From Candidatus Xianfuyuplasma coldseepsis (GTDB lineage Bacteria > Bacillota_I > Bacilli_A > Izemoplasmatales > Izemoplasmataceae): a stretch of DNA of 64,000 nucleotides. Under the pieces are notes generated by a model, which ran no database searches, was not told where the DNA came from, and saw only the letters and a program-made list of their open reading frames with translations. The stretch is taken from the NCBI RefSeq assembly GCF_014023125.1, contig NZ_CP048914.1, forward strand, positions 620,001 to 684,000. The letters run 5' to 3'. Below are positions 1 to 64,000 of the stretch, one piece after another. Within the stretch, counting starts at the first letter, position 1. Each line of letters begins with the position of its first letter. A program made the translations under genes and the position numbers.

Positions 1-809
1 GCACTATATATGGCACCTTGTGATACATAGTTTGCAATAGACATATAGATCTTGTTTCCAGTAAAACCAGTTTCATGAATGGCATCGATAATGGTTTTAC
101 AGATATACCCATCCAATTCAGATGCGGTTTCAACTAATGTCGCTTTGCTCGTGTTCTTATAATATAAATATTTCGCATCCACTGGATCAAGATAACTTTC
201 AATTATCGTTGTATTACGATCTTTTAAAACTCGTGCTCGTTTGATTTTAGTTTGGCCAAAATCAAACAACATGTAATCACCATTCTTTGTTATGGATGCC
301 AATCCCCTAGTTCCCATATTTTGCGACCCTTCGATAAAGGTCACAGTGACATCTTCAATGTCTTTTTGCTCAAATGCACGTTGAATACGCTGATAAAATC
401 GCTGGGTAAGTAAGGGTGATGTCAAGCCACCAACTAGATAAATCTTGCGTATGGTCTTCCAATAATCCCAATGAACAGAACTCCAATTAGTTCGATTCTT
501 AATCGATATTTCAGATGGTTGAAGTAGTGTTGTTAGGACACTAGCTAAGCGATCGCCAAACATATCCGCTAGTTCTTCAGCTCCTTGTTTGATATCCTTT
601 GAATCATGAAGTAGTAATTGATCAAACAGATAAAGTACGGACGTTGACTCAATCATATCATATAACCCATACATATTCATGTATTCAATCAGTTTCTCAA
701 GGATTAGTGAGGGACGGAATAAATCATAGGCCTTTTCATTCTCAACAAAAACACTATTGATGGATGCAACGGGTAACATTTCACCATTTTGAACAAAAGG
801 ATTCTTCAT
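1..809 (-). CDS. ROK-like ASKHA-fold protein with swapped lobe order (3' end outside window)
   Basis: The reading frame starts at the ATG at 809-807, one base after the stop of the upstream yjbQ gene, and is still open at the window edge, so about 269 residues are visible. Residues about 65-170 resemble the C-terminal lobe of ROK sugar kinases/repressors: a helix-rich stretch, then IYLVGGLTSPLL (like the ROK GGGVS adenosine motif), then a GSQNMGTRGLASI end. This is followed, not preceded, by FDFGQTKIKRARV, which looks like the N-terminal phosphate-1 motif DxGGTKxR, and a later KIYMSIANYVSQGAI segment like the following ROK strand. The order of the two halves is therefore reversed relative to normal ROK proteins. 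Function unknown; it could be a sugar or amino-sugar kinase-like enzyme or a non-catalytic sensor. It lies in an apparent pair with yjbQ. The ROK resemblance is my reading by eye. Confidence 0.55.
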   Translation of the reverse strand, partial: MKNPFVQNGEMLPVASINSVFVENEKAYDLFRPSLILEKLIEYMNMYGLYDMIESTSVLYLFDQLLLHDSKDIKQGAEELADMFGDRLASVLTTLLQPSEISIKNRTNWSSVHWDYWKTIRKIYLVGGLTSPLLTQRFYQRIQRAFEQKDIEDVTVTFIEGSQNMGTRGLASITKNGDYMLFDFGQTKIKRARVLKDRNTTIIESYLDPVDAKYLYYKNTSKATLVETASELDGYICKTIIDAIHETGFTGNKIYMSIANYVSQGAIYS

Positions 810-810
810 G

Positions 811-1227
811 TTATTCACCGATTATTTTTACTAAGACCCGTTTTCGTCGTTTTCCATCAAACTCCCCATAGAAAATCTGCTCCCAGGGTCCAAAATCAAG
901 TTGTCCATCCGTAATCGCGACAACGACTTCTCGTCCCATAATCGTTCGCTTGATGTGGGCGTCCGCATTATCTTCAAATCCATTGTGATCGTACTGGTTG
1001 TATGGTTTTTCGGGAGCCAACTTCTCTAAGAAACGCTCAAAATCGTTGTGTAGTCCTCGTTCATCATCATTGATGAATACACTAGCTGTTATATGCATAG
1101 CATTGACTAAAACGAGTCCCTCTTGAATACCACTTTCATCCAAACAACGCTCGACATCACGGGTAATATTGATTAACTCGCGTCGTTTTGACGTTTGAAA
1201 CCACAGTTCTTTGCGATAGGATTTCAT
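811..1227 (-). CDS. yjbQ: YjbQ/UPF0047 family protein
   Basis: This 138-residue protein matches the compact YjbQ (UPF0047, 'secondary thiamine-phosphate synthase') family, whose usual length is about 130-140 residues. Visible family hallmarks are the [15 protein letters not shown] segment, [12 protein letters not shown] with the conserved His, and [19 protein letters not shown]. Some homologues have weak thiamine-phosphate synthase activity in vivo, but the true role is not settled. The start is placed at the ATG at 1227-1225 because a GAGGTGAT ribosome-binding site precedes it at good spacing; an in-frame upstream extension has no such site. It lies downstream of rlmD behind an intrinsic terminator and directly upstream of the ROK-like gene, with which it is probably cotranscribed. 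Confidence 0.85.
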
Positions 1228-1268
1228 CAGATCACCTCGTATTCTATTATAGCATAGTCCATTTATCA

Positions 1269-1297
1269 AAAAACAGGATTTCTAATCCTGTTTTTTT
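1269..1297 (-). terminator. Intrinsic terminator of rlmD
   Basis: On the minus strand the stem AACAGGATT / AATCCTGTT encloses a three-base loop and is followed by a T run. The rlmD stop codon lies inside the hairpin. The plus strand also ends in a T run, so it may work in both directions. Confidence 0.8.
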
Positions 1298-2637
1298 AAT
1301 CGTAATTTACTTACCGTCTCAATATGAGAGGTTTGAGGAAACATGTCAAATGGCGTAACTTCAAGAACTTCATACCCTTGTGACTGCAGATAGTTTAAAT
1401 CCCTAGCAAGTGTTGAAACATTGCAAGATATATATACTACACGGGGAATTTTCATCTCAACTATGGTCTCTAGGAAATCCTTGTCACACCCTTTACGTGG
1501 TGGATCAATGAAGAGAACGTCGACGTCGTAGTTTTTCCAATGTTTAATCACTTTTTCTGCTTTACCAGCCACATATTTTGCGTTGGTTATGTTATTGTTT
1601 TTCGCATTTTCCATTGCATCTTCAATGGCAGATTTCACTACATCAACACCAAGGACTGTTTTCGCATATTTGGCTGCGGATAAACCGATTGTACCGATAC
1701 CACAGTATGCATCAATGATCACTTCATTTGCTGTTAAATCTGCATATTCAATCGCTTTTCTGTACATTTCTTCGGTTTGTGCTGGATTGATTTGATAGAA
1801 TGAACGATGAGAAATTTTGAATTCAACCCCATTGATTTCATCGCGAATGAAATCGTCTCCGAATAGGACTTTGCTTTTCTTACCAAGTACAACATTCGTA
1901 TTATCGGGATTAAAGTTATGGACAACAGATACGATATTTTTATATCGTGATACTAGTTTTTTAACAATGAGTTCTTTTTTAGGAAGTTTTGGTGTTAGCG
2001 TAACGATAGTTACTGAAATATCATCGTACTTGTATGAGTTTCGTATCAGTACATGACGAACAACACCAACTCCAACGGTTTCATTATACGCAGGAATGTT
2101 TAACTCTTCAAAAATATTCTTCAAAAACTTAACAATATCAGTAGTGATTTTCGGGATGATATAACAACGTTTCATATCAATAATATCATGACTTCGTTTA
2201 CGGTATAAACCGGCGATCATCTTGCCGTTTTCTTCTCCAAATGGTACAACTGTTTTATTGCGATAATAGTATGGATTTAACATCCCAACAGCATCCTTAA
2301 CAGACGTATGGATTTTACCTAGTTTACGGAGGGTTTCTTTGACACGGTGTTTTTTAAAGTCCAGTTGCATTTGATAATTCATGTGCATTAAATTACAACC
2401 ACCACACTCTGAAAAATGATCGCATATTGGTTCTTTGCGAAATGGTGATTTGTGTGTGATCTCAATCAGTCGACCAAAGCCAAAACTTTGATTAACTTTT
2501 ACAACCTTGATATCCGCTTTTTCGCCTTTTAAAGCGTTGGGTACAAAGATTGGGAACCCATCTACCTTACATACACCCATTCCATCATGTGTCATGTCAA
2601 CGAACTCAACTGCATAGTATTCATTCTTTTCAACCAT
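1282..2637 (-). CDS. rlmD: 23S rRNA (uracil-C5)-methyltransferase, RlmD/TrmA family
   Basis: This 451-residue protein is a SAM-dependent RNA uracil-C5 methyltransferase of the RumA/RlmD/TrmA family. An N-terminal TRAM domain (about residues 5-65) is followed by the cysteine cluster CDHFSECGGC, with a further Cys near residue 160 completing a probable [4Fe-4S] site. The SAM-binding motif DAYCGIGTIGLS and DPPRKGC follow, and the catalytic cysteine lies in ISCNVSTLARD. The start is taken at the ATG at 2637-2635, where AAGGAG sits eight bases upstream; a GTG nine bases further upstream overlaps the ribosome-binding region. A TATAAT -10 element is visible near 2693-2698 on the minus strand. Which uracil is modified (1939, 747 or a tRNA site) cannot be decided here. 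Confidence 0.9.
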   Translation of the reverse strand: MVEKNEYYAVEFVDMTHDGMGVCKVDGFPIFVPNALKGEKADIKVVKVNQSFGFGRLIEITHKSPFRKEPICDHFSECGGCNLMHMNYQMQLDFKKHRVKETLRKLGKIHTSVKDAVGMLNPYYYRNKTVVPFGEENGKMIAGLYRKRSHDIIDMKRCYIIPKITTDIVKFLKNIFEELNIPAYNETVGVGVVRHVLIRNSYKYDDISVTIVTLTPKLPKKELIVKKLVSRYKNIVSVVHNFNPDNTNVVLGKKSKVLFGDDFIRDEINGVEFKISHRSFYQINPAQTEEMYRKAIEYADLTANEVIIDAYCGIGTIGLSAAKYAKTVLGVDVVKSAIEDAMENAKNNNITNAKYVAGKAEKVIKHWKNYDVDVLFIDPPRKGCDKDFLETIVEMKIPRVVYISCNVSTLARDLNYLQSQGYEVLEVTPFDMFPQTSHIETVSKLRLKKQD

Positions 2638-2723
2638 TCTGTCCACTCCTTGATGTGCTGACTCGATCTTGTTGGAATGATGCTGCTATACCCATTATAA
2701 CATAATAAAGATGGTTTGTGGGT

Positions 2724-2748
2724 AAAAAAAAAGGTCCTACCGGACCTT
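2724..2748 (-). terminator. Intrinsic terminator of the small-protein operon
   Basis: On the minus strand AAGGTCC and GGACCTT form a 7-bp stem around a four-base loop, followed by a run of nine Ts. It closes the operon at 2764-3998. Confidence 0.85.
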
Positions 2749-2763
2749 CTTGGAAAGGGAAAA

Positions 2764-3132
2764 TTATTCGATTACGATTTCAACAAAATCGCCGTCTGCT
2801 GATTCAACTTCAACCAATTTACCTAACATTCCACTGTCAATCATTTCTAAGAGCTGTTCAATGTCTAAGTCAAGGTCTTCAATTTGGTCTACTTTCATAA
2901 ATCCTTTGCCGCTACGTAATGCGACTTTTGCAAATTCTACAGGAATTTGGACATTTACTTTGTCACCATCTGCACTTAATACTTTCACTTTGAACATTTT
3001 GAATGCTTCTTTTTTCGGTTTCAATACAGTTTTGTCTTCATTTTTATCAAGAGCTTTGAGCAGTTCTGCACCTTCGGCAGCAGTAATTGTTTTCTTTTCG
3101 ATCATTTCTAAGATTCTTAATTTGTCATCCAT
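2764..3132 (-). CDS. SHOCT-like/YvlB-N-type small protein
   Basis: This is a 122-residue protein of unknown function. Its N-terminus (about residues 3-27) is a short helical motif, ILEMIEKKTITAAEGAELL, of the kind found at the N-terminus of YvlB/LiaX-type envelope-stress proteins and often annotated SHOCT-like. After a charged linker comes a beta-rich domain (FKVKVLSADGDKVNVQIPVEF ... KLVEVESADGDFVEIVIE) in which the phrase SADGD occurs twice. It has no signal peptide or membrane segment. It is the last gene of a four-gene operon; two upstream proteins carry the same helical motif. A role in envelope-stress sensing is an inference from YvlB/LiaX, not shown by the sequence. Confidence 0.65.
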   Translation of the reverse strand: MDDKLRILEMIEKKTITAAEGAELLKALDKNEDKTVLKPKKEAFKMFKVKVLSADGDKVNVQIPVEFAKVALRSGKGFMKVDQIEDLDLDIEQLLEMIDSGMLGKLVEVESADGDFVEIVIE

Positions 3133-3159
3133 TATTTTATCTTCCTTTCGATTGTTTTA

Positions 3160-3267
3160 TTATTTGTTATATTTTTTTTTACGACTGTCTGCTTCTAATA
3201 TATATTTTTCTTCTTCTTTTTTAATTTCGTAATAGTTATATATTTCGTCTGTTTTTATTGTCCACAT
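3160..3267 (-). CDS. Small charged 35-residue protein
   Basis: This short reading frame starts MWTIKTDEIYNYY and ends in a Lys-rich tail (SRKKKYNK). A perfect AGGAGGT ribosome-binding site lies six bases before the ATG and overlaps the stop region of the upstream DUF2089 gene, so it looks translationally coupled. It is highly charged (an EEE run mid-protein, a KKK tail) and could form one helix. It has no membrane segment. I do not recognise a family. Its position between two motif-sharing genes and its strong start site are the evidence that it is real. Confidence 0.55.
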   Translation of the reverse strand: MWTIKTDEIYNYYEIKKEEEKYILEADSRKKKYNK

Positions 3268-3278
3268 AGTGGTACCTC

Positions 3279-3635
3279 CTATTTTAATAGTTTGGCTGCT
3301 TCGAGTGCTGATATTTCACCATTTTCAAGCTTCTTGAAGACTTCTGCTTTATTCGCCTTTTCTTCATCATCCACTTCGTATCCTAAGCTTACAATGACTT
3401 CATCGAGGTTTTTCTTAACGGTTGGGTATGAAATCCCTAGTTCTTTTTCGATGGCTTTGATACTTCCGCGATTTTTAATGAAGACTTCTATGAAGTATAA
3501 ATGTTCGATTGATAAGTAATTAAATTTTGATAGTTTAAATTTCCCACTGATTTCTGTACCGCAATGGTTACAGCTTAATTTTGAAACAATTAAATCACCT
3601 TTACAGATTGGGCATTCACCGATAACGTTGTTCAT
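3279..3635 (-). CDS. DUF2089-type zinc-ribbon/HTH protein
   Basis: This 118-residue protein has an N-terminal zinc ribbon (CPICKGDL ... CNHCGTE), then a helix-turn-helix region (IEKELGISYPTVKKNLDEVI, residues about 60-80), then a C-terminal copy of the short motif shared across this operon (FKKLENGEISALEAAKLL). This arrangement matches DUF2089, a family often linked to yvlB-like genes and thought to act as a small transcriptional regulator. The gene starts 12 bases after the preceding gene and its end overlaps the ribosome-binding site of the 35-residue ORF. It is the best candidate for the regulator of its own operon, but no operator is evident. Confidence 0.75.
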   Translation of the reverse strand: MNNVIGECPICKGDLIVSKLSCNHCGTEISGKFKLSKFNYLSIEHLYFIEVFIKNRGSIKAIEKELGISYPTVKKNLDEVIVSLGYEVDDEEKANKAEVFKKLENGEISALEAAKLLK

Positions 3636-3647
3636 CTAATCTTCCTC

Positions 3648-3998
3648 CTACACAATTCGTATATCTACTTGAGCGTCTTTACTGTCTACATGTACTCGGG
3701 TATTTCTGGAATACTTCAACAATTTACCTATTTCTTTGAAATCAACATCTTCATCTTTTACAAATCGATTTGCTAACCGGATTCCTAATCTTGCGAATAT
3801 CATTGGAATGGGTAAAGCGAAGAGGATTCGTAAGAAGGTATTAACTCCTTTTCCTTCTTCAGGAACGTGGATCTTTAATTTAATGAAGTGAGCCCGTTTC
3901 CCGATTTTTTGATTTGACACTGGATACAACAACTTCATTCCTTCTTGAGAAGTTATCTCTCCATTTTCAATTTGTTGAAGGACTTTTTCATATTTCAT
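3648..3998 (-). CDS. YvlB/SHOCT-like motif protein, first gene of operon
   Basis: This 116-residue protein begins with the operon's shared helical motif (YEKVLQQIENGEITSQEGMKLL), followed by a short beta-rich segment (FIKLKIHVPEEGKG) and a hydrophobic stretch (FLRILFALPIPMIFARLGIRLA, about residues 62-83). It ends in VDIRIV, resembling the end of the 122-residue protein encoded last. It may be weakly membrane-associated. I do not recognise a named family beyond the general YvlB-N/SHOCT-like type. The gene follows a good sigma-A promoter and leads the operon. Confidence 0.6.
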   Translation of the reverse strand: MKYEKVLQQIENGEITSQEGMKLLYPVSNQKIGKRAHFIKLKIHVPEEGKGVNTFLRILFALPIPMIFARLGIRLANRFVKDEDVDFKEIGKLLKYSRNTRVHVDSKDAQVDIRIV

Positions 3999-4061
3999 AA
4001 CTATATCACGTCCTTTATTAATTTTTTTAATTTCGGCATTAATTTTCTTAATTACAACCTA

Positions 4062-4090
4062 ATGATATACCATAAAAAAACATATGTCAA
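4062..4090 (-). promoter_or_regulatory. Sigma-A promoter of the small-protein operon
   Basis: On the minus strand TTGACA (4090-4085) is followed by a 17-base spacer and TATCAT (4067-4062). An alternative -10, TATATC, would give a 15-base spacer. Confidence 0.6.
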
Positions 4091-4117
4091 GTATCTTTAT
4101 TAAAAATATTAATCTTT

Positions 4118-4170
4118 TTTTTAAAAAAATCAATTTCCTAGTTAATTTTATTAAGAAATTGATTTTATTG
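4118..4170 (-). terminator. Intrinsic terminator of the Ste24-like gene
   Basis: On the minus strand AAATCAATTTC and GAAATTGATTT form an 11-bp stem around a 17-base AT-rich loop, followed by a T run. The rest of the spacer between 4000 and 4200 is AT-rich and contains no gene. Confidence 0.65.
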
Positions 4171-4200
4171 GTTTATATTTTTTTATCCTTATATTATATA

Positions 4201-5439
4201 TTATGTCTCAATTTTATTGATTGCACGGATACGATCAACCGTTGGTGGATGGCTATAATACATCTTCACGTATAGAGGGTGAGGGGTTAAATTTGAGTAA
4301 TTTGCACGACTCAATACTTTTAGAGCCGTTACCATCGGTTCTTTTTTTAAGTTGTTTGCTGCATAGGCATCCGCTTGATATTCGTGTTTTCGAGAGAATG
4401 TCATTGAGAACATACCAAACAGAATATTAACCGGTTCTAATAAGATGACGAAGAGAATGATTGAAAATCCAAAGTGTGAGGTGTTAAATCCAAATGCGGT
4501 TGAAAAGTCATTATTATTTAATACCATAACAAATACCCCTATATATATAAGGAACTGGATTGCAGTTTCTGCAAGATTAAACCAGACATGTTTGAATTTG
4601 TTATGTCCAATCTCGTGTGCTAAGACAGCTACAATTTCTTCGGTAGACATTTTTTCGATTAACGTATCATACAAAACGATGTTTTTAAACTTCCCAAAAC
4701 CTGAGAAGAAAGCATTGAGTTTTGTCGAACGTCTCGATGCATCCATAACACTAATTTTCGCCACTTCATAACCTACTGAATTGGCAAACTCGTGAATTGC
4801 CTTTGATAGTTCTCCTTCTTCAAGAGGTGTTAGCTTATTAAATAAAGGAACAAAGACAGGTACATATAAGATATTAACAATAAAAATAATCGCTACCAGT
4901 GAAAGCCATGCATATAGGAAAAACAGATTACCTGCATTTGAATTGATGACAAGCAATAGATAAATTAATCCACCACCTAAGATAATGGCGATAATAAATC
5001 CTTTGATTTTATCTAGAACGAATGTTTTGATTGTAGTCTTGTTAAAGCCAAATTTTTCTTCAATCTTGAATGTATTGTAGTATGAAACGAAGATACCAAG
5101 AACAAAAGATACTAGATAATACAAGAACATGAACCATAAGATTTGCAAGCGATAATTACTAAATAACGATTCAGAAAGATCCTTGAACCAGACAAAGATA
5201 CCCAAACTTAATAATGAAACAAAAATTATCACATTGATTGTCTTTACAACCATCGCAAATCGATTTTTTTCCATGGTATATTCCAACCACTTTTTATAGT
5301 CCTCTTGATCGTGCACATCTTTTACTTCTTCAGGAATTGGGGCGTTGCGATTGCTATAATTTAGATATGTTAGCCACGTATCAAATAAGAATCCTCCAAT
5401 GATAAACGTGTATACTACTAATAAAATAATTAACTCCAT
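4201..5439 (-). CDS. Ste24-type M48 membrane metallopeptidase
   Basis: This 412-residue multi-pass membrane protein has the M48 zinc site: VLAHEIGHNKFKH (HExxH, about residue 270) and the third ligand in HEYQADAYA about 75 residues later. Domain order, length and the extended N-terminal membrane part (at least five hydrophobic segments) match Ste24/CAAX protease 1 rather than the shorter HtpX. In bacteria such enzymes are thought to act in membrane protein quality control; bacterial CAAX processing is not expected. The start is set at the ATG at 5439 because GGGAGTGAT precedes it. It is transcribed divergently from the TetR-ABC operon, whose operators lie in the shared intergenic region. Confidence 0.85.
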   Translation of the reverse strand: MELIILLVVYTFIIGGFLFDTWLTYLNYSNRNAPIPEEVKDVHDQEDYKKWLEYTMEKNRFAMVVKTINVIIFVSLLSLGIFVWFKDLSESLFSNYRLQILWFMFLYYLVSFVLGIFVSYYNTFKIEEKFGFNKTTIKTFVLDKIKGFIIAIILGGGLIYLLLVINSNAGNLFFLYAWLSLVAIIFIVNILYVPVFVPLFNKLTPLEEGELSKAIHEFANSVGYEVAKISVMDASRRSTKLNAFFSGFGKFKNIVLYDTLIEKMSTEEIVAVLAHEIGHNKFKHVWFNLAETAIQFLIYIGVFVMVLNNNDFSTAFGFNTSHFGFSIILFVILLEPVNILFGMFSMTFSRKHEYQADAYAANNLKKEPMVTALKVLSRANYSNLTPHPLYVKMYYSHPPTVDRIRAINKIET

Positions 5440-5505
5440 ATATATCACTCCCATCACATCACATTATATCATTATGTATGTGAAAATAAAACAAAATAAT
5501 CCTAT

Positions 5506-5523
5506 TATGACAACCATGTCATA
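5506..5523. promoter_or_regulatory. TetR operator 1
   Basis: TATGACA and TGTCATA form a perfect 7-bp inverted repeat around ACCA. It lies just upstream of the -35 element of the TetR-ABC promoter and towards the divergent protease gene. Confidence 0.65.
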
Positions 5524-5529
5524 TTTTTC

Positions 5530-5558
5530 TTGACATTTGATTTAAAGAGGAGTATTCT
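5530..5558 (+). promoter_or_regulatory. Sigma-A promoter of the TetR-ABC operon
   Basis: TTGACA (5530-5535), a 17-base spacer and TATTCT (5553-5558) are flanked on both sides by matching palindromes. Confidence 0.75.
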
Positions 5559-5561
5559 ATA

Positions 5562-5579
5562 AGTGACAAGGTTGTCATA
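5562..5579. promoter_or_regulatory. TetR operator 2
   Basis: GTGACA-AGGT-TGTCAT repeats the TGACAAnnnTGTCA pattern of operator 1 and covers the expected transcription start. Binding here would block initiation, so the operon is probably autorepressed. Confidence 0.65.
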
Positions 5580-5595
5580 TGGGAGGTGATAGAAT

Positions 5596-6219
5596 TTGCC
5601 GAAAGATACATTTTTAAATTTAGACACAGAAAAACAACAACGAGTATTTGATGCTGCAATCGATGAATTTGCGGAACACTCATTCAACGAAGCAAAGTTA
5701 TCTCGCATTATCAAAACAGCAAAAATACCGCGTGGTAGTTTCTATCAGTATTTTGAGGATAAGACTGACTTATACAAATACGTATTTCAAGAAATTACCA
5801 AACACAAATTATCGTATTTTGGAGATGATTTGCAGAATCCTGAAGAAATCAGTTTTATTGATCTCTTCCGCATCTTGTATCAGCGAGGATTACAATTTGC
5901 ACTGGACAATCCGAAATACATTCAGATCACCCGTAAACTTATGAGTGATCGTGGTCGTGACATTTTTAACGAAGTCATGGGCAGAGGATTAGAATTGGCA
6001 AAAGAGTATTACTTACGCTACATCGAAATTGATAAGAAACACGGGCGTATACGTAATGAAATCGATAGCGACATACTCGCAGATTTCATTGTAGAAACAA
6101 CTACAACTCTGTCACTAACAGAGTTTACACATCAAAAAGAATTAAATGTAGAACACATGTTCCACCGTATCGAACAATTCTTATTGATCTTACAGAAAGG
6201 TATAGAAAAGGTACACTAA
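5596..6219 (+). CDS. TetR/AcrR family regulator
   Basis: This 207-residue protein has an N-terminal TetR-type DNA-binding domain: FDAAIDEFAEHSF, then the helix-turn-helix SRIIKTAKIPRGSFYQYFEDKTDLY (about residues 34-58). The C-terminal ligand/dimer domain is divergent, as is usual. Translation most likely starts at a TTG preceded by GGAGGTGAT; no better start exists. It is the first gene of an operon with an ABC exporter (stop and next ATG are one base apart), and two copies of a TGACAAnnnTGTCA palindrome flank its promoter. The simplest reading is a repressor that releases the exporter genes when it binds a toxic compound; the ligand is unknown. Confidence 0.85.
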   Translation: MPKDTFLNLDTEKQQRVFDAAIDEFAEHSFNEAKLSRIIKTAKIPRGSFYQYFEDKTDLYKYVFQEITKHKLSYFGDDLQNPEEISFIDLFRILYQRGLQFALDNPKYIQITRKLMSDRGRDIFNEVMGRGLELAKEYYLRYIEIDKKHGRIRNEIDSDILADFIVETTTTLSLTEFTHQKELNVEHMFHRIEQFLLILQKGIEKVH

Positions 6220-6220
6220 T

Positions 6221-7078
6221 ATGTTCAAAGTAGAAAACATGAAATACCGGTATCCAAAAAATCAGGAAGATACCATTAGAGGCATCAGTTTTGATATTGC
6301 TAAAGGAGAAATCTTTGGATTTCTTGGTCCTAGCGGTGCCGGAAAAAGTACAACACAAAAAGTCATGATTAAAGTACTAGAGGACTTTGAAGGTGGTATT
6401 TATTACGACGGAAAAAGCATTACGGAATTTAAAGATGATTTTTATGAAAACATCGGTGTAAGTTTTGAAATGCCGATTCATTTCTCAAAAATGACGGCGA
6501 TGGAAAATGTGGAGTTTTTCATGAAACTCTACAAAAAAAATGCAGATATCGAGAAACTAATGAAACGTGTAGGGTTATGGGAAGACCGCGATAAAATGGT
6601 TGGTGAGTATAGTAAGGGAATGAAAATACGTTTAAATTTCGTCCGTGCTATGCTCAATGATCCCGACATGTTGTTCTTGGATGAGCCAACCAATGGTCTC
6701 GATCCGAAGAATGCGATGATTTTAAAAGATATGGTACGAGAATTCCGTGATAACGGTGGAACCGTCTTTATCACATCTCACATTATGTCTGACATTGATC
6801 AATTGTGTGATCGTGTCGCATTCATCGTTGATGGAAAAATTATTGAAATGGACTCCCCTCGTAATTTGAAAATCAAGTATGGAAAACGATCCATGAATTT
6901 AGAATACAAAGAAGACGGGCAAACAGTCCGTAAAGAATTCCCAATGGACGGAATTGGGAAAAACAAAGAATTCCTCGACCTTTTACAAACCAAAGAAATC
7001 GAAACCATTCACAGTGGTGAAACAACACTCGACGACATCTTCATCAAAGTCACCGGAGTTAGTTTAGCTGATGAATAG
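6221..7078 (+). CDS. ABC exporter ATP-binding subunit
   Basis: This 285-residue ATPase has Walker A GPSGAGKST (about residue 37), the signature region YSKGMKIRLNFVRAML, Walker B MLFLDEPTNGLDP and a switch His in TSHIMSD. The C-terminal extension after residue 215 is typical of drug- and lantibiotic-type ABC-2 exporters, and the closest type I recognise is the 'fluoroquinolone export' ATP-binding subunit. It overlaps the next gene by eight bases and is followed by two ABC-2 permeases, so the complex is probably one ATPase dimer with a heterodimeric membrane part. The substrate cannot be inferred. The TetR gene upstream suggests inducible export. Confidence 0.88.
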   Translation: MFKVENMKYRYPKNQEDTIRGISFDIAKGEIFGFLGPSGAGKSTTQKVMIKVLEDFEGGIYYDGKSITEFKDDFYENIGVSFEMPIHFSKMTAMENVEFFMKLYKKNADIEKLMKRVGLWEDRDKMVGEYSKGMKIRLNFVRAMLNDPDMLFLDEPTNGLDPKNAMILKDMVREFRDNGGTVFITSHIMSDIDQLCDRVAFIVDGKIIEMDSPRNLKIKYGKRSMNLEYKEDGQTVRKEFPMDGIGKNKEFLDLLQTKEIETIHSGETTLDDIFIKVTGVSLADE

Positions 7079-7802
7079 ATTACTTCTACTTGTAAAAGGC
7101 GAGCTGCAACGACTACACAAATACAATGTCACTAGTATCAGTTTTGCGGTCGCAATCATCTGGGCGGCATTCCTCTACTTTATCGGTGATGACTTACTAC
7201 CTACATTATTACCACTTGTATTACTTGTTGATGCAACGATGATGTCCTTAATGTACGTTGGTGCAATTATGTATTTTGAAAAGAGTGAATCAACCATTTC
7301 AACTCTGCTCGTTACACCAACGACCAAAGACGAACTGCTGTTAGCGAAAATCATTTCCAATACCGCACACAACATCTTCTCATCTGGACTCATCATTCTT
7401 GCATTCACGTTCCTGTCCGATATTGTAATTAACTATTTCTTCATCTTTTTAGCAATCCTAATTTCTACGGCAGTACATACCGTTATCGGTATCTGTATGT
7501 CGTATACAACGAAAGACTTTACAAGAATGTTGATGCGTGTCATTTCCTTTGCTTTCATCCTGATGATTCCAACCATCCTGTTTGATCTAGGACTAGTTGA
7601 AGGAACATTCTGGGAAGTAATCAATCTCTTAAACCCAGTTAACGGTGCGCTTGAACTATTAAACGTTAGTTTTGAAAACGCCGAAGTTACTTGGAAGTTT
7701 TATGCCAGTTTAGGGTATTTAATTGTCGGAGGAATTGCATTGTACTATTTCTATGCAAAACCGAAGTTCCAAGAATATGCTGTACGTCAAAGTGGGGTGT
7801 AA
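7071..7802 (+). CDS. ABC-2 type exporter permease subunit 1
   Basis: This 243-residue membrane protein has about six hydrophobic segments and starts inside the end of the ATPase gene (ATG within TGATGAATAG), a sign of translational coupling. The internal stretch TLLVTPTTKDELLLAKIIS is the cytoplasmic coupling-helix region seen in ABC-2 permeases (LLVTPxxxxExLLAK). It resembles the permease of fluoroquinolone-type exporters. It is paired with the next gene, of equal length, as the other half of the membrane channel. Confidence 0.8.
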   Translation: MNRLLLLVKGELQRLHKYNVTSISFAVAIIWAAFLYFIGDDLLPTLLPLVLLVDATMMSLMYVGAIMYFEKSESTISTLLVTPTTKDELLLAKIISNTAHNIFSSGLIILAFTFLSDIVINYFFIFLAILISTAVHTVIGICMSYTTKDFTRMLMRVISFAFILMIPTILFDLGLVEGTFWEVINLLNPVNGALELLNVSFENAEVTWKFYASLGYLIVGGIALYYFYAKPKFQEYAVRQSGV

Positions 7803-7805
7803 ACA

Positions 7806-8537
7806 ATGTTTTTACATGTCTTAAAAAATGAAATAAAAGGTATTATTCGTGATCCTATGTATGCCTTCTTTTCCGTGTACCCCTTCATATTTGGTGGATT
7901 AGGTTATCTACTTGTAAATTATATTAAGGACAATAGCGATAATCCAGCTTGGGGCAACATGGTAGCCATGCTACTTGTGATTATGACAAGTTATGTCTTT
8001 GGCGCTGTTACTGGATTTACGTTACTTGATGATAAAGATGATAAGGTTCTAATGAGCTTGAAAATCACACCGATTTCAACAAAAATGTATGTCTTTGTGA
8101 AAATCCTGATCGGCTATATATTCGGATTTATCGCAACATTAATCATTGTCTTTGCGACCGGATTCTTGAGTGATGCCGGTTTAGGAATGATATTACTCAT
8201 CAGCGTTATTGCTAGCTTACAAGCACCATTTCTAGCACTTGTTGTAAATTCATTTGCACAAAATAAAGTCGAAGGTTTTGTCATCATGAAAGCCACTGGT
8301 ATGACATTGATTTTACCTGCGGTTGCCTTCTTCTTGACTGATTGGAAAGAATTCTTCCTGATCATCGCACCAGGCTTCTGGCCAGCACGTATGATTATGA
8401 TGGAACTGATGCCGACGGATTTATATGGTATTGAATACAATCTTCCAATCTTACTCTATTTTGTCATCGGAATTGCCTATAATTTACTTGTTACATTTGG
8501 CCTATTTAAGCTGTATACAAAAAAATCAAATATCTAA
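7806..8537 (+). CDS. ABC-2 type exporter permease subunit 2
   Basis: This 243-residue protein has six predicted membrane segments and the coupling-type motif LMSLKITPISTKMYVFVKIL (about residues 80-99), parallel to that of subunit 1. It begins three bases after the previous gene. With its partner it should form the membrane part of the exporter run by the 6221-7078 ATPase. Confidence 0.8.
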   Translation: MFLHVLKNEIKGIIRDPMYAFFSVYPFIFGGLGYLLVNYIKDNSDNPAWGNMVAMLLVIMTSYVFGAVTGFTLLDDKDDKVLMSLKITPISTKMYVFVKILIGYIFGFIATLIIVFATGFLSDAGLGMILLISVIASLQAPFLALVVNSFAQNKVEGFVIMKATGMTLILPAVAFFLTDWKEFFLIIAPGFWPARMIMMELMPTDLYGIEYNLPILLYFVIGIAYNLLVTFGLFKLYTKKSNI

Positions 8538-8549
8538 AGGAGATCAATT

Positions 8550-8753
8550 ATGACAAACGAAACATGGGGAATCATCTTAATTTTATACGGTATTATATGT
8601 GCGTATATCCTCCTCTTAAAACCACCATTCATTTGGAACATGTCAAAATTTAAAGTCATGATTAAAATGATGGGACAAAAAGGATTTACCATTTTCCTAG
8701 CCGTATGGACCCTCGCCGCATTGATTGGCGGAATTATTGTTTATAATCTTTAA
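8550..8753 (+). CDS. Small two-helix membrane protein
   Basis: This 67-residue protein has two hydrophobic segments (about residues 7-24 and 47-66) joined by a basic linker (KFKVMIKMMGQKG). It is preceded by AAAGGAGATC at good spacing, lies 12 bases after the exporter permease and ends at the operon's terminator, so it is probably an accessory part of the exporter operon. I do not recognise a family. Confidence 0.65.
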   Translation: MTNETWGIILILYGIICAYILLLKPPFIWNMSKFKVMIKMMGQKGFTIFLAVWTLAALIGGIIVYNL

Positions 8754-8784
8754 AAAAAGAAGTGCCTCGGCACTTCTTTTTAAA
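8752..8784. terminator. Bidirectional intrinsic terminator
   Basis: GAAGTGCC and GGCACTTC form the core of a strong stem with a two-base loop, flanked by A and T runs on both sides. It separates the convergent exporter operon and the lipoprotein gene. Confidence 0.9.
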
Positions 8785-9175
8785 TGAACTCATACAGTAA
8801 TACTAAATCCGTTAGTTCAATTTCTAGGGTATTTAAATCATCCATTGTCATAAAGATATATCCCGGCTGAAAAATCACCTCGAGTCGAAGATAATCCATT
8901 GAATCAACAACTTCCGCAATGGTATATACCGCTCCAGCGTATATATTTTCATCATCGATTGTAAATTGATCTGGTAACTCCAACCAGATCTCCATCATAT
9001 CGATATCAAGTGAATCACTCGTACCATTCGTGATGAAAACATCAAGAACTAGATTGTCGTCTTGGTACACAATACTTTCGTAGCGAGCATCGACTATACC
9101 CGGTGGTATAGTCACTGGCGATGTGCATCCACTTAGCAGAAACAGAACTCCTAGCATAACAATAATCCGTTTCAT
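8780..9175 (-). CDS. Putative lipoprotein
   Basis: This 131-residue protein has a lipoprotein signal peptide with the lipobox LSGC (Cys at residue 17). The mature part is acidic and beta-rich (DNLVLDVFITNGTSDSLDIDMMEIWLELP), suggesting a small Ig-like or immunoglobulin-type sandwich exposed on the outer face of the membrane. It lies 10 bases downstream of uvrB and is probably cotranscribed with it, though a functional link is not obvious. No known family recognised. Confidence 0.7.
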   Translation of the reverse strand: MKRIIVMLGVLFLLSGCTSPVTIPPGIVDARYESIVYQDDNLVLDVFITNGTSDSLDIDMMEIWLELPDQFTIDDENIYAGAVYTIAEVVDSMDYLRLEVIFQPGYIFMTMDDLNTLEIELTDLVLLYEFI

Positions 9176-9185
9176 AGCATCCCTC

Positions 9186-11147
9186 CTATAAGGATGATTT
9201 TAACTCGATAATAATATCCCGTAATTCTGCGGCTCGCTCGAAATCGAGTTTTTGTGCAGCACTGCGCATTTCCTTTTCCATCTGCGCGATGGCATCTTTT
9301 TTCTCTTCTTTAGATAAATCGTGAATTGGTCGTGCTTCTTCACTAATCTCGAGTTTCACACTAATCGATTCACGAATCGATTTTACAATTGTTTTCGGTT
9401 CAATACCGTGTTTTTGATTATACGTTTCTTGGATTTCACGACGACGAGCAGTCTCACTGATGGCATATTGCATCGCGTCGGTAATCTTATCTGCATACAT
9501 AATGACCTTACCATCTTTGTTTCGAGCGGCACGTCCAATGGTTTGAACCAAACTGCGATTACTACGCAAGAATCCTTGTTTATCCGCATCCAAAATACAG
9601 ATTAAAGCAACTTCTGGGATGTCCAATCCTTCCCGAAGCAGGTTGATTCCAACCAATACATCATAGGTCCCTAGTCGTAGTTCTCGAATAATCTCAATCC
9701 GCTCTAACGATTTAATTTCACTATGGAGATACGCAACTTTTAATCCCAATTCTTTCAAGTAATTCGTTAAATCTTCACTCATCTTAATCGTGAGTGTCGT
9801 TATTAACGTCCGTTGATTGTTGTCGACACGTTTTAATAACTCCGCCACGATATCATCAATTTGACCTTCTTTTGATCGTACTTCAACAACCGGATCAAGC
9901 AATCCTGTTGGTCGAATAATTTGTTCAACGAGATACGGAGTACGCTGCATTTCATAATCTCCTGGAGTCGCACTTAAATAGATTATTTGAGAGGTTTTTC
10001 CATAAAACTCATCAAAGTTTAACGGACGGTTGTCAAGGGCGCTTGGTAAGCGGAATCCATATTCCACAAGTGTCATTTTTCGTGAACGATCGCCATTATA
10101 CATACCTCGAACTTGGGGTAATGTTACATGGGATTCATCAACAATCAATAAGTAATCATCGCCAAAGAAATCCATCAACGTCGATGGTGTTTCCCCCTCA
10201 TTACGAAGGGATAAATGTCGCGAATAATTCTCAACACCAGAGCAACTACCAATTTCCTTTAACATCTCGATGTCATAGTTGGTTCGTTGTTGGATACGCT
10301 CTGCTTCTAGATACTTGTCGTTTTCTTTATAATACTGTACACGTTCTGCCAATTCTTCTTCAATGCGGCGAATCCCTTCTTCGATTTTCTCTTTGTTTGT
10401 AACAAACTGGGTTGCCGGGAACAGGGAGATTAACGAATACTCGTTTACTACTTCTCCTGTTAATATATTAAACTCACGAATGCGTTCAATCTCATCATCA
10501 AACAGTTCGACACGTATACCGATTTCGTTAGAGTACATCGGTAATATCTCAACGACATCACCCTTTACGCGGAAGGATCCACGACTAAAATCATAATCAT
10601 TTCTCGTAAACAACATGTCAACCAAACGAACCAATAAGTTGTCACGACCAAAATCATCACCAACACGGAGTGTCAACATGCTGTTTTTATAATCATCGGG
10701 GTCCCCAATTCCATAAATACAGGATACACTGGCGACGACAATGACATCATCACGTTCTAGTAATGATGCCGTTGCACTGTGGCGCATCTCATCAATTTCA
10801 TCATTTGTTTGCGCATCTTTTTCAATGTACAAATCGCGGGATGGTACATAGGCTTCTGGTTGATAGTAATCGTAATATGAAATGAAGTATTCGACACGAT
10901 TATTCGGAAACAACTGTTTCAGTTCACTATACAGTTGTCCCGCAAGGGTTTTATTATGAGCTAAAACAAGTGTCTTCTTTTGGACACGTTCAATTACATT
11001 GCTAATTGTGAATGTTTTCCCGGTTCCTGTTGCTCCCAGTAAAACTTGTTCACTTATCCCTTCTTCTATGTTTTTACTAAGATAATCAATTGCTTTTATT
11101 TGGTCGCCCATCGGCTTAAAATCTGCGACCAATTCAAACTTCGGCAT
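9186..11147 (-). CDS. uvrB: Excinuclease ABC subunit B
   Basis: This 653-residue protein is UvrB, the DNA-damage-verifying helicase-like subunit of nucleotide excision repair, which receives damage from UvrA and recruits UvrC. Visible are Walker [11 protein letters not shown] (about residue 38), the beta-hairpin region [12 protein letters not shown], the DESH motif, QTIGRAARN (motif VI), and a C-terminal UVR domain ([21 protein letters not shown]) for UvrC contact. Its length is normal. GGTGGTGAT precedes the ATG. No uvrA is seen in the window. A lipoprotein gene follows directly. Confidence 0.97.
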
Positions 11148-11214
11148 ACCATCACCACCATATTAATTGTACCACAATCAATCACAATATGATACAATGA
11201 GGCTGGTGATTTCC

Positions 11215-12837
11215 ATGAACATTTTACTCATTAGTATCGATGCTAAGTTCATCCATACAAACAATGCTGTTCGCCTCTTAAAGGCCAACAGTACTTTTCC
11301 AATTGAGATTCGTGAGTTCACCATTAAAGATCGCATCACAACAATTGAAAAAACCATTCGACAGCGTAAATGGGATGTCATTGGATTTAGTGTATACATT
11401 TGGAATGTGGAACTAGTTAAACAACTGCTAATACGAGTAGAAAATACATCAAAGACTATTATTCTTGGGGGACCTGAAGTCAGTTATGATCCTGAACATT
11501 TTCTACAGTACAGAGCGGTTGAGGTCATTGTTCGTGGTGAAGGAGAACTCGTATTTGATCGGTTATTGCAAAGATTACAACACAATAAACCCTATGAAGA
11601 TTTACCCAATATAGCCTATCGAAAACAAGGCGAGATTATCAAGAAACCAATTGAAGAAATTCAACATCTCAATTCACTAGAAGCGCCTTACTATTTCGAG
11701 GATGATATAGCCAACATACCAAATCGAATAACTTATATAGAGAGTTCGAGAGGTTGTCCCTATCATTGTAGCTACTGCCTTTCCTCACTGGAAAAATCAG
11801 TACGATTTTTCCCTGTAGAAGGGGTTAAACGTGCAATAACATATGCAATGAAGCACGGTTCTCAAACCATTAAATTTCTCGATCGAACCTTTAACGCAAA
11901 TCGTCATACTCTAGATATTCTTGATCATATTATTCACGAGGATAATGGACGTACCGTATTTCAATTTGAAATTACAGGTGAAGTCTTATCTCCTAAGATC
12001 ATTGAGTATATTCACAATTATGCACGGCCAGGACTCTTCCGTTTTGAAATTGGCATTCAATCCACCAACGAAACCACAAATCATCTTGTGGATCGTCATC
12101 AAAACACCCCACAACTCTTCGATCGTATCCGTCAAATCCAACAAGGAGGCATCATTGATCTTCACCTCGATTTGATTGCCGGATTACCGCAAGAAGACCT
12201 CGCATCCTTCAAAAAAACATTCGATGAAGTCTTTTTCTTAGGTGCGAAAGAACTACAACTGGGATTTCTAAAAATGCTTAGAGGGACGAAAATCCGTCTA
12301 TTTGCCGATTTATACCATTACAAATATCATGAACAAGCTCCCTATGAAATCATTGAAAATAACGTTCTCTCCAAACGTAATATCAATGAGATCAAACATG
12401 TTGAACACATGCTGGAGATGCACCACAACAAAGGATATTTCGGTGATAATCTACACCAATACATCCTTTCCCAACCATCCCCTTATGCCTTCTTTAAGAA
12501 ACTCTATGCACATTACAAGAAACACAAGTTCAAACAACACGGTTATCAACTTGTGGATGTTTATAACAATCTGTTGTTGTTTCTTCCGGAGGATCATCAC
12601 TACTCCATTCTTCAAGATTACTTGCTTCGCAGTAAGATTAAACCACAGATATTCTTTACCCAATCTCTTACGAAAAAAGAGAGAAACATGGTGTTACAGC
12701 AAGTACATAATATTACCAATATTCCACTTCACAAGCTCTACAAACACAGTGTAATATTGAAAGGAAAAAGCGAGTATTTCGTTGCATACTACGAAGATCA
12801 AAACTGTATTTCATATAAAGTAAAAGCGCCCGAATAG
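11215..12837 (+). CDS. B12-binding-domain radical SAM protein (DUF4080 type)
   Basis: This 540-residue protein begins with a cobalamin-binding-like Rossmann domain (MNILLISIDAKFIHTNNAV ... ILGGPEVSYDPE, residues 1-140), followed by a radical SAM domain with the cluster motif CPYHCSYC (about residue 180) and a C-terminal region of the DUF4080 type. The family is common in anaerobic Firmicutes; its reaction is unknown. The B12-binding His motif (DxHxxG) is not evident in the N-terminal domain, so cobalamin use is uncertain. The ATG at 11215 is chosen because homologous proteins begin MNILL; an upstream in-frame ATG lies in the promoter region. It is monocistronic and ends at a terminator. Confidence 0.8.
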   Translation: MNILLISIDAKFIHTNNAVRLLKANSTFPIEIREFTIKDRITTIEKTIRQRKWDVIGFSVYIWNVELVKQLLIRVENTSKTIILGGPEVSYDPEHFLQYRAVEVIVRGEGELVFDRLLQRLQHNKPYEDLPNIAYRKQGEIIKKPIEEIQHLNSLEAPYYFEDDIANIPNRITYIESSRGCPYHCSYCLSSLEKSVRFFPVEGVKRAITYAMKHGSQTIKFLDRTFNANRHTLDILDHIIHEDNGRTVFQFEITGEVLSPKIIEYIHNYARPGLFRFEIGIQSTNETTNHLVDRHQNTPQLFDRIRQIQQGGIIDLHLDLIAGLPQEDLASFKKTFDEVFFLGAKELQLGFLKMLRGTKIRLFADLYHYKYHEQAPYEIIENNVLSKRNINEIKHVEHMLEMHHNKGYFGDNLHQYILSQPSPYAFFKKLYAHYKKHKFKQHGYQLVDVYNNLLLFLPEDHHYSILQDYLLRSKIKPQIFFTQSLTKKERNMVLQQVHNITNIPLHKLYKHSVILKGKSEYFVAYYEDQNCISYKVKAPE

Positions 12838-12848
12838 GCGCTTTTGTT
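12822..12848. terminator. Bidirectional terminator
   Basis: AAAAGCGCC and GGCGCTTTT form a 9-bp stem around CGAATA between two convergent genes. Confidence 0.85.
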
Positions 12849-13446
12849 ATTTAAATATATATAAGATTGTATCGTATAATGCATCGATGTATTGGTCCAA
12901 ATTAACGGTTTCTTGTTGTTCGACATTGGCATTGGATAAACGGTTGATGCTCCCCGAAATTAACGCTGCAAACAAGGTTCCTTGAATGGCAATATCATCA
13001 ACATGTAAGTATTGCTCTTCAACTCCTTTGGTAAGTACGCTTGTAAACATCGCTTCAAACTTCTGAGCTGTCTTTCGTAACTCTCGTCCAATCCCACTAT
13101 TTTTCATATGTTTCGGAAGTGCTTCACTCTGCATGGGCATAATGTATTTAAAGATGTTCGAACTTTCTGTAGCAAGGTGAAATACATAGTGTAACTCTTC
13201 TTTTAACAATTGTTCAAACGGTAAATTCAGATTAGGTTCGTGTGCTGAAACCGACTCAATCGCTCGTTCGAAGATACGAATCATCGCTTGGGTTAAGATT
13301 TCATCTTTGGTATCGAAGTATTCATATATCGTACTTTTTCCAATATCCACTTTGCGAGCAAGTTCACTGATAGAGAAGTTCGCATCCAGACCTTTGGTAT
13401 TGAATATCTCAATTAATGCATCTAGTATTTCAACTTTTCTAGACAT
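12847..13446 (-). CDS. TetR/AcrR repressor of the RND exporter
   Basis: This 199-residue protein has a TetR helix-turn-helix (FSISELARKVDIGKSTIYEYFDTKDEIL, residues about 22-50) and a variable C-terminal ligand domain. It overlaps the end of the RND permease gene by eight bases, so it is cotranscribed and translationally coupled with it. A 13-bp-arm palindrome containing GACCGAnnnnTCGGTC, the usual type of TetR-family operator, sits directly after the -10 element of the RND promoter at 16773-16802. Together these suggest autoregulated control of the exporter. Confidence 0.85.
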   Translation of the reverse strand: MSRKVEILDALIEIFNTKGLDANFSISELARKVDIGKSTIYEYFDTKDEILTQAMIRIFERAIESVSAHEPNLNLPFEQLLKEELHYVFHLATESSNIFKYIMPMQSEALPKHMKNSGIGRELRKTAQKFEAMFTSVLTKGVEEQYLHVDDIAIQGTLFAALISGSINRLSNANVEQQETVNLDQYIDALYDTILYIFK

Positions 13447-16400
13447 TTACTGCACCTGATTTCTTCCGGAATACCCAACTTAGAACGACTGCAACAAAGG
13501 CAACAATTCCAATTACTAACACATACCACTCTGAATAGAAGTAGTAGGTAAGTGGTGTTGCAAGACCAAAGACAATCAATCCAAATGACGTAAAGATTCC
13601 GCGTTCATGTAATGTTACTAGATAATACATAATCGGTACAACAACTAACGTTAAGACTGTAGCATAAAGCATACCACCAATCGTAGTTACGGCCATAGGT
13701 TGCATCATCTCTGCACCTTCACCAATACCAATCGCCATTGTTGATAAGGCTAATATGGTTGTTAGTGCCGTCATAATGATTGGACGAAGACGCGTTTTAC
13801 CAGCTTTCAGTAATGCTTCTTTAATGTCCAGCCCTTGTTCACGTAATTGATTCGTATAATCCACTAATACAATCCCGTTGTTTACAACGACTCCGACCAG
13901 TATGACAAATCCGATTGTTGCAACAACACTGACAGGCATACCACTTAAGAATAGAATTAAGAATCCTCCTGTAAAGGCAAGCGGTAAGGTGGCCATAATG
14001 ATGAATGGATAAGTTAAGGATTGGAACTGTGATGCCATAACCATGTAGATTAAAACAACTCCTAATGCAATGGCTAAGACAAGTGTATTTAATGCCTCCA
14101 TAATTTCTTCGTTTTCACCAGCAACTTCCATTTCAAAATCGTCTGGAAGGGTATAATCAGCAATCGCTTCCTCGATATCTTGTGCGACGAATGTACCATT
14201 GTAGTTTTCATCGAATGTCGCACTTACTGTAATAGTACGTGTACCGTTGGTATGGCTGATGGATTGGAATCCATCAATGATTTCAACGGTTGCAACATCA
14301 CCTACTGTAATGACATCTAGAGGATTCATAAAGTTGACACCAATTGGCAAGTTTTGTAGTTCGGTAAGCGAGTATTCAGTACCCGAGTAGTTTGAAGAAC
14401 TATCGTATACATATAGGTCGTATAAATCTCCCGTAACATTTACTGTCGTGGTAACCTCTTCCTCAGCAAGTAGCTCTGCAACCGCACCAAGTACCTGTGC
14501 TGTCGTTAATCCATAAGACATCGCAACATCTTTGTTAACGGTAATCTTCACTTCTTCTGCAGGGATACCAACGCCATTATCAACAGCCTCAACACCTTCA
14601 ACAGTTGCCACTATATCAGCAAGTTCTTGTGCTGTCGCTTTTAAAACATCTAAATCGTATCCGCGAATCTCAAGTTGGAATCCACTACCCGTCAACATGT
14701 CGGTTTGCTGTTGTGATCCAGCAATCTCAAAGTCGATGGTTTCGTACTCTGTCGACAACATCGTTTCCAACATACTTTGCATTTCTAATGTCGAGTTCTC
14801 ACGATTATCAATAAGAACAACATTTGCCGTAGCGGTATCGCTAGATGTAATACCAAACATACTTCCTTGCATCGAACCAAGGCTTAAACCGACAACTTCA
14901 ACATCCTCATATGCTAGAATGTCATCGGCTATGTTATCAAGTGTCGTAACAAAATCATTATAGGCTAACGGATCATCAACGGGGTTATTGATTGTAATCG
15001 TTAACTGTCCTTCATCTGAAGAAGGAAAGTACTCAAATCCATTGGTTAAGGCAAGGACAATTGAACCTCCAAATAATAGAACAACAGCGGCCAAAACAAT
15101 ATATTTAAAGCGGAATGCTAGTTCCAAGATACGTCCATAAATATTTTTTGATTTATCCAAACTTGATTCATTTTTCTCTTTGGTATCTTCTTTCAGTACT
15201 TTTGAGGAAATCGCCGGAACTAACGTTAACGCAATCAATAAGGACGCGGTTAAGCTATAGGCAATCGTTAATGCCATTTGCATAAAGATTTCCTTGATAA
15301 ATCCTTCAATGAAGAGTACGGGGATAAAGACACTAATTGTCGTAATGGTAGATGCCGTAATCGCTCCAGCTACTTGTTTTGTACCTTCAATGGCAGCATC
15401 ACGGTTTGAATATCCTTCGTGTTTAAACCGGAAAATATTCTCAATAACAACAATCGAGTTATCAACCAACATCCCAATACCGAGAGCCAATCCTCCTAGT
15501 GAGACAATGTTTAACGTTATACCAGTGAAGTAAATCAACACTAACGCAAACATCAAGCTGATGGGAATGGATACGGCAACTATCGACGTAGCACGAGCAC
15601 TGCGTAAGAAGACAAACAAGACGATAACAGCAAGAATTGCCCCATAGAGTAAGTTGGTAGCAACCGTACCAGTAGCATTATTGATGTAATCTCCTTGATC
15701 AAGTAATACAGTAAATTCAAGTGTTGTATCATCATCATCCAATGCACGGATGATGGCGTTGATTTCATCGGTAACATCGGTGGTTGCAAAATCACTACTT
15801 TTCTGAATGGAGAATGTAATCGCGTTTTCACCATTCACTTTTGAATATTCTTTATCATTCGCATTTACATAGGTGACATCCGCAATATCATCCACACTGA
15901 GTTGAATTGCTGGGATGTCGCCAAATCCTGGGAAGTTGAAAATAAGCATCTCACGAATGTCGTCCAAATCGCCAAACTCATCACCAACGCGAACCAAATA
16001 ATTCAATCCGTCATCTAGGTTCGCATACCCAACAGGGTACTCAAAGTTTTGCGCCATGAGCAGATTCGAAATCAATTCTTTATCAAGAAGCATGGCATCC
16101 TCTGGGTCTGCACCTGGAATGGATTCAAACAGTGTCGTAATTTGAGCGTTAACCGTATCAATCGCTGCTTCATCAAGGACCACTTGTATCTCGGACTCAT
16201 ATGCGCCGCTGACACTGACGCTAGCCACACCAGGAACACGTTCGATTTGTGGCAGTATGTCTTCATCGACGTAATTGGTTAGTTCTTGTTGTGTAAACCC
16301 TTCTTTGGTGACACTAATTTGCATGATTGGCATCAAATCCGGATTCAATTTGATAATCATTGGGTCACCAACCATATCAGGGAAGGCGGATGTCAACATA

Positions 16401-16741
16401 TCTAAGTTCTCTCGCATTTCAATTACTGCACTATCCATATTGGTGTCACCATTGAACTCCAACATAATAATACTGATATTTTCCTGTGAGATACTTGTAA
16501 TTTCTTTAATGTTTGTGGTTGTTGCTAATGTCTCTTCTAATGGGGTTGTTACTACTTCTTCAACTTCATCAGGAGACGCACCTCCATAGGTTGTCAGTAC
16601 AACACTATACGGTATGTTCATATTTGGAAATAGATCGGTTGTTAAATTGGTGTATGAAACGACACCAAATATTATCACGATCAACACAGCCATAAATACA
16701 GTAATGGCTTTATTCACTGAAAATTGCACTAAATTTTTCAT
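13439..16741 (-). CDS. RND-family efflux permease (HAE1/SwrC type)
   Basis: This 1100-residue protein is an AcrB-like resistance-nodulation-division transporter driven by the proton gradient. It opens with the first membrane helix (NLVQFSVNKAITVFMAVLIVII), has two large extracytoplasmic loops (about residues 35-350 and 560-860), and two blocks of membrane helices. The proton relay region reads GIGMLVDNSIVVIENIF: one of the paired Asp residues of AcrB is Asn here, as in other Gram-positive HAE1 proteins. No membrane fusion protein or outer-membrane channel gene is nearby, as expected in a single-membrane cell. The closest known role is SwrC-like export of amphiphiles or drugs. It is preceded by AAGGAG and controlled by the operator at 16773-16802. 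Confidence 0.9.
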   Translation of the reverse strand: MKNLVQFSVNKAITVFMAVLIVIIFGVVSYTNLTTDLFPNMNIPYSVVLTTYGGASPDEVEEVVTTPLEETLATTTNIKEITSISQENISIIMLEFNGDTNMDSAVIEMRENLDMLTSAFPDMVGDPMIIKLNPDLMPIMQISVTKEGFTQQELTNYVDEDILPQIERVPGVASVSVSGAYESEIQVVLDEAAIDTVNAQITTLFESIPGADPEDAMLLDKELISNLLMAQNFEYPVGYANLDDGLNYLVRVGDEFGDLDDIREMLIFNFPGFGDIPAIQLSVDDIADVTYVNANDKEYSKVNGENAITFSIQKSSDFATTDVTDEINAIIRALDDDDTTLEFTVLLDQGDYINNATGTVATNLLYGAILAVIVLFVFLRSARATSIVAVSIPISLMFALVLIYFTGITLNIVSLGGLALGIGMLVDNSIVVIENIFRFKHEGYSNRDAAIEGTKQVAGAITASTITTISVFIPVLFIEGFIKEIFMQMALTIAYSLTASLLIALTLVPAISSKVLKEDTKEKNESSLDKSKNIYGRILELAFRFKYIVLAAVVLLFGGSIVLALTNGFEYFPSSDEGQLTITINNPVDDPLAYNDFVTTLDNIADDILAYEDVEVVGLSLGSMQGSMFGITSSDTATANVVLIDNRENSTLEMQSMLETMLSTEYETIDFEIAGSQQQTDMLTGSGFQLEIRGYDLDVLKATAQELADIVATVEGVEAVDNGVGIPAEEVKITVNKDVAMSYGLTTAQVLGAVAELLAEEEVTTTVNVTGDLYDLYVYDSSSNYSGTEYSLTELQNLPIGVNFMNPLDVITVGDVATVEIIDGFQSISHTNGTRTITVSATFDENYNGTFVAQDIEEAIADYTLPDDFEMEVAGENEEIMEALNTLVLAIALGVVLIYMVMASQFQSLTYPFIIMATLPLAFTGGFLILFLSGMPVSVVATIGFVILVGVVVNNGIVLVDYTNQLREQGLDIKEALLKAGKTRLRPIIMTALTTILALSTMAIGIGEGAEMMQPMAVTTIGGMLYATVLTLVVVPIMYYLVTLHERGIFTSFGLIVFGLATPLTYYFYSEWYVLVIGIVAFVAVVLSWVFRKKSGAVNV

Positions 16742-16772
16742 GTCATAACTCCTTTTAGTAATATAGATATAA

Positions 16773-16802
16773 AGAACCCGACCGAATGGTCGGTCGGGTT
16801 CT
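16773..16802. promoter_or_regulatory. TetR-type operator of the RND operon
   Basis: Two perfect 13-base arms (AGAACCCGACCGA and its complement) flank a four-base centre. It begins directly after the -10 box of the RND promoter and so covers the transcription start. As RNA it would also form a strong hairpin followed by TTTATAT, so it could also serve as terminator for the upstream PadR operon, which has no other visible terminator. Confidence 0.75.
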
Positions 16803-16831
16803 ATTATTACATAGAATTTTTAAGAAATCAA
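16803..16831 (-). promoter_or_regulatory. Promoter of the RND operon
   Basis: On the minus strand TTGATT (16831-16826) and TAATAAT (16809-16803) are separated by 16-17 bases. Confidence 0.6.
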
Positions 16832-16846
16832 GTATTATGTTTCGGT

Positions 16847-18355
16847 TTAATCAAAATAGGTATCAACGCTACCGGTATCGGTTGATGCATTCCATGAACT
16901 TGGTTCGAAAGACTCATCACTATTTTCATAACTGATGCTTCCTGTGTCAGTATCTGCAGTGATATCATCGGCGTAGACATCAACCAATTTAATGGATCCT
17001 GTGTCGGCTTGAAGAACAATTGTATCCCCGTCTTGCAAGTCTTCATTAATGTGTTTCATTGAAATGGACCCCGTGTTGGTTGTGATATGATAATCATCAA
17101 AATTCGTGGATTCGACATCAATTGCACCCGTCGATGTTGACAAGGTTAAGGTTCCTGCTTGGGATACATTGACATTGCGAACCAAGATGGTTCCAGTATT
17201 GGTTGAGGCATCAATATCATCGACCAACTCAATATAACTAAGAACAATACTTCCTGTATTGGACGATACGTCCATCGAGGAGAAATTGACATTTCTGATA
17301 TCAATGGTTCCGGTGTGGGTAACAATGTTGGCTTCTTCTAAGATCATGTCTCTAGGAACTTCAATGCGTACTTTGTATTGTTCCCCGAAGAGACGGAAGA
17401 TATCCGTTACATTAATGAATATACGATTCTCATAATCTTGTGTTAGTGTTAACTCATTGGTGTCAAAATCAAAGTCATAAGTGAATTTATCGTCTTCATA
17501 ATACGTATGAACAATTTTCATTTCGTCGCTGTCAGTCAGAACAATTTCTACATCCATGGTGTCAAAATCGGTAATAATTGTCCATTCATCCATATCGGCG
17601 ATTTCAGAAGCAAAGTCTTCGGTTATGGTTTCCACTTGGGCATCGGTAGCTCCATATTCTGCTTCCACCCAATCAAAGTTGTTGAAGATCCAGAATCCGG
17701 TATACCCAATGGTAACTAAAGCACCAACAAGTAGAACATTCTTCACGCGGTTCACACCACGATGACGTTTAAACCATCCATCGAGACTATATCGGCTTAG
17801 CTTTTTAATGTATTTTTCACGGTTTTTCACTTTAAATACATTCAAATGCCACACGACAATGGTTTTGGTTACAAAAATCGTTGCTCCAAGGACCACAAGT
17901 CCAAATAAGAAATAGAGATAGTATCCTGCTGTCATAAAGGCAAAGACAAACTCATCAACTGTTGATACATCTCCTAATAATAAGGAGAGTGTTGCGAAGT
18001 ACGATACGCTCGATCCTAAAATGGAGAACGCTACACTTACTAATGATGGTAATAACCATGTAGCAACAAATATATCAAATAAGATAATGAGTACAACTTG
18101 GGTAGAGTTTACGTTGGAATAACGCTCTTCTGATTTTTTTACGTATTTGGGGCTAACACCATACTCTTCCAAGACATTTCTTGCAATCACTTCTGGTTTT
18201 TCCAATTCAGCTATTACTTCTTCTTCGGTTTTGTTTTCATAAATGGTTCCCGTATAGAATCGTTCTTCATAGAAGGCGAGAATCTCGCGACGTTCTTCTT
18301 TTTCTAATACGGATAACTCTTTGTCTAATCGACGTAAGAAATCTAGTTTATTCAT
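16847..18355 (-). CDS. HAAS-domain membrane protein with adhesin-like beta-helix
   Basis: This 502-residue protein starts with a HAAS/DUF1700 domain (MNKLDFLRRLDKELSVLEKEERREI, residues 1-70), has several hydrophobic segments between about 90 and 230, and ends with a long DUF4097/toast-rack-type beta-helix (about 250-502). The beta-helix holds repeated turns NTGS/NTGT/STGA/DTGS every 20-25 residues. HAAS domains bind PadR-family regulators, and the gene overlaps the padR gene by eight bases, so it is very likely the membrane partner of that regulator. AAGGAG lies eight bases before the ATG at 18355. The signal sensed by the external beta-helix is unknown. Confidence 0.8.
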   Translation of the reverse strand: MNKLDFLRRLDKELSVLEKEERREILAFYEERFYTGTIYENKTEEEVIAELEKPEVIARNVLEEYGVSPKYVKKSEERYSNVNSTQVVLIILFDIFVATWLLPSLVSVAFSILGSSVSYFATLSLLLGDVSTVDEFVFAFMTAGYYLYFLFGLVVLGATIFVTKTIVVWHLNVFKVKNREKYIKKLSRYSLDGWFKRHRGVNRVKNVLLVGALVTIGYTGFWIFNNFDWVEAEYGATDAQVETITEDFASEIADMDEWTIITDFDTMDVEIVLTDSDEMKIVHTYYEDDKFTYDFDFDTNELTLTQDYENRIFINVTDIFRLFGEQYKVRIEVPRDMILEEANIVTHTGTIDIRNVNFSSMDVSSNTGSIVLSYIELVDDIDASTNTGTILVRNVNVSQAGTLTLSTSTGAIDVESTNFDDYHITTNTGSISMKHINEDLQDGDTIVLQADTGSIKLVDVYADDITADTDTGSISYENSDESFEPSSWNASTDTGSVDTYFD

Positions 18356-18668
18356 ATCGATCACTCCTTATCATTTTATTAACGACCCGTTGAAACTTTT
18401 CCCAGTCCTTCTTCAACTCAGATAACCGTCCGTTTCCTTTTTTACTGACACGGAAATATTTCCGTGGAGGTCCTTCTGAGGATTCTCTTAGATACGTTTC
18501 ACAAAGTCCTTCTTTCGTTAATTTGCGTAAAATTGGATAGATTGTTGATTCCGATATCGCCATATTCTGACTAATATCTTGGTAGATGTCATACCCATAA
18601 CGATCATGTTCGGCAATTTTACTTAAAACCACCATTTCTAAGACACCTTTTTTCAGTTGAGTACTCAT
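18348..18668 (-). CDS. PadR-family transcriptional regulator
   Basis: This 106-residue protein is a compact PadR winged-helix regulator: LKKGVLEMVVLSKIAEHDRYGYDIYQ, then SESTIYPILRKLTKEGLCETY and the wing GPPRKYFRVSKKG. It is the first gene of a two-gene operon with the HAAS protein, whose ATG lies inside its last codons. An inverted repeat at 18684-18713 overlaps its own -10 region, suggesting autorepression, as known for PadR pairs with HAAS-domain partners. Confidence 0.9.
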   Translation of the reverse strand: MSTQLKKGVLEMVVLSKIAEHDRYGYDIYQDISQNMAISESTIYPILRKLTKEGLCETYLRESSEGPPRKYFRVSKKGNGRLSELKKDWEKFQRVVNKMIRSDRYE

Positions 18669-18683
18669 GGGAGCACCTCCTCC

Positions 18684-18713
18684 TACACATTATGTGGTAT
18701 TACACAATGTATA
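18684..18713. promoter_or_regulatory. Probable PadR operator
   Basis: TACACATT and AATGTATA (7 of 8 positions complementary) are spaced by 14 bases, and the outer arm touches the -10 box. PadR sites typically carry ATGT/ACAT arms. Confidence 0.5.
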
Positions 18714-18739
18714 GTACCATACAAAATATACAAATGCAA
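18711..18739 (-). promoter_or_regulatory. Promoter of the PadR-HAAS operon
   Basis: On the minus strand TTGCAT (18739-18734), a 17-base spacer and TACTAT (18716-18711) are present. Confidence 0.65.
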
Positions 18740-18786
18740 TAGTTTTTTAACAACTTTTTTCAATTTTTTTGGTTTATACTTTAGTA

Positions 18787-18813
18787 TAAAAAAAGAGACT
18801 TTTTCAAGTCTCT
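18787..18813 (-). terminator. Terminator of pfkA-pyk
   Basis: On the minus strand AGAGACTT/AAGTCTCT forms an 8-bp stem with a four-base loop, followed by a T run. The pyk stop codon overlaps its start. Confidence 0.85.
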
Positions 18814-20245
18814 ATTCAATATCAATGATACGCATACCGTTTGTAGGAGCCCCGATTGGGAATCCACCGGTAATGATAACACGATCACCTTTTTTGATAC
18901 CGTAGTCCTTTTTCGCAAGAGCAATGGCTTTCTTAACAACGGTCTCTGTATCAGGTACCAACTCAAATTCTACAGGTTCTACACCACTGTGAAGTTGCAA
19001 TCCTTTGGCATATGCTTCGGTCGTTGTGAGTGCTAAGATACGTGCATTGGGACGGAATTTCGATAAGTACTTCGCCGTGCGTCCTGTCATCGTTGGGACA
19101 ATAATTAAGTCCACTTTTGATTGAATGACTGTATAGGCAACACTGATGGCGATGGATGTTGCTATCGTTCGTGAACTAATCGACTCTTTGTTGGCGCGTT
19201 TTACGATATCACGGCGATCCAATTTTTCTTCAATACGGTGCGCAATACGGGCCATCGTCTCGACACTTTCAATTGGGTATTCACCAATTGCACTTTCACC
19301 ACTTAGCATAATGGCATCGGTACCATCATAGATGGCGTTTGCAACATCACTGACTTCGGCACGAGTTGGGCGAGGATGTTCAATCATCGACTCCAACATT
19401 TGGGTTGCAGTTACACTGACTTTCCCAGCAGCAAGACATTTATTGATGATATCTTTTTGAATAATCGGTACTTCTTCTGCAGGTACTTCTACACCCAAAT
19501 CACCACGGGCAACCATTATTCCATCAGCGATATCAATGATTTCTTCAATGTTATCGACGCCTTCTTTGTTCTCAATCTTGGCGATTATTTGAATATTGCT
19601 ATTGCCATTGTATTTCATGATGTTTCGAATTTCTTGAATGTCGCTGGCTCGACGAACAAAGGATGCTGCAATGAAGTCAACATTATGTTCGCATCCCCAT
19701 TTGATGTCATCGTAATCTTTGGAAGAAATGAAATCAAGATTTAGTTTGACACCTGGAACGTTAATTCCTTTTCGGTTTTTCAGGGTATGGGTGTTTTTCG
19801 CCACTGCGGTAATTGTTTTGGCTTTCTTATTTATATGGGTTACTTCGAGTTCTAAATAACCATCATCGACTAAAATACACTCGCCGACCTTTATATCATT
19901 ATATAGATTGGGGTAGTTCACACTAAATGCTTCACTAGTCCCTTCAATTTCATCCATGTGGATCAAAACATCGGCACCTTCAAAAATCGTCGCTTTCCCA
20001 TCTTTGAACAAATGCGTACGTATTTCCGGTCCTTTGGTATCCAATAAGGTAGCGATATGTAATCCCGTATCCTTATTCACTCTCTCAAGCGTCTTCATTC
20101 GCTGTAAATGATCATCGTGAACACCATGGGAAAAATTCATCCGCATAACATCCATTCCAGCTAATGCTAATTCCTTCATCACGTCATAACTTTCAGAAGC
20201 AGGACCGATGGTACAAATAATCTTTGTTTGGTTAAAAGGTTTCAT
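18812..20245 (-). CDS. pyk: Pyruvate kinase
   Basis: This 477-residue enzyme converts phosphoenolpyruvate and ADP to pyruvate and ATP, the last ATP-forming step of glycolysis in the cytoplasm. It shows TKIICTIGPAS at the N-terminus, RMNFSHG, the active-site segment ENKEGVDNIEEI with the catalytic Lys, MVARGDLGVE and SVTATQMLESM. Length corresponds to the common form without the extra C-terminal domain found in Bacillus Pyk. It starts 11 bases after pfkA and shares its operon, a frequent arrangement in Firmicutes. Confidence 0.97.
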   Translation of the reverse strand: MKPFNQTKIICTIGPASESYDVMKELALAGMDVMRMNFSHGVHDDHLQRMKTLERVNKDTGLHIATLLDTKGPEIRTHLFKDGKATIFEGADVLIHMDEIEGTSEAFSVNYPNLYNDIKVGECILVDDGYLELEVTHINKKAKTITAVAKNTHTLKNRKGINVPGVKLNLDFISSKDYDDIKWGCEHNVDFIAASFVRRASDIQEIRNIMKYNGNSNIQIIAKIENKEGVDNIEEIIDIADGIMVARGDLGVEVPAEEVPIIQKDIINKCLAAGKVSVTATQMLESMIEHPRPTRAEVSDVANAIYDGTDAIMLSGESAIGEYPIESVETMARIAHRIEEKLDRRDIVKRANKESISSRTIATSIAISVAYTVIQSKVDLIIVPTMTGRTAKYLSKFRPNARILALTTTEAYAKGLQLHSGVEPVEFELVPDTETVVKKAIALAKKDYGIKKGDRVIITGGFPIGAPTNGMRIIDIE

Positions 20246-20256
20246 TTTGTCATCTC

Positions 20257-21213
20257 CTATTTCAGGCGTCCAACCAAGCCATAGCGCTTGTTTGGTATTT
20301 CTCGTTTCTTATTGAGGGCGAAATTGATATCATAATCGACATAATCCATACCGCGTAGTCCAACGGCTCGTCCACCCTTACCTTGAGACAATAATTCAAC
20401 GGCGTATTCGCCCATTTCAGTAGCCAATACACGATCAAAGGCAACGGGGTCTCCCCCTCGTTGAACATGTCCAAGAACTGTCGCTCTAGTTTCAAAACCG
20501 GTATGATTCTCAATGTCTTCGGCCAATTTATGAACATCGGTTAGTTTCTCCGTGACGACAACAATCGCATGCCGTTTACCGGATTTATTAGAATCCTTGA
20601 TAGCTCGTAATAACAAGTCTTTATTGAACCCCGTCTCTGGGGTAACAATAAATTCACTTCCTCCAGCGATTCCGGAATATAGCGCAATATCACCGCAGTG
20701 ACGTCCCATGACTTCAACCACACTACAGCGTACATGACTCATTGATGTATCCCGTAATTTATCGATGCTGTCGACAGCGGTTTGAAGTGATGTCATAAAC
20801 CCAATGGTGTAATCTGTACTAGAGATATCATTATCAATCGTTCCCGGTAATCCAATGGTCTTTATTCCCATTTCATGTAGGGCTTGTGCTCCCCGGTACG
20901 TCCCGTCCCCACCAATGACAACAACAGCTTCAATACCGAGCTCTTTTAAACGATCGACGGCTTGTTGCCGGACATCACGATCTTTAAATTCAAGGAATCT
21001 GGCACTACCTAAAATGGTCCCACCACGACTAATGATTCGCGATACATCATTGCGTTCAAGTTTCTTAATATTTCCCTCACATAGTCCTTTATATCCAAAG
21101 TAAATACCATACACTTCCATGCCATAATGAAGACCACTTCGTACCACGGCACGAATTGCGGCATTCATCCCTGGGGCATCTCCCCCAGATGTCATAACTG
21201 CTATTTTATTCAT
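20257..21213 (-). CDS. pfkA: ATP-dependent 6-phosphofructokinase
   Basis: This 318-residue enzyme phosphorylates fructose 6-phosphate, the committed step of glycolysis. Visible are [15 protein letters not shown], the ATP site GGDGTYRGA and the catalytic loop [17 protein letters not shown] (TIDND with the proton-abstracting Asp). The Gly at the GGDGT position that separates ATP- from PPi-dependent enzymes points to ATP. The start is the ATG at 21213, preceded by GGTGGTGA; an upstream in-frame extension runs through the promoter. Pyk follows directly. Confidence 0.96.
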
Positions 21214-21232
21214 GTTTGTCACCACCGATTTG

Positions 21233-21260
21233 ATTATAACATATTCCAACTCTTTGCCAA
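21233..21260 (-). promoter_or_regulatory. Promoter of pfkA-pyk
   Basis: On the minus strand TTGGCA (21260-21255), a 16-base spacer and TATAAT (21238-21233) lie between dnaE and pfkA. A small hairpin AAGTTCT-cat-AGAACTT at 21259-21275 overlaps the dnaE stop but has no T run. Confidence 0.6.
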
Positions 21261-21273
21261 GTTCTATGAGAAC

Positions 21274-24200
21274 TTAAGCGTTTTTATTTGATAAGTCATG
21301 GAGATTGGTTACGATTACTTGTCGTTCTCCTTTGCGTTCTTCCACTTTCCCTTTGCATAAGAACACATGTCCTTTAACGACGACATCTTGTAGTTGCTCA
21401 TAAATTCGTGAAAACAAGACGCCAGACAGTTTTACATATTCATCCTGAAGAGTTACAAAAGCCATTGGTTGATTCCGTTTCGTCGTAATTTGACGTACGG
21501 ATGTTAAGACACCAACAAGGCGAATTTCAGTATTCAGGTGTTCGTCGGATATGGTGGATGGTACCAAAAGATTATGTTTTTCAATGTACGCTTGGTGATT
21601 TAATAACGGATTAATAAAAAGATTAAATCCAATCACTGATTTTTCCAACTCTTCCAGTTCATCATAGGGATACTCATCGATATCACGGATGATGAAATCT
21701 TCTTGGCCAATAAAGTCGCCATATGTCGAGAAGTGCATAACCTCTTCTAGTTGATCAATCATCGCTTTTTTGGAATACCCAAATTCATCCAATGCCCCAG
21801 CATAGATTAAGGATTCCAATACACGTTTGTTTAAGATTCCTTGGGTTCGTTTAATAAAATCAAAAAAAGTCGTAAACAAGCCGTTTTCCCGTTCTTCTAA
21901 CAAATCACGAATCGTATTTTGTCCAAGATGTTTAATACCGAGCAAAGGAAACCGCAAGGTATCTCCTTCTGGTTGAAAAATGGCAGTGGAGTAATTGACA
22001 CTTGGTTTTACAATTTTAACTCCTAGTTTATTCGATTCAAATACGTACTCCCGCATTTGTGATTCACTACCGATAACCGAAGATGTTAAGACACTGATGA
22101 AATACTTCGGAAAATTCGCTTTTAAATAGGCCATCCAGTACGATACCATCGCATAGGCTACACTATGGGCTCGATTGAATCCATAATTCGCAAACTTAAC
22201 GATGTAATCATAGATTTCATTACTAATGGCAATGTCGCGACCTTCTGCGGTAGCTTTCTGGACGAAGTTCGCCCGTTCCTGTTCCAGCGTAGCTAAGTTT
22301 TTCTTACTGACGGCGCGACGTAGTAAATCAGCCTCACCCAAAGAATACCCTGCAAACGAGGATGCGATTTGGATAATCTGTTCCTGATAGATGATAATCC
22401 CGTTTGTCGGTTCCAATATTTCTTCTAGAATAGGATGTGGATAGGTCACACCTTCTTCTTTGAAACGGCGTTTAATATAGGTTGATATATTATCCATCGG
22501 TCCCGGACGGAATAACGCTAGAACTGTCACAATATCTTCAAACTCCACCATTTGCATATCACCGATTAAACGACGCATACCTTTGGATTCCAGTTGGAAA
22601 ATACCCGTTGTTTCGACACGACGTAACAGTTCATATGTTTTCGCATCATCGAGTGGTATTTTGTAAATGTCAATTACTTCATTGGTCTCTTCTTGGATCA
22701 TCGATACAATGCGATCAATTGATGTCAAGTTACGTAATCCTAAAAAATCAATTTTAAGTAGTCCAAGACTCTCTAAATCTTTTGCCTCGTACTGTGTTTG
22801 GAACATATCGAGTAACCCCGGTTGTACAGCGGTGTAATTGGTCATATCGTCACCAGTGACAATGATTCCCGCTGCATGCGTTGACACATGACGGTGTAGT
22901 CCTTCAATCTTTGATGCAATCATTAACAACTCTTTGGCTTGTGGACTTTGCGTCATCATATTTTGAATCACCGTGGATTCCTGTATCATGTCTTTAATAT
23001 TGGAGAAATTATTCGTTTCTTTGATAATCTGATTAAGTAAGATTCCTTCTACACCTAAAATGCGTGCTGTATCACGGATCGCAGATTTTGATAAAAAAGT
23101 CCCGAAGGTGCAAATCATTGATACATTATTCATCCCATATAAATCTCGGACATAGCGAATAATGTCATCTCGTTTATCATCAGGTAAATCCATATCAATA
23201 TCGGGCAATGTAATCCGTTCTGGATTTAAAAATCGTTCAAATACAAGGTTGTATTCCAAGGAATCCACATTGGTGATTCCCAAACAATACGACACCAAAC
23301 TCGCTGCGGCACTACCTCGTCCAGGTCCCACCAATACACCTTGTTGTTTGGCATAGCGGACAAAGTCCCAAACAATCAAGAAATAATCATTATAACCCAT
23401 GGAATCAATGACGGATAACTCATAGTTTAATCGATCGACATATTGTTTCTTGTCAACCGATTGTTGATGTAGGCGTTTCGCTAAGCCTTTGTGTGCAAGT
23501 GCCGATAAATAATCCTTTGCCGACACCTCTTGCTTTATTGGATATGCTGGGAGATGCGTTGTGTTGAAATCAAGTTCAATCATACAAGATTCGGCAATGT
23601 TATGAGCCGTTTCAATCGCTTTGTCAAACCCTTTGAACTGCCGTTGTACATCCTCTTTTCTTGTAAATGATGCATTGGTAACCTGTCCCAAAACATCTTG
23701 TGATTGAACATTAAATATTTGGCGTAATACATCCATGACATCCCGATCTTCTTTATGCATATATCGTACTGGTGGAATGGCTACTAATGGTACTTTTCCA
23801 TTCATATATGTATTAAATTCCATATCTTTGGATAAACCAACATACCCCTCTTCTAGATGGGTATTCAACCACGAGACAAACTCATTTATGACTTGTTTTT
23901 GTTGGTTTTGATACGCACCATACACTTCACTTTGATCGGTAACAACAATACCTATTATTCCTTGATTACGTTGTTTTAACTCCGTAAATGTTAATGGACG
24001 TTGTGATGAAATACTTGCTAATTTTAAGAGATTAGAGTACCCTTTTTGATTTTTTGCATATACCAAAAGGGTATTGGTTGAATCGGGAAATAGTCCTTCC
24101 ACCATTAGTCGTAGTCCAATGAGCGGTTTGATATTGTGTTTTTTACAGGCTTTATAAAACTTCACCGCACCATATAAGTGGGGATCAGTAATTGCTAAAC

Positions 24201-24303
24201 AGCTGTACCCATAGGATACGGCTGTTTGTACGAGTTCCTCGATTCGAATGTTGGATCCATTCATCGCATAATTCGTTTGAATATTCAAATGTGTAAAATT
24301 CAT
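21274..24303 (-). CDS. dnaE: DNA polymerase III alpha subunit, DnaE type
   Basis: This 1009-residue protein is a C-family replicative polymerase, the DnaE that in Firmicutes works beside PolC in lagging-strand/primer extension. Domain order is an N-terminal PHP domain (residues 1-200), palm with VGPGRGSAAASLVSYCLGI and the catalytic PDIDMDLPDD, fingers (ALFRPGPM; GFNRAHSVAYAMVSYWMAYLK) and a C-terminal OB fold (IRLVGVLTSVRQITTKR). The PHP start reads HLNIQTNYAMNG where active PHP domains have HxHxxxS/D, so the metal site looks lost and proofreading is not expected from it. Its place upstream of pfkA-pyk matches Bacillus gene order. Confidence 0.95.
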   Translation of the reverse strand: MNFTHLNIQTNYAMNGSNIRIEELVQTAVSYGYSCLAITDPHLYGAVKFYKACKKHNIKPLIGLRLMVEGLFPDSTNTLLVYAKNQKGYSNLLKLASISSQRPLTFTELKQRNQGIIGIVVTDQSEVYGAYQNQQKQVINEFVSWLNTHLEEGYVGLSKDMEFNTYMNGKVPLVAIPPVRYMHKEDRDVMDVLRQIFNVQSQDVLGQVTNASFTRKEDVQRQFKGFDKAIETAHNIAESCMIELDFNTTHLPAYPIKQEVSAKDYLSALAHKGLAKRLHQQSVDKKQYVDRLNYELSVIDSMGYNDYFLIVWDFVRYAKQQGVLVGPGRGSAAASLVSYCLGITNVDSLEYNLVFERFLNPERITLPDIDMDLPDDKRDDIIRYVRDLYGMNNVSMICTFGTFLSKSAIRDTARILGVEGILLNQIIKETNNFSNIKDMIQESTVIQNMMTQSPQAKELLMIASKIEGLHRHVSTHAAGIIVTGDDMTNYTAVQPGLLDMFQTQYEAKDLESLGLLKIDFLGLRNLTSIDRIVSMIQEETNEVIDIYKIPLDDAKTYELLRRVETTGIFQLESKGMRRLIGDMQMVEFEDIVTVLALFRPGPMDNISTYIKRRFKEEGVTYPHPILEEILEPTNGIIIYQEQIIQIASSFAGYSLGEADLLRRAVSKKNLATLEQERANFVQKATAEGRDIAISNEIYDYIVKFANYGFNRAHSVAYAMVSYWMAYLKANFPKYFISVLTSSVIGSESQMREYVFESNKLGVKIVKPSVNYSTAIFQPEGDTLRFPLLGIKHLGQNTIRDLLEERENGLFTTFFDFIKRTQGILNKRVLESLIYAGALDEFGYSKKAMIDQLEEVMHFSTYGDFIGQEDFIIRDIDEYPYDELEELEKSVIGFNLFINPLLNHQAYIEKHNLLVPSTISDEHLNTEIRLVGVLTSVRQITTKRNQPMAFVTLQDEYVKLSGVLFSRIYEQLQDVVVKGHVFLCKGKVEERKGERQVIVTNLHDLSNKNA

Positions 24304-24342
24304 GCGATCACCACCATGAAAATTATACCATAGTTTCCGGTA

Positions 24343-24372
24343 AAAAAAGAAAAAGTAACGTTTACTTTTTCT
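24343..24372 (-). terminator. Terminator of the surface-protein gene
   Basis: On the minus strand AGAAAAAGTAA/TTACTTTTTCT forms an 11-bp stem followed by a T run. Confidence 0.8.
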
Positions 24373-25630
24373 TTAGAATTAGAAGACCACTAACCACGGT
24401 TATTCCGAGAATAACAAGATCGTATTGTTGGAGAAAATCAATGAAGGTTTTTCCCTCAACAACGTCCTCTATGGTGAACTCATAGGTCTCTTGATAATTG
24501 TTTTCTCCTTCAATTTTCAAGACATAATCTCCAGGATCCGTTACTTCATACGGCGATGTTATAAATGTATTATTCAGGTATCCTGTACCGTTGAATGTGA
24601 ATGAGACATCCTGCTGATACGTTTGATTATCATAGACCCCAGCCAATGCGGAAGTGATCCGAAACGACACGTCTTTCCGATAATCACCAACTCCAAGAAC
24701 GGTAATGGTATAATCTCCTGGTTTTGTAATTGGCGTACCCGATACATAGAGATCATCATTTAAATATACTTGTCCATTGGATACGTATGGTGTAACTGGT
24801 TCATTGTATATCGCTCCATCTTCAACGCCAGTTACTTGAGACTCGATTTGAAACGAATATTCCACATCTTCATATGTCATGGTGTAGAGTCCGGGGAAGT
24901 TAATAAACACTCCATTATAATAGGTATCCCCGTTGACAAGCGCTTCATTGATAAATGGGATATACACTTCTTTTTGAAATACTTCATGTGGTGCAATTGG
25001 TAAAGGTTGAGCTGTATCAATCAATTCTCCTGTTTGAAGAACCGCTTGATCGTAGATGCCATCTCCCTCATGATCCATCAATAACATTTCACGACTAGCA
25101 AGAAACTCTTCTTGTTCTTGATCAATTTGTGTCGATGCGATGCTTTGATATTGATAATCAAACAACTCAATCATATAGTGGGAAAAATCATATTGCTCTT
25201 GATCATTATAGGTCGCCACCCGCACAACAAACATCAATACATCATTCATGATGAAGACATCGCGAACATCTTCATTTTCACCATACGAAAACTCTCGTTG
25301 CATCACATTCTCACCGGTCGTATCAATCACATAGATATACCCATTGTAATGCCGCTCTCCATCGTTTCGTAGAACATTACCCATGAAGACATGATGTCCT
25401 TCTACTTCTACGATATTGGTGAAGTGAAGATTCGCTCCCTCGACTTCAATCACACGATTAAACGGCTCTTGTCCAACCTTTTGTACCTGATATGCCAAAT
25501 GATTTGTCTCATTTCGAAAACTTGTCAGCTGGATATCATAGGTATCAAATGGATACACTTCCGTGCTGGTGGCGTTACTTGAGGTCCATGACATCATCAA
25601 AAGTAAACAAATAAAAACAACTCGTTTCAT
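24362..25630 (-). CDS. Secreted repeat protein with C-terminal membrane anchor
   Basis: This 422-residue protein has a signal peptide (residues 1-20, MKRVVFICLLLMMSWTSSNA) and a C-terminal hydrophobic segment followed by KKK, so it should be anchored with its bulk outside the cell. Residues about 25-200 look like a beta-propeller-type or WD-like exterior domain. From about residue 210 to 390 there are three imperfect Ig-like repeats carrying the pattern GVxDxxxYxxxV...NGxxYLNxxxxxSPxxxxxPGDYxxxxxGxxxY. It stands alone between dnaE and ackA with its own terminator. No enzymatic motif is seen; an adhesive or scaffold role is a guess. Confidence 0.6.
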   Translation of the reverse strand: MKRVVFICLLLMMSWTSSNATSTEVYPFDTYDIQLTSFRNETNHLAYQVQKVGQEPFNRVIEVEGANLHFTNIVEVEGHHVFMGNVLRNDGERHYNGYIYVIDTTGENVMQREFSYGENEDVRDVFIMNDVLMFVVRVATYNDQEQYDFSHYMIELFDYQYQSIASTQIDQEQEEFLASREMLLMDHEGDGIYDQAVLQTGELIDTAQPLPIAPHEVFQKEVYIPFINEALVNGDTYYNGVFINFPGLYTMTYEDVEYSFQIESQVTGVEDGAIYNEPVTPYVSNGQVYLNDDLYVSGTPITKPGDYTITVLGVGDYRKDVSFRITSALAGVYDNQTYQQDVSFTFNGTGYLNNTFITSPYEVTDPGDYVLKIEGENNYQETYEFTIEDVVEGKTFIDFLQQYDLVILGITVVSGLLILKKK

Positions 25631-25678
25631 ACTATCACTCCTTCATTGAGTATAGTACATCCACAAGTTGTATTTTTC

Positions 25679-26863
25679 TTATCCAATTAATTCCAATGTG
25701 TCGCGGGCAATCATAACCTCTTCATTTGTCGGTATTAATAAGAGTTTAATGTTGGATGATGGTTTTGATATAACCGTCTCTTTACCACGGGTAAGATTTT
25801 GTTCATAATCAAGTTCAACACCAAGAGCACCTAGTCGATCGACAACCAATTTCCGTGTTTCCGATGCATTTTCACCAATACCAGCAGTGAAGCAAATGGC
25901 GTCGCATCCTCCCAGCATTAAATAATACGCACCAATGTAATCGGCAATCATTTTCGCTTGTTTTTCAACCGCAAGAATCGACTTCTTATCACCGCGTTCT
26001 ACAGCTTCCCATAAATCACGAGAATCGCTAGACAATCCGCTTAATCCAAGATATCCCGATTTCTTATTTAATTCACTAATAACCTCATCCAAGGATTTAT
26101 TTTCCTTTTCCGAGATAAACTGAACAATCGCGGGATCAATGTCCCCTGAACGAGTACCCATAGCAATTCCTGCAAGAGGAGTAAAGCCCATCGATGTATC
26201 CATGCTTTTTCCATACTTCACTGCACATAAAGACGCTCCATTACCGATGTGACAAACGATGACTTTGGTTTGATTTAACGGTTTATCCAGCATCGCAGCG
26301 GCACGTAAACTGACGTATTTATGACTGGTTCCATGGAAACCATATTTCCGTACACCATATTTTGTATACCATTCATAAGGAACACTATACATATAGGCTA
26401 CCGGTTCCATTGTTTGATGGAATGCCGTATCAAATACCGCAATTGCTGGTACATTCGGTAAGGCTTCCTTGAAGGCTTTGATACCGGTAATATTCGCTGG
26501 ATTATGAAGCGGAGCTAAATCATTTACGGATTCGATACTAGCGATAACCTCATCATCAATAATGACAGAATCATGAAACATCTCACCACCATGAACAACG
26601 CGATGACCGACACCCTGTATCTCATCTAAGGAAGATACAATGTGCAATGATACCAATTTTGACAGTAGCATTTGAACCGCTTGTGAATGATTCTTGATGT
26701 TCTTAATTTCTTTGTGTGTTTCCCCGTTAAATTTCATCGAGAAAATCGAGTCTTGAAGTCCGATTCGCTCGACAACACCACTCACTAGTTTCGTTTCTTT
26801 AGGCATGTCCAATAATTGAAATTTCAATGATGAACTACCAGCGTTTACTGCCATAATTTTCAT
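25679..26863 (-). CDS. ackA: Acetate kinase
   Basis: This 394-residue enzyme makes ATP from acetyl phosphate, giving acetate. ASKHA-fold signatures are clear: VNAGSSSLKFQLLDM at the start, GVGHRVVHGGE, VFDTAFHQTM, GFHGTSHKYV and HIGNGASLCAV, with GDIDPAIVQF and the ADP-binding FTAGIGENAS. It overlaps the upstream ytxK-like gene by four bases (ATGA), as in Bacillus. No pta gene is in the window. Together with the hydrogenase it points to acetate- and H2-producing fermentation. Confidence 0.97.
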   Translation of the reverse strand: MKIMAVNAGSSSLKFQLLDMPKETKLVSGVVERIGLQDSIFSMKFNGETHKEIKNIKNHSQAVQMLLSKLVSLHIVSSLDEIQGVGHRVVHGGEMFHDSVIIDDEVIASIESVNDLAPLHNPANITGIKAFKEALPNVPAIAVFDTAFHQTMEPVAYMYSVPYEWYTKYGVRKYGFHGTSHKYVSLRAAAMLDKPLNQTKVIVCHIGNGASLCAVKYGKSMDTSMGFTPLAGIAMGTRSGDIDPAIVQFISEKENKSLDEVISELNKKSGYLGLSGLSSDSRDLWEAVERGDKKSILAVEKQAKMIADYIGAYYLMLGGCDAICFTAGIGENASETRKLVVDRLGALGVELDYEQNLTRGKETVISKPSSNIKLLLIPTNEEVMIARDTLELIG

Positions 26864-27792
26864 GCTTTAACATCCTTTCTTGCTGCAATCCATTGATCCA
26901 CTTGTTGAAGTGTATTCTCCATGCCATCTTGATCTGTAAATGGTGGCATTTCAATCAATAGGAAATCATTTTGTTCGTTCGTTTCTTGTATTTTTTTTCG
27001 TAAAATTAATATACTTTTTGGTCGATTTGAAAACAAACGTTTATCCAACGAGATTAATCCAAATATTTGACCTTTCTTTTGAATTTCTTGTCGAAAGATA
27101 TTGGCTCCTTCTTGTTCAAAGAAATCATTCTCAATAATCGCAAACAGATATCCGTTCTCTCGCAATGCGTCTATATGATGATTTAGTACTTGATACGGCA
27201 TATATGTTCCGTCATTATGAAGCATCATATCCGTAACAATAACATCCATATGTTGGTGGTAATAGGTAAAGGTATCTTGGAAAAACATCGCGTTTTCAAT
27301 GTCCATTAAATCCCCCAAATTTCGAGATAACTGACATTTCAAAAAATCGTTATCGACACCGTATACCATGATATCTTGCTTCAATACATTCGCAATCGTA
27401 TACACCAAATTACCTGAACCAACGAGAGGATCAAAAATGGTTTGCGGCTGTTCTTTGTATAATTTTTGGATAAAATAAGCAATGATCATTCCCATGGTAT
27501 CGGGAGTAATTAACGCATTCGTTGAATACGTGTGCTTATATCCTTTGAGCATTCCTATTTGAACACTTCGGCGAATGTCTTCACGCGAAAACTCCACATC
27601 TACAATCTCTTGTTTCCATGAAATGAAGTCGTTGATATCCTCTTCTTTATACTCATCCTTCATCTCATCATCTAACAATAAATTGAATGCTTCATTCATT
27701 CCTTCTAAATACGGCTTCTTATATTCACGATACAACCGATCTGCAATCCGATCGTAATAATCGTAAAATCGCTCAATATTTGATTGATCCAT
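26860..27792 (-). CDS. ytxK: YtxK-like class I SAM methyltransferase-fold protein
   Basis: This 310-residue protein has the N-terminal helical domain and SAM-binding core of N6-adenine DNA methylases: FDPLVGSGNLVYTIA (motif I, about residue 120) and VYGVDNDFLKC. At the place of the catalytic NPPY motif it reads VIVTDMMLHND, so methyl transfer to DNA is doubtful. It precedes and overlaps ackA, exactly as B. subtilis ytxK does, which supports the name. The ATG at 27792 is preferred over a GTG four codons upstream. Its role is unknown. Confidence 0.75.
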   Translation of the reverse strand: MDQSNIERFYDYYDRIADRLYREYKKPYLEGMNEAFNLLLDDEMKDEYKEEDINDFISWKQEIVDVEFSREDIRRSVQIGMLKGYKHTYSTNALITPDTMGMIIAYFIQKLYKEQPQTIFDPLVGSGNLVYTIANVLKQDIMVYGVDNDFLKCQLSRNLGDLMDIENAMFFQDTFTYYHQHMDVIVTDMMLHNDGTYMPYQVLNHHIDALRENGYLFAIIENDFFEQEGANIFRQEIQKKGQIFGLISLDKRLFSNRPKSILILRKKIQETNEQNDFLLIEMPPFTDQDGMENTLQQVDQWIAARKDVKA

Positions 27793-27808
27793 ACGTATCA
27801 CCAAGTCA

Positions 27809-27837
27809 ATTATAATCGAACAAACCAGCTTTGTCTA
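27809..27837 (-). promoter_or_regulatory. Promoter of ytxK-ackA
   Basis: On the minus strand TAGACA (27837-27832), a 17-base spacer and TATAAT (27814-27809) are visible, divergent from the yidD promoter. Confidence 0.6.
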
Positions 27838-27852
27838 ATGTAATCACTTTTC

Positions 27853-27881
27853 TTGTGATAACCATGTTATTTTGGTATTAT
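27853..27881 (+). promoter_or_regulatory. Promoter of yidD-bcp
   Basis: TTGTGA (27853-27858), a 17-base spacer and TATTAT (27876-27881) precede the yidD ribosome-binding site GAGGAGGTG. Confidence 0.6.
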
Positions 27882-27901
27882 TTATACGAGGAGGTGTCAC
27901 A

Positions 27902-28147
27902 ATGCGGAAAGTCATGATTCGGTTAATTGAATGGTATCAACGACAGTCGAAAAACACCAATCCAACCTGTCGGTATCACCCCACATGTAGCAATTACGCC
28001 AAGGAAGCTTATCAAACGCGTAATTTTTTCGTTGCTACTTTTCTGAGTAGTTGGCGAATTCTTCGATGTAACCCACTTTCCAAAGGTGGCTACGATCCTG
28101 TTCCAAAACCACGAAAAGAAAGGACACATGATCATGAAATATCTTGA
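27902..28147 (+). CDS. yidD: Membrane protein insertion efficiency factor YidD
   Basis: This 81-residue protein carries the YidD hallmark [15 protein letters not shown] and the ending [17 protein letters not shown]. YidD is a small, membrane-attached basic protein that helps YidC/Sec insert membrane proteins. Its usual partners rnpA and yidC are absent here; instead it overlaps bcp by 14 bases. The start follows GAGGAGGTGTCACA. Confidence 0.9.
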
Positions 28148-28571
28148 TATCACATTACCTGCAAGTGATGATAAGAGTTACTCACTGCGCGATTTTAACG
28201 GACACAAAGTTGTGTTATATTTTTATCCCAAAGACAATACATCAGGATGCACATTAGAAGCCAAAGATTTTACACAATTACAACAAGAGTACCTCGACAA
28301 AGGCTACAAAATTATTGGTGTATCTCGTGATAGCGTGAAATCACACAAGAACTTTATCACGAAACAGGAACTAAATCTCTTATTACTCAGTGATCAAGAC
28401 GAAGAACTTGTCAAAGCGTTTGATGTACTGAAAGAAAAATCAATGTATGGACGCAAGTACATGGGAATCGTCCGCAGTACCTTTGTCCTGGATGAACAAG
28501 GCGGTATTGTTAAAGAGTATCGCAATGTGAAAGCCAAAGGTCACGCTGAAACACTATTAAACGAATTATAA
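28134..28571 (+). CDS. bcp: Thioredoxin-dependent thiol peroxidase (Bcp/PrxQ)
   Basis: This 145-residue peroxiredoxin reduces peroxides using thioredoxin. The peroxidatic cysteine lies in [16 protein letters not shown]; the Cys five residues later seen in two-Cys PrxQ is replaced (LEAKD), so it is probably a one-Cys type. AAAGGA lies nine bases before the chosen ATG at 28134; another in-frame ATG six bases upstream is too close. It overlaps yidD and ends at a bidirectional terminator. Confidence 0.88.
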
Positions 28572-28600
28572 AAAAATCAGTCCGAGACTGATTTTTTTTA
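28571..28600. terminator. Bidirectional terminator
   Basis: AAATCAGTC/GACTGATTT forms a stem with a three-base loop, flanked by A and T runs, between convergent bcp and the antiporter gene. Confidence 0.9.
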
Positions 28601-29869
28601 CACTCGAATTTCGTTGGATTGTTCCAAAGAGAATTTGACACCAATTGGTCCAAATAACTCATAAACTAAGGTAGCAATTAAGACCACGATAAGAATGGTA
28701 ATACCGTCTTCTCCAAAGTCTGTTTTTGCTTGATACGCCATCCCAAGGGCAACCCCTGCTTGTGGTAACAAACATAGTCCAAGATACCGTTGAACACTGC
28801 GGTGTGAACCCATAATTTTGGCACCAAGTAATGCGCCACCCATTTTACCAACAATCCGAAAGAGGATATAAATGGCGGTAATACCAATCAGACTTCCGTA
28901 GGCAACATTCGTATTTTCACTAAAGGCAACAACCAGTTCCGCTCCAGCTAGTGTGAAGAATGCGACAAGAATTGGTGCACTGAACTGTTCGACACTTAGA
29001 TTCACATCGTGTGCACGTACCCGCGATAAATTATTTGTCAGAATCACACCCATAATCATTGGGGTTAAGATTGGGGATAAATGAATTTGCATCTCACCGA
29101 TATGAAATCCCATTTTCGCTAGTGCTACAGTAACAAATACTGCAAACACACTAACGCCAAGGAATACTTCTTCTTTTTGATTATCTTTACTGCTAATCTT
29201 TTTAATCATCAGCGCAGATAGAAATCCAACTAGTCCTCCGACAATCGCCGAAGCTACTAATTCAATAAGTGGTCCTTCCAACGTTTCCATAACGGATAAT
29301 CCAGCACCTGTATTCATCGAATCAGCTACAGCTAGCAAAATCCCGAATAAGATAATCCCAACTGCATCATCCATTCCAACCAAAGGAAGTAAGGTATCGG
29401 TTAATGGTCCACGAGCTTTGTATTTTCTGGTTAATAACATAATCGGTGCCGGTGCAGTAGCTGTTGCAATTGCTCCTAAAACAAGGGCAATCGGTAGGGA
29501 CACACCGATAATCAATATCCCAAGAATTGTCACAACCGAAGCAGCAACGGCCTGAATAATGGTTATAACAACAACTTCTTTACCTGATTTTTTTAATTTT
29601 CCAAATTCCAGTTCTGTACCGATTCCAAAGGCAATAAAACCTAAGGCAACACTTGATACAATCGCTAGATGTTCGACAATTTCGCCGAGGTCGATTAATA
29701 CAAGTCCTAATCCTATGAAGACACCTATAATAATATATCCGGTGATGTGAGGTAATTTAATTTTTTCAAAAAAGCGTCCTGCATACAATCCAAACAATAA
29801 AACAATGGCTAAAACTAGCAATGCTTCATAGGTGAACGACGCTTCACTACTGATGATTTGATGAAACAT
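28598..29869 (-). CDS. Kef/CPA2-type cation:proton antiporter 1
   Basis: This 423-residue membrane protein has 11-13 hydrophobic segments and CPA2 signatures: GAIATATAPAPIMLL in the unwound-helix region and LVGMDDAVGIILF with the ion-binding Asp pair. It has no C-terminal TrkA-N/KTN domain, unlike KefB/C. It should exchange Na+ or K+ for protons across the cytoplasmic membrane. It is clearly related to the next gene upstream (29984-31297), so the pair probably arose by tandem duplication and may form a heterodimer, since CPA antiporters are dimers. Confidence 0.85.
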   Translation of the reverse strand: MFHQIISSEASFTYEALLVLAIVLLFGLYAGRFFEKIKLPHITGYIIIGVFIGLGLVLIDLGEIVEHLAIVSSVALGFIAFGIGTELEFGKLKKSGKEVVVITIIQAVAASVVTILGILIIGVSLPIALVLGAIATATAPAPIMLLTRKYKARGPLTDTLLPLVGMDDAVGIILFGILLAVADSMNTGAGLSVMETLEGPLIELVASAIVGGLVGFLSALMIKKISSKDNQKEEVFLGVSVFAVFVTVALAKMGFHIGEMQIHLSPILTPMIMGVILTNNLSRVRAHDVNLSVEQFSAPILVAFFTLAGAELVVAFSENTNVAYGSLIGITAIYILFRIVGKMGGALLGAKIMGSHRSVQRYLGLCLLPQAGVALGMAYQAKTDFGEDGITILIVVLIATLVYELFGPIGVKFSLEQSNEIRV

Positions 29870-29949
29870 GGTAACATCTTCTTTCCTATTTATATAATCA
29901 CGACAAGTATTTTACTCCTCGAACCAATAAATTTCAAGGGTTTATTCAA

Positions 29950-29985
29950 AAAAAAGGCTTCCAAGAGGAAGTCCTTTATTTTTTT
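29950..29985 (-). terminator. Terminator between the two antiporter genes
   Basis: On the minus strand AAGG(A)CTTCC/GGAAGCCTT forms a stem with one bulged base and a TCTT loop, followed by eight Ts. Readthrough could still reach antiporter 1. Confidence 0.75.
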
Positions 29986-31297
29986 AGTCCCAATCACCTA
30001 CTGCAGCATCAATTTCTCCAGCCTTACCAAGTGCCGCTTTTACAATAACTAAACCAAATACTTCATAAATTACAGTGGCTGCTAGAACAATGGTCATAAT
30101 CGCAGCCCCAATTTCAATAAATGGCAGTAACGCCTCCGTGGTCTCAAACCGCAGTTGCGTTGTAAGTGCCATATCAATCGCAACTCCCGCCTGAGGGATA
30201 AGAGTGAACCCAAGGTATTTGATAACCGTTGGTGGAGCTTTTACACCTTTTGCACTAACATAGGCACCGGAGACTTTACCAAGTACTCGGGTTAATAAGT
30301 AAATGACGCCAAGTATCCCAATTTTTACAAGCAGGGACAACTGTAGTTCCGCACCAGCAATCGTGAAGAACGCTAGTAAGATAGGTGCACTAAATAAATC
30401 GGTTGTTTGTGTTAAACGATGTTCGTACTTTTCATCAATCGAATTTGTTAAGACAATCCCAATCGTCATCGGCAGTAATATAGCTGAAGCATGTACGGCT
30501 TGTCCAATCCCAATTCCAGCAAAGACAAAACCAATAATTACCATCATTAAGAATTGATCACTCTCTCGATTGAATTTCTTGGCAATCAACGTTACTGCAA
30601 ATCCAATCAAGGCCCCAAATGCTAGACTAAAGAAGATCTCTTTTGCGGGATCAAGTAACATATGAGACAGACTCACAGGACCACTCAATAAGGATGTTCC
30701 GAAAGATAACATCACCGCAAAGAGCATAATTCCAATCGCATCATCCAAGGCTACCAATGGAAGTAGTACATCCGTAACAGGTCCCTTTGTGCGATAACTC
30801 TTAACGACCGCAACAATTGGTCCCGGTGCTGTTGCGGTGGCAATTGCTCCGAGAATTAAGGCGTATGTCCAGACATGATCTTTCCCCGTAAGAATCAGAT
30901 ACAGGGCAACTGCTAAACACACCATAACCGCTGTAGAAAATGCTTGTGATATGGTAATTATCGTAACCTGTTTACCAGTTTTCTTGAGTTTTGAAAATCG
31001 TAGTTCAAGACCAATTGTATATCCGATAAATCCAATGGCGACCTGTCGAATAATCGTAAAGGATTTTACCATTTCGTGCGATAGTAATTGTAAAACACTG
31101 GGTCCAATCAAAATCCCAATAAGAATATAACCAGTAACCCGTGGAAACTTAATTAGATTAATTAATTTTCCACCTAAAATACCAAATAATATTAGTACGG
31201 ATACACCGAATATGGGATTCTCATATAAATGTTCGAGTATAACGGCTATTCCGGATGCTTCCTCCGTTGTTGATAACAACATATCCATCATCGCCAT
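29984..31297 (-). CDS. Kef/CPA2-type cation:proton antiporter 2
   Basis: This 437-residue protein parallels antiporter 1 along its whole length (LKFPRVTGYILIGILIGPS; GAIATATAPGPIVAV; LVALDDAIGIMLF). The Asp pair of the ion site is intact and there is again no regulatory cytosolic domain. Its first 10 bases overlap the end of the degenerate GGDEF-EAL gene, so its translation is probably coupled to that protein. Several ATG codons lie at the start (residues 1, 3, 4 and 6); the first is kept but not proven. Confidence 0.85.
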   Translation of the reverse strand: MAMMDMLLSTTEEASGIAVILEHLYENPIFGVSVLILFGILGGKLINLIKFPRVTGYILIGILIGPSVLQLLSHEMVKSFTIIRQVAIGFIGYTIGLELRFSKLKKTGKQVTIITISQAFSTAVMVCLAVALYLILTGKDHVWTYALILGAIATATAPGPIVAVVKSYRTKGPVTDVLLPLVALDDAIGIMLFAVMLSFGTSLLSGPVSLSHMLLDPAKEIFFSLAFGALIGFAVTLIAKKFNRESDQFLMMVIIGFVFAGIGIGQAVHASAILLPMTIGIVLTNSIDEKYEHRLTQTTDLFSAPILLAFFTIAGAELQLSLLVKIGILGVIYLLTRVLGKVSGAYVSAKGVKAPPTVIKYLGFTLIPQAGVAIDMALTTQLRFETTEALLPFIEIGAAIMTIVLAATVIYEVFGLVIVKAALGKAGEIDAAVGDWD

Positions 31298-32592
31298 TTC
31301 CGTTTCTTCGCTGTTTTGAGATAGTCGACAAATTCATCTTCTACCACTGCACGACAGAAGTAATTCCCGGTCGCGATATTAACCCCAAGTTCTCGAATCA
31401 AGTCCAAATCTTTCTTGTTCTCAACACCGGTAGAAACAACTGATAAATCAAACTTTTTACTAATGTCAACAAAAAACTTATAGACAGCCATCATATGGAT
31501 ATATTCTTCACTTTTATTCACTTCTTCTAATAATGTTTCCGACAGTTTTAATACATCAACTTTCAAGTCCGCCAAATAACTTAACGACGATGTTGTATTC
31601 GAGTAATGATCCAATACCATAACAAATCCAAGCTCATATAGATTTTGAACTTTTTTATAGGCATTGTGATCGGTAATATAGTTTTCACGTATTTCAATAA
31701 TGACGTCGCGAGCAGAAACTTCATAGGTTGTTAAAATATTCATAATATCTTTAATTTCAATACGTAATAATGTATGCAATGACAAGTTTACTCCGGCTTT
31801 AAAACGTTTTGAAAGCTTGATGTCTTTTCGATCTTGCAAGGAGCGATAAAAGCGTATCGCATCGTCAAATATCTTCATTTCTAAATCATAAATGATACCA
31901 GTCCATTCCGCAATTTCAAGATAATCATGAGGCTTCAATAATTCCCCGTTTAAAATCCATCTTGATACCGCTTCAAACCCGATCACTTCACCGTTGAATG
32001 TATCGACAAATGGGCGATATTTCGCAAAGAAATCACCGGAATCGTGTGCTTCATAAATATGATGTTCAATTTCTTTGATACGGCGATATCGTTCTTTGTG
32101 TTCTTTGGTCGCATAGATCAACGTATTGCGTCCCATCGATTTCGTTAAGTCGATTGTAATATGTGCTAACTTTAAAATATCGTAGAGGCTATCCCCTTTG
32201 AATTCATCATAATCAATGACACAAACCGATGCATTAATCACATATTGAATGTGATGATGCTTAAATGGGGTTTTTAAGATTCGTTGTAATTCCGATGGTT
32301 CGCAGATGTATTGGCTTGTTGTTACCAACATAAACTGGTCGTTCCCAACGCGATAAACACTTGATTTGCCACAATAATCTTGTAATACTCCTGCAAGGGA
32401 TACCAACATATCTTCTACTGTATCGATACCAAAAATGATGTTCATTCGATTGAAGTCATCAATATCGACATAAATAAAATGCATCCCAGTTAAATCTTGA
32501 TTTTGATATTCCCGATAGAGACCTTTTAAATTGGGTAATCCTGTTAAATCATCGATGTACATGTTGTAGTTGAAGTCCATTTCAAAAACCAT
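31288..32592 (-). CDS. Degenerate GGDEF-EAL protein
   Basis: This 434-residue cytoplasmic protein has a GGDEF-like domain (DDLTGLPNLKGLYREY ... YRVGNDQFMLV, residues about 10-160) followed by an EAL-like domain (residues about 175-425). The signature GGDEF is GNDQF. In the EAL domain the motifs read FEAVSRW, GVNLS, EIREN, LDHYS (for DDFG), DVLKL and STGVEN (for EGVE), so several metal ligands are replaced. Both activities, cyclic-di-GMP synthesis and breakdown, are probably lost, leaving a binding or scaffold protein. It has no membrane segment or N-terminal sensor. AGGAGAGGTGAT precedes the ATG at 32592. It overlaps antiporter 2. Confidence 0.85.
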   Translation of the reverse strand: MVFEMDFNYNMYIDDLTGLPNLKGLYREYQNQDLTGMHFIYVDIDDFNRMNIIFGIDTVEDMLVSLAGVLQDYCGKSSVYRVGNDQFMLVTTSQYICEPSELQRILKTPFKHHHIQYVINASVCVIDYDEFKGDSLYDILKLAHITIDLTKSMGRNTLIYATKEHKERYRRIKEIEHHIYEAHDSGDFFAKYRPFVDTFNGEVIGFEAVSRWILNGELLKPHDYLEIAEWTGIIYDLEMKIFDDAIRFYRSLQDRKDIKLSKRFKAGVNLSLHTLLRIEIKDIMNILTTYEVSARDVIIEIRENYITDHNAYKKVQNLYELGFVMVLDHYSNTTSSLSYLADLKVDVLKLSETLLEEVNKSEEYIHMMAVYKFFVDISKKFDLSVVSTGVENKKDLDLIRELGVNIATGNYFCRAVVEDEFVDYLKTAKKRKWR

Positions 32593-32673
32593 CGCTATCA
32601 CCTCTCCTTACTAGTATAACAAAAAAGCGTGTTGACATCTATATAAAGATGTTCGAATCCATGAAAATGAGCA

Positions 32674-32700
32674 CAAAAAAAAGACAATTTTCATTGTCTT
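32674..32700 (-). terminator. Terminator of the tRNA cluster
   Basis: On the minus strand AAGACAAT/ATTGTCTT forms an 8-bp stem with a GAAA loop, followed by eight Ts. Confidence 0.85.
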
Positions 32701-32710
32701 GATTTTTCAC

Positions 32711-32795
32711 TGGTGCGGGTGACAGGACTTGAACCTGCACTCCGAAGGAACTAGATCCTAAGTCTAGCGCGTCTGCCAATTTCGCCACACCCGCA
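32711..32795 (-). tRNA. tRNA-Leu (anticodon TAG)
   Basis: The minus strand folds into a class II tRNA: acceptor TGCGGGT/ACCCGCA, long variable arm, anticodon loop CTTAGGA giving TAG (reads CUA/CUN), T-loop GTTCAAG and an encoded CCA (32713-32711). The anticodon stem CTAGA/TCTAG is perfect. Confidence 0.95.
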
Positions 32796-32797
32796 AG

Positions 32798-32872
32798 TGG
32801 CTGGGCTAGATGGATTCGAACCATCGGTCCCGGAGTCAAAGTCCGGTGCCTTAACCGCTTGGCCATAGCCCA
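32798..32872 (-). tRNA. tRNA-Gln (anticodon TTG)
   Basis: Acceptor TGGGCTA/TAGCCCA, anticodon stem CCGGA/TCCGG around CTTTGAC (anticodon TTG), T-loop GTTCGAATC and encoded CCA (32800-32798). It lies two bases from tRNA-Leu in the same transcript. Confidence 0.95.
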
Positions 32873-32877
32873 TCTTA

Positions 32878-32954
32878 TGGGGCGACCGATGAGAATCGAA
32901 CTCACGAATGCCGGAGCCACAATCCGGTGCGTTAACCACTTCGCCACGATCGCC
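32878..32954 (-). tRNA. tRNA-His (anticodon GTG)
   Basis: Acceptor GCGATCG/CGGTCGC, anticodon stem CCGGA/TCCGG around TTGTGGC (anticodon GTG) and encoded CCA. The extra G at position -1 is encoded at 32954 and can pair with the discriminator C73, the identity feature of tRNA-His. Confidence 0.95.
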
Positions 32955-33064
32955 GTATCTTCTTCCAAAAAAGAGACTATATACATTGTATTCAAAAGGC
33001 TATGAATTGTCAAGTTATTTCAATTACATTTTACCGTGTTCAATGGAAAAATCCAAACAGATTA

Positions 33065-33093
33065 TTGGATTTTTGTGGATTTTACGTTATAAT
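33065..33093 (+). promoter_or_regulatory. Promoter of the LtaS-like gene
   Basis: TTGGAT (33065-33070), a 17-base spacer and TATAAT (33088-33093). Confidence 0.65.
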
Positions 33094-33117
33094 ATATTGC
33101 ACGAAAGAAGTGATACG

Positions 33118-35067
33118 ATGAAAGACACATTACGACAATCGTTTAATTTACTATTATTCTACCTCTTCAGTATCGTATATCTAGAGGTATTATTTAAAAT
33201 ACGCGTCCTTAATTTTCAGTTTGACAGTGATCTTTTTCGCATTGTCATTTTTAGTTTGTTCTATAGTTTTTTGTTCTTGTTTATTCTTAAATTCTTCGGT
33301 GAAAAGACCGTTAAAACTGTGACGTACGTATTAGTTGTTTTGATTACGTTCTTATATTTTAATCAAGAAATCTACAGTTCCTTTGTTGAGGGATTCTATT
33401 CGATAACTGTTATTGGTGATTTTACCGCAGGATTATCTTTTTTTAGTGATTATCTCGAGTCGATACGATTGGGACATATCGCCTATCTATTACCCATCGC
33501 TTCACTCATTGCCTTAGATTACTTTAAACTAAAATTCTTCCATATTGAATATTGTGGTTTAAAGCAACCACTATACTTCTTACTACTATCCTTCTTATTT
33601 TATTTTGGTGCCTTACAAACCGTAAGTGATGAATCGATAATTCGAAACCAAGACGGTGAAATCATCACCATTGAAAATGTTGGGACATTGTTATCGTACA
33701 GTGATTTAGATCTCTACACCTATATGTATAATTCACAAGATGCATTAAAGAAATTCGGATTATTAACCTATACCCAGCGCGACTTCATGCAGTTATTCCG
33801 AAACGATCCAATCAGTCCCCAAGCATATGAAGTGCTGATTGAAGACTTCATCAATAATCAACCCGGTCACATTGTCAATGCTCACTCTAATATATTTGAT
33901 GATAAAAACTTTATTCTGATTATGGCGGAAAGTCTAGATACTTTCGCGATTAACGAAACCCTCACACCAACCTTGTATCGTTTAAAAACGGAATATGCCT
34001 ACTTTGAAAACTATTATTCACCATTATATTATCGTTCCACAGCAGATAGTGAGTTCCTTGTACAAACATCCATGTATCCGGATAAAAACGTTACATTAAG
34101 CATGGATGCATATATGGAAAACACCTTCCCGAATACCTTACCCAAATTATTTAAAGAACAGGGATACACAACCTACTCGTTCCATAATTATTTCGACTAT
34201 TTTTATCCTCGTGGTGATTTTCATCTCCAAACCCTTGGGTACGATCAATTTTGGGGAAGTGAAGAACTTGGTATTACAACTGGATTTGATCCCGATCGTG
34301 TGATTGTCGATCATATTTGGCAAAGCGACTACGATATGATGAAACGCATTGTTCCGAAATTCATTAATGATGACAAATTCTTTGTAAATATCCTTACCGT
34401 AAGCGGACACTTCAACTACGCGGAAACCCATGAAATAGCACGGCCCGACTACGTTGAAGCCGTACAGGAATATTTGGATAATCTAGAAGAACCGGTTGAA
34501 TATAGCGATCAAATTCTATATTACCTTGCGGTACATATGGAAGTGGATCGGGCTGTTCAGTATCTCATCGATGAGCTAGAAAATGCTAACAAATTAGACG
34601 ATACCGTAATTATGATTTTTGGTGATCATTATGCCTATGGTATTGATAATGAAGATATTTGGGCCTACGACGATGAATATAAAACCGATAATGATGAACT
34701 TGAACTTCATAACGTTCCCTTAATGATTATGTCCAACTCCACTCAAATGCGAGGCATCAAAACAGCGTATGCTTCGACCATTGATATTACCCCAACGGTA
34801 TCCAATTTATTTGGATTGAATCTCAATTATAAACAAGTGTTTGGAAATGATATATTCGCGATTAATGAACATATCGTACGGTTCGCAGATGGTAGTTTTA
34901 TCAGCTCTGATTTTCGATATGATGCCCTTAGTGAAAACTACATCATTAACGATGAAACGATTAGTGAACAATATATTTATCAGATTAATCAGAATCTGAT
35001 GAACAACTACATGTATAATCTTTTGATGTTAGAATATGACTACTTTAAAGAAGACACCGAAGAATGA
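33118..35067 (+). CDS. LtaS-type membrane sulfatase/phosphoglycerol transferase
   Basis: This 649-residue protein has about five N-terminal membrane segments (residues 10-225) and an extracellular sulfatase-fold domain. Metal and catalytic positions are visible: IMAESLDTF (first ligand Glu), YRSTADSEF containing the nucleophile Thr as in LtaS (TxDxEF), and FGDHYAYG (Asp-His pair). LtaS-family enzymes polymerise glycerol phosphate onto a glycolipid anchor to make lipoteichoic acid; phosphoglycerol or phosphoethanolamine transferases are alternatives. AAAGAAGTGAT precedes the ATG at 33118; the longer in-frame extension would run through the tRNA-His gene and is rejected. A glycolipid-type glycosyltransferase is encoded nearby on the other strand. 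Confidence 0.85.
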   Translation: MKDTLRQSFNLLLFYLFSIVYLEVLFKIRVLNFQFDSDLFRIVIFSLFYSFLFLFILKFFGEKTVKTVTYVLVVLITFLYFNQEIYSSFVEGFYSITVIGDFTAGLSFFSDYLESIRLGHIAYLLPIASLIALDYFKLKFFHIEYCGLKQPLYFLLLSFLFYFGALQTVSDESIIRNQDGEIITIENVGTLLSYSDLDLYTYMYNSQDALKKFGLLTYTQRDFMQLFRNDPISPQAYEVLIEDFINNQPGHIVNAHSNIFDDKNFILIMAESLDTFAINETLTPTLYRLKTEYAYFENYYSPLYYRSTADSEFLVQTSMYPDKNVTLSMDAYMENTFPNTLPKLFKEQGYTTYSFHNYFDYFYPRGDFHLQTLGYDQFWGSEELGITTGFDPDRVIVDHIWQSDYDMMKRIVPKFINDDKFFVNILTVSGHFNYAETHEIARPDYVEAVQEYLDNLEEPVEYSDQILYYLAVHMEVDRAVQYLIDELENANKLDDTVIMIFGDHYAYGIDNEDIWAYDDEYKTDNDELELHNVPLMIMSNSTQMRGIKTAYASTIDITPTVSNLFGLNLNYKQVFGNDIFAINEHIVRFADGSFISSDFRYDALSENYIINDETISEQYIYQINQNLMNNYMYNLLMLEYDYFKEDTEE

Positions 35068-35093
35068 AAAAAAGCGGCTATGCCGCTTTTTGT
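35066..35093. terminator. Bidirectional terminator
   Basis: AAAAAGCGGC/GCCGCTTTTT forms a 10-bp stem with a TAT loop between convergent genes. Confidence 0.9.
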
Positions 35094-35809
35094 TTGTCTT
35101 GATATCGTTTCGCTATATAGTACAAGATGAAGAAGGTAATAAGTAGGACAATCTCGAAACTGATAAAGTGGAATGGAAATGGACCAAATACACCTTCAAC
35201 ATCGTCGGGAGCCCCCATGGTAAACATAAAGTTTGCGTCGGGATAAATACCGGTGCGGTCTAAGAGGATATTAACAGGCAACATTCCAAAGCCCAATATG
35301 TTGGTGATCAGAATGCCCATCCATGTTTTTCGTAATGTGATAGTATACTTATAATTTACCAGGTAATAAATCGGCAACATAATAATGACGCTATGGGCAA
35401 TGATAAACTCATAGAACCGAAACCGATTATATCCTGCGTGATCCAACTCTGGAATGGCAAAGGTTACAATCCCACCAATAATTCCTGAAAAGAATAAATA
35501 ATTAAATACTTTTTCATTATTTGTAAAGAGTAGGATAATTGCTAAAAAGTAGCTGATGGAGCATAGGTGGAGCGGTAAGTATAAATGTCCACCAATGGTA
35601 TCAATTGTAATTAATGTAATCAACATTACAATGAGAAAACTACCAAATCCATATCGGATTTGTTTTTCATATGGAGATTGATAAATCCTCTTGTGGAAAA
35701 TAAAGAAGAGGATAAATAATATGGCAGTTAGACCAAGCATCAATACATGCATTGATGTATACATATCGAATTTTACTGCTGGATCGTATGCGTATTCAAA
35801 GAAACTCAT
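35078..35809 (-). CDS. YwaF/TMEM164-like integral membrane protein A
   Basis: This 243-residue protein has six to seven membrane segments and the YwaF (TIGR02206) features: GGHLYLPLHLCSISYFLAIILL with a His-containing helix, and a helix with FYEFIIAHSVIIMLPIYY. Human TMEM164 of the same fold family is an acyltransferase acting on ether lipids, but bacterial members are uncharacterised. The ATG at 35809 is preceded by AAAGGG. It overlaps the glycosyltransferase gene by a few bases; a second member of the family is encoded on the other side of that gene. Confidence 0.75.
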   Translation of the reverse strand: MSFFEYAYDPAVKFDMYTSMHVLMLGLTAILFILFFIFHKRIYQSPYEKQIRYGFGSFLIVMLITLITIDTIGGHLYLPLHLCSISYFLAIILLFTNNEKVFNYLFFSGIIGGIVTFAIPELDHAGYNRFRFYEFIIAHSVIIMLPIYYLVNYKYTITLRKTWMGILITNILGFGMLPVNILLDRTGIYPDANFMFTMGAPDDVEGVFGPFPFHFISFEIVLLITFFILYYIAKRYQDKQKAA

Positions 35810-35814
35810 TGACA

Positions 35815-36951
35815 TCACCCTTTGTAATACAATTTATAGATCGCTTCTACTTTTTGAGCATATGTAGCTGCTGAGAACCGCTGGATATCTTGATCCGCAT
35901 TTGCTGTAATGGTATCAAAAACTTCCTGATCTGTAATGATTTTCTGAATATAGGATTGAAACTCATCATTCGTTTGAAAGGTAAATCCATTGATACCAGG
36001 AAGGACTACTCCTTCTAAATTATCATCATACCGCACCAATAGTGGTGTCTTGGATGCCAGTGATTCAATGTAGGTTAATCCTTGTGTTTCGGTGACACTA
36101 AAGTTTACGAATACATCCGCAATCTTGTAGTACTGGTGAACTTCATGTGGACGTACCATTCCGGTAAACACGACGCGATTACTCACACCTGACTTCTCTA
36201 GGATATGTTCTACATGAGCACGATCAGGTCCATCACCAACCATTAATAATTTTACTCGATCATCTTGTATTTTCACAAACTCTCGTGCCAAAACATCAAT
36301 GGATTTTTCGCGCGACATCCGTCCCAAAAACAATAATACAATATCATCTTTGGAAAAACCTAAACGACTTCGCAATGAATTATCAACTGGTGTCTCTAAA
36401 AACTCTTGCAATGTGATACCCGTAGGAATTATTTCTCCTCTTTTGGTAAAACCGTATCGATCAAATGTTCGTTTCACTTTAATCGTTGGAAAGATAACGT
36501 GATCAGCACTGTTCGCAAAACTCCGACTATAATATTTGGATACAATCCGTAATGGATAAGCTAGTGTTTTTGATATAAAATGCACGTAATCTTCATACAT
36601 AGTGTGGTAGGTATGAACAACGGGAATTCCTGCTTTACGCGCAGCACGTCGCCCTAGTCGTCCCATCGTGAACTCGGTGTGACAATGAATGATATCGAGA
36701 TTTAGAGCAAGAACTTCCATTACTTTTTTCCGTGTCACTTTACTGACACGATACTCATGCATACCTTTCATCGGCAACTTATATCCGCCCAAACGAAGAA
36801 CATGTGGCTGGGGTGTCGCATGTTCATGATGATTGGTTATGATAAACACGTTATGTCCACGTTTCATCAGTTCATTGGCTAAATTATCCACGGATAACGA
36901 CACACCGGAAATGATAGGAAAATATGCATCTGTAAACAATCCAATTCTCAT
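35815..36951 (-). CDS. GT4 glycosyltransferase, glycolipid-synthase type
   Basis: This 378-residue retaining glycosyltransferase has the GT-B fold: N-terminal MRIGLFTDAYFPIISGVSLSV, a GRMSREKSIDVL donor-domain start, and the ETQGLTYIES (Ex7E) motif. The pattern matches alpha-glucosyl-diacylglycerol synthases of Mollicutes and Firmicutes (DgkA/LafA/alMGS type) more than cell-wall or capsule enzymes. It probably puts a sugar on diacylglycerol, giving the anchor on which the nearby LtaS-like protein could act. The ATG at 36951 has AGGTGAT upstream. It sits between two YwaF-like genes, nearly touching both. Confidence 0.82.
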   Translation of the reverse strand: MRIGLFTDAYFPIISGVSLSVDNLANELMKRGHNVFIITNHHEHATPQPHVLRLGGYKLPMKGMHEYRVSKVTRKKVMEVLALNLDIIHCHTEFTMGRLGRRAARKAGIPVVHTYHTMYEDYVHFISKTLAYPLRIVSKYYSRSFANSADHVIFPTIKVKRTFDRYGFTKRGEIIPTGITLQEFLETPVDNSLRSRLGFSKDDIVLLFLGRMSREKSIDVLAREFVKIQDDRVKLLMVGDGPDRAHVEHILEKSGVSNRVVFTGMVRPHEVHQYYKIADVFVNFSVTETQGLTYIESLASKTPLLVRYDDNLEGVVLPGINGFTFQTNDEFQSYIQKIITDQEVFDTITANADQDIQRFSAATYAQKVEAIYKLYYKG

Positions 36952-36960
36952 AATAATCAC

Positions 36961-37707
36961 CTAATAAGATTTATTCGTAAAATATCGATAATATAGACTA
37001 AAGAAGCCAAATGCTACGGCCGTGTGAGTGATTGCAAATAAAACGGATGAGAGTGGGAAAAACCCAAACACCTCATTGGGAATAGTGGGAAACATGATTC
37101 GGAAGATGCTTTGATCTTTTGTGTAAAAATAATCTGATCCTGCGAGTATATTAATGGGAATAAATAGAAGTAAGATCACTAGCATTAATCCCGTAATCAT
37201 TAATAAGTCCTGCTTCACTGGACGATATCCTTGATAAACAACAAGGAAGAACGGTGTGAGACCCAACACAAAGTGATCAATATAGAATGTCTCGGTTAAA
37301 GTCGCGATATTCGTAATATCCCCATTGGGATAAATGACTCCGGCAAGTCCTGTTGCCCCCCAATAAAATAAAAACGATTCAACGCGTTTATCCTTTGTAA
37401 TTACATAATAAAGTAATACAAGTGCACTGAGTCGACAAATATAAAAGGGAAGGTGAGTTAACGGATTGAATCCGATAATTCGAAAATTAAAGAACCAGAT
37501 ATTCCACGTTACATCATTTTCAAAAAAGAAGCCAATGTATCGCGCAATTTGGCTCCACGCTAAGAGGATTCCGACAATCAGGAATATTTGTTTCTTATGA
37601 TTGTTGATCCATTCTTGATTCTTAAAAATTGCTCGTGCAAAGAGCGCAAACAATAATACAATAATCATAAATATAATATATGGATTTACAAAATCATATA
37701 ATAACAT
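36961..37707 (-). CDS. YwaF/TMEM164-like integral membrane protein B
   Basis: This 248-residue protein has six to seven membrane segments and the same family pattern as protein A, with LTHLPFYICRLSALVLLYYV, GVIYPNGD and FYIDHFVLGLTPFFLVVYQG. It is the first gene of the three-gene block, preceded by GAGGTGACATC, and is separated from the glycosyltransferase by nine bases. Function unknown; context suggests membrane-lipid modification. Confidence 0.72.
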   Translation of the reverse strand: MLLYDFVNPYIIFMIIVLLFALFARAIFKNQEWINNHKKQIFLIVGILLAWSQIARYIGFFFENDVTWNIWFFNFRIIGFNPLTHLPFYICRLSALVLLYYVITKDKRVESFLFYWGATGLAGVIYPNGDITNIATLTETFYIDHFVLGLTPFFLVVYQGYRPVKQDLLMITGLMLVILLLFIPINILAGSDYFYTKDQSIFRIMFPTIPNEVFGFFPLSSVLFAITHTAVAFGFFSLYYRYFTNKSY

Positions 37708-37750
37708 GATGTCACCTCAACGTAGAATTGCGTTACTATTATAGCATATA

Positions 37751-38326
37751 TCAGGTAAAAAAATCACGTAAATTCTCGGTTGATTGTAGAACAATGTCCG
37801 CAGCTTCTACAATCGAAAACGTTGTAAAATAGTGATCCTCTAAAGGAATCCACTCCGTCTTAAACCGTTCTAATATTGTCTTGTTTGATCGCTGTAAAAT
37901 GCGGTTATGTTGCGTTTCTCGATCAACTTCTATATAAATCATTACATCGTAATATTGTTGAAAATCCGGGTGCATGGAATACACACCTTCTATAAGAATA
38001 ATTGGTTGTCGCATTTTAGGCGAACGAATTTCAAGAGCTTCGATGTGACAATTATAATGGTGGGAAGAAATATAAGGATCATCCAGATGTGAAAATACCT
38101 CTTGTATCATTCGTTCTCTGTCTAGATTCCCACCGGCTTCACGTAATCGCTCTTTCGTTTTCCGCTTGGCTGGTAAAAAGTAATCATCCGTATGAAATAC
38201 AAGCACATCATATGTACTCTCTAATAATGAAGCTAACGTTGATTTTCCCGCACCACTTGGTCCATCTAGTGCAATCACCATTGGCACTCCAAGTTTAAGT
38301 GCTTTTTGTAGTTCTTCTACCGTCAT
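37751..38326 (-). CDS. Uridine kinase-like P-loop kinase
   Basis: This 191-residue protein has Walker A DGPSGAGKST (about residue 20), FHTDDYFLP with the substrate-binding Asp of uridine/phosphoribulokinase-type enzymes, and IILIEGVYSM with the Walker B-like strand. It is shorter than Udk (about 210) and might phosphorylate a nucleoside or another small molecule. The ATG at 38326 follows AGGTGAT. Confidence 0.75.
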   Translation of the reverse strand: MTVEELQKALKLGVPMVIALDGPSGAGKSTLASLLESTYDVLVFHTDDYFLPAKRKTKERLREAGGNLDRERMIQEVFSHLDDPYISSHHYNCHIEALEIRSPKMRQPIILIEGVYSMHPDFQQYYDVMIYIEVDRETQHNRILQRSNKTILERFKTEWIPLEDHYFTTFSIVEAADIVLQSTENLRDFFT

Positions 38327-38413
38327 ATATATCACCTGTCTTATTGTACCATACGGTTTATCTTTTGTGTACGAGTGGTTTTTGATATAATGATAGAAAA
38401 AGGTGGTGGTATT

Positions 38414-39559
38414 ATGAGCAAAGTCGTCGTATTACGTTGTGAATCCTATGATGTTGATGTCATCTATGATAAACTTCAGTACGCCTTAGAACAACTAGGC
38501 GGAATGGAATCCATTATACCAAAAGGACAACGCATTTTAGTGAACCCTAATACACTTGTTGGGATCGATCCGAGTGCAGCAGCAACAACCCATCCCGCGG
38601 TTGTCGAAGCTGTGTTTCGCATCCTCCAAGAACAAGGGTATACTCAATCCTATGGGGATTCACCTGGATTTGGTGACCCTGGTCGTGTCATGAAAAAATG
38701 TAAAATTGCCCCTGCCGCAGATAAATATAATGTCCCCCTAGCGGATTTTACCAATGGACAAACGATTCACAATCCTGAAGGTATCATCAGTAAACAGTTT
38801 GAAATCGCAAATGCCGTTTTTGACAACGATGCAATTATCAATGTCTGTAAAATGAAGTCCCATGCGTTTCAACGGATTACCGGTGCGGTGAAGAACCCCT
38901 TTGGTTGTGTTGTTGGGTTTCACAAAGGATTAATGCATAGTCGCTTCACAAATCCCTATAACTTTGCGGAAATGATTGTCGATTTAGCCAATTACCTACC
39001 ACTTAAACTACATATAATGGATGGGATAGTAGCTATGGAAGGAAACGGCCCTCGTAATGGGAATCCAACACCAATGAATACCCTTCTAATTAGTACCGAT
39101 CCTGTCGCATTGGACGCTGTCTTTTGTAAGTTAATCAACCTGAAACCTGAAATTATTCCTACCATCACATACGGCCAGAAATATGGTCTTGGATCCTATC
39201 AAAACATTGAACTAATTGGTGATGATATTACAACGTTAATCAATCCTCATTTTGATATTGATCGCGATACTGTCAAACACACCGAACGTAACAACTTCAA
39301 AGTATTACGGCAGTTCGTAATTCGTCGTCCGGTGATTAATGAGGATATTTGTGTAAAGTGTGGTGTATGTGTCGAGGTATGTCCCCTCGAAGATAAAGCA
39401 GTTGATTTCAGCGATGGAGATAAATCCAATCCACCCGTTTATGATTACAGCAAATGTATTCGGTGCTACTGCTGTCAGGAAATGTGCCCCTACCATGCGA
39501 TTGATACGGAAACACCGTTAATTGGTAAAATATTATACAGAACTAAAATACTAAAGTAA
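38414..39559 (+). CDS. DUF362 protein with two 4Fe-4S clusters
   Basis: This 381-residue protein has an N-terminal DUF362 domain (residues about 1-290; GDSPGFGDPGRV, KMKSHAFQRITGAVKNPFGCVVG, DGIVAMEGNGP) and a C-terminal ferredoxin domain with CVKCGVCVEVCP and CIRCYCCQEMCP. The family is common in anaerobes; a redox role is likely but no reaction is established. GGTGGTGG lies before the ATG at 38414. It converges on trpB with a shared terminator. Confidence 0.85.
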   Translation: MSKVVVLRCESYDVDVIYDKLQYALEQLGGMESIIPKGQRILVNPNTLVGIDPSAAATTHPAVVEAVFRILQEQGYTQSYGDSPGFGDPGRVMKKCKIAPAADKYNVPLADFTNGQTIHNPEGIISKQFEIANAVFDNDAIINVCKMKSHAFQRITGAVKNPFGCVVGFHKGLMHSRFTNPYNFAEMIVDLANYLPLKLHIMDGIVAMEGNGPRNGNPTPMNTLLISTDPVALDAVFCKLINLKPEIIPTITYGQKYGLGSYQNIELIGDDITTLINPHFDIDRDTVKHTERNNFKVLRQFVIRRPVINEDICVKCGVCVEVCPLEDKAVDFSDGDKSNPPVYDYSKCIRCYCCQEMCPYHAIDTETPLIGKILYRTKILK

Positions 39560-39586
39560 AAGTCCTACAGCTGTAGGACTTTTTGT
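39556..39586. terminator. Bidirectional terminator
   Basis: AAAGTCCTACAG is directly followed by its exact complement CTGTAGGACTTT and a T run. Confidence 0.88.
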
Positions 39587-40753
39587 TTATTGTAGATACC
39601 TTTCAATTGCTTCAACGTCTTTATCACCACGTCCTGACAAATTAATAATTAAAACGTGGTCCTTTGACATTTTCGGAGCAAGTTTCATTGCATAGGCAAC
39701 TGCATGAGATGATTCAATCGCAGGAATTATACCTTCAACTTGCGATAACTCTAAGAATGCATCTACTGCTTCTTTATCAGTTACGGCGACATACTCCGCT
39801 CGTTTGATATCTTGTAAGAACGCATGTTCTGGGCCAACACCAGGATAATCCAATCCCGCACTAATCGAGTACACGGGACTGATGGATCCATCTTCCTCAA
39901 CAACGGCTTTGGTATTCATACCATGAATAATGGATTCTTTACCTAGTGTTAAGGTTGCTGCGTGATCCTTGGTTTCTAGTCCCATACCCGCTGCCTCAAC
40001 ACCGATGATTTTAACGTCCTTATCATCGATAAAATCAGCGAATAATCCGATTGCATTGGATCCGCCACCAACACATGCCATAATGACATCTGGTAAACGA
40101 CCTTCTTGATCGATGATTTGTTTCTTCGCTTCTTCTCCAATAATCTTTTGAAAAAATCGTACAATGGTTGGGTATGGATGTGGTCCAACCGCACTACCTA
40201 ATAAATAGAATGTGTCGTCAATTCGTTTTATCCATTCGTTTATCGCGTAATCGACAGCATCTGCTAAGGTCTTTGTTCCTTGCGTTACTCCTGTAACCTT
40301 GGCACCTAGCATCTCCATTCGGAATACGTTTAGACGTTGCCGTTCCATATCGATTTGTCCTTGGAATATTTCACATTCCATATTAAACATTGCGGCGGCG
40401 GTTGCGGTTGCTACACCGTGTTGTCCAGCACCGGTTTCGGCAATAATCTTGGTTTTTCCCATTCGTTTGGCAAGTAATATTTGGCCAATGGTATTATTAA
40501 TTTTGTGCGCACCAGTATGGTTTAAATCCTCACGTTTTAAATAGATTTTTGCGCCACCTAGTTTCTTCGTTAACTGCTGTGCAAAATACAGTGGTGATGG
40601 TCTCCCCACGTACTGTTTTAGATAATATAAATATTCCTCAATAAACGTAGGATCGTTTTTTGCATCATTAAATGCTTGTTCCAGTTCTTGTAATGCTGCT
40701 GCTACTTGTGGAGGTACAAATTGTCCTCCAAATCGTCCATATTGAAATTCCAT
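39587..40753 (-). CDS. trpB: Tryptophan synthase beta chain
   Basis: This 388-residue PLP enzyme joins indole and serine to make tryptophan. Signatures: [12 protein letters not shown], the PLP Lys in [25 protein letters not shown], the phosphate-binding GGGSNAIG, and GMNTKAV. It is the TrpB1 type of normal length. No trpA or other trp gene is next to it: DUF362 lies on the 3' side and the his operon on the 5' side. It may work with an unlinked TrpA or simply scavenge indole. AAAGGAGACGATT precedes the ATG. A tryptophan T-box lies upstream. Confidence 0.95.
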
Positions 40754-40818
40754 AATCGTCTCCTTTGATTGTTTGTTTGATGGTTGAATTGTATATAGTT
40801 TTGCTGTTTACGATCTCT

Positions 40819-40830
40819 TCACGGTCCCAT
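40819..40830 (-). other. Three-codon mini-ORF (MGP) with strong ribosome-binding site
   Basis: Between the T-box terminator and trpB, AAGGAGGT (40844-40837) lies at ideal spacing before ATG GGA CCG TGA. It could be a translated regulatory mini-ORF or the remnant of a lost gene. No downstream frame continues it usefully. Confidence 0.3.
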
Positions 40831-40849
40831 TTCAATACCTCCTTAGTAT

Positions 40850-41105
40850 AAAAAAATTCCTCTACACAAATACTGTGTAGAGGACGTTATTCACGTGGTG
40901 CCACCTCATATTCGGTTATTAAAAAAACCCTTGTTCGGATACATGCATACCCTAGCCCTATAACGGGAGCTCCCGTGACTCCATACTACGATTCAAGAGT
41001 CCTCTCATGGATCCATTCATCATTCATTATTTGATTCGTTTCCACCAACCACGAACTCTCTATACAAATGTCTGAATAACTACTTACTTCCATTCAACAA
41101 TTTCC
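40850..41105 (-). promoter_or_regulatory. Tryptophan T-box riboswitch of trpB
   Basis: On the minus strand the leader has stem I with the AG-bulge-type sequence GAGAGTTCGTGGTTGGTGGAA, the specifier context GAATGGATCC giving UGG (41015-41013), the T-box AGGTGGCACCACG (40906-40894), and a terminator stem CCTCTACACA/TGTGTAGAGG with a T run (40883-40851). The bulge TGGC would pair with the tRNA end G-CCA, and tRNA-Trp normally has G at position 73. Uncharged tRNA-Trp should stabilise the antiterminator and turn on trpB. The spacer contains no other gene. Confidence 0.9.
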
Positions 41106-41108
41106 TAC

Positions 41109-41138
41109 ATTATACCCCAAGGTAAAGGATATTGTCAA
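41109..41138 (-). promoter_or_regulatory. Promoter of the T-box-trpB transcript
   Basis: On the minus strand TTGACA (41138-41133), an 18-base spacer and TATAAT (41114-41109). Its -35 box lies 26 bases from the divergent his promoter. Confidence 0.8.
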
Positions 41139-41164
41139 GATAGGATATTTTTCAAACAAAATCC

Positions 41165-41193
41165 TTGCGTTTGATTATTTGATGTGCTATTAT
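41165..41193 (+). promoter_or_regulatory. Promoter of the histidine operon
   Basis: TTGCGT (41165-41170), a 17-base spacer and TATTAT (41188-41193); transcription would begin near 41200, giving a leader of about 200 bases. Confidence 0.7.
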
Positions 41194-41201
41194 CTTAATA
41201 G

Positions 41202-41221
41202 TACTTTATCGATGTAAAGTA
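41202..41221 (+). repeat. Inverted repeat at the 5' end of the his leader
   Basis: TACTTTA and TAAAGTA form a perfect 7-bp inverted repeat around six bases, at or just after the expected transcription start. It could be a protecting 5' hairpin or an operator. Confidence 0.5.
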
Positions 41222-41239
41222 TTAAAGAGGATGATTACA

Positions 41240-41284
41240 ATGACGATATTATTTAACAAAAACCATCATCATACAAGAACATAA
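41240..41284 (+). CDS. hisL: His-rich leader peptide (MTILFNKNHHHTRT)
   Basis: This 14-codon reading frame has AAAGAGG nine bases upstream of its ATG and contains three consecutive CAT His codons (41264-41272) shortly before its stop. It lies in the untranslated leader of the histidine operon, 120 bases before hisZ. In form it matches the HisL leader peptide of enteric bacteria, on which ribosome stalling at His codons controls a downstream terminator. It has only three His codons against seven in E. coli. The name hisL is used by analogy. Confidence 0.7.
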   Translation: MTILFNKNHHHTRT

Positions 41285-41295
41285 GGTTTGTACAA

Positions 41296-41383
41296 CTAAA
41301 CATCGTTTAGATACAGGCCTATTTATCATGTCTTGTATCTATCAATAGAAAACTTAAACAGGTAGATATGCTACCTGTTTTTT
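41296..41383 (+). promoter_or_regulatory. His operon attenuator with alternative helices
   Basis: Four segments can pair in exclusive ways. Segment 1 (41308-41317, TAGATACAGG) pairs over 10 bp with segment 2 (41332-41341, CTTGTATCTA). Segment 2 extended (41334-41343) pairs over 8-10 bp with segment 3 (41361-41370, GGTAGATATG). Segment 3 also belongs to the terminator stem AAACAGGTAG/CTACCTGTTT (41356-41380) followed by a T run. A small upstream hairpin CTAAAC-ATC-GUUUAG (41296-41310) overlaps segment 1. Pairings were read by eye; energies were not computed. Confidence 0.7.
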
Positions 41384-41403
41384 ATATGGAAAGGATGACA
41401 ACT

Positions 41404-42327
41404 ATGAAATCAATTATTGAGGAAATACAATTTATTAAAAAGCGAAATAAAATCTTGCGCCAGCTCGAAGAGCTTGCTGAACAGGAAGGGATGCTACGTG
41501 TAGAAAGTGATGCGTTTGAGGAATATACTTCTTATGTACAATCGAATCCGAGACAGGATGCAAACAAACTGGTTAAGGTAGCGGATCTACAAGGCGACGT
41601 CTATCTGTTAAAGCCAGACATCACAACCAACCTTATCAAACAGGTAATCCCACGGATGGAACAAGACCTTGGTTTATCCCTCTACTATCTGGATACAGTA
41701 TATGCCTTTAATGATTTTGGATCGATTACACCTACTCGACAATTTGGAATTGAAGTCATTGGTGCATCTCAAATCGATGAGGATTTTCGTTTAATCTCAT
41801 TCATTACACGGCTATTCGATCAGTACAATATTACATACAATATCGAGCTTGGGAATCAGCAATGGATTAATGATGTGATTGAACAATTACAAGCATCCAA
41901 AACCATTGCCAATCTAATAAAAAAAGCCCTGATTGATAAAAACAAGGAAGGCATCAAACAATATGTTAGCAATCCAGGGTATCAAACCCTCCTACTAACT
42001 GTGATTCAACGTCAAAATGATATCCCAGCGTATATAGATATCATTCAACAATATAACCTTCCTAAAACATTACACACGCAATTATTGGAACTACATGAAC
42101 TTGTTAACCGATTGGATAATCCCAATATCGAGGTCGATTTATCATTACTAAATGAGTTTGATTATTATAACGGCATTATCTATCGTGGATACGTTAACTC
42201 CTATAAAACCAATATTCTTCGTGGAGGTCGCTATGACTCGATTACACAAGAGTTTGGAACGTTAACTCCAGCCTTAGGATTTTCGTTGGATGTGGACATC
42301 TTTATCAATGAGGTGATTACCAAATGA
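41404..42327 (+). CDS. hisZ: ATP phosphoribosyltransferase regulatory subunit
   Basis: This 307-residue protein is a paralogue of histidyl-tRNA synthetase lacking the anticodon domain. It forms the regulatory part of the hetero-octameric ATP phosphoribosyltransferase with short HisG. Class II-like segments are visible: LLKPDITTNLIKQVI, FGIEVIGA and the C-terminal RGGRYDSITQEFG. The ATG at 41404 has GGAAAGGA upstream; an earlier in-frame ATG at 41368 lies inside the attenuator terminator and is rejected. It heads the his operon and overlaps hisG by four bases. Confidence 0.9.
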   Translation: MKSIIEEIQFIKKRNKILRQLEELAEQEGMLRVESDAFEEYTSYVQSNPRQDANKLVKVADLQGDVYLLKPDITTNLIKQVIPRMEQDLGLSLYYLDTVYAFNDFGSITPTRQFGIEVIGASQIDEDFRLISFITRLFDQYNITYNIELGNQQWINDVIEQLQASKTIANLIKKALIDKNKEGIKQYVSNPGYQTLLLTVIQRQNDIPAYIDIIQQYNLPKTLHTQLLELHELVNRLDNPNIEVDLSLLNEFDYYNGIIYRGYVNSYKTNILRGGRYDSITQEFGTLTPALGFSLDVDIFINEVITK

Positions 42328-42950
42328 ATTCAAGATTAACCATTGCCCTCCCAAAAGGTCGGCTTGCACAACAAGTATTGAAAAAATTAAACGCACAAGG
42401 ATTACCAATCACGATTAACCCATCATCACGCGTCTTAATTCAGACAGATGAAAACAACTATGAATACATGTTTGTCAAACCCAGTGATGTCATCACTTAT
42501 GTCGAAGAAGGTGTTTGTGATATTGGGTTCGTCGGTTCTGATAGTATCCTCGAAGAACGGAAAGATATTTATGAACTTGTCGATCTCAAAATCGGTGTAT
42601 GTAAAATGGTCATTGCTGGTAAAGACAATGATATTTTAGAAAAGTCATCCACAATCCGTGTTGCGAGTAAATATCCCTACATTGCGAAAACAGCATGTAC
42701 CGACATGGGAATAAATGCAACCATCGTTAAACTAAATGGTAGTGTGGAACTCGGACCACTCGTTGGTTTAAGCGATGTCATCGTTGATATATATGAGACT
42801 GGCAATACATTAAAAGCAAATAATCTTCAAGTTCTCAAGGAACTATTTGATATCAGTACACGCTTAATTGCAAACAAAGCAAGTTTCCGTCGTAAACGAC
42901 AGATTATAGAACGGATTATTACAATCCTAGATGAAGAGGTGTCACCATGA
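42324..42950 (+). CDS. hisG: ATP phosphoribosyltransferase catalytic subunit (short form)
   Basis: This 208-residue protein catalyses the first step of histidine synthesis, joining ATP and PRPP. It is the short form (no C-terminal ACT-like regulatory domain) that needs HisZ, encoded just before it. Features: LTIALPKGRL at the start, DIGFVGSDSI, and the PRPP loop LNGSVELGPLVGLSDVIVDI. ATGA overlaps link it to hisZ and hisD. Confidence 0.95.
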   Translation: MNSRLTIALPKGRLAQQVLKKLNAQGLPITINPSSRVLIQTDENNYEYMFVKPSDVITYVEEGVCDIGFVGSDSILEERKDIYELVDLKIGVCKMVIAGKDNDILEKSSTIRVASKYPYIAKTACTDMGINATIVKLNGSVELGPLVGLSDVIVDIYETGNTLKANNLQVLKELFDISTRLIANKASFRRKRQIIERIITILDEEVSP

Positions 42951-44227
42951 TTACAACCTATACAAAAGAAGAATTTATCAACCTTCCCAAGGAAAAAACA
43001 GCGTTTAATTCTAAACAAATCAATACGGTTAAACAGATCATAAACGATGTTCAACTGCGGCAAGATGATGCCTTACGAGAATACACCCTTCTGTTTGATA
43101 AGGTAGATATCGAAAATTTTAAGATTTCCCAAGATCAAATCGATGTAGCCTATCAAACCTGTGATCCATTATTGCGACAAGATTTGGAAATCGCGTTTCA
43201 AAACATTCTTTCATACCATGAACAACAACGTCAAAAAGGGTATCAAATATCACTCGATGATGACAGCTACATAGGACAATTAATCCGACCGATTGAACGT
43301 GTTGGAATCTATGTCCCTGGTGGTACCGCAGCATACCCATCAACGGTTCTGATGAATGCGGCACCAGCAATTATTGCCGGTGTCAAAGAGATTGCGATGA
43401 TTTCTCCACCAACCACGAACAAAACGATCGCCCCAATTATTCTAGTAGCAGCTAAAATTGCTGGTATCAATGAAATCTATCAAATCGGTGGTGCACAAGG
43501 CATTGCCGCGTTAGCATACGGTACGCCATCGATTCCTAAAGTGAATAAGATTGTTGGTCCTGGGAATATCTATGTGGCTTTGGCAAAACGTGAAGTCTAT
43601 GGAACCGTTGGCATTGATATGATTGCAGGACCAAGTGAAATCATGATATATGCTGATGAATCCTCCAATCCTCGATTCATTGCTGCAGATTTGCTCAGTC
43701 AAGCGGAGCATGACATCCTTGCTCGACCACTACTTGTGACCACATCTCCTATCATTATTCCTCTTGTACAAGAAGAACTCTCAAAACAATTAGCACAACT
43801 CTCACGACAACAAATTGCAATTCAGTCCCTACGTGATTATGGTGCAATCATTCTTGTCGACAATGAAGCGGAAGCCATCGAGATGATCAACCGTGTCGCA
43901 CCTGAACATCTTGAATTATTACAACAAAATCCAGAGAAGTCGATTCCTCAGATTCAAAATGCCGGGGCAATCTTTGTTGGTCCCTATAGTCCTGAGCCAC
44001 TTGGCGATTATATGGCAGGACCAAATCACACATTACCAACAAGTGGAACTGCCACATTCTCCTCGGCATTATCAGTTGGTGATTTCATAACCAAAACATC
44101 CGTCATTTCTTATTCAAAAGCACGTCTATATCAAGCAAAAGACCGTATTGTGCGCATCGCTACCAAAGAGGGTTTAACCGCTCATGCCAATGCCATATCT
44201 GTGAGGTATACCAATGAAAACGAATAA
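42947..44227 (+). CDS. hisD: Histidinol dehydrogenase
   Basis: This 426-residue zinc enzyme performs the last two steps, oxidising histidinol to histidine with two NAD+. Landmarks are YVPGGTAAYPSTVLMNAAPA, GPGNIYVALAKR, the zinc-site segment SQAEHDILARPLL and GPNHTLPTSGTATF. Length is standard. It overlaps hisG by four bases and hisC by 14. Confidence 0.96.
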   Translation: MITTYTKEEFINLPKEKTAFNSKQINTVKQIINDVQLRQDDALREYTLLFDKVDIENFKISQDQIDVAYQTCDPLLRQDLEIAFQNILSYHEQQRQKGYQISLDDDSYIGQLIRPIERVGIYVPGGTAAYPSTVLMNAAPAIIAGVKEIAMISPPTTNKTIAPIILVAAKIAGINEIYQIGGAQGIAALAYGTPSIPKVNKIVGPGNIYVALAKREVYGTVGIDMIAGPSEIMIYADESSNPRFIAADLLSQAEHDILARPLLVTTSPIIIPLVQEELSKQLAQLSRQQIAIQSLRDYGAIILVDNEAEAIEMINRVAPEHLELLQQNPEKSIPQIQNAGAIFVGPYSPEPLGDYMAGPNHTLPTSGTATFSSALSVGDFITKTSVISYSKARLYQAKDRIVRIATKEGLTAHANAISVRYTNENE

Positions 44228-45227
44228 ATATATTACAAGTCTAATACCCTACTCGTCAAAAAAAGTTGATGCATCAATTCTACTAAATGCGAATGAAACC
44301 ACTAACTATTTGTTTCCAGATGGAATCCGTCTTGACTATGACATCGAGCGCTACCCCATCAAAACCCCACAACAACTAATCAATCAATTGGCAGATAAAT
44401 ACTCCGTACCATCCGCTTCATTGATTCTCGGTAATGGATCCACAGAACTGTTAGAGCTTTCGACACGTACCTTTACCGATATCGGGGATATCATACTAAC
44501 ACTTGATCCATCGTTTTCAATGTATACTGTCTATTCGCAAGTGGTTGGTTGTACCTTGAAAACCGTATCCGTATTTCAACCGATTGAATCCATCTTTACC
44601 AACTTACGTGAATTAAATCAACAATTCAATCCTTCCATTGTTTTTATCTGTAATCCGAACAATCCAACGGGAACATTATTACCCCGATCAGAGATTCTCT
44701 CCTTTGTGAAAGAGACCGATGCATTGGTGATTGTCGATGAAGCCTATATGGAATTTGCTAACGAACAAGAAAGTGTTGCCCTTGACACAAAAACCTACGA
44801 CAATCTACTTGTTGCTCGAACATTCTCAAAAGCCTATGGACTTGCCTCTTTACGATTGGGTTATATGATTGGTTCACCCTCAACAATAACTACACTATCC
44901 AAGGCAAAACTTCCTTATAGTCTAAATGAAGTAACCGCCCGAATAGGATTGCAAGCTTTAGAATATGAATCACGCGTTCAAACATTTGTCTCTTCTGTCA
45001 TTACAGAGCGAGACAAACTGTATCAAGAATTGCAGCAATTACCACTTAAAGTACAACCTTCCTTTACTAATTTTTTCTTTGTAGAGAGTACCATTGATTT
45101 ACAGTCAGCACTGCTTAACTATGGTATCTTAATCCGATCATTTCGTAATGGAACATACCGTATTACGATTGGAACGAAAGATGAAAATAAGCAATTATTA
45201 ATAGCCCTTCAGGAGGTATTATCATGA
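44214..45227 (+). CDS. hisC: Histidinol-phosphate aminotransferase
   Basis: This 337-residue PLP aminotransferase makes histidinol phosphate. It shows NANETTNYLFP, the NPNNPTGT loop, VDEAYMEF and the PLP Lys in TFSKAYGLASLRLGY. It is of normal, slightly short, length. It overlaps hisD by 14 bases and hisB by four. Confidence 0.94.
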   Translation: MKTNKYITSLIPYSSKKVDASILLNANETTNYLFPDGIRLDYDIERYPIKTPQQLINQLADKYSVPSASLILGNGSTELLELSTRTFTDIGDIILTLDPSFSMYTVYSQVVGCTLKTVSVFQPIESIFTNLRELNQQFNPSIVFICNPNNPTGTLLPRSEILSFVKETDALVIVDEAYMEFANEQESVALDTKTYDNLLVARTFSKAYGLASLRLGYMIGSPSTITTLSKAKLPYSLNEVTARIGLQALEYESRVQTFVSSVITERDKLYQELQQLPLKVQPSFTNFFFVESTIDLQSALLNYGILIRSFRNGTYRITIGTKDENKQLLIALQEVLS

Positions 45228-45805
45228 GAACATCGTCCTTATCACGACAAACAACCGAAACCGACATATCGATTCAACTGAATCTAGACGGGTCGAACAA
45301 CACCAATATTTCCACAGGTATTCCCTTCTTTGATCACATGTTAACAGCCCTTGCATTCTACGCAAATTGGGATATAAATCTCACTGCAAAAGGCGATTTA
45401 ACGATTGATGATCATCATACCGTTGAAGATATTGGCATTGTCTTAGGAACCGTATTTAGACAAGCCCTTGGGTCCAAAACGGGAATCACCCGTTTTGCGG
45501 ATACATTCACACCGATGGATGAAGCTTTAGTTCAAGTCGTTATCGATATCTCCAATCGTCCCTATTTGGCATTTATTTCACCCTTTAAACGGGAACAAAT
45601 CGGTGGGTTATCACTCGAAAATATTAAGGAATTTCTATATGCCTTTGTCATGGAAGCACGGATAACACTTCACATCAATGTTTCACGTGGAACAAATGAT
45701 CACCACATCGCTGAAGCCATCTTTAAAGGCTTAGGTAGAACTTTGTATCAAGCAAGTGTACTATCCCGTGATATCCTACCTTCCACAAAAGGTGTCTTAG
45801 AATGA
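45224..45805 (+). CDS. hisB: Imidazoleglycerol-phosphate dehydratase
   Basis: This 193-residue manganese enzyme is the monofunctional dehydratase without a fused phosphatase. Metal-binding repeats are visible: FFDHMLTALAFYANWD, DDHHTVEDIGIV and NDHHIAEAIFKGLGRTL. The phosphatase step is covered by the PHP protein at the end of the operon. Confidence 0.96.
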   Translation: MRTSSLSRQTTETDISIQLNLDGSNNTNISTGIPFFDHMLTALAFYANWDINLTAKGDLTIDDHHTVEDIGIVLGTVFRQALGSKTGITRFADTFTPMDEALVQVVIDISNRPYLAFISPFKREQIGGLSLENIKEFLYAFVMEARITLHINVSRGTNDHHIAEAIFKGLGRTLYQASVLSRDILPSTKGVLE

Positions 45806-46404
45806 TTGTCATCATTGATTATGATGTTGGGAACCTTCAATCGCTGCAACAAGGATTCTCCCGTGCCAACATGGAGACGATCATCTCCAATGATTCCGAC
45901 ATTATTCAACAAGCAGATGTTTTAATTCTTCCAGGCGTGGGTGCCTTTCCCGATGCGATGAAGGATCTCAAACAAACTGGTTTAATTCCAATTATCGATC
46001 AACATGTCGCTAACGGTAAACTCTTGGTTGGTATCTGTCTTGGAATGCAGCTTTTATTTGAAGCTAGTGAAGAGTTTACGTATACAGAAGGTCTGGGTTA
46101 TATTGATGGCACAGTCAAAGCGTTAAACATTCCTTACAAAGTTCCACATATGGGATGGAATGATCTAACCGTCATCAAAGAAGACCCGATCACTTGCACC
46201 ATCTCAAATGGTGACTACGTCTATTTTATCCACTCGTACTATGTCAACACATCACTAGAGAATGTCATTGCCTATACCAATTACGGTGTCGACATTCCCG
46301 CAATCGTCCGTAAAAAGAATATTATTGGTATGCAGTTTCATCCAGAGAAAAGTGGACGGGTGGGGCTTCGACTATTACAAGCAATCAAGGAGATGATTCG
46401 ATGA
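45802..46404 (+). CDS. hisH: Imidazole glycerol phosphate synthase, glutaminase subunit
   Basis: This 200-residue class I glutamine amidotransferase supplies ammonia to HisF. The nucleophile Cys is in GICLGMQLLFE and the His-Glu pair in MQFHPEKSG; PHMGWN is also family-typical. It is joined to both neighbours by ATGA overlaps. Confidence 0.96.
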   Translation: MIVIIDYDVGNLQSLQQGFSRANMETIISNDSDIIQQADVLILPGVGAFPDAMKDLKQTGLIPIIDQHVANGKLLVGICLGMQLLFEASEEFTYTEGLGYIDGTVKALNIPYKVPHMGWNDLTVIKEDPITCTISNGDYVYFIHSYYVNTSLENVIAYTNYGVDIPAIVRKKNIIGMQFHPEKSGRVGLRLLQAIKEMIR

Positions 46405-47132
46405 TTATTTTCCCAGCAATTGATATCAAAAATGGAGCTTGTGTTCGATTACAACAAGGGGACTTTACAACAAGCACAACCTATCGTGATAACCCCGTGC
46501 AAGTAGCCCAAGAATATGAACGTGATGGAGCATCGTGGATTCACATTATTGATTTAGATGGTGCCGAGACTGGAAACAATACCAATATCCTTGTCATAAA
46601 GGATATCGTTGAACAGACCAGTATAAAGATTCAAGTGGGCGGTGGCATTCGCAGTGAGGAAACCATTCGTACATTACTGGATATCGGTGTCACAAGAGTC
46701 ATTGTAGGTACGTTTGCTTTGAAACAACCACAAGCACTCCAACGACTACTAGTAGATTATCCGAATCAAATAATTGTCTCTGTGGATAGTAAGGATGGGT
46801 TTGTCACCTACCATGGTTGGCAAGAACAATCCACAAAAACAACACTATCATTTTCTAAAGAGTTAGAAGCTCTAGGAGTACAGACAATCGTCTATACCGA
46901 TATAGCCAAAGATGGAATGATGCAAGGACCGAACATCAACGATTATCAAACCCTACAACAACAGACCTCATTGAATATCATTGCCTCAGGTGGAGTATCT
47001 ACTTATGATGACATCAACACACTACGAGAACTGGGTTTATATGGAGCGATTATTGGTAAAGCACTCTATATTAAACAACTGAACCTAAAGGAGGCAATCC
47101 GATGCTCGCAAAACGAATCATTCCCTGTTTAG
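46401..47132 (+). CDS. hisA: ProFAR isomerase
   Basis: This 243-residue (beta/alpha)8 barrel isomerises ProFAR to PRFAR. The catalytic Asp residues lie in FPAIDIKNG and [14 protein letters not shown]; phosphate-binding GGGIR and ASGGVS are present. Its last 31 bases overlap hisF, an unusually long overlap for this operon, adding the tail [10 protein letters not shown]. Confidence 0.95.
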
Positions 47133-47863
47133 ATGTCCGTGACGGACGAGTTGTCAAAGGAACAAAATTCACCAATATCCACGATGTGGATGATCCGAAA
47201 GTTCTCGGTAAACGCTACAGTGAAGACGGCGCTGATGAACTGGTATTTTATGACATCACCGCTTCCCATGAAGAGCGTCAAACATCTCTCGAGTTTGTCG
47301 AACAAGTTGCCTTAGAAATCAATATCCCCTTTTGTGTTGGAGGCGGTATTCGAACGATGGACGATATCAAAACCATCCTTCGCAAGGGAGCCGACAAAGT
47401 ATCGTTAAACTCCGGGGCCCTTGATAATCCATCCTTGATTCAAGAAGCATCCCAAAAATATGGTGCCCAGTGTATTGTCTTATCAATCGATGTCAAAGAA
47501 GAAAACGGCCAATATCTTGTCTATCGTAATGGCGGTCGGATCAACACCCGTATTGATGCGATTGAATGGGCGAAACAAGGTGTTGCCTTAGGTGCTGGTG
47601 AACTCGTCATCAACAGCATCAATTACGATGGGATGAAGAACGGATTTGACATCACCCTATTAAACAAAATAACAGCTGTTGTCAATGTTCCTGTAATTGC
47701 CTCTGGCGGTGCAGGATCAATAAACGATTTCATCGAACTTGGCAAGCGTACTACCGCAGATGGATTTCTCGCTGCTAGTGTATTCCATTTCGGAGAAATA
47801 AATATTCCGACATTAAAAGAGACGCTGAACCGCGAAGGTATCAGTGTCCGGATTGAGAGGTAA
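47102..47863 (+). CDS. hisF: Imidazole glycerol phosphate synthase, cyclase subunit
   Basis: This 253-residue barrel enzyme closes the imidazole ring using ammonia from HisH. It shows [41 protein letters not shown] and ASGGAGSI. The start at 47102 has AAAGGAGGCAATCCG directly upstream, confirming that it begins inside hisA. Confidence 0.97.
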
Positions 47864-47866
47864 CGT

Positions 47867-48463
47867 ATGAATATTACATTTAACAAAGAAGAACTTGTCC
47901 CCGTCATTGTTCAAGATTATCGAACGGGTGAAGTCTTAATGCTTGCTTATATGAATCAAGAAGCGTACGACAAAACTGTGGAAACAAACGATATGTATTA
48001 CTTCAGTCGTAGTCGTCAAACCTTATGGCGTAAAGGCGAGACATCCGGTAACACGCAACGCTTGGTATCCCTGTCATATGACTGTGATCAAGATACATTA
48101 TTGGCCGTTGTCAATCAAACCGGTCCAGCCTGCCACACTGGGAATAAATCCTGTTTCTACCGAAGTGTTGTGGGTGAACTAGAAACTAGACAAGATCCGC
48201 TAGTAGCACTGTATGATACGATTCAGGCAAAACAACGGAATCCGGATGAAGGATATACATCCTACTTGTTTGACAAAGGATTGGATAAGATCTTGAAAAA
48301 AGTTGGTGAGGAAACCAGTGAAGTCATTATCGCATCAAAAAATAATAATGAGGAAACCATCTATGAAATCAGTGACTTATTCTATCACGTGTTGGTGTTG
48401 ATGGCGAATCAAGGAATTACCCTTCCCGATATCTATAAGGAACTCGCATCACGACGAAAATGA
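47867..48463 (+). CDS. hisIE: Bifunctional PR-AMP cyclohydrolase/PR-ATP pyrophosphatase
   Basis: This 198-residue fusion carries steps three and two. The N-terminal HisI part has [34 protein letters not shown] and [14 protein letters not shown] (zinc Cys); the C-terminal HisE part has [14 protein letters not shown] and the helix-rich pyrophosphatase core. It is coupled to hisF (three-base gap) and to the phosphatase (four-base overlap). Confidence 0.96.
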
Positions 48464-49194
48464 TTCCACGCAATCACGACTATCACATCCACACCAACTA
48501 CTCTCCGGATGCTGATCAAGAGGCTACATTTGAGGCCTATATCAACCAAGCTCAAGCACTTGGTCTTACCAAGTTAACCTTCACGGACCATGTGGATATC
48601 GATGCCGTTCATCCGTTATTCCATACCCCCATTGATTACAATGCATACCTAAAAGAGTTCAATACCGTTAAACAAACATCCCCCATCGATATTCAACTTG
48701 GTGTTGAAATTGGTTATCAGTCCCATGTTGTTGAAGAGATTAATACATTCTTGTCCAAATACCCCTTCACACATGTAATCTTATCAATCCACTATCTCGA
48801 ACAAAAAGATCTTTATACGCAAGAATACTTCATTGGAAAAACAAAAAGACAAGCCTATCAAACATACTTTGAGACCTGTCTAGATGCCATTGAATCAATT
48901 GATCAATTTGATGTCTTTGGACATCTTGATTACATTACTCGGTACAGTCCTTATGGTGATTATGACTATGAGGAATATAAGGATATTATTGATCGTATAC
49001 TACAAGCCTTAATCCGTAAGAACAAGGGTCTTGAAATCAATACATCAGGAATTGCAAATGAACAACGAACGTATCCCAAACAAGAGGTCCTTGATCGCTT
49101 TATTGAACTTGGTGGGACAACACTTGTTTACGGGTCGGATGCTCACAAAATTTCGGAACTTGGTCGTTTCTTTATCCAAAAAAAACAGGTTTAA
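48460..49194 (+). CDS. hisK: PHP-type histidinol-phosphatase
   Basis: This 244-residue metal-dependent phosphatase belongs to the HisJ/HisK PHP family and completes the pathway. Metal ligands are visible in [31 protein letters not shown] and [12 protein letters not shown]. It overlaps hisIE by four bases and ends at the operon terminator. Confidence 0.93.
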
Positions 49195-49209
49195 TAACCT
49201 GTTTTTAAT
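49181..49209. terminator. Terminator of the his operon and, convergently, of degV
   Basis: AAAAACAGGTT/AACCTGTTTTT forms an 11-bp stem with a TAAT loop; A and T runs flank both sides. The hisK stop codon lies in the stem-loop. Confidence 0.9.
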
Positions 49210-50051
49210 TACTCTACAAACCAACTGATTCCATATCCTTTTTTTCCAACATGGATACTGAATACAGGTCCTAGATATTCCGTAAATGTAATTTTGCTTC
49301 CTGGGAATTCTTCTAACAGTAGTTCTTGTACTTGAAGCGCACTATCCTTGGAATTCTGACTGGTAATATAGAACGTTACAGTTTTATGTCCTTCTAAGGA
49401 TTTACGGATACTATTGACGAAATACTGATGTATTTTTTTATACGTACGTTCACTTTTAACTAGTTCTAATTTTCCCTTGATTACTTCGATAACTGGTTTG
49501 ATCCGTAACACCGTTCCAATTGCTGCCCGAGCAACGCTTAGTCGCCCACCTTTGGTTAACGAGAAGAGATTTTCTACCGTAAACATTTGGTGCGATGTCG
49601 CAATGATGGATGTAATCCGTTGAATGATGTCATAGTTGGATTTTTGCTGTTGGACCATCTCAACCAATTCAACCGCGATCATTTCAGTACCATAAGCACA
49701 TAACTGCGTATCAAACAAATGAACTTTATCGGGATCATCAAGCATGTTCTTTGCTAACAATGCACTTTGGAATGTACCACTGATATTTTTTGATAACAAG
49801 ACACAGAAGATCATCTCAGCCCCACCATCAATTAATCGTTGGAACTCGGACAGGAAGTCGCCGGGTGCCGGCTGACTGGTTTTCCACTGGATTCCTTCAT
49901 CTTGCTTTGCCCAAATAAAGTCATTGTCAACCGATACTTCTGGATAGGTCTCTGTACCAGCTGTAACATTTAAAGAAACAACTGTAATATCATTGTCTTC
50001 AATCATCTTCTTGGGAATATACACCGTACTATCAATCAATATTTTAACCAT
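49209..50051 (-). CDS. DegV family fatty-acid-binding protein 1
   Basis: This 280-residue protein is a DegV/FakB-type protein that holds a fatty acid for phosphorylation by FakA. The family motif TSQPAPGDFLSEF (about residue 60) and the GTFQSALLAKNML segment are present. It is a close paralogue of the preceding gene and lies nine bases after it. No fakA is visible. Confidence 0.88.
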   Translation of the reverse strand: MVKILIDSTVYIPKKMIEDNDITVVSLNVTAGTETYPEVSVDNDFIWAKQDEGIQWKTSQPAPGDFLSEFQRLIDGGAEMIFCVLLSKNISGTFQSALLAKNMLDDPDKVHLFDTQLCAYGTEMIAVELVEMVQQQKSNYDIIQRITSIIATSHQMFTVENLFSLTKGGRLSVARAAIGTVLRIKPVIEVIKGKLELVKSERTYKKIHQYFVNSIRKSLEGHKTVTFYITSQNSKDSALQVQELLLEEFPGSKITFTEYLGPVFSIHVGKKGYGISWFVE

Positions 50052-50060
50052 AATTTCTCC

Positions 50061-50906
50061 TTATTCGCTGGTCCACGATACTCCGTATGCATTGGTTCCT
50101 AAGTGAATACTAAACACAGGACCAACATACTCTGAGAACGTAACCTTCGCTTTCGTAAACGTTTCTTCAATAAGCGATTTCAATGTCGATGCATTCTCCA
50201 AGGAATTCTTGGAGACAATGCGAATAATAATGTTTTTTGCACCTTCGGTTGTTCGCTTCATTTCATCTAAAAGTGTCGCCATTACTTTCTTATGGGTTCT
50301 CTCTGAACTATGAATTTCAAGCTTCCCCTTAACCGTATGTAAGATTGGTTTGACACGCAATACAGTACCCACAAGAGCTTTGGCCCGTGATAATCGTCCT
50401 GAGCGCATTAAATGAATGAGGTTCTCTATCGTGAACATAATATAAGAACGATCATTCAATGTATTGATCCGATCAATGATTTCTTGCTCCGACTTCTTCT
50501 GATTGATCATATCAATTAGTTCCAGGGTTAACATCTCATTACCAAAGGCTGCCATCTGCGATTTAAACAGATGAACCTTGTCGGGATCATCCAACATCTT
50601 CTTGGCAATTTCTGCACTTTGATAGGTTCCACTGAGAGGCTCTGCTAAGGTTAAGACGAAGACTTTATCTGCGCCTTCTTCCAAACACTTCTCATATAGA
50701 TGTAAAAACTCTGCAGGAGACGGTTGTGATGTTGATAGCCGACGATGATGTTTCAATGCATCAAAGACGAATTCATTTTCCGTATCCAGTTCACGATGGG
50801 TATCATCCCCATCTAGAATATTTAAGCTAGCACGCTTAATATCATATTTCTTAATTTCTTCTTCGGATAGATAAAACGTACTATCCACTACTACTTTAAA
50901 TGTCAT
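50061..50906 (-). CDS. DegV family fatty-acid-binding protein 2
   Basis: This 281-residue paralogue of the next gene shows STSQPSPAEFLHLY and SGTYQSAEIAKKML. The two proteins share most motifs, so a tandem duplication is likely; FakB paralogues in other Firmicutes differ in preferred chain saturation. It is 16 bases downstream of the PAQR gene. Confidence 0.88.
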   Translation of the reverse strand: MTFKVVVDSTFYLSEEEIKKYDIKRASLNILDGDDTHRELDTENEFVFDALKHHRRLSTSQPSPAEFLHLYEKCLEEGADKVFVLTLAEPLSGTYQSAEIAKKMLDDPDKVHLFKSQMAAFGNEMLTLELIDMINQKKSEQEIIDRINTLNDRSYIMFTIENLIHLMRSGRLSRAKALVGTVLRVKPILHTVKGKLEIHSSERTHKKVMATLLDEMKRTTEGAKNIIIRIVSKNSLENASTLKSLIEETFTKAKVTFSEYVGPVFSIHLGTNAYGVSWTSE

Positions 50907-50922
50907 AAATCTGCTCCTTTAT

Positions 50923-51540
50923 TTACAGTATGCCCCACACAGCAAGAAAATGCATAAAACTTCCTAATAATACAAAGATATGCCATACGAAATGGGCATA
51001 TTTGAATCGTGATACATAGAATCCAACTCCCAATGTATAACTGATCCCACCAATCAGTAGGAACCATAAACTGTTTCCAAGATTGGGTTGAATATCACTC
51101 CAGACCAGGACAACGCTCCACCCCATCAATACATAGAGTGCTAAATGAACGTAGTGAAACTTGTCAATCCAAATCGATTTGAATACAATCCCAGTAATGG
51201 TAATCAACCATAGTGATCCAAGCAAGATATGCCCGGTAAGGGTATCAGCACACAGTACAATGAATGGTGTGTAGGTACCCGTAATTAATAAGAAAATACT
51301 TGAATGATCAAACCGTTGAAAGACACGGTATACTCGTTTCATGTTTTCCGGAAACGAGTGAAACAAGGTACTGGATAAGTACAAAACGATCATCGATACA
51401 CCAAAAGCAGTACTAACGAGAGCTTCGGTTATCGAGTTGGATTTCACCAACAATAAAATCAAGTAGGTAATGGCGAATAATACCCCTACACCGTGCGATA
51501 CGGCGTTCGCAATTAATTCACCCAACGATGTCTTTTTCAT
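50923..51540 (-). CDS. Hemolysin III/PAQR family membrane protein
   Basis: This 205-residue protein has seven membrane segments and PAQR residues: STLFHSF, FDHSSIFLLITGTYTPF and VWHIFVLLGSFMHFLAV, whose Ser, Asp and three His residues form the family zinc site. Bacterial members (YqfA/HlyIII) are linked to membrane-lipid homeostasis. It probably leads an operon with the two DegV genes, linking it to fatty acid handling. Confidence 0.88.
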   Translation of the reverse strand: MKKTSLGELIANAVSHGVGVLFAITYLILLLVKSNSITEALVSTAFGVSMIVLYLSSTLFHSFPENMKRVYRVFQRFDHSSIFLLITGTYTPFIVLCADTLTGHILLGSLWLITITGIVFKSIWIDKFHYVHLALYVLMGWSVVLVWSDIQPNLGNSLWFLLIGGISYTLGVGFYVSRFKYAHFVWHIFVLLGSFMHFLAVWGIL

Positions 51541-51618
51541 AGTGTTCTCCTTTTACTCTATCACACATAATAATTTAACAAATATTACTCTATCTGTCAA
51601 GGTAATTGAGCAAAAGAA

Positions 51619-51645
51619 AAAGATATGATACAGTATCATATCTTA
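51619..51645 (-). terminator. Terminator of the GT8 gene
   Basis: AAGATATGATAC and its exact complement GTATCATATCTT flank a single base; on the minus strand a T-rich run follows. It overlaps the stop codon. Confidence 0.7.
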
Positions 51646-52656
51646 TGTAAAGAAATGTTGTAAAAAAGGTACGTCTGTTTTTGTGAATCGATTCTTATCC
51701 TGTAGAAGTAAATCTTTGATAAATTCTTCCAATCGACGTAACTTGCCACTGGATTGTAATGCAGGATAATCCTTCATCATTTTTAGGAATGTGTGATTCC
51801 ATAATTGGTAATCCTCAAACTTGGCAAACGACTTCACAGATTTATTTTTTGTATTCCATGGTTTTAACCCAGCAAAGTGAATACCGTATAACACATCGAT
51901 AGTAGGATAGCCATTAAATGATGAATACCGCAAATCAATATTGTGCCATGTGCCGGATAGGAAGGTTGTGATGTATTGCATCTCAGGCCAATTGTACGTT
52001 GATATCTGATCCTGAACATCTTCTTTTACGATATCTTCCATTATCGCCTTATAGGTATCCATTGATGGCTCTAATACATATATCGATGCATTCACACCCA
52101 TGTTCTCTCGATCAGAATCGGGACGATCAGTAATCTCTTTAGGAATCAATGTTCCATGTGGAACATCATGATACACCTTGTGCCAAATCCACGTTCCATC
52201 CATCTCAACGCTATCTGGAATAATATAGGAACCATCGACATATTCTAAACAATATTCTTTCTTTTCATTGATGATTCCTGCCGGAGCGTCCACATGAAAT
52301 AACGTATCATAATCACGCAATGGTAGGACATCACAATCAGCGACAACTACCTTCTCATATTCTTTTTGAAGTGGTCCATCTTCTCCGAGTAGAAAGGCAT
52401 TGAATCGGGAAAATAAGAAGGGACGGTCCTGTCGTTCCTGACGACGCTTATGGGGGACATAGACTTCATTGATAACAACGACATCATCATATAGTATCTT
52501 TAATGCATTGATCGCTCTTGAGGATATTTGTTCGGAGACAATACATATTAAATCATGAGGAGTCTTTTGCAATCGTAATGCATACGCAAAAACAAGAGCT
52601 CCCGGTAAATAAGAGTCGTTGCGAATGATAAAGGTTACGTACGCATACTTTGACAT
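51643..52656 (-). CDS. GT8 family (glycogenin-like) glycosyltransferase
   Basis: This 337-residue enzyme has a GT-A fold: YAYVTFIIRNDSYLPGALVFAYAL at the N-terminus, RFNAFLLG, the metal motif VVADCDVLPL (DxD) and HFAGLKPWN near the end, typical of GT8 glycogenin-like transferases. It would move a sugar from a nucleotide-sugar to an unknown acceptor. The ATG at 52656 is chosen because family members begin MxKYAYVT. It is transcribed alone, divergent from the Bfd-like gene. Confidence 0.82.
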   Translation of the reverse strand: MSKYAYVTFIIRNDSYLPGALVFAYALRLQKTPHDLICIVSEQISSRAINALKILYDDVVVINEVYVPHKRRQERQDRPFLFSRFNAFLLGEDGPLQKEYEKVVVADCDVLPLRDYDTLFHVDAPAGIINEKKEYCLEYVDGSYIIPDSVEMDGTWIWHKVYHDVPHGTLIPKEITDRPDSDRENMGVNASIYVLEPSMDTYKAIMEDIVKEDVQDQISTYNWPEMQYITTFLSGTWHNIDLRYSSFNGYPTIDVLYGIHFAGLKPWNTKNKSVKSFAKFEDYQLWNHTFLKMMKDYPALQSSGKLRRLEEFIKDLLLQDKNRFTKTDVPFLQHFFT

Positions 52657-52724
52657 AATAACACTTCTTCCTCGAGTTGTGATATACTTATTATACAATA
52701 GTTTTCATGAAAAGTGGTGATGAG

Positions 52725-52952
52725 ATGGATAAACGTCAGCGATATATCGAGCAAAAGGCTGAACAAGCAAAGATTGATGGCGTTGTTTGTGTTTGCAAAC
52801 AAGTTACCGAGCGTCGGATTCGCAAGGCAGTGAATGCGGGACATCGACGTTTCGTATCTGTCAAACGAGTTACCGAAGCTTCTAGTAGTTGTGGACTGTG
52901 TCAGCCGTTCGTTGAAGACATCATTGCCGATACAATTAAACGTCGTAAATAA
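52725..52952 (+). CDS. Bfd-like [2Fe-2S] protein
   Basis: This 75-residue protein has the BFD-like Cys pattern: VCVCKQVTERRIRKAV followed by SSSCGLCQPFVEDII, that is CxC and CxxC about 32 residues apart, binding a [2Fe-2S] cluster. The N-terminus is a basic helix (DKRQRYIEQKAEQAK). The start follows GTGGTGATGAG. It sits just upstream of the hydrogenase operon but has its own terminator, so a functional link is only possible. Confidence 0.82.
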   Translation: MDKRQRYIEQKAEQAKIDGVVCVCKQVTERRIRKAVNAGHRRFVSVKRVTEASSSCGLCQPFVEDIIADTIKRRK

Positions 52953-52978
52953 GCCTTATTTATACTATTTATAATTGT

Positions 52979-53020
52979 AAATGCTTTCATCTGTTAAGAT
53001 GGACGCATTTTTTATTTTTT
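52979..53020 (+). terminator. Terminator of the Bfd-like gene
   Basis: AAATGC...CATCT-GTTA-AGATG...GCATTT forms a stem with small internal loops, followed by a T-rich run. Confidence 0.7.
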
Positions 53021-53047
53021 AAACTATTTTTACTTGTAAATTGTTGT

Positions 53048-53075
53048 TTGACAGTTGTTTATAAACTACTATAAA
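53048..53075 (+). promoter_or_regulatory. Promoter of hydCBA
   Basis: TTGACA (53048-53053), a 16-base spacer and TATAAA (53070-53075). No convincing Rex site is seen. Confidence 0.6.
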
Positions 53076-53110
53076 ATTGAATTTCTATGTGTGAAAGGAG
53101 CACGCACAAT

Positions 53111-53620
53111 ATGATGAAAAAATCAGACTTGCATGTGGAGTTATTGGATACGACGCGTTTGAATCAATTGGATTCGTATATCGAAACAATACAGGATCCT
53201 GTGGGAAGCCTTATCAATGTCCTCCATCGTGCACAACACATCTTTGGGTATATCCCAAGGGAGTTACAACTGTACATTGCCCGTAAATTAAACATCGGGG
53301 CTGCGAAAGTGAATGGTGTTGTTAGTTTTTACTCGTATTTCTCTGAAGAGAAAACTGGTAAATACCTAATTAGCGTTTGCATGGGAACCGCCTGTTACGT
53401 AAAAGGTGCGGAAGAGATCGTTAAGACATTTTTAAGAGAACTGGACGTCGACAAGCACGAAGTGACTGACGACGAATTGTTTAGCGTACGTGATGTACGG
53501 TGTGTCGGAGCATGTGGGCTTGCTCCAGTCGTTACGGTTGGAGAAAAAGTATACGGTCATGTTACGCCCGATGATGTCGCCAAAATCATTAAGGATTTCC
53601 GAGGTGATAAGGTATGTTAA
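53111..53620 (+). CDS. hydC: NADH-linked [FeFe]-hydrogenase subunit C (NuoE-like)
   Basis: This 169-residue subunit has a thioredoxin-like [2Fe-2S] domain: CMGTACYVKGAEEIV and CVGACGLAPVV hold the four Cys ligands. The helical N-terminus (LINVLHRAQHIFGYIPRELQLYIARKL) is NuoE-typical. Together with HydB and HydA it forms the trimeric complex that links NADH, and often ferredoxin, to H2. AAAGGAG lies upstream of the ATG; it overlaps hydB by seven bases. Confidence 0.93.
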   Translation: MMKKSDLHVELLDTTRLNQLDSYIETIQDPVGSLINVLHRAQHIFGYIPRELQLYIARKLNIGAAKVNGVVSFYSYFSEEKTGKYLISVCMGTACYVKGAEEIVKTFLRELDVDKHEVTDDELFSVRDVRCVGACGLAPVVTVGEKVYGHVTPDDVAKIIKDFRGDKVC

Positions 53621-55752
53621 TTACATCAAAACAGGAACTGCATGAGTTTCGAGCAGCTCAAAAGCCTATTTTAGTCGATAATAGTAATAATCATATTGAT
53701 GTATTTATCGGTATGGGAACATGCGATATTGCGGCTGGTGCGAAAGAAACCTTAGCAGCATTTGAAGCATGTGTTGCTGCACGTAAATTAAAAAACGTAT
53801 CCATATCCAGTGTTGGCTGTATTGGTTTTTGTAGTGAAGAACCAACCGTTGAAATCCATATGCCACATCGGGAACCATTGATTTATCGTAAGATTACCGA
53901 AGACAAGGTAGAACACTTAGTCGATACCGTATTGGTAAACAACGGGTATTTACCAGATGAGGAACGAATCAAATCATTCCATCATTCTGGAGTATATCTA
54001 CAAAACAAGAAAACGATGCTTGTTTGTGGGGGCAAAGATTGTCCTACTGGTAACCTTGTTGTTTCATCACTCAAAGATAAAATCGAAAAGTTGGAATTAT
54101 ATCAACAAGTTCACATCATTACGACAGGATGTGTGCGTCCGATTGAACAAGGTACCATTATTAAAATTCAACCGGATAATGTCTTGTATGAAAATGTAAC
54201 CGTCCAAGATGTTGATGAAATTGTTAAAGAGCATATTCAAAAAGGTCGTGTTGTCAATCGTTTACTAAGTAAAAATGCGTTGAATGATACCATCTTTGAA
54301 CAAGAGGTAGATTTTTACAAAAAGCAACTACGGATTGCCCTACGAAATTGTGGGTTTATCGATCCTCACGATATCAAGCAATATATTTCGGCCCGTGGAT
54401 ATGAAGCTTTGGCACACTGTCTTACAGAGTTACAACCTAAGGAAATTGTCGAGATCATCAAAGAGTCACAACTTCGTGGACGTGGTGGTGGCGGATTTCC
54501 CACCGGGTTAAAATGGGAACTCACTGCACGAGAAAACAGTGAAGAAAAATACATCATTTGTAATGCTGACGAAGGGGATCCTGGGGCATTTATGGATCGC
54601 AGTATTTTAGAGGGTGATCCTCATAGTATTATTGAAGCGATGGCTATCGCAGGGTATGCAATTGGTTCCAATACTGGAATCGTATACATACGAGCAGAGT
54701 ACCCCCTAGCGATTAACCGTCTTGAAGTAGCAATTGAACAAGCGCGAGAATACGGATTCTTAGGAGACCATATTTTTGATAGCAATTTTAGTTTCGATAT
54801 TGAATTACGACTAGGTGCTGGAGCATTCGTATGCGGTGAAGAAACGGCACTGATTAACTCGCTAGAAGGTGGTCGCGGAGAACCAACGAAAAAACCACCA
54901 TTCCCAAGTGTGTCTGGGTTCCGTAAGAAACCCACCTCAGTAAACAATGTGGAAACATTTGCGAATATTCCACCCATTATTTTAAATGGTGCAGAGTGGT
55001 TTGCCTCTATTGGTACCGAAAAGTCCAAAGGAACCAAAGTCTTTGCCTTGGCCGGTAAAGTCAATAATGTTGGTTTAGTAGAAGTTCCAATGGGAACGAC
55101 ACTACGTGAAATCATCTATGATATCGGTGGTGGTATTGTTAATAACAAAGAATTCAAAGCTCTTCAAACCGGTGGTCCTTCAGGTGGTGTCATCACCGCT
55201 AAAGATTTGGACACACCGATTGATTATGAATCCTTAAAAGCCATTGGAAGTATGATGGGTTCTGGAGGAATGATTGTTCTTGATGAAGAGGATGATATGG
55301 TGCAACTCGCCAAATTCTATCTTGATTTTACTCAAGACGAATCATGCGGTAAATGTACGCCTTGTCGAATTGGAACCAAACGGATGTATGAAATATTGGA
55401 TCGTCTTACCAAGATGGAAGGTTCTCCTGAGGATCTGGATATTTTGGAAGACTTAGCTCAAAATATAAAATACTCATCGTTATGTGGATTGGGCCAAACC
55501 GCTCCGAATCCAGTATTATCAACAATGGAATACTTCCGTAAGGAGTATGATAGCTATGCCTATCGTACCAAAAAAGTATTCTATAGTATCGATGAAGAAA
55601 AATGTATCGGTTGTACCAAATGCGTTCGCGTATGCCCTGTCGCTTGTATTAGTGGTTCGGTAAAACAACCGCATAGTATTGATGAAGATGTATGCATTGC
55701 TTGCGGTGCATGTTATGACGCATGTCGCTTTGACGCGATTATCAGACCATAA
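53614..55752 (+). CDS. hydB: NADH-linked [FeFe]-hydrogenase subunit B with two N-terminal thioredoxin-like domains
   Basis: This 712-residue subunit is longer than usual HydB (about 600). Domain 1 (residues 1-115) has GTCDIAAGAKE and SVGCIGFCSEEP, like the separate 2Fe-2S ferredoxin-domain protein of clostridial operons. Domain 2 (about 125-215) is the usual HydB thioredoxin-like domain, but its second Cys pair is incomplete (VCGGKDC kept, TTGCVRPIEQG). Then follow the NuoF core (GRGGGGFPTGLKW, NADEGDPGAFMDRS for FMN/NADH), CGKCTPCRIG for a 4Fe-4S cluster, and two C-terminal ferredoxin clusters (CIGCTKCVRVCP, CIACGACYDAC). It accepts electrons from NADH. Confidence 0.93.
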   Translation: MLITSKQELHEFRAAQKPILVDNSNNHIDVFIGMGTCDIAAGAKETLAAFEACVAARKLKNVSISSVGCIGFCSEEPTVEIHMPHREPLIYRKITEDKVEHLVDTVLVNNGYLPDEERIKSFHHSGVYLQNKKTMLVCGGKDCPTGNLVVSSLKDKIEKLELYQQVHIITTGCVRPIEQGTIIKIQPDNVLYENVTVQDVDEIVKEHIQKGRVVNRLLSKNALNDTIFEQEVDFYKKQLRIALRNCGFIDPHDIKQYISARGYEALAHCLTELQPKEIVEIIKESQLRGRGGGGFPTGLKWELTARENSEEKYIICNADEGDPGAFMDRSILEGDPHSIIEAMAIAGYAIGSNTGIVYIRAEYPLAINRLEVAIEQAREYGFLGDHIFDSNFSFDIELRLGAGAFVCGEETALINSLEGGRGEPTKKPPFPSVSGFRKKPTSVNNVETFANIPPIILNGAEWFASIGTEKSKGTKVFALAGKVNNVGLVEVPMGTTLREIIYDIGGGIVNNKEFKALQTGGPSGGVITAKDLDTPIDYESLKAIGSMMGSGGMIVLDEEDDMVQLAKFYLDFTQDESCGKCTPCRIGTKRMYEILDRLTKMEGSPEDLDILEDLAQNIKYSSLCGLGQTAPNPVLSTMEYFRKEYDSYAYRTKKVFYSIDEEKCIGCTKCVRVCPVACISGSVKQPHSIDEDVCIACGACYDACRFDAIIRP

Positions 55753-55763
55753 GGAGGAAGCCA

Positions 55764-57500
55764 ATGATAAATGTAACAGTAAATGGTATTGCTGTACGCG
55801 TACCTGAAGATGCAACGGTAATTGATGCCGCTGAAAAAGTTGGTATCCATATTCCAACCTTATGTCACCTTGATTTACATGAGTTTGGTGTTGTCAATAA
55901 AGTGGCTAGTTGTCGTGTTTGTGTGGTTGAAGTCGAGGGTCGAGGTAACCTTGTTCCCTCATGTGCGGAAACTGTATATGAAGGAATGAATATTATCACC
56001 GATAGTGTCAAAGCTTTAAATGCACGTCGGATAAACCTGGAACTATTACTGTCAAATCATCCATTCGAATGTTTAACCTGTCGCAAAAATCTTCAATGTG
56101 AACTACAAACACTCGCAAAAGAATTGAATATCCGTGGCGTATCCGTTCAAGGAGAACGAATGGAATACCCTCTGGATATGACATCTGGGGCGATTGTAAA
56201 AGATCCTGAAAAATGTATTATGTGTCGTCGTTGTGAAACGATGTGTAACGAGGTTCAAACAGTCGGTGTCCTCAGTGCGATTAATCGTGGTTTCGAAGTG
56301 ACGGTTGCACCAGCATTCAATCTTAATTTTGTGGATACATCCTGCACGTACTGTGGCCAATGTGTTGCGGTATGTCCTACAGCTGCGTTGACATCGATGA
56401 GTGAACTTCATAAGGTATGGCGAGCACTCGCCAATCCCCGTCGTCACGTCGTTGCCCAAATTGCACCTGCTGTCCGGGTTGCACTTGGGGAAATGTTTGA
56501 TATGGATCCCGGTAGTATTTCCACTGGTAAAATTGTTACGGCGTTAAAACGCTTGGGCTTTGACAAAGTATTTGACACCAACTTTGCGGCTGACTTAACG
56601 ATTATGGAAGAAGCACGTGAGTTGGTTCATCGTATTGAACATGGTGGACGTTTGCCAATGCTGACATCCTGTTGTCCGGCATGGGTGAAGTTCATTGAAC
56701 ATCAGTTCCCAGATTTACTGGATGTACCTAGTTCCTGTAAATCCCCACAAACGATGTTAGGGGCTATCGCAAAGTCCTACTATTTAGATACACTTGATAT
56801 CTTACCTAGACGGCTCAAAGTCGTATCAATCATGCCGTGTGTAGCAAAAAAAGCCGAAGCGGCCCGTCCTGAATTATCAAAAGAAAGCTTACTGGATGTC
56901 GATTATGTACTGAGTACAAGAGAGCTCGGATATATGATTACCGAAGCTGGAATCGACTTTAAAAACCTCGAGGAAAGCGAGTTTGACAGTATCCTTGGTG
57001 AATCCACTGGTGCTGCTGCCATCTTTGGAACCACGGGTGGTGTAATTGAAGCTGCGGTTCGTTCAGCAAGTTACATCATGACGGGTGAAAACATCGATAA
57101 GATTGAGTTTGAAGAACTTCGTGGTTTAGACGGAATCCGGGAAGCAACGGTAAACGTTGGTGGTATGGATCTAAACATCGGTATTGCTCATGGACTTGGA
57201 AATGCCCGGAAACTACTGGAATCGATTCAAGCTGGTACGTCCAAATATCATGCGATTGAAATTATGGCATGTCCAGGTGGATGTATTGGTGGTGGTGGGC
57301 AACCCTATCATCATGGAAAAACCGACGTTATCTTAAAACGACAACAAGCTATTTATGAAATTGATCGCAATAGTACAAGACGTCGTTCACATGAAAATCA
57401 AGCTGTCTTACAACTATATAAAGATTTCTTAGGAGAACCTTATGGTGAAAAAGCACACGATTTACTTCACACAAGCTACACCAAAGGAGAACGAATTTAA
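55764..57500 (+). CDS. hydA: [FeFe]-hydrogenase catalytic subunit
   Basis: This 578-residue protein makes H2. It has an N-terminal [2Fe-2S] domain (CHLDLH ... CRVCVVEV), the His-Cys cluster HPFECLTCRKNLQC, two 4Fe-4S clusters (CIMCRRCETMC, CTYCGQCVAVCP) and the H-cluster motifs TSCCPAWVKF (L1), MPCVAKKAEAARPE (L2) and EIMACPGGCIGGGGQP (L3), all with intact Cys. The layout with HydB and HydC is that of group A3 trimeric, often electron-bifurcating, enzymes. Maturases HydEFG are not in the window. It starts 11 bases after hydB with AAGGAGG upstream. Confidence 0.96.
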   Translation: MINVTVNGIAVRVPEDATVIDAAEKVGIHIPTLCHLDLHEFGVVNKVASCRVCVVEVEGRGNLVPSCAETVYEGMNIITDSVKALNARRINLELLLSNHPFECLTCRKNLQCELQTLAKELNIRGVSVQGERMEYPLDMTSGAIVKDPEKCIMCRRCETMCNEVQTVGVLSAINRGFEVTVAPAFNLNFVDTSCTYCGQCVAVCPTAALTSMSELHKVWRALANPRRHVVAQIAPAVRVALGEMFDMDPGSISTGKIVTALKRLGFDKVFDTNFAADLTIMEEARELVHRIEHGGRLPMLTSCCPAWVKFIEHQFPDLLDVPSSCKSPQTMLGAIAKSYYLDTLDILPRRLKVVSIMPCVAKKAEAARPELSKESLLDVDYVLSTRELGYMITEAGIDFKNLEESEFDSILGESTGAAAIFGTTGGVIEAAVRSASYIMTGENIDKIEFEELRGLDGIREATVNVGGMDLNIGIAHGLGNARKLLESIQAGTSKYHAIEIMACPGGCIGGGGQPYHHGKTDVILKRQQAIYEIDRNSTRRRSHENQAVLQLYKDFLGEPYGEKAHDLLHTSYTKGERI

Positions 57501-57530
57501 AAACTGGCAAATCATGCCAGTTTTTTTTAT
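57497..57530 (+). terminator. Terminator of hydCBA
   Basis: AACTGGCA/TGCCAGTT forms an 8-bp stem with a five-base loop and is followed by a long T run. Confidence 0.88.
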
Positions 57531-57585
57531 TAAATCTCCTATATAGAAATATATATTTCTAATCTTTTTACTACTAATTATTGAG

Positions 57586-57614
57586 TTGACATTGAAAATA
57601 TTGAGTGATACTAT
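57586..57614 (+). promoter_or_regulatory. Promoter of the amylosucrase-like gene
   Basis: TTGACA (57586-57591), a 17-base spacer and TACTAT (57609-57614). Confidence 0.75.
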
Positions 57615-57618
57615 AAAA

Positions 57619-57635
57619 TTGTGGAAACCTTTCCT
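57619..57635. promoter_or_regulatory. LacI-type operator at the amylosucrase promoter
   Basis: TTGTGGAAACCTTTCCT holds the near-palindrome GGAAA-CC-TTTCC and begins a few bases after the -10 box, over the transcription start. The same sequence occurs at 60679-60695 at the same distance from a -10 box. Confidence 0.7.
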
Positions 57636-57666
57636 TTTTTTAGTAACTACAAATGGAGGAGACAGT

Positions 57667-59520
57667 ATGAAATCATTGTATTCAAAACGATTATCCAAAC
57701 ATCAAAAAGAATTGAAACAACTGTATTTCAAGTTGTATGATTCATATGGTGCAACACCCAAAGATTTTGATTCTCTCCTTTCCATGATGTTTGAACGGTA
57801 TAATGAACGAAGTGATCGTTTGAACAACTTAGATCAACATCATAAGACGTGGTACTTGTCCCGTAAACTTGTCGGATATACTTTGTATGTCGATTTGTTC
57901 TCTGATACCCTTCGCAAGTTAGAAAAGAAAATACCGTATCTACAAGAACTAGGTATTACATTTGTTCATCTAATGCCACTTCTACAAACCCCTGAAGGGG
58001 AAAATGATGGTGGATACGCTGTTGAAGATTATCTCGAGATTAATCCATCACTGGGTACTATGGATGATTTTGAACATCTCATTGAACAATTCGCAGATGC
58101 CAATATTGTTATCTGTATTGATTACGTTATCAATCACACATCGGACACGCATGAATGGGCACGAAAAGCTCTTAATGGTGATTCACAATATCAAGATATG
58201 TACCTGATGTATGATGATCGCACAATTCCTGATCAGTTCGACCAAACGGTACCGCTCGTGTTACCAAACAAACGGCCAAGTAATTTCACATACAAAGAAG
58301 AAATTAATAAATGGGTCTATACCTCATTCAGCAGTTTTCAATGGGATTTGAACTTCAAGAATCCATTGGTATTTGAAGAGATGGTAAATATCTTATTACA
58401 ATTAGCAAACAAAGGTATCAATATGATTCGACTCGATGCCATCCCTTTTATGTGGAAAGAACTACATACCTCTTGTCGAAATCTACCAGAAGTACACGAC
58501 TTATTACATTTGTTCCATTTAATCAAAGAGATTGTCTGTCCTTCACTGGTCCTACTTGGCGAAGCCATCGTCGAACCTGATGAAATATTTAAATATTTCG
58601 GTACTGAAGAACGAAATGAGTGTAGTGTACTTTATAATGCAAACCTCATGGTGAACATATGGAATGCCTTTGCCACAAGAGACGTTCGATTATTAAACAT
58701 TGATAACTCTAAGTACCATATTCATGATCAAGGTTGTTGGATGAACTACGTTCGCTGTCACGATGATATTGGTTGGGGGTTAAATGAATCCGCATTGGAA
58801 TCTCTTGGAGTGAGTCCTTATTATCATAAACAATATCTAATTGAATTCTACAGCAATCAGTTTCCTGGTAGTTTTGCCAAAGGTGAAATCTATCAATTCA
58901 ACCCGCAAAACAACGATGCAAGAATTAATGGTACTACCGCATCACTACTTGGTTTAGAACGTTCCTATGATGAACACAATGAATACGAACAATACATCGC
59001 GTTGCGACGGATATTTCTTGCCCATGCAATTCTCTTTTCCCATCGTGGAATACCACTAATCTATAGCGGTGATGAAATTGCTACAATTAATGATCAGTCC
59101 TATCGTAGTGATGATCGCAAGAACGAAGACGGACGATGGGTACATCGACCATATTTTGATTGGACACGAGCCAAAAAACGATTAACACCTAAGACATTTG
59201 AATCAATCGTATTCAATGCGATAAAAAACATGATTACAATCCGTAAAAAACACTCGGTATTTGATGGCGATGTACAGTCAACCATTATTATCAACAATGA
59301 TATCTCACTATACTCCTTTGTCAAAGCAACCGCAAAAGAGCGGATACTATTCATATACAACTTCTCGGAATATCGCAAAGAATTAACCTCAGAACCGTAT
59401 CAAGAATTCCAATTTTCTACGAATATGGAGGATTTATTTACCGGTAGAACCATTGATTTTAACCATCCATCAATTACGATATCTCCGTATGAAGTGTTAT
59501 GGTTAATGGAGAAACTATAA
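57667..59520 (+). CDS. Amylosucrase-like GH13 glucosyltransferase
   Basis: This 617-residue protein matches GH13 subfamily 4 (amylosucrase/sucrose hydrolase). Key segments are YALYVDLF-type start (KLVGYTLYVDLFSDTL), DYVINHTSD, the nucleophile Asp in MIRLDAIPFMWKELHTSC, the acid Glu in LLGEAIVEPDE and YVRCHDDIGW with the transition-state Asp. Amylosucrases split sucrose and use the glucosyl part to lengthen alpha-glucans. It has no signal peptide, so it acts in the cytoplasm on imported or internal sugar. GGAGGAGA precedes the ATG at 57667. It is controlled by the shared LacI-type operator, linking it to the sugar operon downstream. Confidence 0.85.
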   Translation: MKSLYSKRLSKHQKELKQLYFKLYDSYGATPKDFDSLLSMMFERYNERSDRLNNLDQHHKTWYLSRKLVGYTLYVDLFSDTLRKLEKKIPYLQELGITFVHLMPLLQTPEGENDGGYAVEDYLEINPSLGTMDDFEHLIEQFADANIVICIDYVINHTSDTHEWARKALNGDSQYQDMYLMYDDRTIPDQFDQTVPLVLPNKRPSNFTYKEEINKWVYTSFSSFQWDLNFKNPLVFEEMVNILLQLANKGINMIRLDAIPFMWKELHTSCRNLPEVHDLLHLFHLIKEIVCPSLVLLGEAIVEPDEIFKYFGTEERNECSVLYNANLMVNIWNAFATRDVRLLNIDNSKYHIHDQGCWMNYVRCHDDIGWGLNESALESLGVSPYYHKQYLIEFYSNQFPGSFAKGEIYQFNPQNNDARINGTTASLLGLERSYDEHNEYEQYIALRRIFLAHAILFSHRGIPLIYSGDEIATINDQSYRSDDRKNEDGRWVHRPYFDWTRAKKRLTPKTFESIVFNAIKNMITIRKKHSVFDGDVQSTIIINNDISLYSFVKATAKERILFIYNFSEYRKELTSEPYQEFQFSTNMEDLFTGRTIDFNHPSITISPYEVLWLMEKL

Positions 59521-59551
59521 AAACGCAAAACTTTATTCAATTTGAACAAAA

Positions 59552-59569
59552 TGTGTAATCGGTTCCACA
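59552..59569. promoter_or_regulatory. Possible LacI operator upstream of the regulator gene
   Basis: On the minus strand TGTGGAACCGATTACACA keeps the TGTGGAA half-site of the two stronger operators and the G-AA-CG-TT-C symmetry. It lies about 30 bases upstream of the -10 box TATAAT (59599-59604). Confidence 0.45.
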
Positions 59570-59634
59570 TTCTCCTTTATTTTCCGTACAATATTTTGTA
59601 TAATGACAACTGTATGTGAAAGGAGTGATTACTC

Positions 59635-60615
59635 GTGCCTAGTATAAAAGATGTTGCTCGTAAGGCTGGGGTAGGGATTGCAACCGTATCTCGTGTAATC
59701 AATAATTCTGGCTATGTTAAGCAATCTACTCGTGAGAAAATCGAGAAGGTTATTCAAGAAATTGGATACGTGCCTAACGAAATTGCCCGAAGTATGTTAA
59801 AACAAAAAAACAATATTGTCGCTTTCATCATTCCTAATAGTACTCACCTCTTCTTTGGTGAATTACTGTATCATGTAGAATTGGAATTATTCAAATACGG
59901 ATATAAATTAATGGTCTGTAATTCAAGTGAATCCATGGAGAAGGAATTAGAATACCTCGATATGCTTAAAAACAATCGTGTGGACGCAATCATTCTACTT
60001 ACCAATAACGACATTGAACAGTATCTCAACAAAGATCTCCCTTTAATTTCATTTGATCGTAAGTTTAAGGATGTACCGTTTGTTGCAAGCGATAACTATC
60101 AAGGCGGTATCCTTGCAGCCAAGAAGCTAATTGATTTAGGTTGTGATCACTTAATGTTCATCGGTGATGATGCACAAGGAGATTCTACACCGGTACAAAC
60201 GGAAGTTACCAAACGGCGACTTGGATTTATGAGCTATGCCAAAGAGCATCACCATTCCGAAGTAATTAATATTGAATACCCGTTGGGTAACTATATAAAT
60301 ATCCCTGAGCAAGTTCATAAAACTGTGTTAGAACATCCTGAAGTTGATGGAATCTTTGCCATCTCAGACGCGGTTGCTTGTGAAGTCATTCTGAACTTGG
60401 AAAAACATGGCAAACGAGTTCCTGAAGATGTTAAAGTTATTGGTTTTGACGGAGGTAGAAGTTTTCTAAATCTAGGTAAGAAAATGACTTCAATAAGCCA
60501 ATCTCCTGAACAAATTGCTCACGCAATCGCAGAAAGTATCCACAGTTTCTATGCAAATGAAAAAGTGGAAAATAAGATTATTCCTGTAACCCTAACAAAT
60601 GGAGAAACCGCATAA
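59635..60615 (+). CDS. LacI-family sugar regulator
   Basis: This 326-residue regulator has the LacI helix-turn-helix and hinge (SIKDVARKAGVGIATVSRVINNSGYV) and a periplasmic-binding-protein-like sugar domain (IVAFIIPNSTHLFFGELLYHVE; LISFDRKF; GFDGG). It starts at a GTG preceded by AAAGGAG nine bases upstream. It lies between the two promoters that carry GGAAACCTTTCC and is the best candidate for binding them. The inducer is probably a maltose-type or sucrose-type sugar. Confidence 0.92.
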   Translation: MPSIKDVARKAGVGIATVSRVINNSGYVKQSTREKIEKVIQEIGYVPNEIARSMLKQKNNIVAFIIPNSTHLFFGELLYHVELELFKYGYKLMVCNSSESMEKELEYLDMLKNNRVDAIILLTNNDIEQYLNKDLPLISFDRKFKDVPFVASDNYQGGILAAKKLIDLGCDHLMFIGDDAQGDSTPVQTEVTKRRLGFMSYAKEHHHSEVINIEYPLGNYINIPEQVHKTVLEHPEVDGIFAISDAVACEVILNLEKHGKRVPEDVKVIGFDGGRSFLNLGKKMTSISQSPEQIAHAIAESIHSFYANEKVENKIIPVTLTNGETA

Positions 60616-60632
60616 ATCCGGTTTCTTTTTTT
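60603..60632 (+). terminator. Terminator of the lacI-type gene
   Basis: AGAAACCG/CGGTTTCT forms an 8-bp stem around an eight-base loop that contains the stop codon, followed by a T run. Confidence 0.85.
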
Positions 60633-60644
60633 GTCCACTTTTTA

Positions 60645-60660
60645 TTGACAACGCTTTCAA
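60645..60660. promoter_or_regulatory. CcpA cre-like site
   Basis: TTGACAACGCTTTCAA matches the cre consensus WTGNAARCGNWWWCAW at all but one position and covers the -35 box, so carbon catabolite repression of the sugar operon is likely. Confidence 0.6.
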
Positions 60661-60673
60661 CAAGTGCTATTAT
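60645..60673 (+). promoter_or_regulatory. Promoter of the sugar ABC operon
   Basis: TTGACA (60645-60650), a 17-base spacer and TATTAT (60668-60673), a near-consensus promoter. Confidence 0.8.
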
Positions 60674-60678
60674 GAAAT

Positions 60679-60695
60679 TGTGGAAACCTTTCCTC
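60679..60695. promoter_or_regulatory. LacI-type operator at the sugar ABC promoter
   Basis: TTGTGGAAACCTTTCCT is identical over 17 bases to the site at 57619-57635, at the same distance after the -10 box. Confidence 0.72.
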
Positions 60696-60736
60696 ATTTT
60701 TACATAATAACAATTTTTTCATGAACTCCTTTTCGC

Positions 60737-60762
60737 CATCCTGCTCCGAACGGAGCAGGATG
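60737..60762 (+). repeat. Perfect GC-rich palindrome in the leader of the sugar operon
   Basis: CATCCTGCTCCG and its exact complement CGGAGCAGGATG flank AA. No T run follows, so it is not an intrinsic terminator. As RNA it would be a very stable hairpin 45 bases before the first gene. Its base composition differs from its AT-rich surroundings. Confidence 0.75.
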
Positions 60763-60807
60763 TAAAGGTGTAATTAACTAGAAAACTAAGTAGATAGGAG
60801 CTTTCCA

Positions 60808-61935
60808 ATGGATGATAACAAAGTACGCATTATCTTAATTCGTCTGTGGCGAATACTAGTAACGATCCCAATTGTTGTGATTTACATACCAATTGTTGGT
60901 CTTATTAATCTTGTATGGTATCGGCTATTACGACGACCAAACAAAGTGGTATGGACGATTAGTCCGGATACCAGTTCGTTAACACTAGCATATTTACGAG
61001 ATCATTGGGTAGGGGATTCAAATACCGCCCAAAATAACAAAGTGTTTCTTGGTTTTGTATTTCCTGCACTAGGTGCTTTTATTTTAATGGTTATCATTCC
61101 GTTCATTATGGGTATATACTATTCCTTTACAGATTGGACAGGATTGAACAATGACAATCTGCAGATGGTATGGTTTGATCACTATCGTACATTGCTAACG
61201 GATGTGAAGTTCTTCTATTCCTTTTCAAGAACAGTAATCTATTCCATCCTAAATATTGTATTTATCAATCTGGTTGCCTTTGGATTAGCTTTATTGGTAA
61301 CACAAAAAATTAAATTACGTAATCTATACCGCGCTGGTTTCTTCATGCCAAACTTAATTGGTGGTTTGGTCCTTGGGTACATTTGGCAATTCATCTTCAA
61401 CCGTGCTATTGTTGCATTTGGAGGTATCTTTGCGAAAAGCTTACTCGTTGATGGAAACTCTGCATTATTTGCGTTAATCATTGTCGTAACCTGGCAATAT
61501 GCTGGATATATCATGATGATCTATATCGCAGCTATTCAAAACATACCACAAGACTTAATTGAAGCAAGTAAAATCGATGGTGCTTCAGCAATGCAACGAT
61601 TACAAACGATTACCTTCCCACTTGTTGCTCAAGCATTCACTGTTGCGATGTTCTTAACATTAGTCACATCATTTAAGCAATTTGATACAGTTGTGTCACT
61701 GAGTGATGCTGGCCCGGCGATGCTGCTACCACAGTGGATTGCCGATATCTACGGTATCCGAATAGCACCTGCTGTGGACTCATTGAACTTCATTGCCGTA
61801 GATATCTATAAAGAAGCCTTCTCGAATTACAATATGGCTTTAGGACAAGCAAAAGCGATTATATTCTTCATCATCTTGCTGGTTATTTCACTTGTCCAAG
61901 TTAACTACAACAAGAAAAGAGAGGTGGAATTATAA
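60808..61935 (+). CDS. Sugar ABC transporter permease (MalF type)
   Basis: This 375-residue permease has an extra N-terminal membrane segment (residues 10-35), then the usual six, with the EAA loop EASKIDGASAMQRLQTITFPL that contacts the ATPase. It belongs to the carbohydrate CUT1 group like MalF. It is paired with the MalG-type gene by a one-base TAATG overlap. No substrate-binding protein gene precedes it and no ATPase gene is seen, so these parts must be elsewhere, most likely beyond the window or a shared MsmX-type ATPase. Confidence 0.9.
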   Translation: MDDNKVRIILIRLWRILVTIPIVVIYIPIVGLINLVWYRLLRRPNKVVWTISPDTSSLTLAYLRDHWVGDSNTAQNNKVFLGFVFPALGAFILMVIIPFIMGIYYSFTDWTGLNNDNLQMVWFDHYRTLLTDVKFFYSFSRTVIYSILNIVFINLVAFGLALLVTQKIKLRNLYRAGFFMPNLIGGLVLGYIWQFIFNRAIVAFGGIFAKSLLVDGNSALFALIIVVTWQYAGYIMMIYIAAIQNIPQDLIEASKIDGASAMQRLQTITFPLVAQAFTVAMFLTLVTSFKQFDTVVSLSDAGPAMLLPQWIADIYGIRIAPAVDSLNFIAVDIYKEAFSNYNMALGQAKAIIFFIILLVISLVQVNYNKKREVEL

Positions 61936-62792
61936 TGACAGACGAAAAACGGAACACATTGATATATAGTGTGATTGGTTTCATCTTAATGATTGCATTC
62001 TTCTTCCCCTTTTTCATTGTATTAATTAACTCTGCCAAAGATAGTTTTACGATTACCCAAGATCCACTTAGCTTACCAACAGATATGGGACAGCTCTTTG
62101 AAAATATCAAAATCATAGTTCAACATGATGGAATCAAATACTTTTCATCCTTCTTTAACTCACTTCTAATTACCACATTAAGTCTAATTACAATCGGAAT
62201 ATCCTCTGCGATGGCAGCATGGGTATTGGTCCGAACAAAATCAAAACTATCCTACATCATTTTCTTGTTTTTCTTAAGTGGAATGGTCATTCCATTTCAA
62301 GTTGTTATGTTACCACTTGTCAGCTTACTTGAAATCCTTCGTGAAATAACGACAATACCATTTAAAGATACCTATTGGGGTGTTATCTTAGCATACATCG
62401 GATTTGGTGCACCACTCAGTGTCTTTCTATTTCACGGGTTTATCAAATCGATCCCAACGGATATTGAAGAAGCAGCCATCATTGATGGTTGTAGTAAATC
62501 ACAAGTCTTCTTCCGTGTTGTATTACCAATTTTGAAACCAATTTTTGTCACCATGTTGGTATTGAATGGTATGTGGATCTGGAACGATTATCTATTACCA
62601 TCCCTAGTCATCGGAATTGGTGGAGATGTTCAAACACTACCACTAGCCGTGGCAAACCTAGCTGGTACTTATGTCAAACAATGGGATTTAATTTTAACAA
62701 GTGTATTAATGGCTGCTTTACCAGTCATCATTCTCTTCCTCTTTGCCCAAAAGCACATTATCAAAGGAATGACTTCTGGTGCCATTAAGTAA
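61935..62792 (+). CDS. Sugar ABC transporter permease (MalG type)
   Basis: This 285-residue permease has six membrane segments and the EAA loop EEAAIIDGCSKSQVFFRVVLPIL. It ends KGMTSGAIK, very like MalG. It partners the MalF-type protein. Its last 14 bases overlap the phosphoglucomutase gene. Confidence 0.92.
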   Translation: MTDEKRNTLIYSVIGFILMIAFFFPFFIVLINSAKDSFTITQDPLSLPTDMGQLFENIKIIVQHDGIKYFSSFFNSLLITTLSLITIGISSAMAAWVLVRTKSKLSYIIFLFFLSGMVIPFQVVMLPLVSLLEILREITTIPFKDTYWGVILAYIGFGAPLSVFLFHGFIKSIPTDIEEAAIIDGCSKSQVFFRVVLPILKPIFVTMLVLNGMWIWNDYLLPSLVIGIGGDVQTLPLAVANLAGTYVKQWDLILTSVLMAALPVIILFLFAQKHIIKGMTSGAIK

Positions 62793-63450
62793 GAAACTTT
62801 TCATCTTTGATTTGGATGGTGTCTTAACATCTACAAGTCATGAGCATTTACAAGCATGGACACTTTTATGCGATGAACTGGGAATCAAAATTGGTCCGGA
62901 TATCGAGGAAAAAACAAAAGGTGTCTCTCGACTAGATTCACTGAATATCGTCCTTTCCTCATCACCAAGTATAACGGCTTTTACCGAACAGGAAAAAATA
63001 GAGTTAGCTACACGTAAGAATCAAATATATCAATCACTGATACAAGAGTATACACCGAAGAACTTATATAAAGGTGTGCTTCAGTTACTGGAATATTTGC
63101 ATAAAAATAACATATTAGTTGCCCTTGGTAGTGCTTCAAAAAATGGACCGATGTTGCTGGATAAGTTAGGAATAACAGACTATTTTGATTACATTGTAGA
63201 TCCATCTACAGTACGTGGGAAACCACATCCCGATATCTTTCTTAAAGCAATGAATCACTTTTCATTACAACCAGAGCAATGTGTCGGCGTAGAAGATGCC
63301 ATAGCTGGAATCCATGCGATTAATCAAGCAAATATGTACTCAATCGGAATCGGTCATAAAGACACGCTATCCCATGCATCAATTGTGTATCCTTCAATTG
63401 ATCACATTCGTCTTGATGATATAGATACCCTGATAAAGGAGGGTACTTGA
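62779..63450 (+). CDS. pgmB: Beta-phosphoglucomutase
   Basis: This 223-residue HAD-superfamily enzyme turns beta-glucose 1-phosphate into glucose 6-phosphate. Visible are the nucleophile motif FDLDGVLTSTSHEH (DxD), LGSASKNG, the Lys of RGKPHPDIF and GVEDAIAGI. It starts at a GTG inside malG with AAAGGAA upstream, and its stop overlaps the GH65 ATG. In this setting it consumes the beta-glucose 1-phosphate that a GH65 inverting phosphorylase releases. Confidence 0.93.
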   Translation: MPLSKKLFIFDLDGVLTSTSHEHLQAWTLLCDELGIKIGPDIEEKTKGVSRLDSLNIVLSSSPSITAFTEQEKIELATRKNQIYQSLIQEYTPKNLYKGVLQLLEYLHKNNILVALGSASKNGPMLLDKLGITDYFDYIVDPSTVRGKPHPDIFLKAMNHFSLQPEQCVGVEDAIAGIHAINQANMYSIGIGHKDTLSHASIVYPSIDHIRLDDIDTLIKEGT

Positions 63451-64000
63451 TGATCATTACAAGAGACAATCGGTTACACATTGAACAGTTACAAACCGAT
63501 GAATCTATTTTTGCAACCCAAAATGGATACATTGGTGTACGAGGAACCTTTTGTGAGGGATATGGTACAAACGGATTAAGGAATGGTACTTTCATCAATA
63601 GTTTCTATGAAGAATACCCTTATCGATATGAAGAGAATCTCTCGGGCTTTGCCCAAAAGGGACAAGCGATGATTCATGTAATTGATGGGCAAGGAATCGA
63701 GTTTTATATTGACAATCATCCATTAAATATGGAGAGTTGTGATGTTGTAAGTCTCCATCGAGAGTTTCATTTGTATGGTGGTTATACAACAAGAACGATT
63801 CATTACAAAACACCCTCACAATATGAATTTATCCTTACCGAAAAACGACTTACTTCTCTTGAACAGCCTGAATTATTCGTCGTTGAAATCGATCTTCAAT
63901 CGTTAAACTATAGCGGACATGTAGAAATGCGTTCTACAGTGCAACAACCACAATTTAGTAACACCTTATCCCGTGATCCACGGATTGGAAAAACACATAA
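63450..64000 (+). CDS. GH65 disaccharide phosphorylase (5' part only)
   Basis: The first 183 residues are visible before the window ends. The segment DESIFATQNGYIGVRGTFCEG is the signature of the GH65 N-terminal beta-sandwich domain found in maltose, kojibiose, nigerose and trehalose phosphorylases. These invert the linkage and release beta-glucose 1-phosphate, the substrate of the upstream pgmB. The catalytic part lies outside the window, so the exact disaccharide cannot be told; maltose is the common case in malFG-pgmB operons. ATG overlaps the pgmB stop. Confidence 0.88.
   Translation, partial: MIITRDNRLHIEQLQTDESIFATQNGYIGVRGTFCEGYGTNGLRNGTFINSFYEEYPYRYEENLSGFAQKGQAMIHVIDGQGIEFYIDNHPLNMESCDVVSLHREFHLYGGYTTRTIHYKTPSQYEFILTEKRLTSLEQPELFVVEIDLQSLNYSGHVEMRSTVQQPQFSNTLSRDPRIGKTH

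Follow-up and report, generated by a model that had tools for sequence, protein, structure and literature searches.

How is the his operon controlled whose first gene, hisZ, is preceded by a short reading frame with three histidine codons and a series of competing RNA helices? The question was addressed in a window of 64,000 nucleotides, by which we mean the whole stretch of DNA analysed (G000:C1:620001-684000), from a genome (G000) that consists of a single contig of 1,958,905 bases. With good confidence we assign two layers of histidine control to this region, a predicted operator for the repressor HisR and a six-segment, ribosome-mediated transcription attenuator. The assignment draws on the parts themselves, their conservation, the partner-specific complementarity of the RNA segments, an invariant geometry and the co-occurrence of operator box and hisR gene, all obtained by computation.

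In 5' to 3' direction a putative promoter, a palindrome, a Shine-Dalgarno sequence (SD), the leader ORF, the competing helices, an intrinsic terminator and hisZ follow each other (Table 1). A short, translatable ORF with successive His codons is present, as are a mutually exclusive antiterminator and intrinsic terminator ahead of the first gene, as expected of an attenuator. The initial annotation of this DNA had recognised a 14-codon ORF with ribosome-binding site and three His codons and a terminator shortly before hisZ. Both were found again, the latter at 41356-41380 with a U-run to 41383, ahead of the hisZ ATG at 41404. This is the sole short ORF with SD and three consecutive His codons in the 64 kb window, and counts of the same ORF class in ten crude shuffles were 1, 0, 0, 0, 0, 0, 0, 0, 0 and 0; the folding energy of the leader lies 3.9 standard deviations under that of shuffles. 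Leaders of relatives are preceded by a stretch similar to the promoter, TTG..(TG)nTATAAT-like. In the ribosome-free fold of the window, GAUGAU at 41230-41235, just 3' of the SD, pairs with the His codons at 41265-41270, a pairing that could damp translation of the leader.

Among the operon genes, HisG, HisD, HisC (aminotransferase) and HisIE were assigned by Pfam, and hisB, hisH, hisA and hisF were named by reading their translations. T-box control of the his genes was rejected, as the initial annotation had already held: the only T-box of the window lies on the minus strand and serves trpB. Two amino-acid operons with different RNA sensors share this single intergenic region.

Table 1. Features of the his control region and operon, with the related genes discussed in the text; window positions except for the last line, which is given in contig coordinates.
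Feature	Position	Strand	Remarks
T-box leader, full-length	40877..41106	-	124 bits; precedes divergent trpB
Putative promoter	41165..41193	+	TTGCGT 41165-41170, 17 bp, TATTAT 41188-41193, extended -10 TG; read from sequence
Candidate HisR operator tACTTTATCGATGTAAAGTa	41202..41221	.	about +1 to +20 of transcript, just 3' of promoter
SD of leader peptide, AGAGG	41226..41230	+	9 nt 5' of ATG
Leader peptide ORF MTILFNKNHHHTRT	41240..41284	+	14 codons, stop TAA
Regulatory His codons, CAT x3	41264..41272	+	
Segment A	41271..41282	+	His-codon end to stop; partner D 41328-41338, if ribosome-free; window MFE, swap test
Segment B (AGGUUUGUA)	41284..41292	+	partner C 41312-41320
Segment C (UAGAUACAGGCCU)	41308..41320	+	partners B, or D 41332-41341
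Segment D (AUGUCUUGUAUCUAUC)	41328..41343	+	partners A, C or E
Segment E	41356..41369	+	41356-41365 is terminator 5' arm; 41361-41369 pairs with D 41335-41343 (antiterminator)
Segment F and U-run	41371..41383	+	F 41371-41380, U-run to 41383; intrinsic terminator 3' arm
hisZ	41404..42327	+	first gene of operon; TIGR00443 E 1.2e-48 (below curated cut-off); PF13393
hisG, hisD, hisC, hisB, hisH, hisA, hisF, hisIE	42324..48463	+	close or overlapping genes, single run
HisJ-family histidinol-phosphatase (PHP)	48460..49194	+	last gene of operon; TIGR01856 160 bits, cut-off 90
YerC/HisR-family gene	G000:C1:1910497-1910754		PF01371 93 bits; TIGR02531 3.4e-36

With HisZ of the window alone as query, no relatives were found among the genome contigs; an alignment of HisG was successful there. 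HisG also served to fetch the his operons of relatives, in 27 of 120 genomes. Where the region upstream of hisZ is intact, nearly all of them carry a short ORF, an SD and 2-5 His codons, and an SD-like sequence stands upstream of nearly all listed leader peptides. 3' of the peptide they share an RNA core of the form GGUUUG-hairpin-GAUACAAGCC-loop-(GGA)CUUGUAUCUAUC-terminator. From this core alone, with the peptide left out, a covariance model (R1) was built. Its single site in the own genome is the his leader, none being found there at non-his operons. In the order the model matched 20 of 90 genomes, all of which were already known for the his leader with the exception of an antisense leader echo in G041, and in the class 34 of 395. 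Those class-level matches that were read out (L059-L072) all have the His run and all stand before hisZ except L063. At L063 (G146) a group II intron (1501-1986; Rfam RF02001, 143.9 bits) lies directly 3' of the terminator of the his leader, at the expected position of hisZ. The search for His-codon leaders in relatives that the initial annotation had proposed was fruitful: a His run of 2-5 codons lies just upstream of 43 of 43 aligned sense copies of the core. The run is kept in frame with an SD. Both CAT (132) and CAC (27) are used in these units, as expected if it is the peptide that is kept. The same core also occurs in C. difficile (L073, E 2.9e-5 with the core model), Sedimentibacter, a 'delta proteobacterium' MAG and Gottfriedia.

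As to the secondary structure, three helices (1:2, 2:3 and 3:4) had been proposed initially. They form part of a larger set, in which six segments engage in five pairings; the former segments 1-4 correspond to C, D, E and F, and A and B are needed besides. Compensatory changes, which were to be looked for, are present in C:D and E:F, where 13 of 17 pairs show two-sided changes and the covariation score was reached in 0 of 500 shuffles. B:C is 93.7% paired across the alignment, yet shows few two-sided changes, and D:E is paired to only 73% in fixed alignment columns. Since the pairing registers differ between sequences, an alignment-free partner-swap test was chosen, in which the own partner of a segment is compared with partners from other units (43 units, 5000 permutations). 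All five pairings turned out to be specific (z of -8.7 for B:C, -9.6 for C:D, -6.4 for D:E, -7.7 for A:D and -16.3 for E:F; each 0/5000), whereas the control pairs A:B (z +0.9), A:E, B:E and C:E were not significant in the same units. Relatedness is kept in by this test and bears equally on the control pairs. In the Erysipelotrichales-like family A:D was weak. An enteric-style A:B pairing was rejected; with A:D supported and A:B not, the test argues that A:D takes the place of the enteric A:B and would nest over B:C.

The position of the codons relative to the helices is fixed as well. B starts 17-27 nt 3' of the first His codon (His1), and the stop codon falls between 8 nt upstream and 16 nt downstream of the point where B starts, both in 32 of 32 units. 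If the edge of the ribosome footprint is assumed at +12 from the A-site codon, this spacing implies that B stays accessible with a ribosome at His1 and is covered with one at the stop, so that different segments are hidden upon stalling and upon completion in all 32 units. A coupling through small hairpins at 41285-41310 had been suspected in the initial annotation; these correspond to the B:C element and account for the gap of 36 bases between the His codons and segment C. Folding in blocked and unblocked states, also suggested there, was performed with ribosome-masked leaders up to the loop of E. A ribosome placed at His1 gave more D:E than one placed at the stop in 38 of 43 units, and the stop position gave more C:D in 42 of 43. 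Averaged over the 43 units, stalling gives B:C together with D:E, completion gives C:D, and B:C with A:D is obtained in absence of a ribosome. All three states appear in the window's own masked folds; at the +12 edge and before F is made, C:D is weak or marginal there, and it becomes dominant at +15 or when F has been made. In the equilibrium fold of the full-length leader, the terminator E:F wins even with a stalled ribosome, and for this reason the switch must be kinetic, like known attenuators.

The kept His run, the helices and the codon-to-helix geometry strongly support His attenuation with D:E as the predicted antiterminator, the role given earlier to helix 2:3. With no ribosome on the leader, B:C would form, A would pair with D over it and E:F would terminate, leaving the operon off. 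When His-tRNA is short, a ribosome stalled at the His codons would cover A and leave B free; B:C would then hold C away, D could pair with E and the polymerase would enter hisZ. A ribosome at the UAA would cover B, upon which C would pair with D and E:F would terminate again. In this manner termination is expected to respond to the charging of His-tRNA. The enteric hisL leader likewise has six segments, with B:C and D:E formed upon stalling and C:D and E:F formed with the ribosome at the stop, and the same stall and stop states are predicted here. Compared to hisL of E. coli and Salmonella, the present leader differs by A:D over B:C instead of A:B and by three instead of seven His codons, and the enteric family RF00514 (His_leader) gave no match in the window leader, not even one listed at E up to 5.

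The core and the UUUAU loop separating C from D are highly conserved in primary sequence, which would also suit a small-molecule riboswitch with the GGUUUG..GAUACAAGCC..UUUAU element as aptamer and an incidental peptide. We regard this explanation as highly improbable. Most of the conservation is explained by the use of each conserved stretch in two or three competing pairings, and the core drifts with compensation, for example GGUGCAAUCCC/GGAUUGUACC in L075. His codons, SD and codon-to-B spacing are kept too. Moreover, the leader is without any match to an Rfam family: none was obtained at gathering score for the leader in the loci of five relatives, and no family of Rfam 15 matched the core in the sequences tested.

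The upper layer of control had been missed by the initial annotation. Just 5' of the SD, the exact palindrome ACTTTATCGATGTAAAGT at 41203-41220 occurs once in the window versus 0.07 expected occurrences. It fits the published consensus cacTTTAnnnnnnTAAAgtg of HisR, which is YerC of B. subtilis (PMC9413887), as expected for an operator of the HisR regulon. When histidine is plentiful, the TrpR-family protein HisR encoded in this genome would bind the palindrome region. For the comparison with relatives, a box had to score 19 or more and to lie no further than 190 nt before B, and a gene was counted when its TrpR-family match exceeded the Pfam cut-off. Among 36 leader-bearing genomes, nine had both the box and the gene (9/9) and the other 27 had neither (27/27); seven leader genomes added later behaved alike (2/2 with both, 5/5 with neither). 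In total, the box was found in 11 of 11 leader genomes with hisR and in 0 of 32 without (Fisher p 1.7e-10, relatedness ignored; some HisR-less genomes are incomplete, and box absence was read from the sequence). The HisG tree shows at least 5 changes of HisR, and only 2 independent contrasts are well supported, both concordant; corrected for phylogeny, the evidence is consistent but limited in amount.

Could the attenuator be the only layer, with HisR acting elsewhere and the palindrome representing a 5' stabilising RNA hairpin or chance? ACUUUA/UAAAGU could also form a hairpin at the 5' end of the transcript, and HisR binding at this site is a prediction. The fit to the consensus, the restriction of the box to genomes with the hisR gene and its recurrence at the hisZ promoter of L024, where hisR is present and a leader is not, nevertheless make this improbable, and the operon is very likely also under HisR, whose binding is predicted from the sequence. 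At L019 (G051) and L024 (G022), a TrpR/HisR-family gene is located directly upstream of the his operon together with a HisR box; no His leader was detected upstream of these two operons. HisR boxes with one mismatch were found at seven sites of the own genome. As these are not obviously beside histidine genes (neighbours judged by eye only), no further member of the HisR regulon is claimed.

Nine relatives (L005, L007, L009, L010, L011, L013, L014, L015 and L016), all of them without HisR, possess two complete attenuator units 173-198 nt apart, each with its own SD, His peptide and terminator. The copies have diverged. Copy 1 is closer to copy 1 of other genomes (64%) than to copy 2 of its own (56%), which fits an old duplication. 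Tandem copies occurred in 9 of 27 HisR-less genomes versus 0 of 9 HisR genomes (two-sided p 0.076); since they cluster on the tree, with 3 changes, a link to the loss of HisR is suggestive only. We lean towards seeing the window as an intermediate step in the replacement of HisR by attenuation, in which the operator and the A:D-wired attenuator stand jointly. HisR-less relatives would have lost the operator, some of them carrying tandem attenuators as if recovering control range. With dual, single and tandem natural forms in close relatives, the replacement of a repressor by RNA becomes directly testable.

Concerning the origin of the leaders, the attenuator of the B. cereus group has been treated as independently acquired, and three lineages were analysed separately (PMC9413887). 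Such independent convergence, with a separate His leader per lineage and a shared core that does not reflect homology, would agree with the weak A:D of the Erysipelotrichales-like family. It appears rather unlikely, as a single model matches the Izemoplasmatales-like, Acholeplasmataceae-like, Erysipelotrichales-like, C. difficile, Sedimentibacter and Gottfriedia leaders (inferred family names being used outside titled records). In addition, a quick tree of HisG contains a branch with 96% SH-aLRT that has every leader-bearing HisG on the same side, the Erysipelotrichales-like family (f15) excepted, and this side spans Bacilli-like and Clostridia-like lineages. The quick tree suggests that the leader arose once and spread by transfer of the operon, repeated invention being less likely.

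The E. coli trp operon is controlled by TrpR and by attenuation. Here, too, a TrpR-family repressor and a ribosome-mediated attenuator meet on one biosynthetic operon, with HisR and histidine taking the roles of TrpR and tryptophan and with an unrelated RNA; the predicted dual action would be the histidine counterpart of the trp arrangement. The initial annotation had considered the attenuator design an enteric one and Firmicutes his genes to be usually under T-box or repressor control. This has to be qualified, since attenuators of the His-leader type have been described upstream of hisZ in C. difficile, B. cereus and Erysipelotrichales (PMC2965389, PMC9413887, PMC4833913). The leaders of the B. 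cereus group (hisZ/hisS*), C. difficile/Peptostreptococcaceae and Erysipelotrichales similarly comprise a short peptide, 3-5 His codons and attenuator, antiterminator and terminator before hisZ, whereas the present case differs by the new lineage, the HisR operator in the same control region and the tandem copies in relatives. Tandem attenuators, with two short ORFs and two attenuating elements per leader, are known from Salmonella mgtCBR (PMC3641672); in contrast, the two units of the tandem relatives are diverged copies of one and the same His-sensing element, and each copy brings its own His codons and terminator.

The mechanism is thus the known His-leader attenuation, though the pairing scheme differs, and its kind is already published. 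According to a 2016 survey, reliable data on attenuation were lacking for Tenericutes (PMC4833913). In 2022, attenuators were sought only where HisR is absent, His attenuators were reported only from HisR-less lineages, and their substitution for HisR was proposed (PMC9413887). Our literature search gave no earlier report of a His-leader attenuator from Mycoplasmatota and none of HisR and a His attenuator on one his operon. As far as the searched part of the literature shows, the dual layout, the tandem copies and the A:D wiring appear new. The co-occurrence of box and hisR with leaders also appears new and would disagree with the published idea of HisR having been replaced by attenuators.

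The core model could become an RNA family. Within the core, the loop between C and D (41319-41328) is CCUAUUUAUC-like in the window and CCUUUAUnnnCGUG in many relatives. This motif is kept in sequence though it lies mostly outside the proposed pairings, and it is possibly a pause or protein site.
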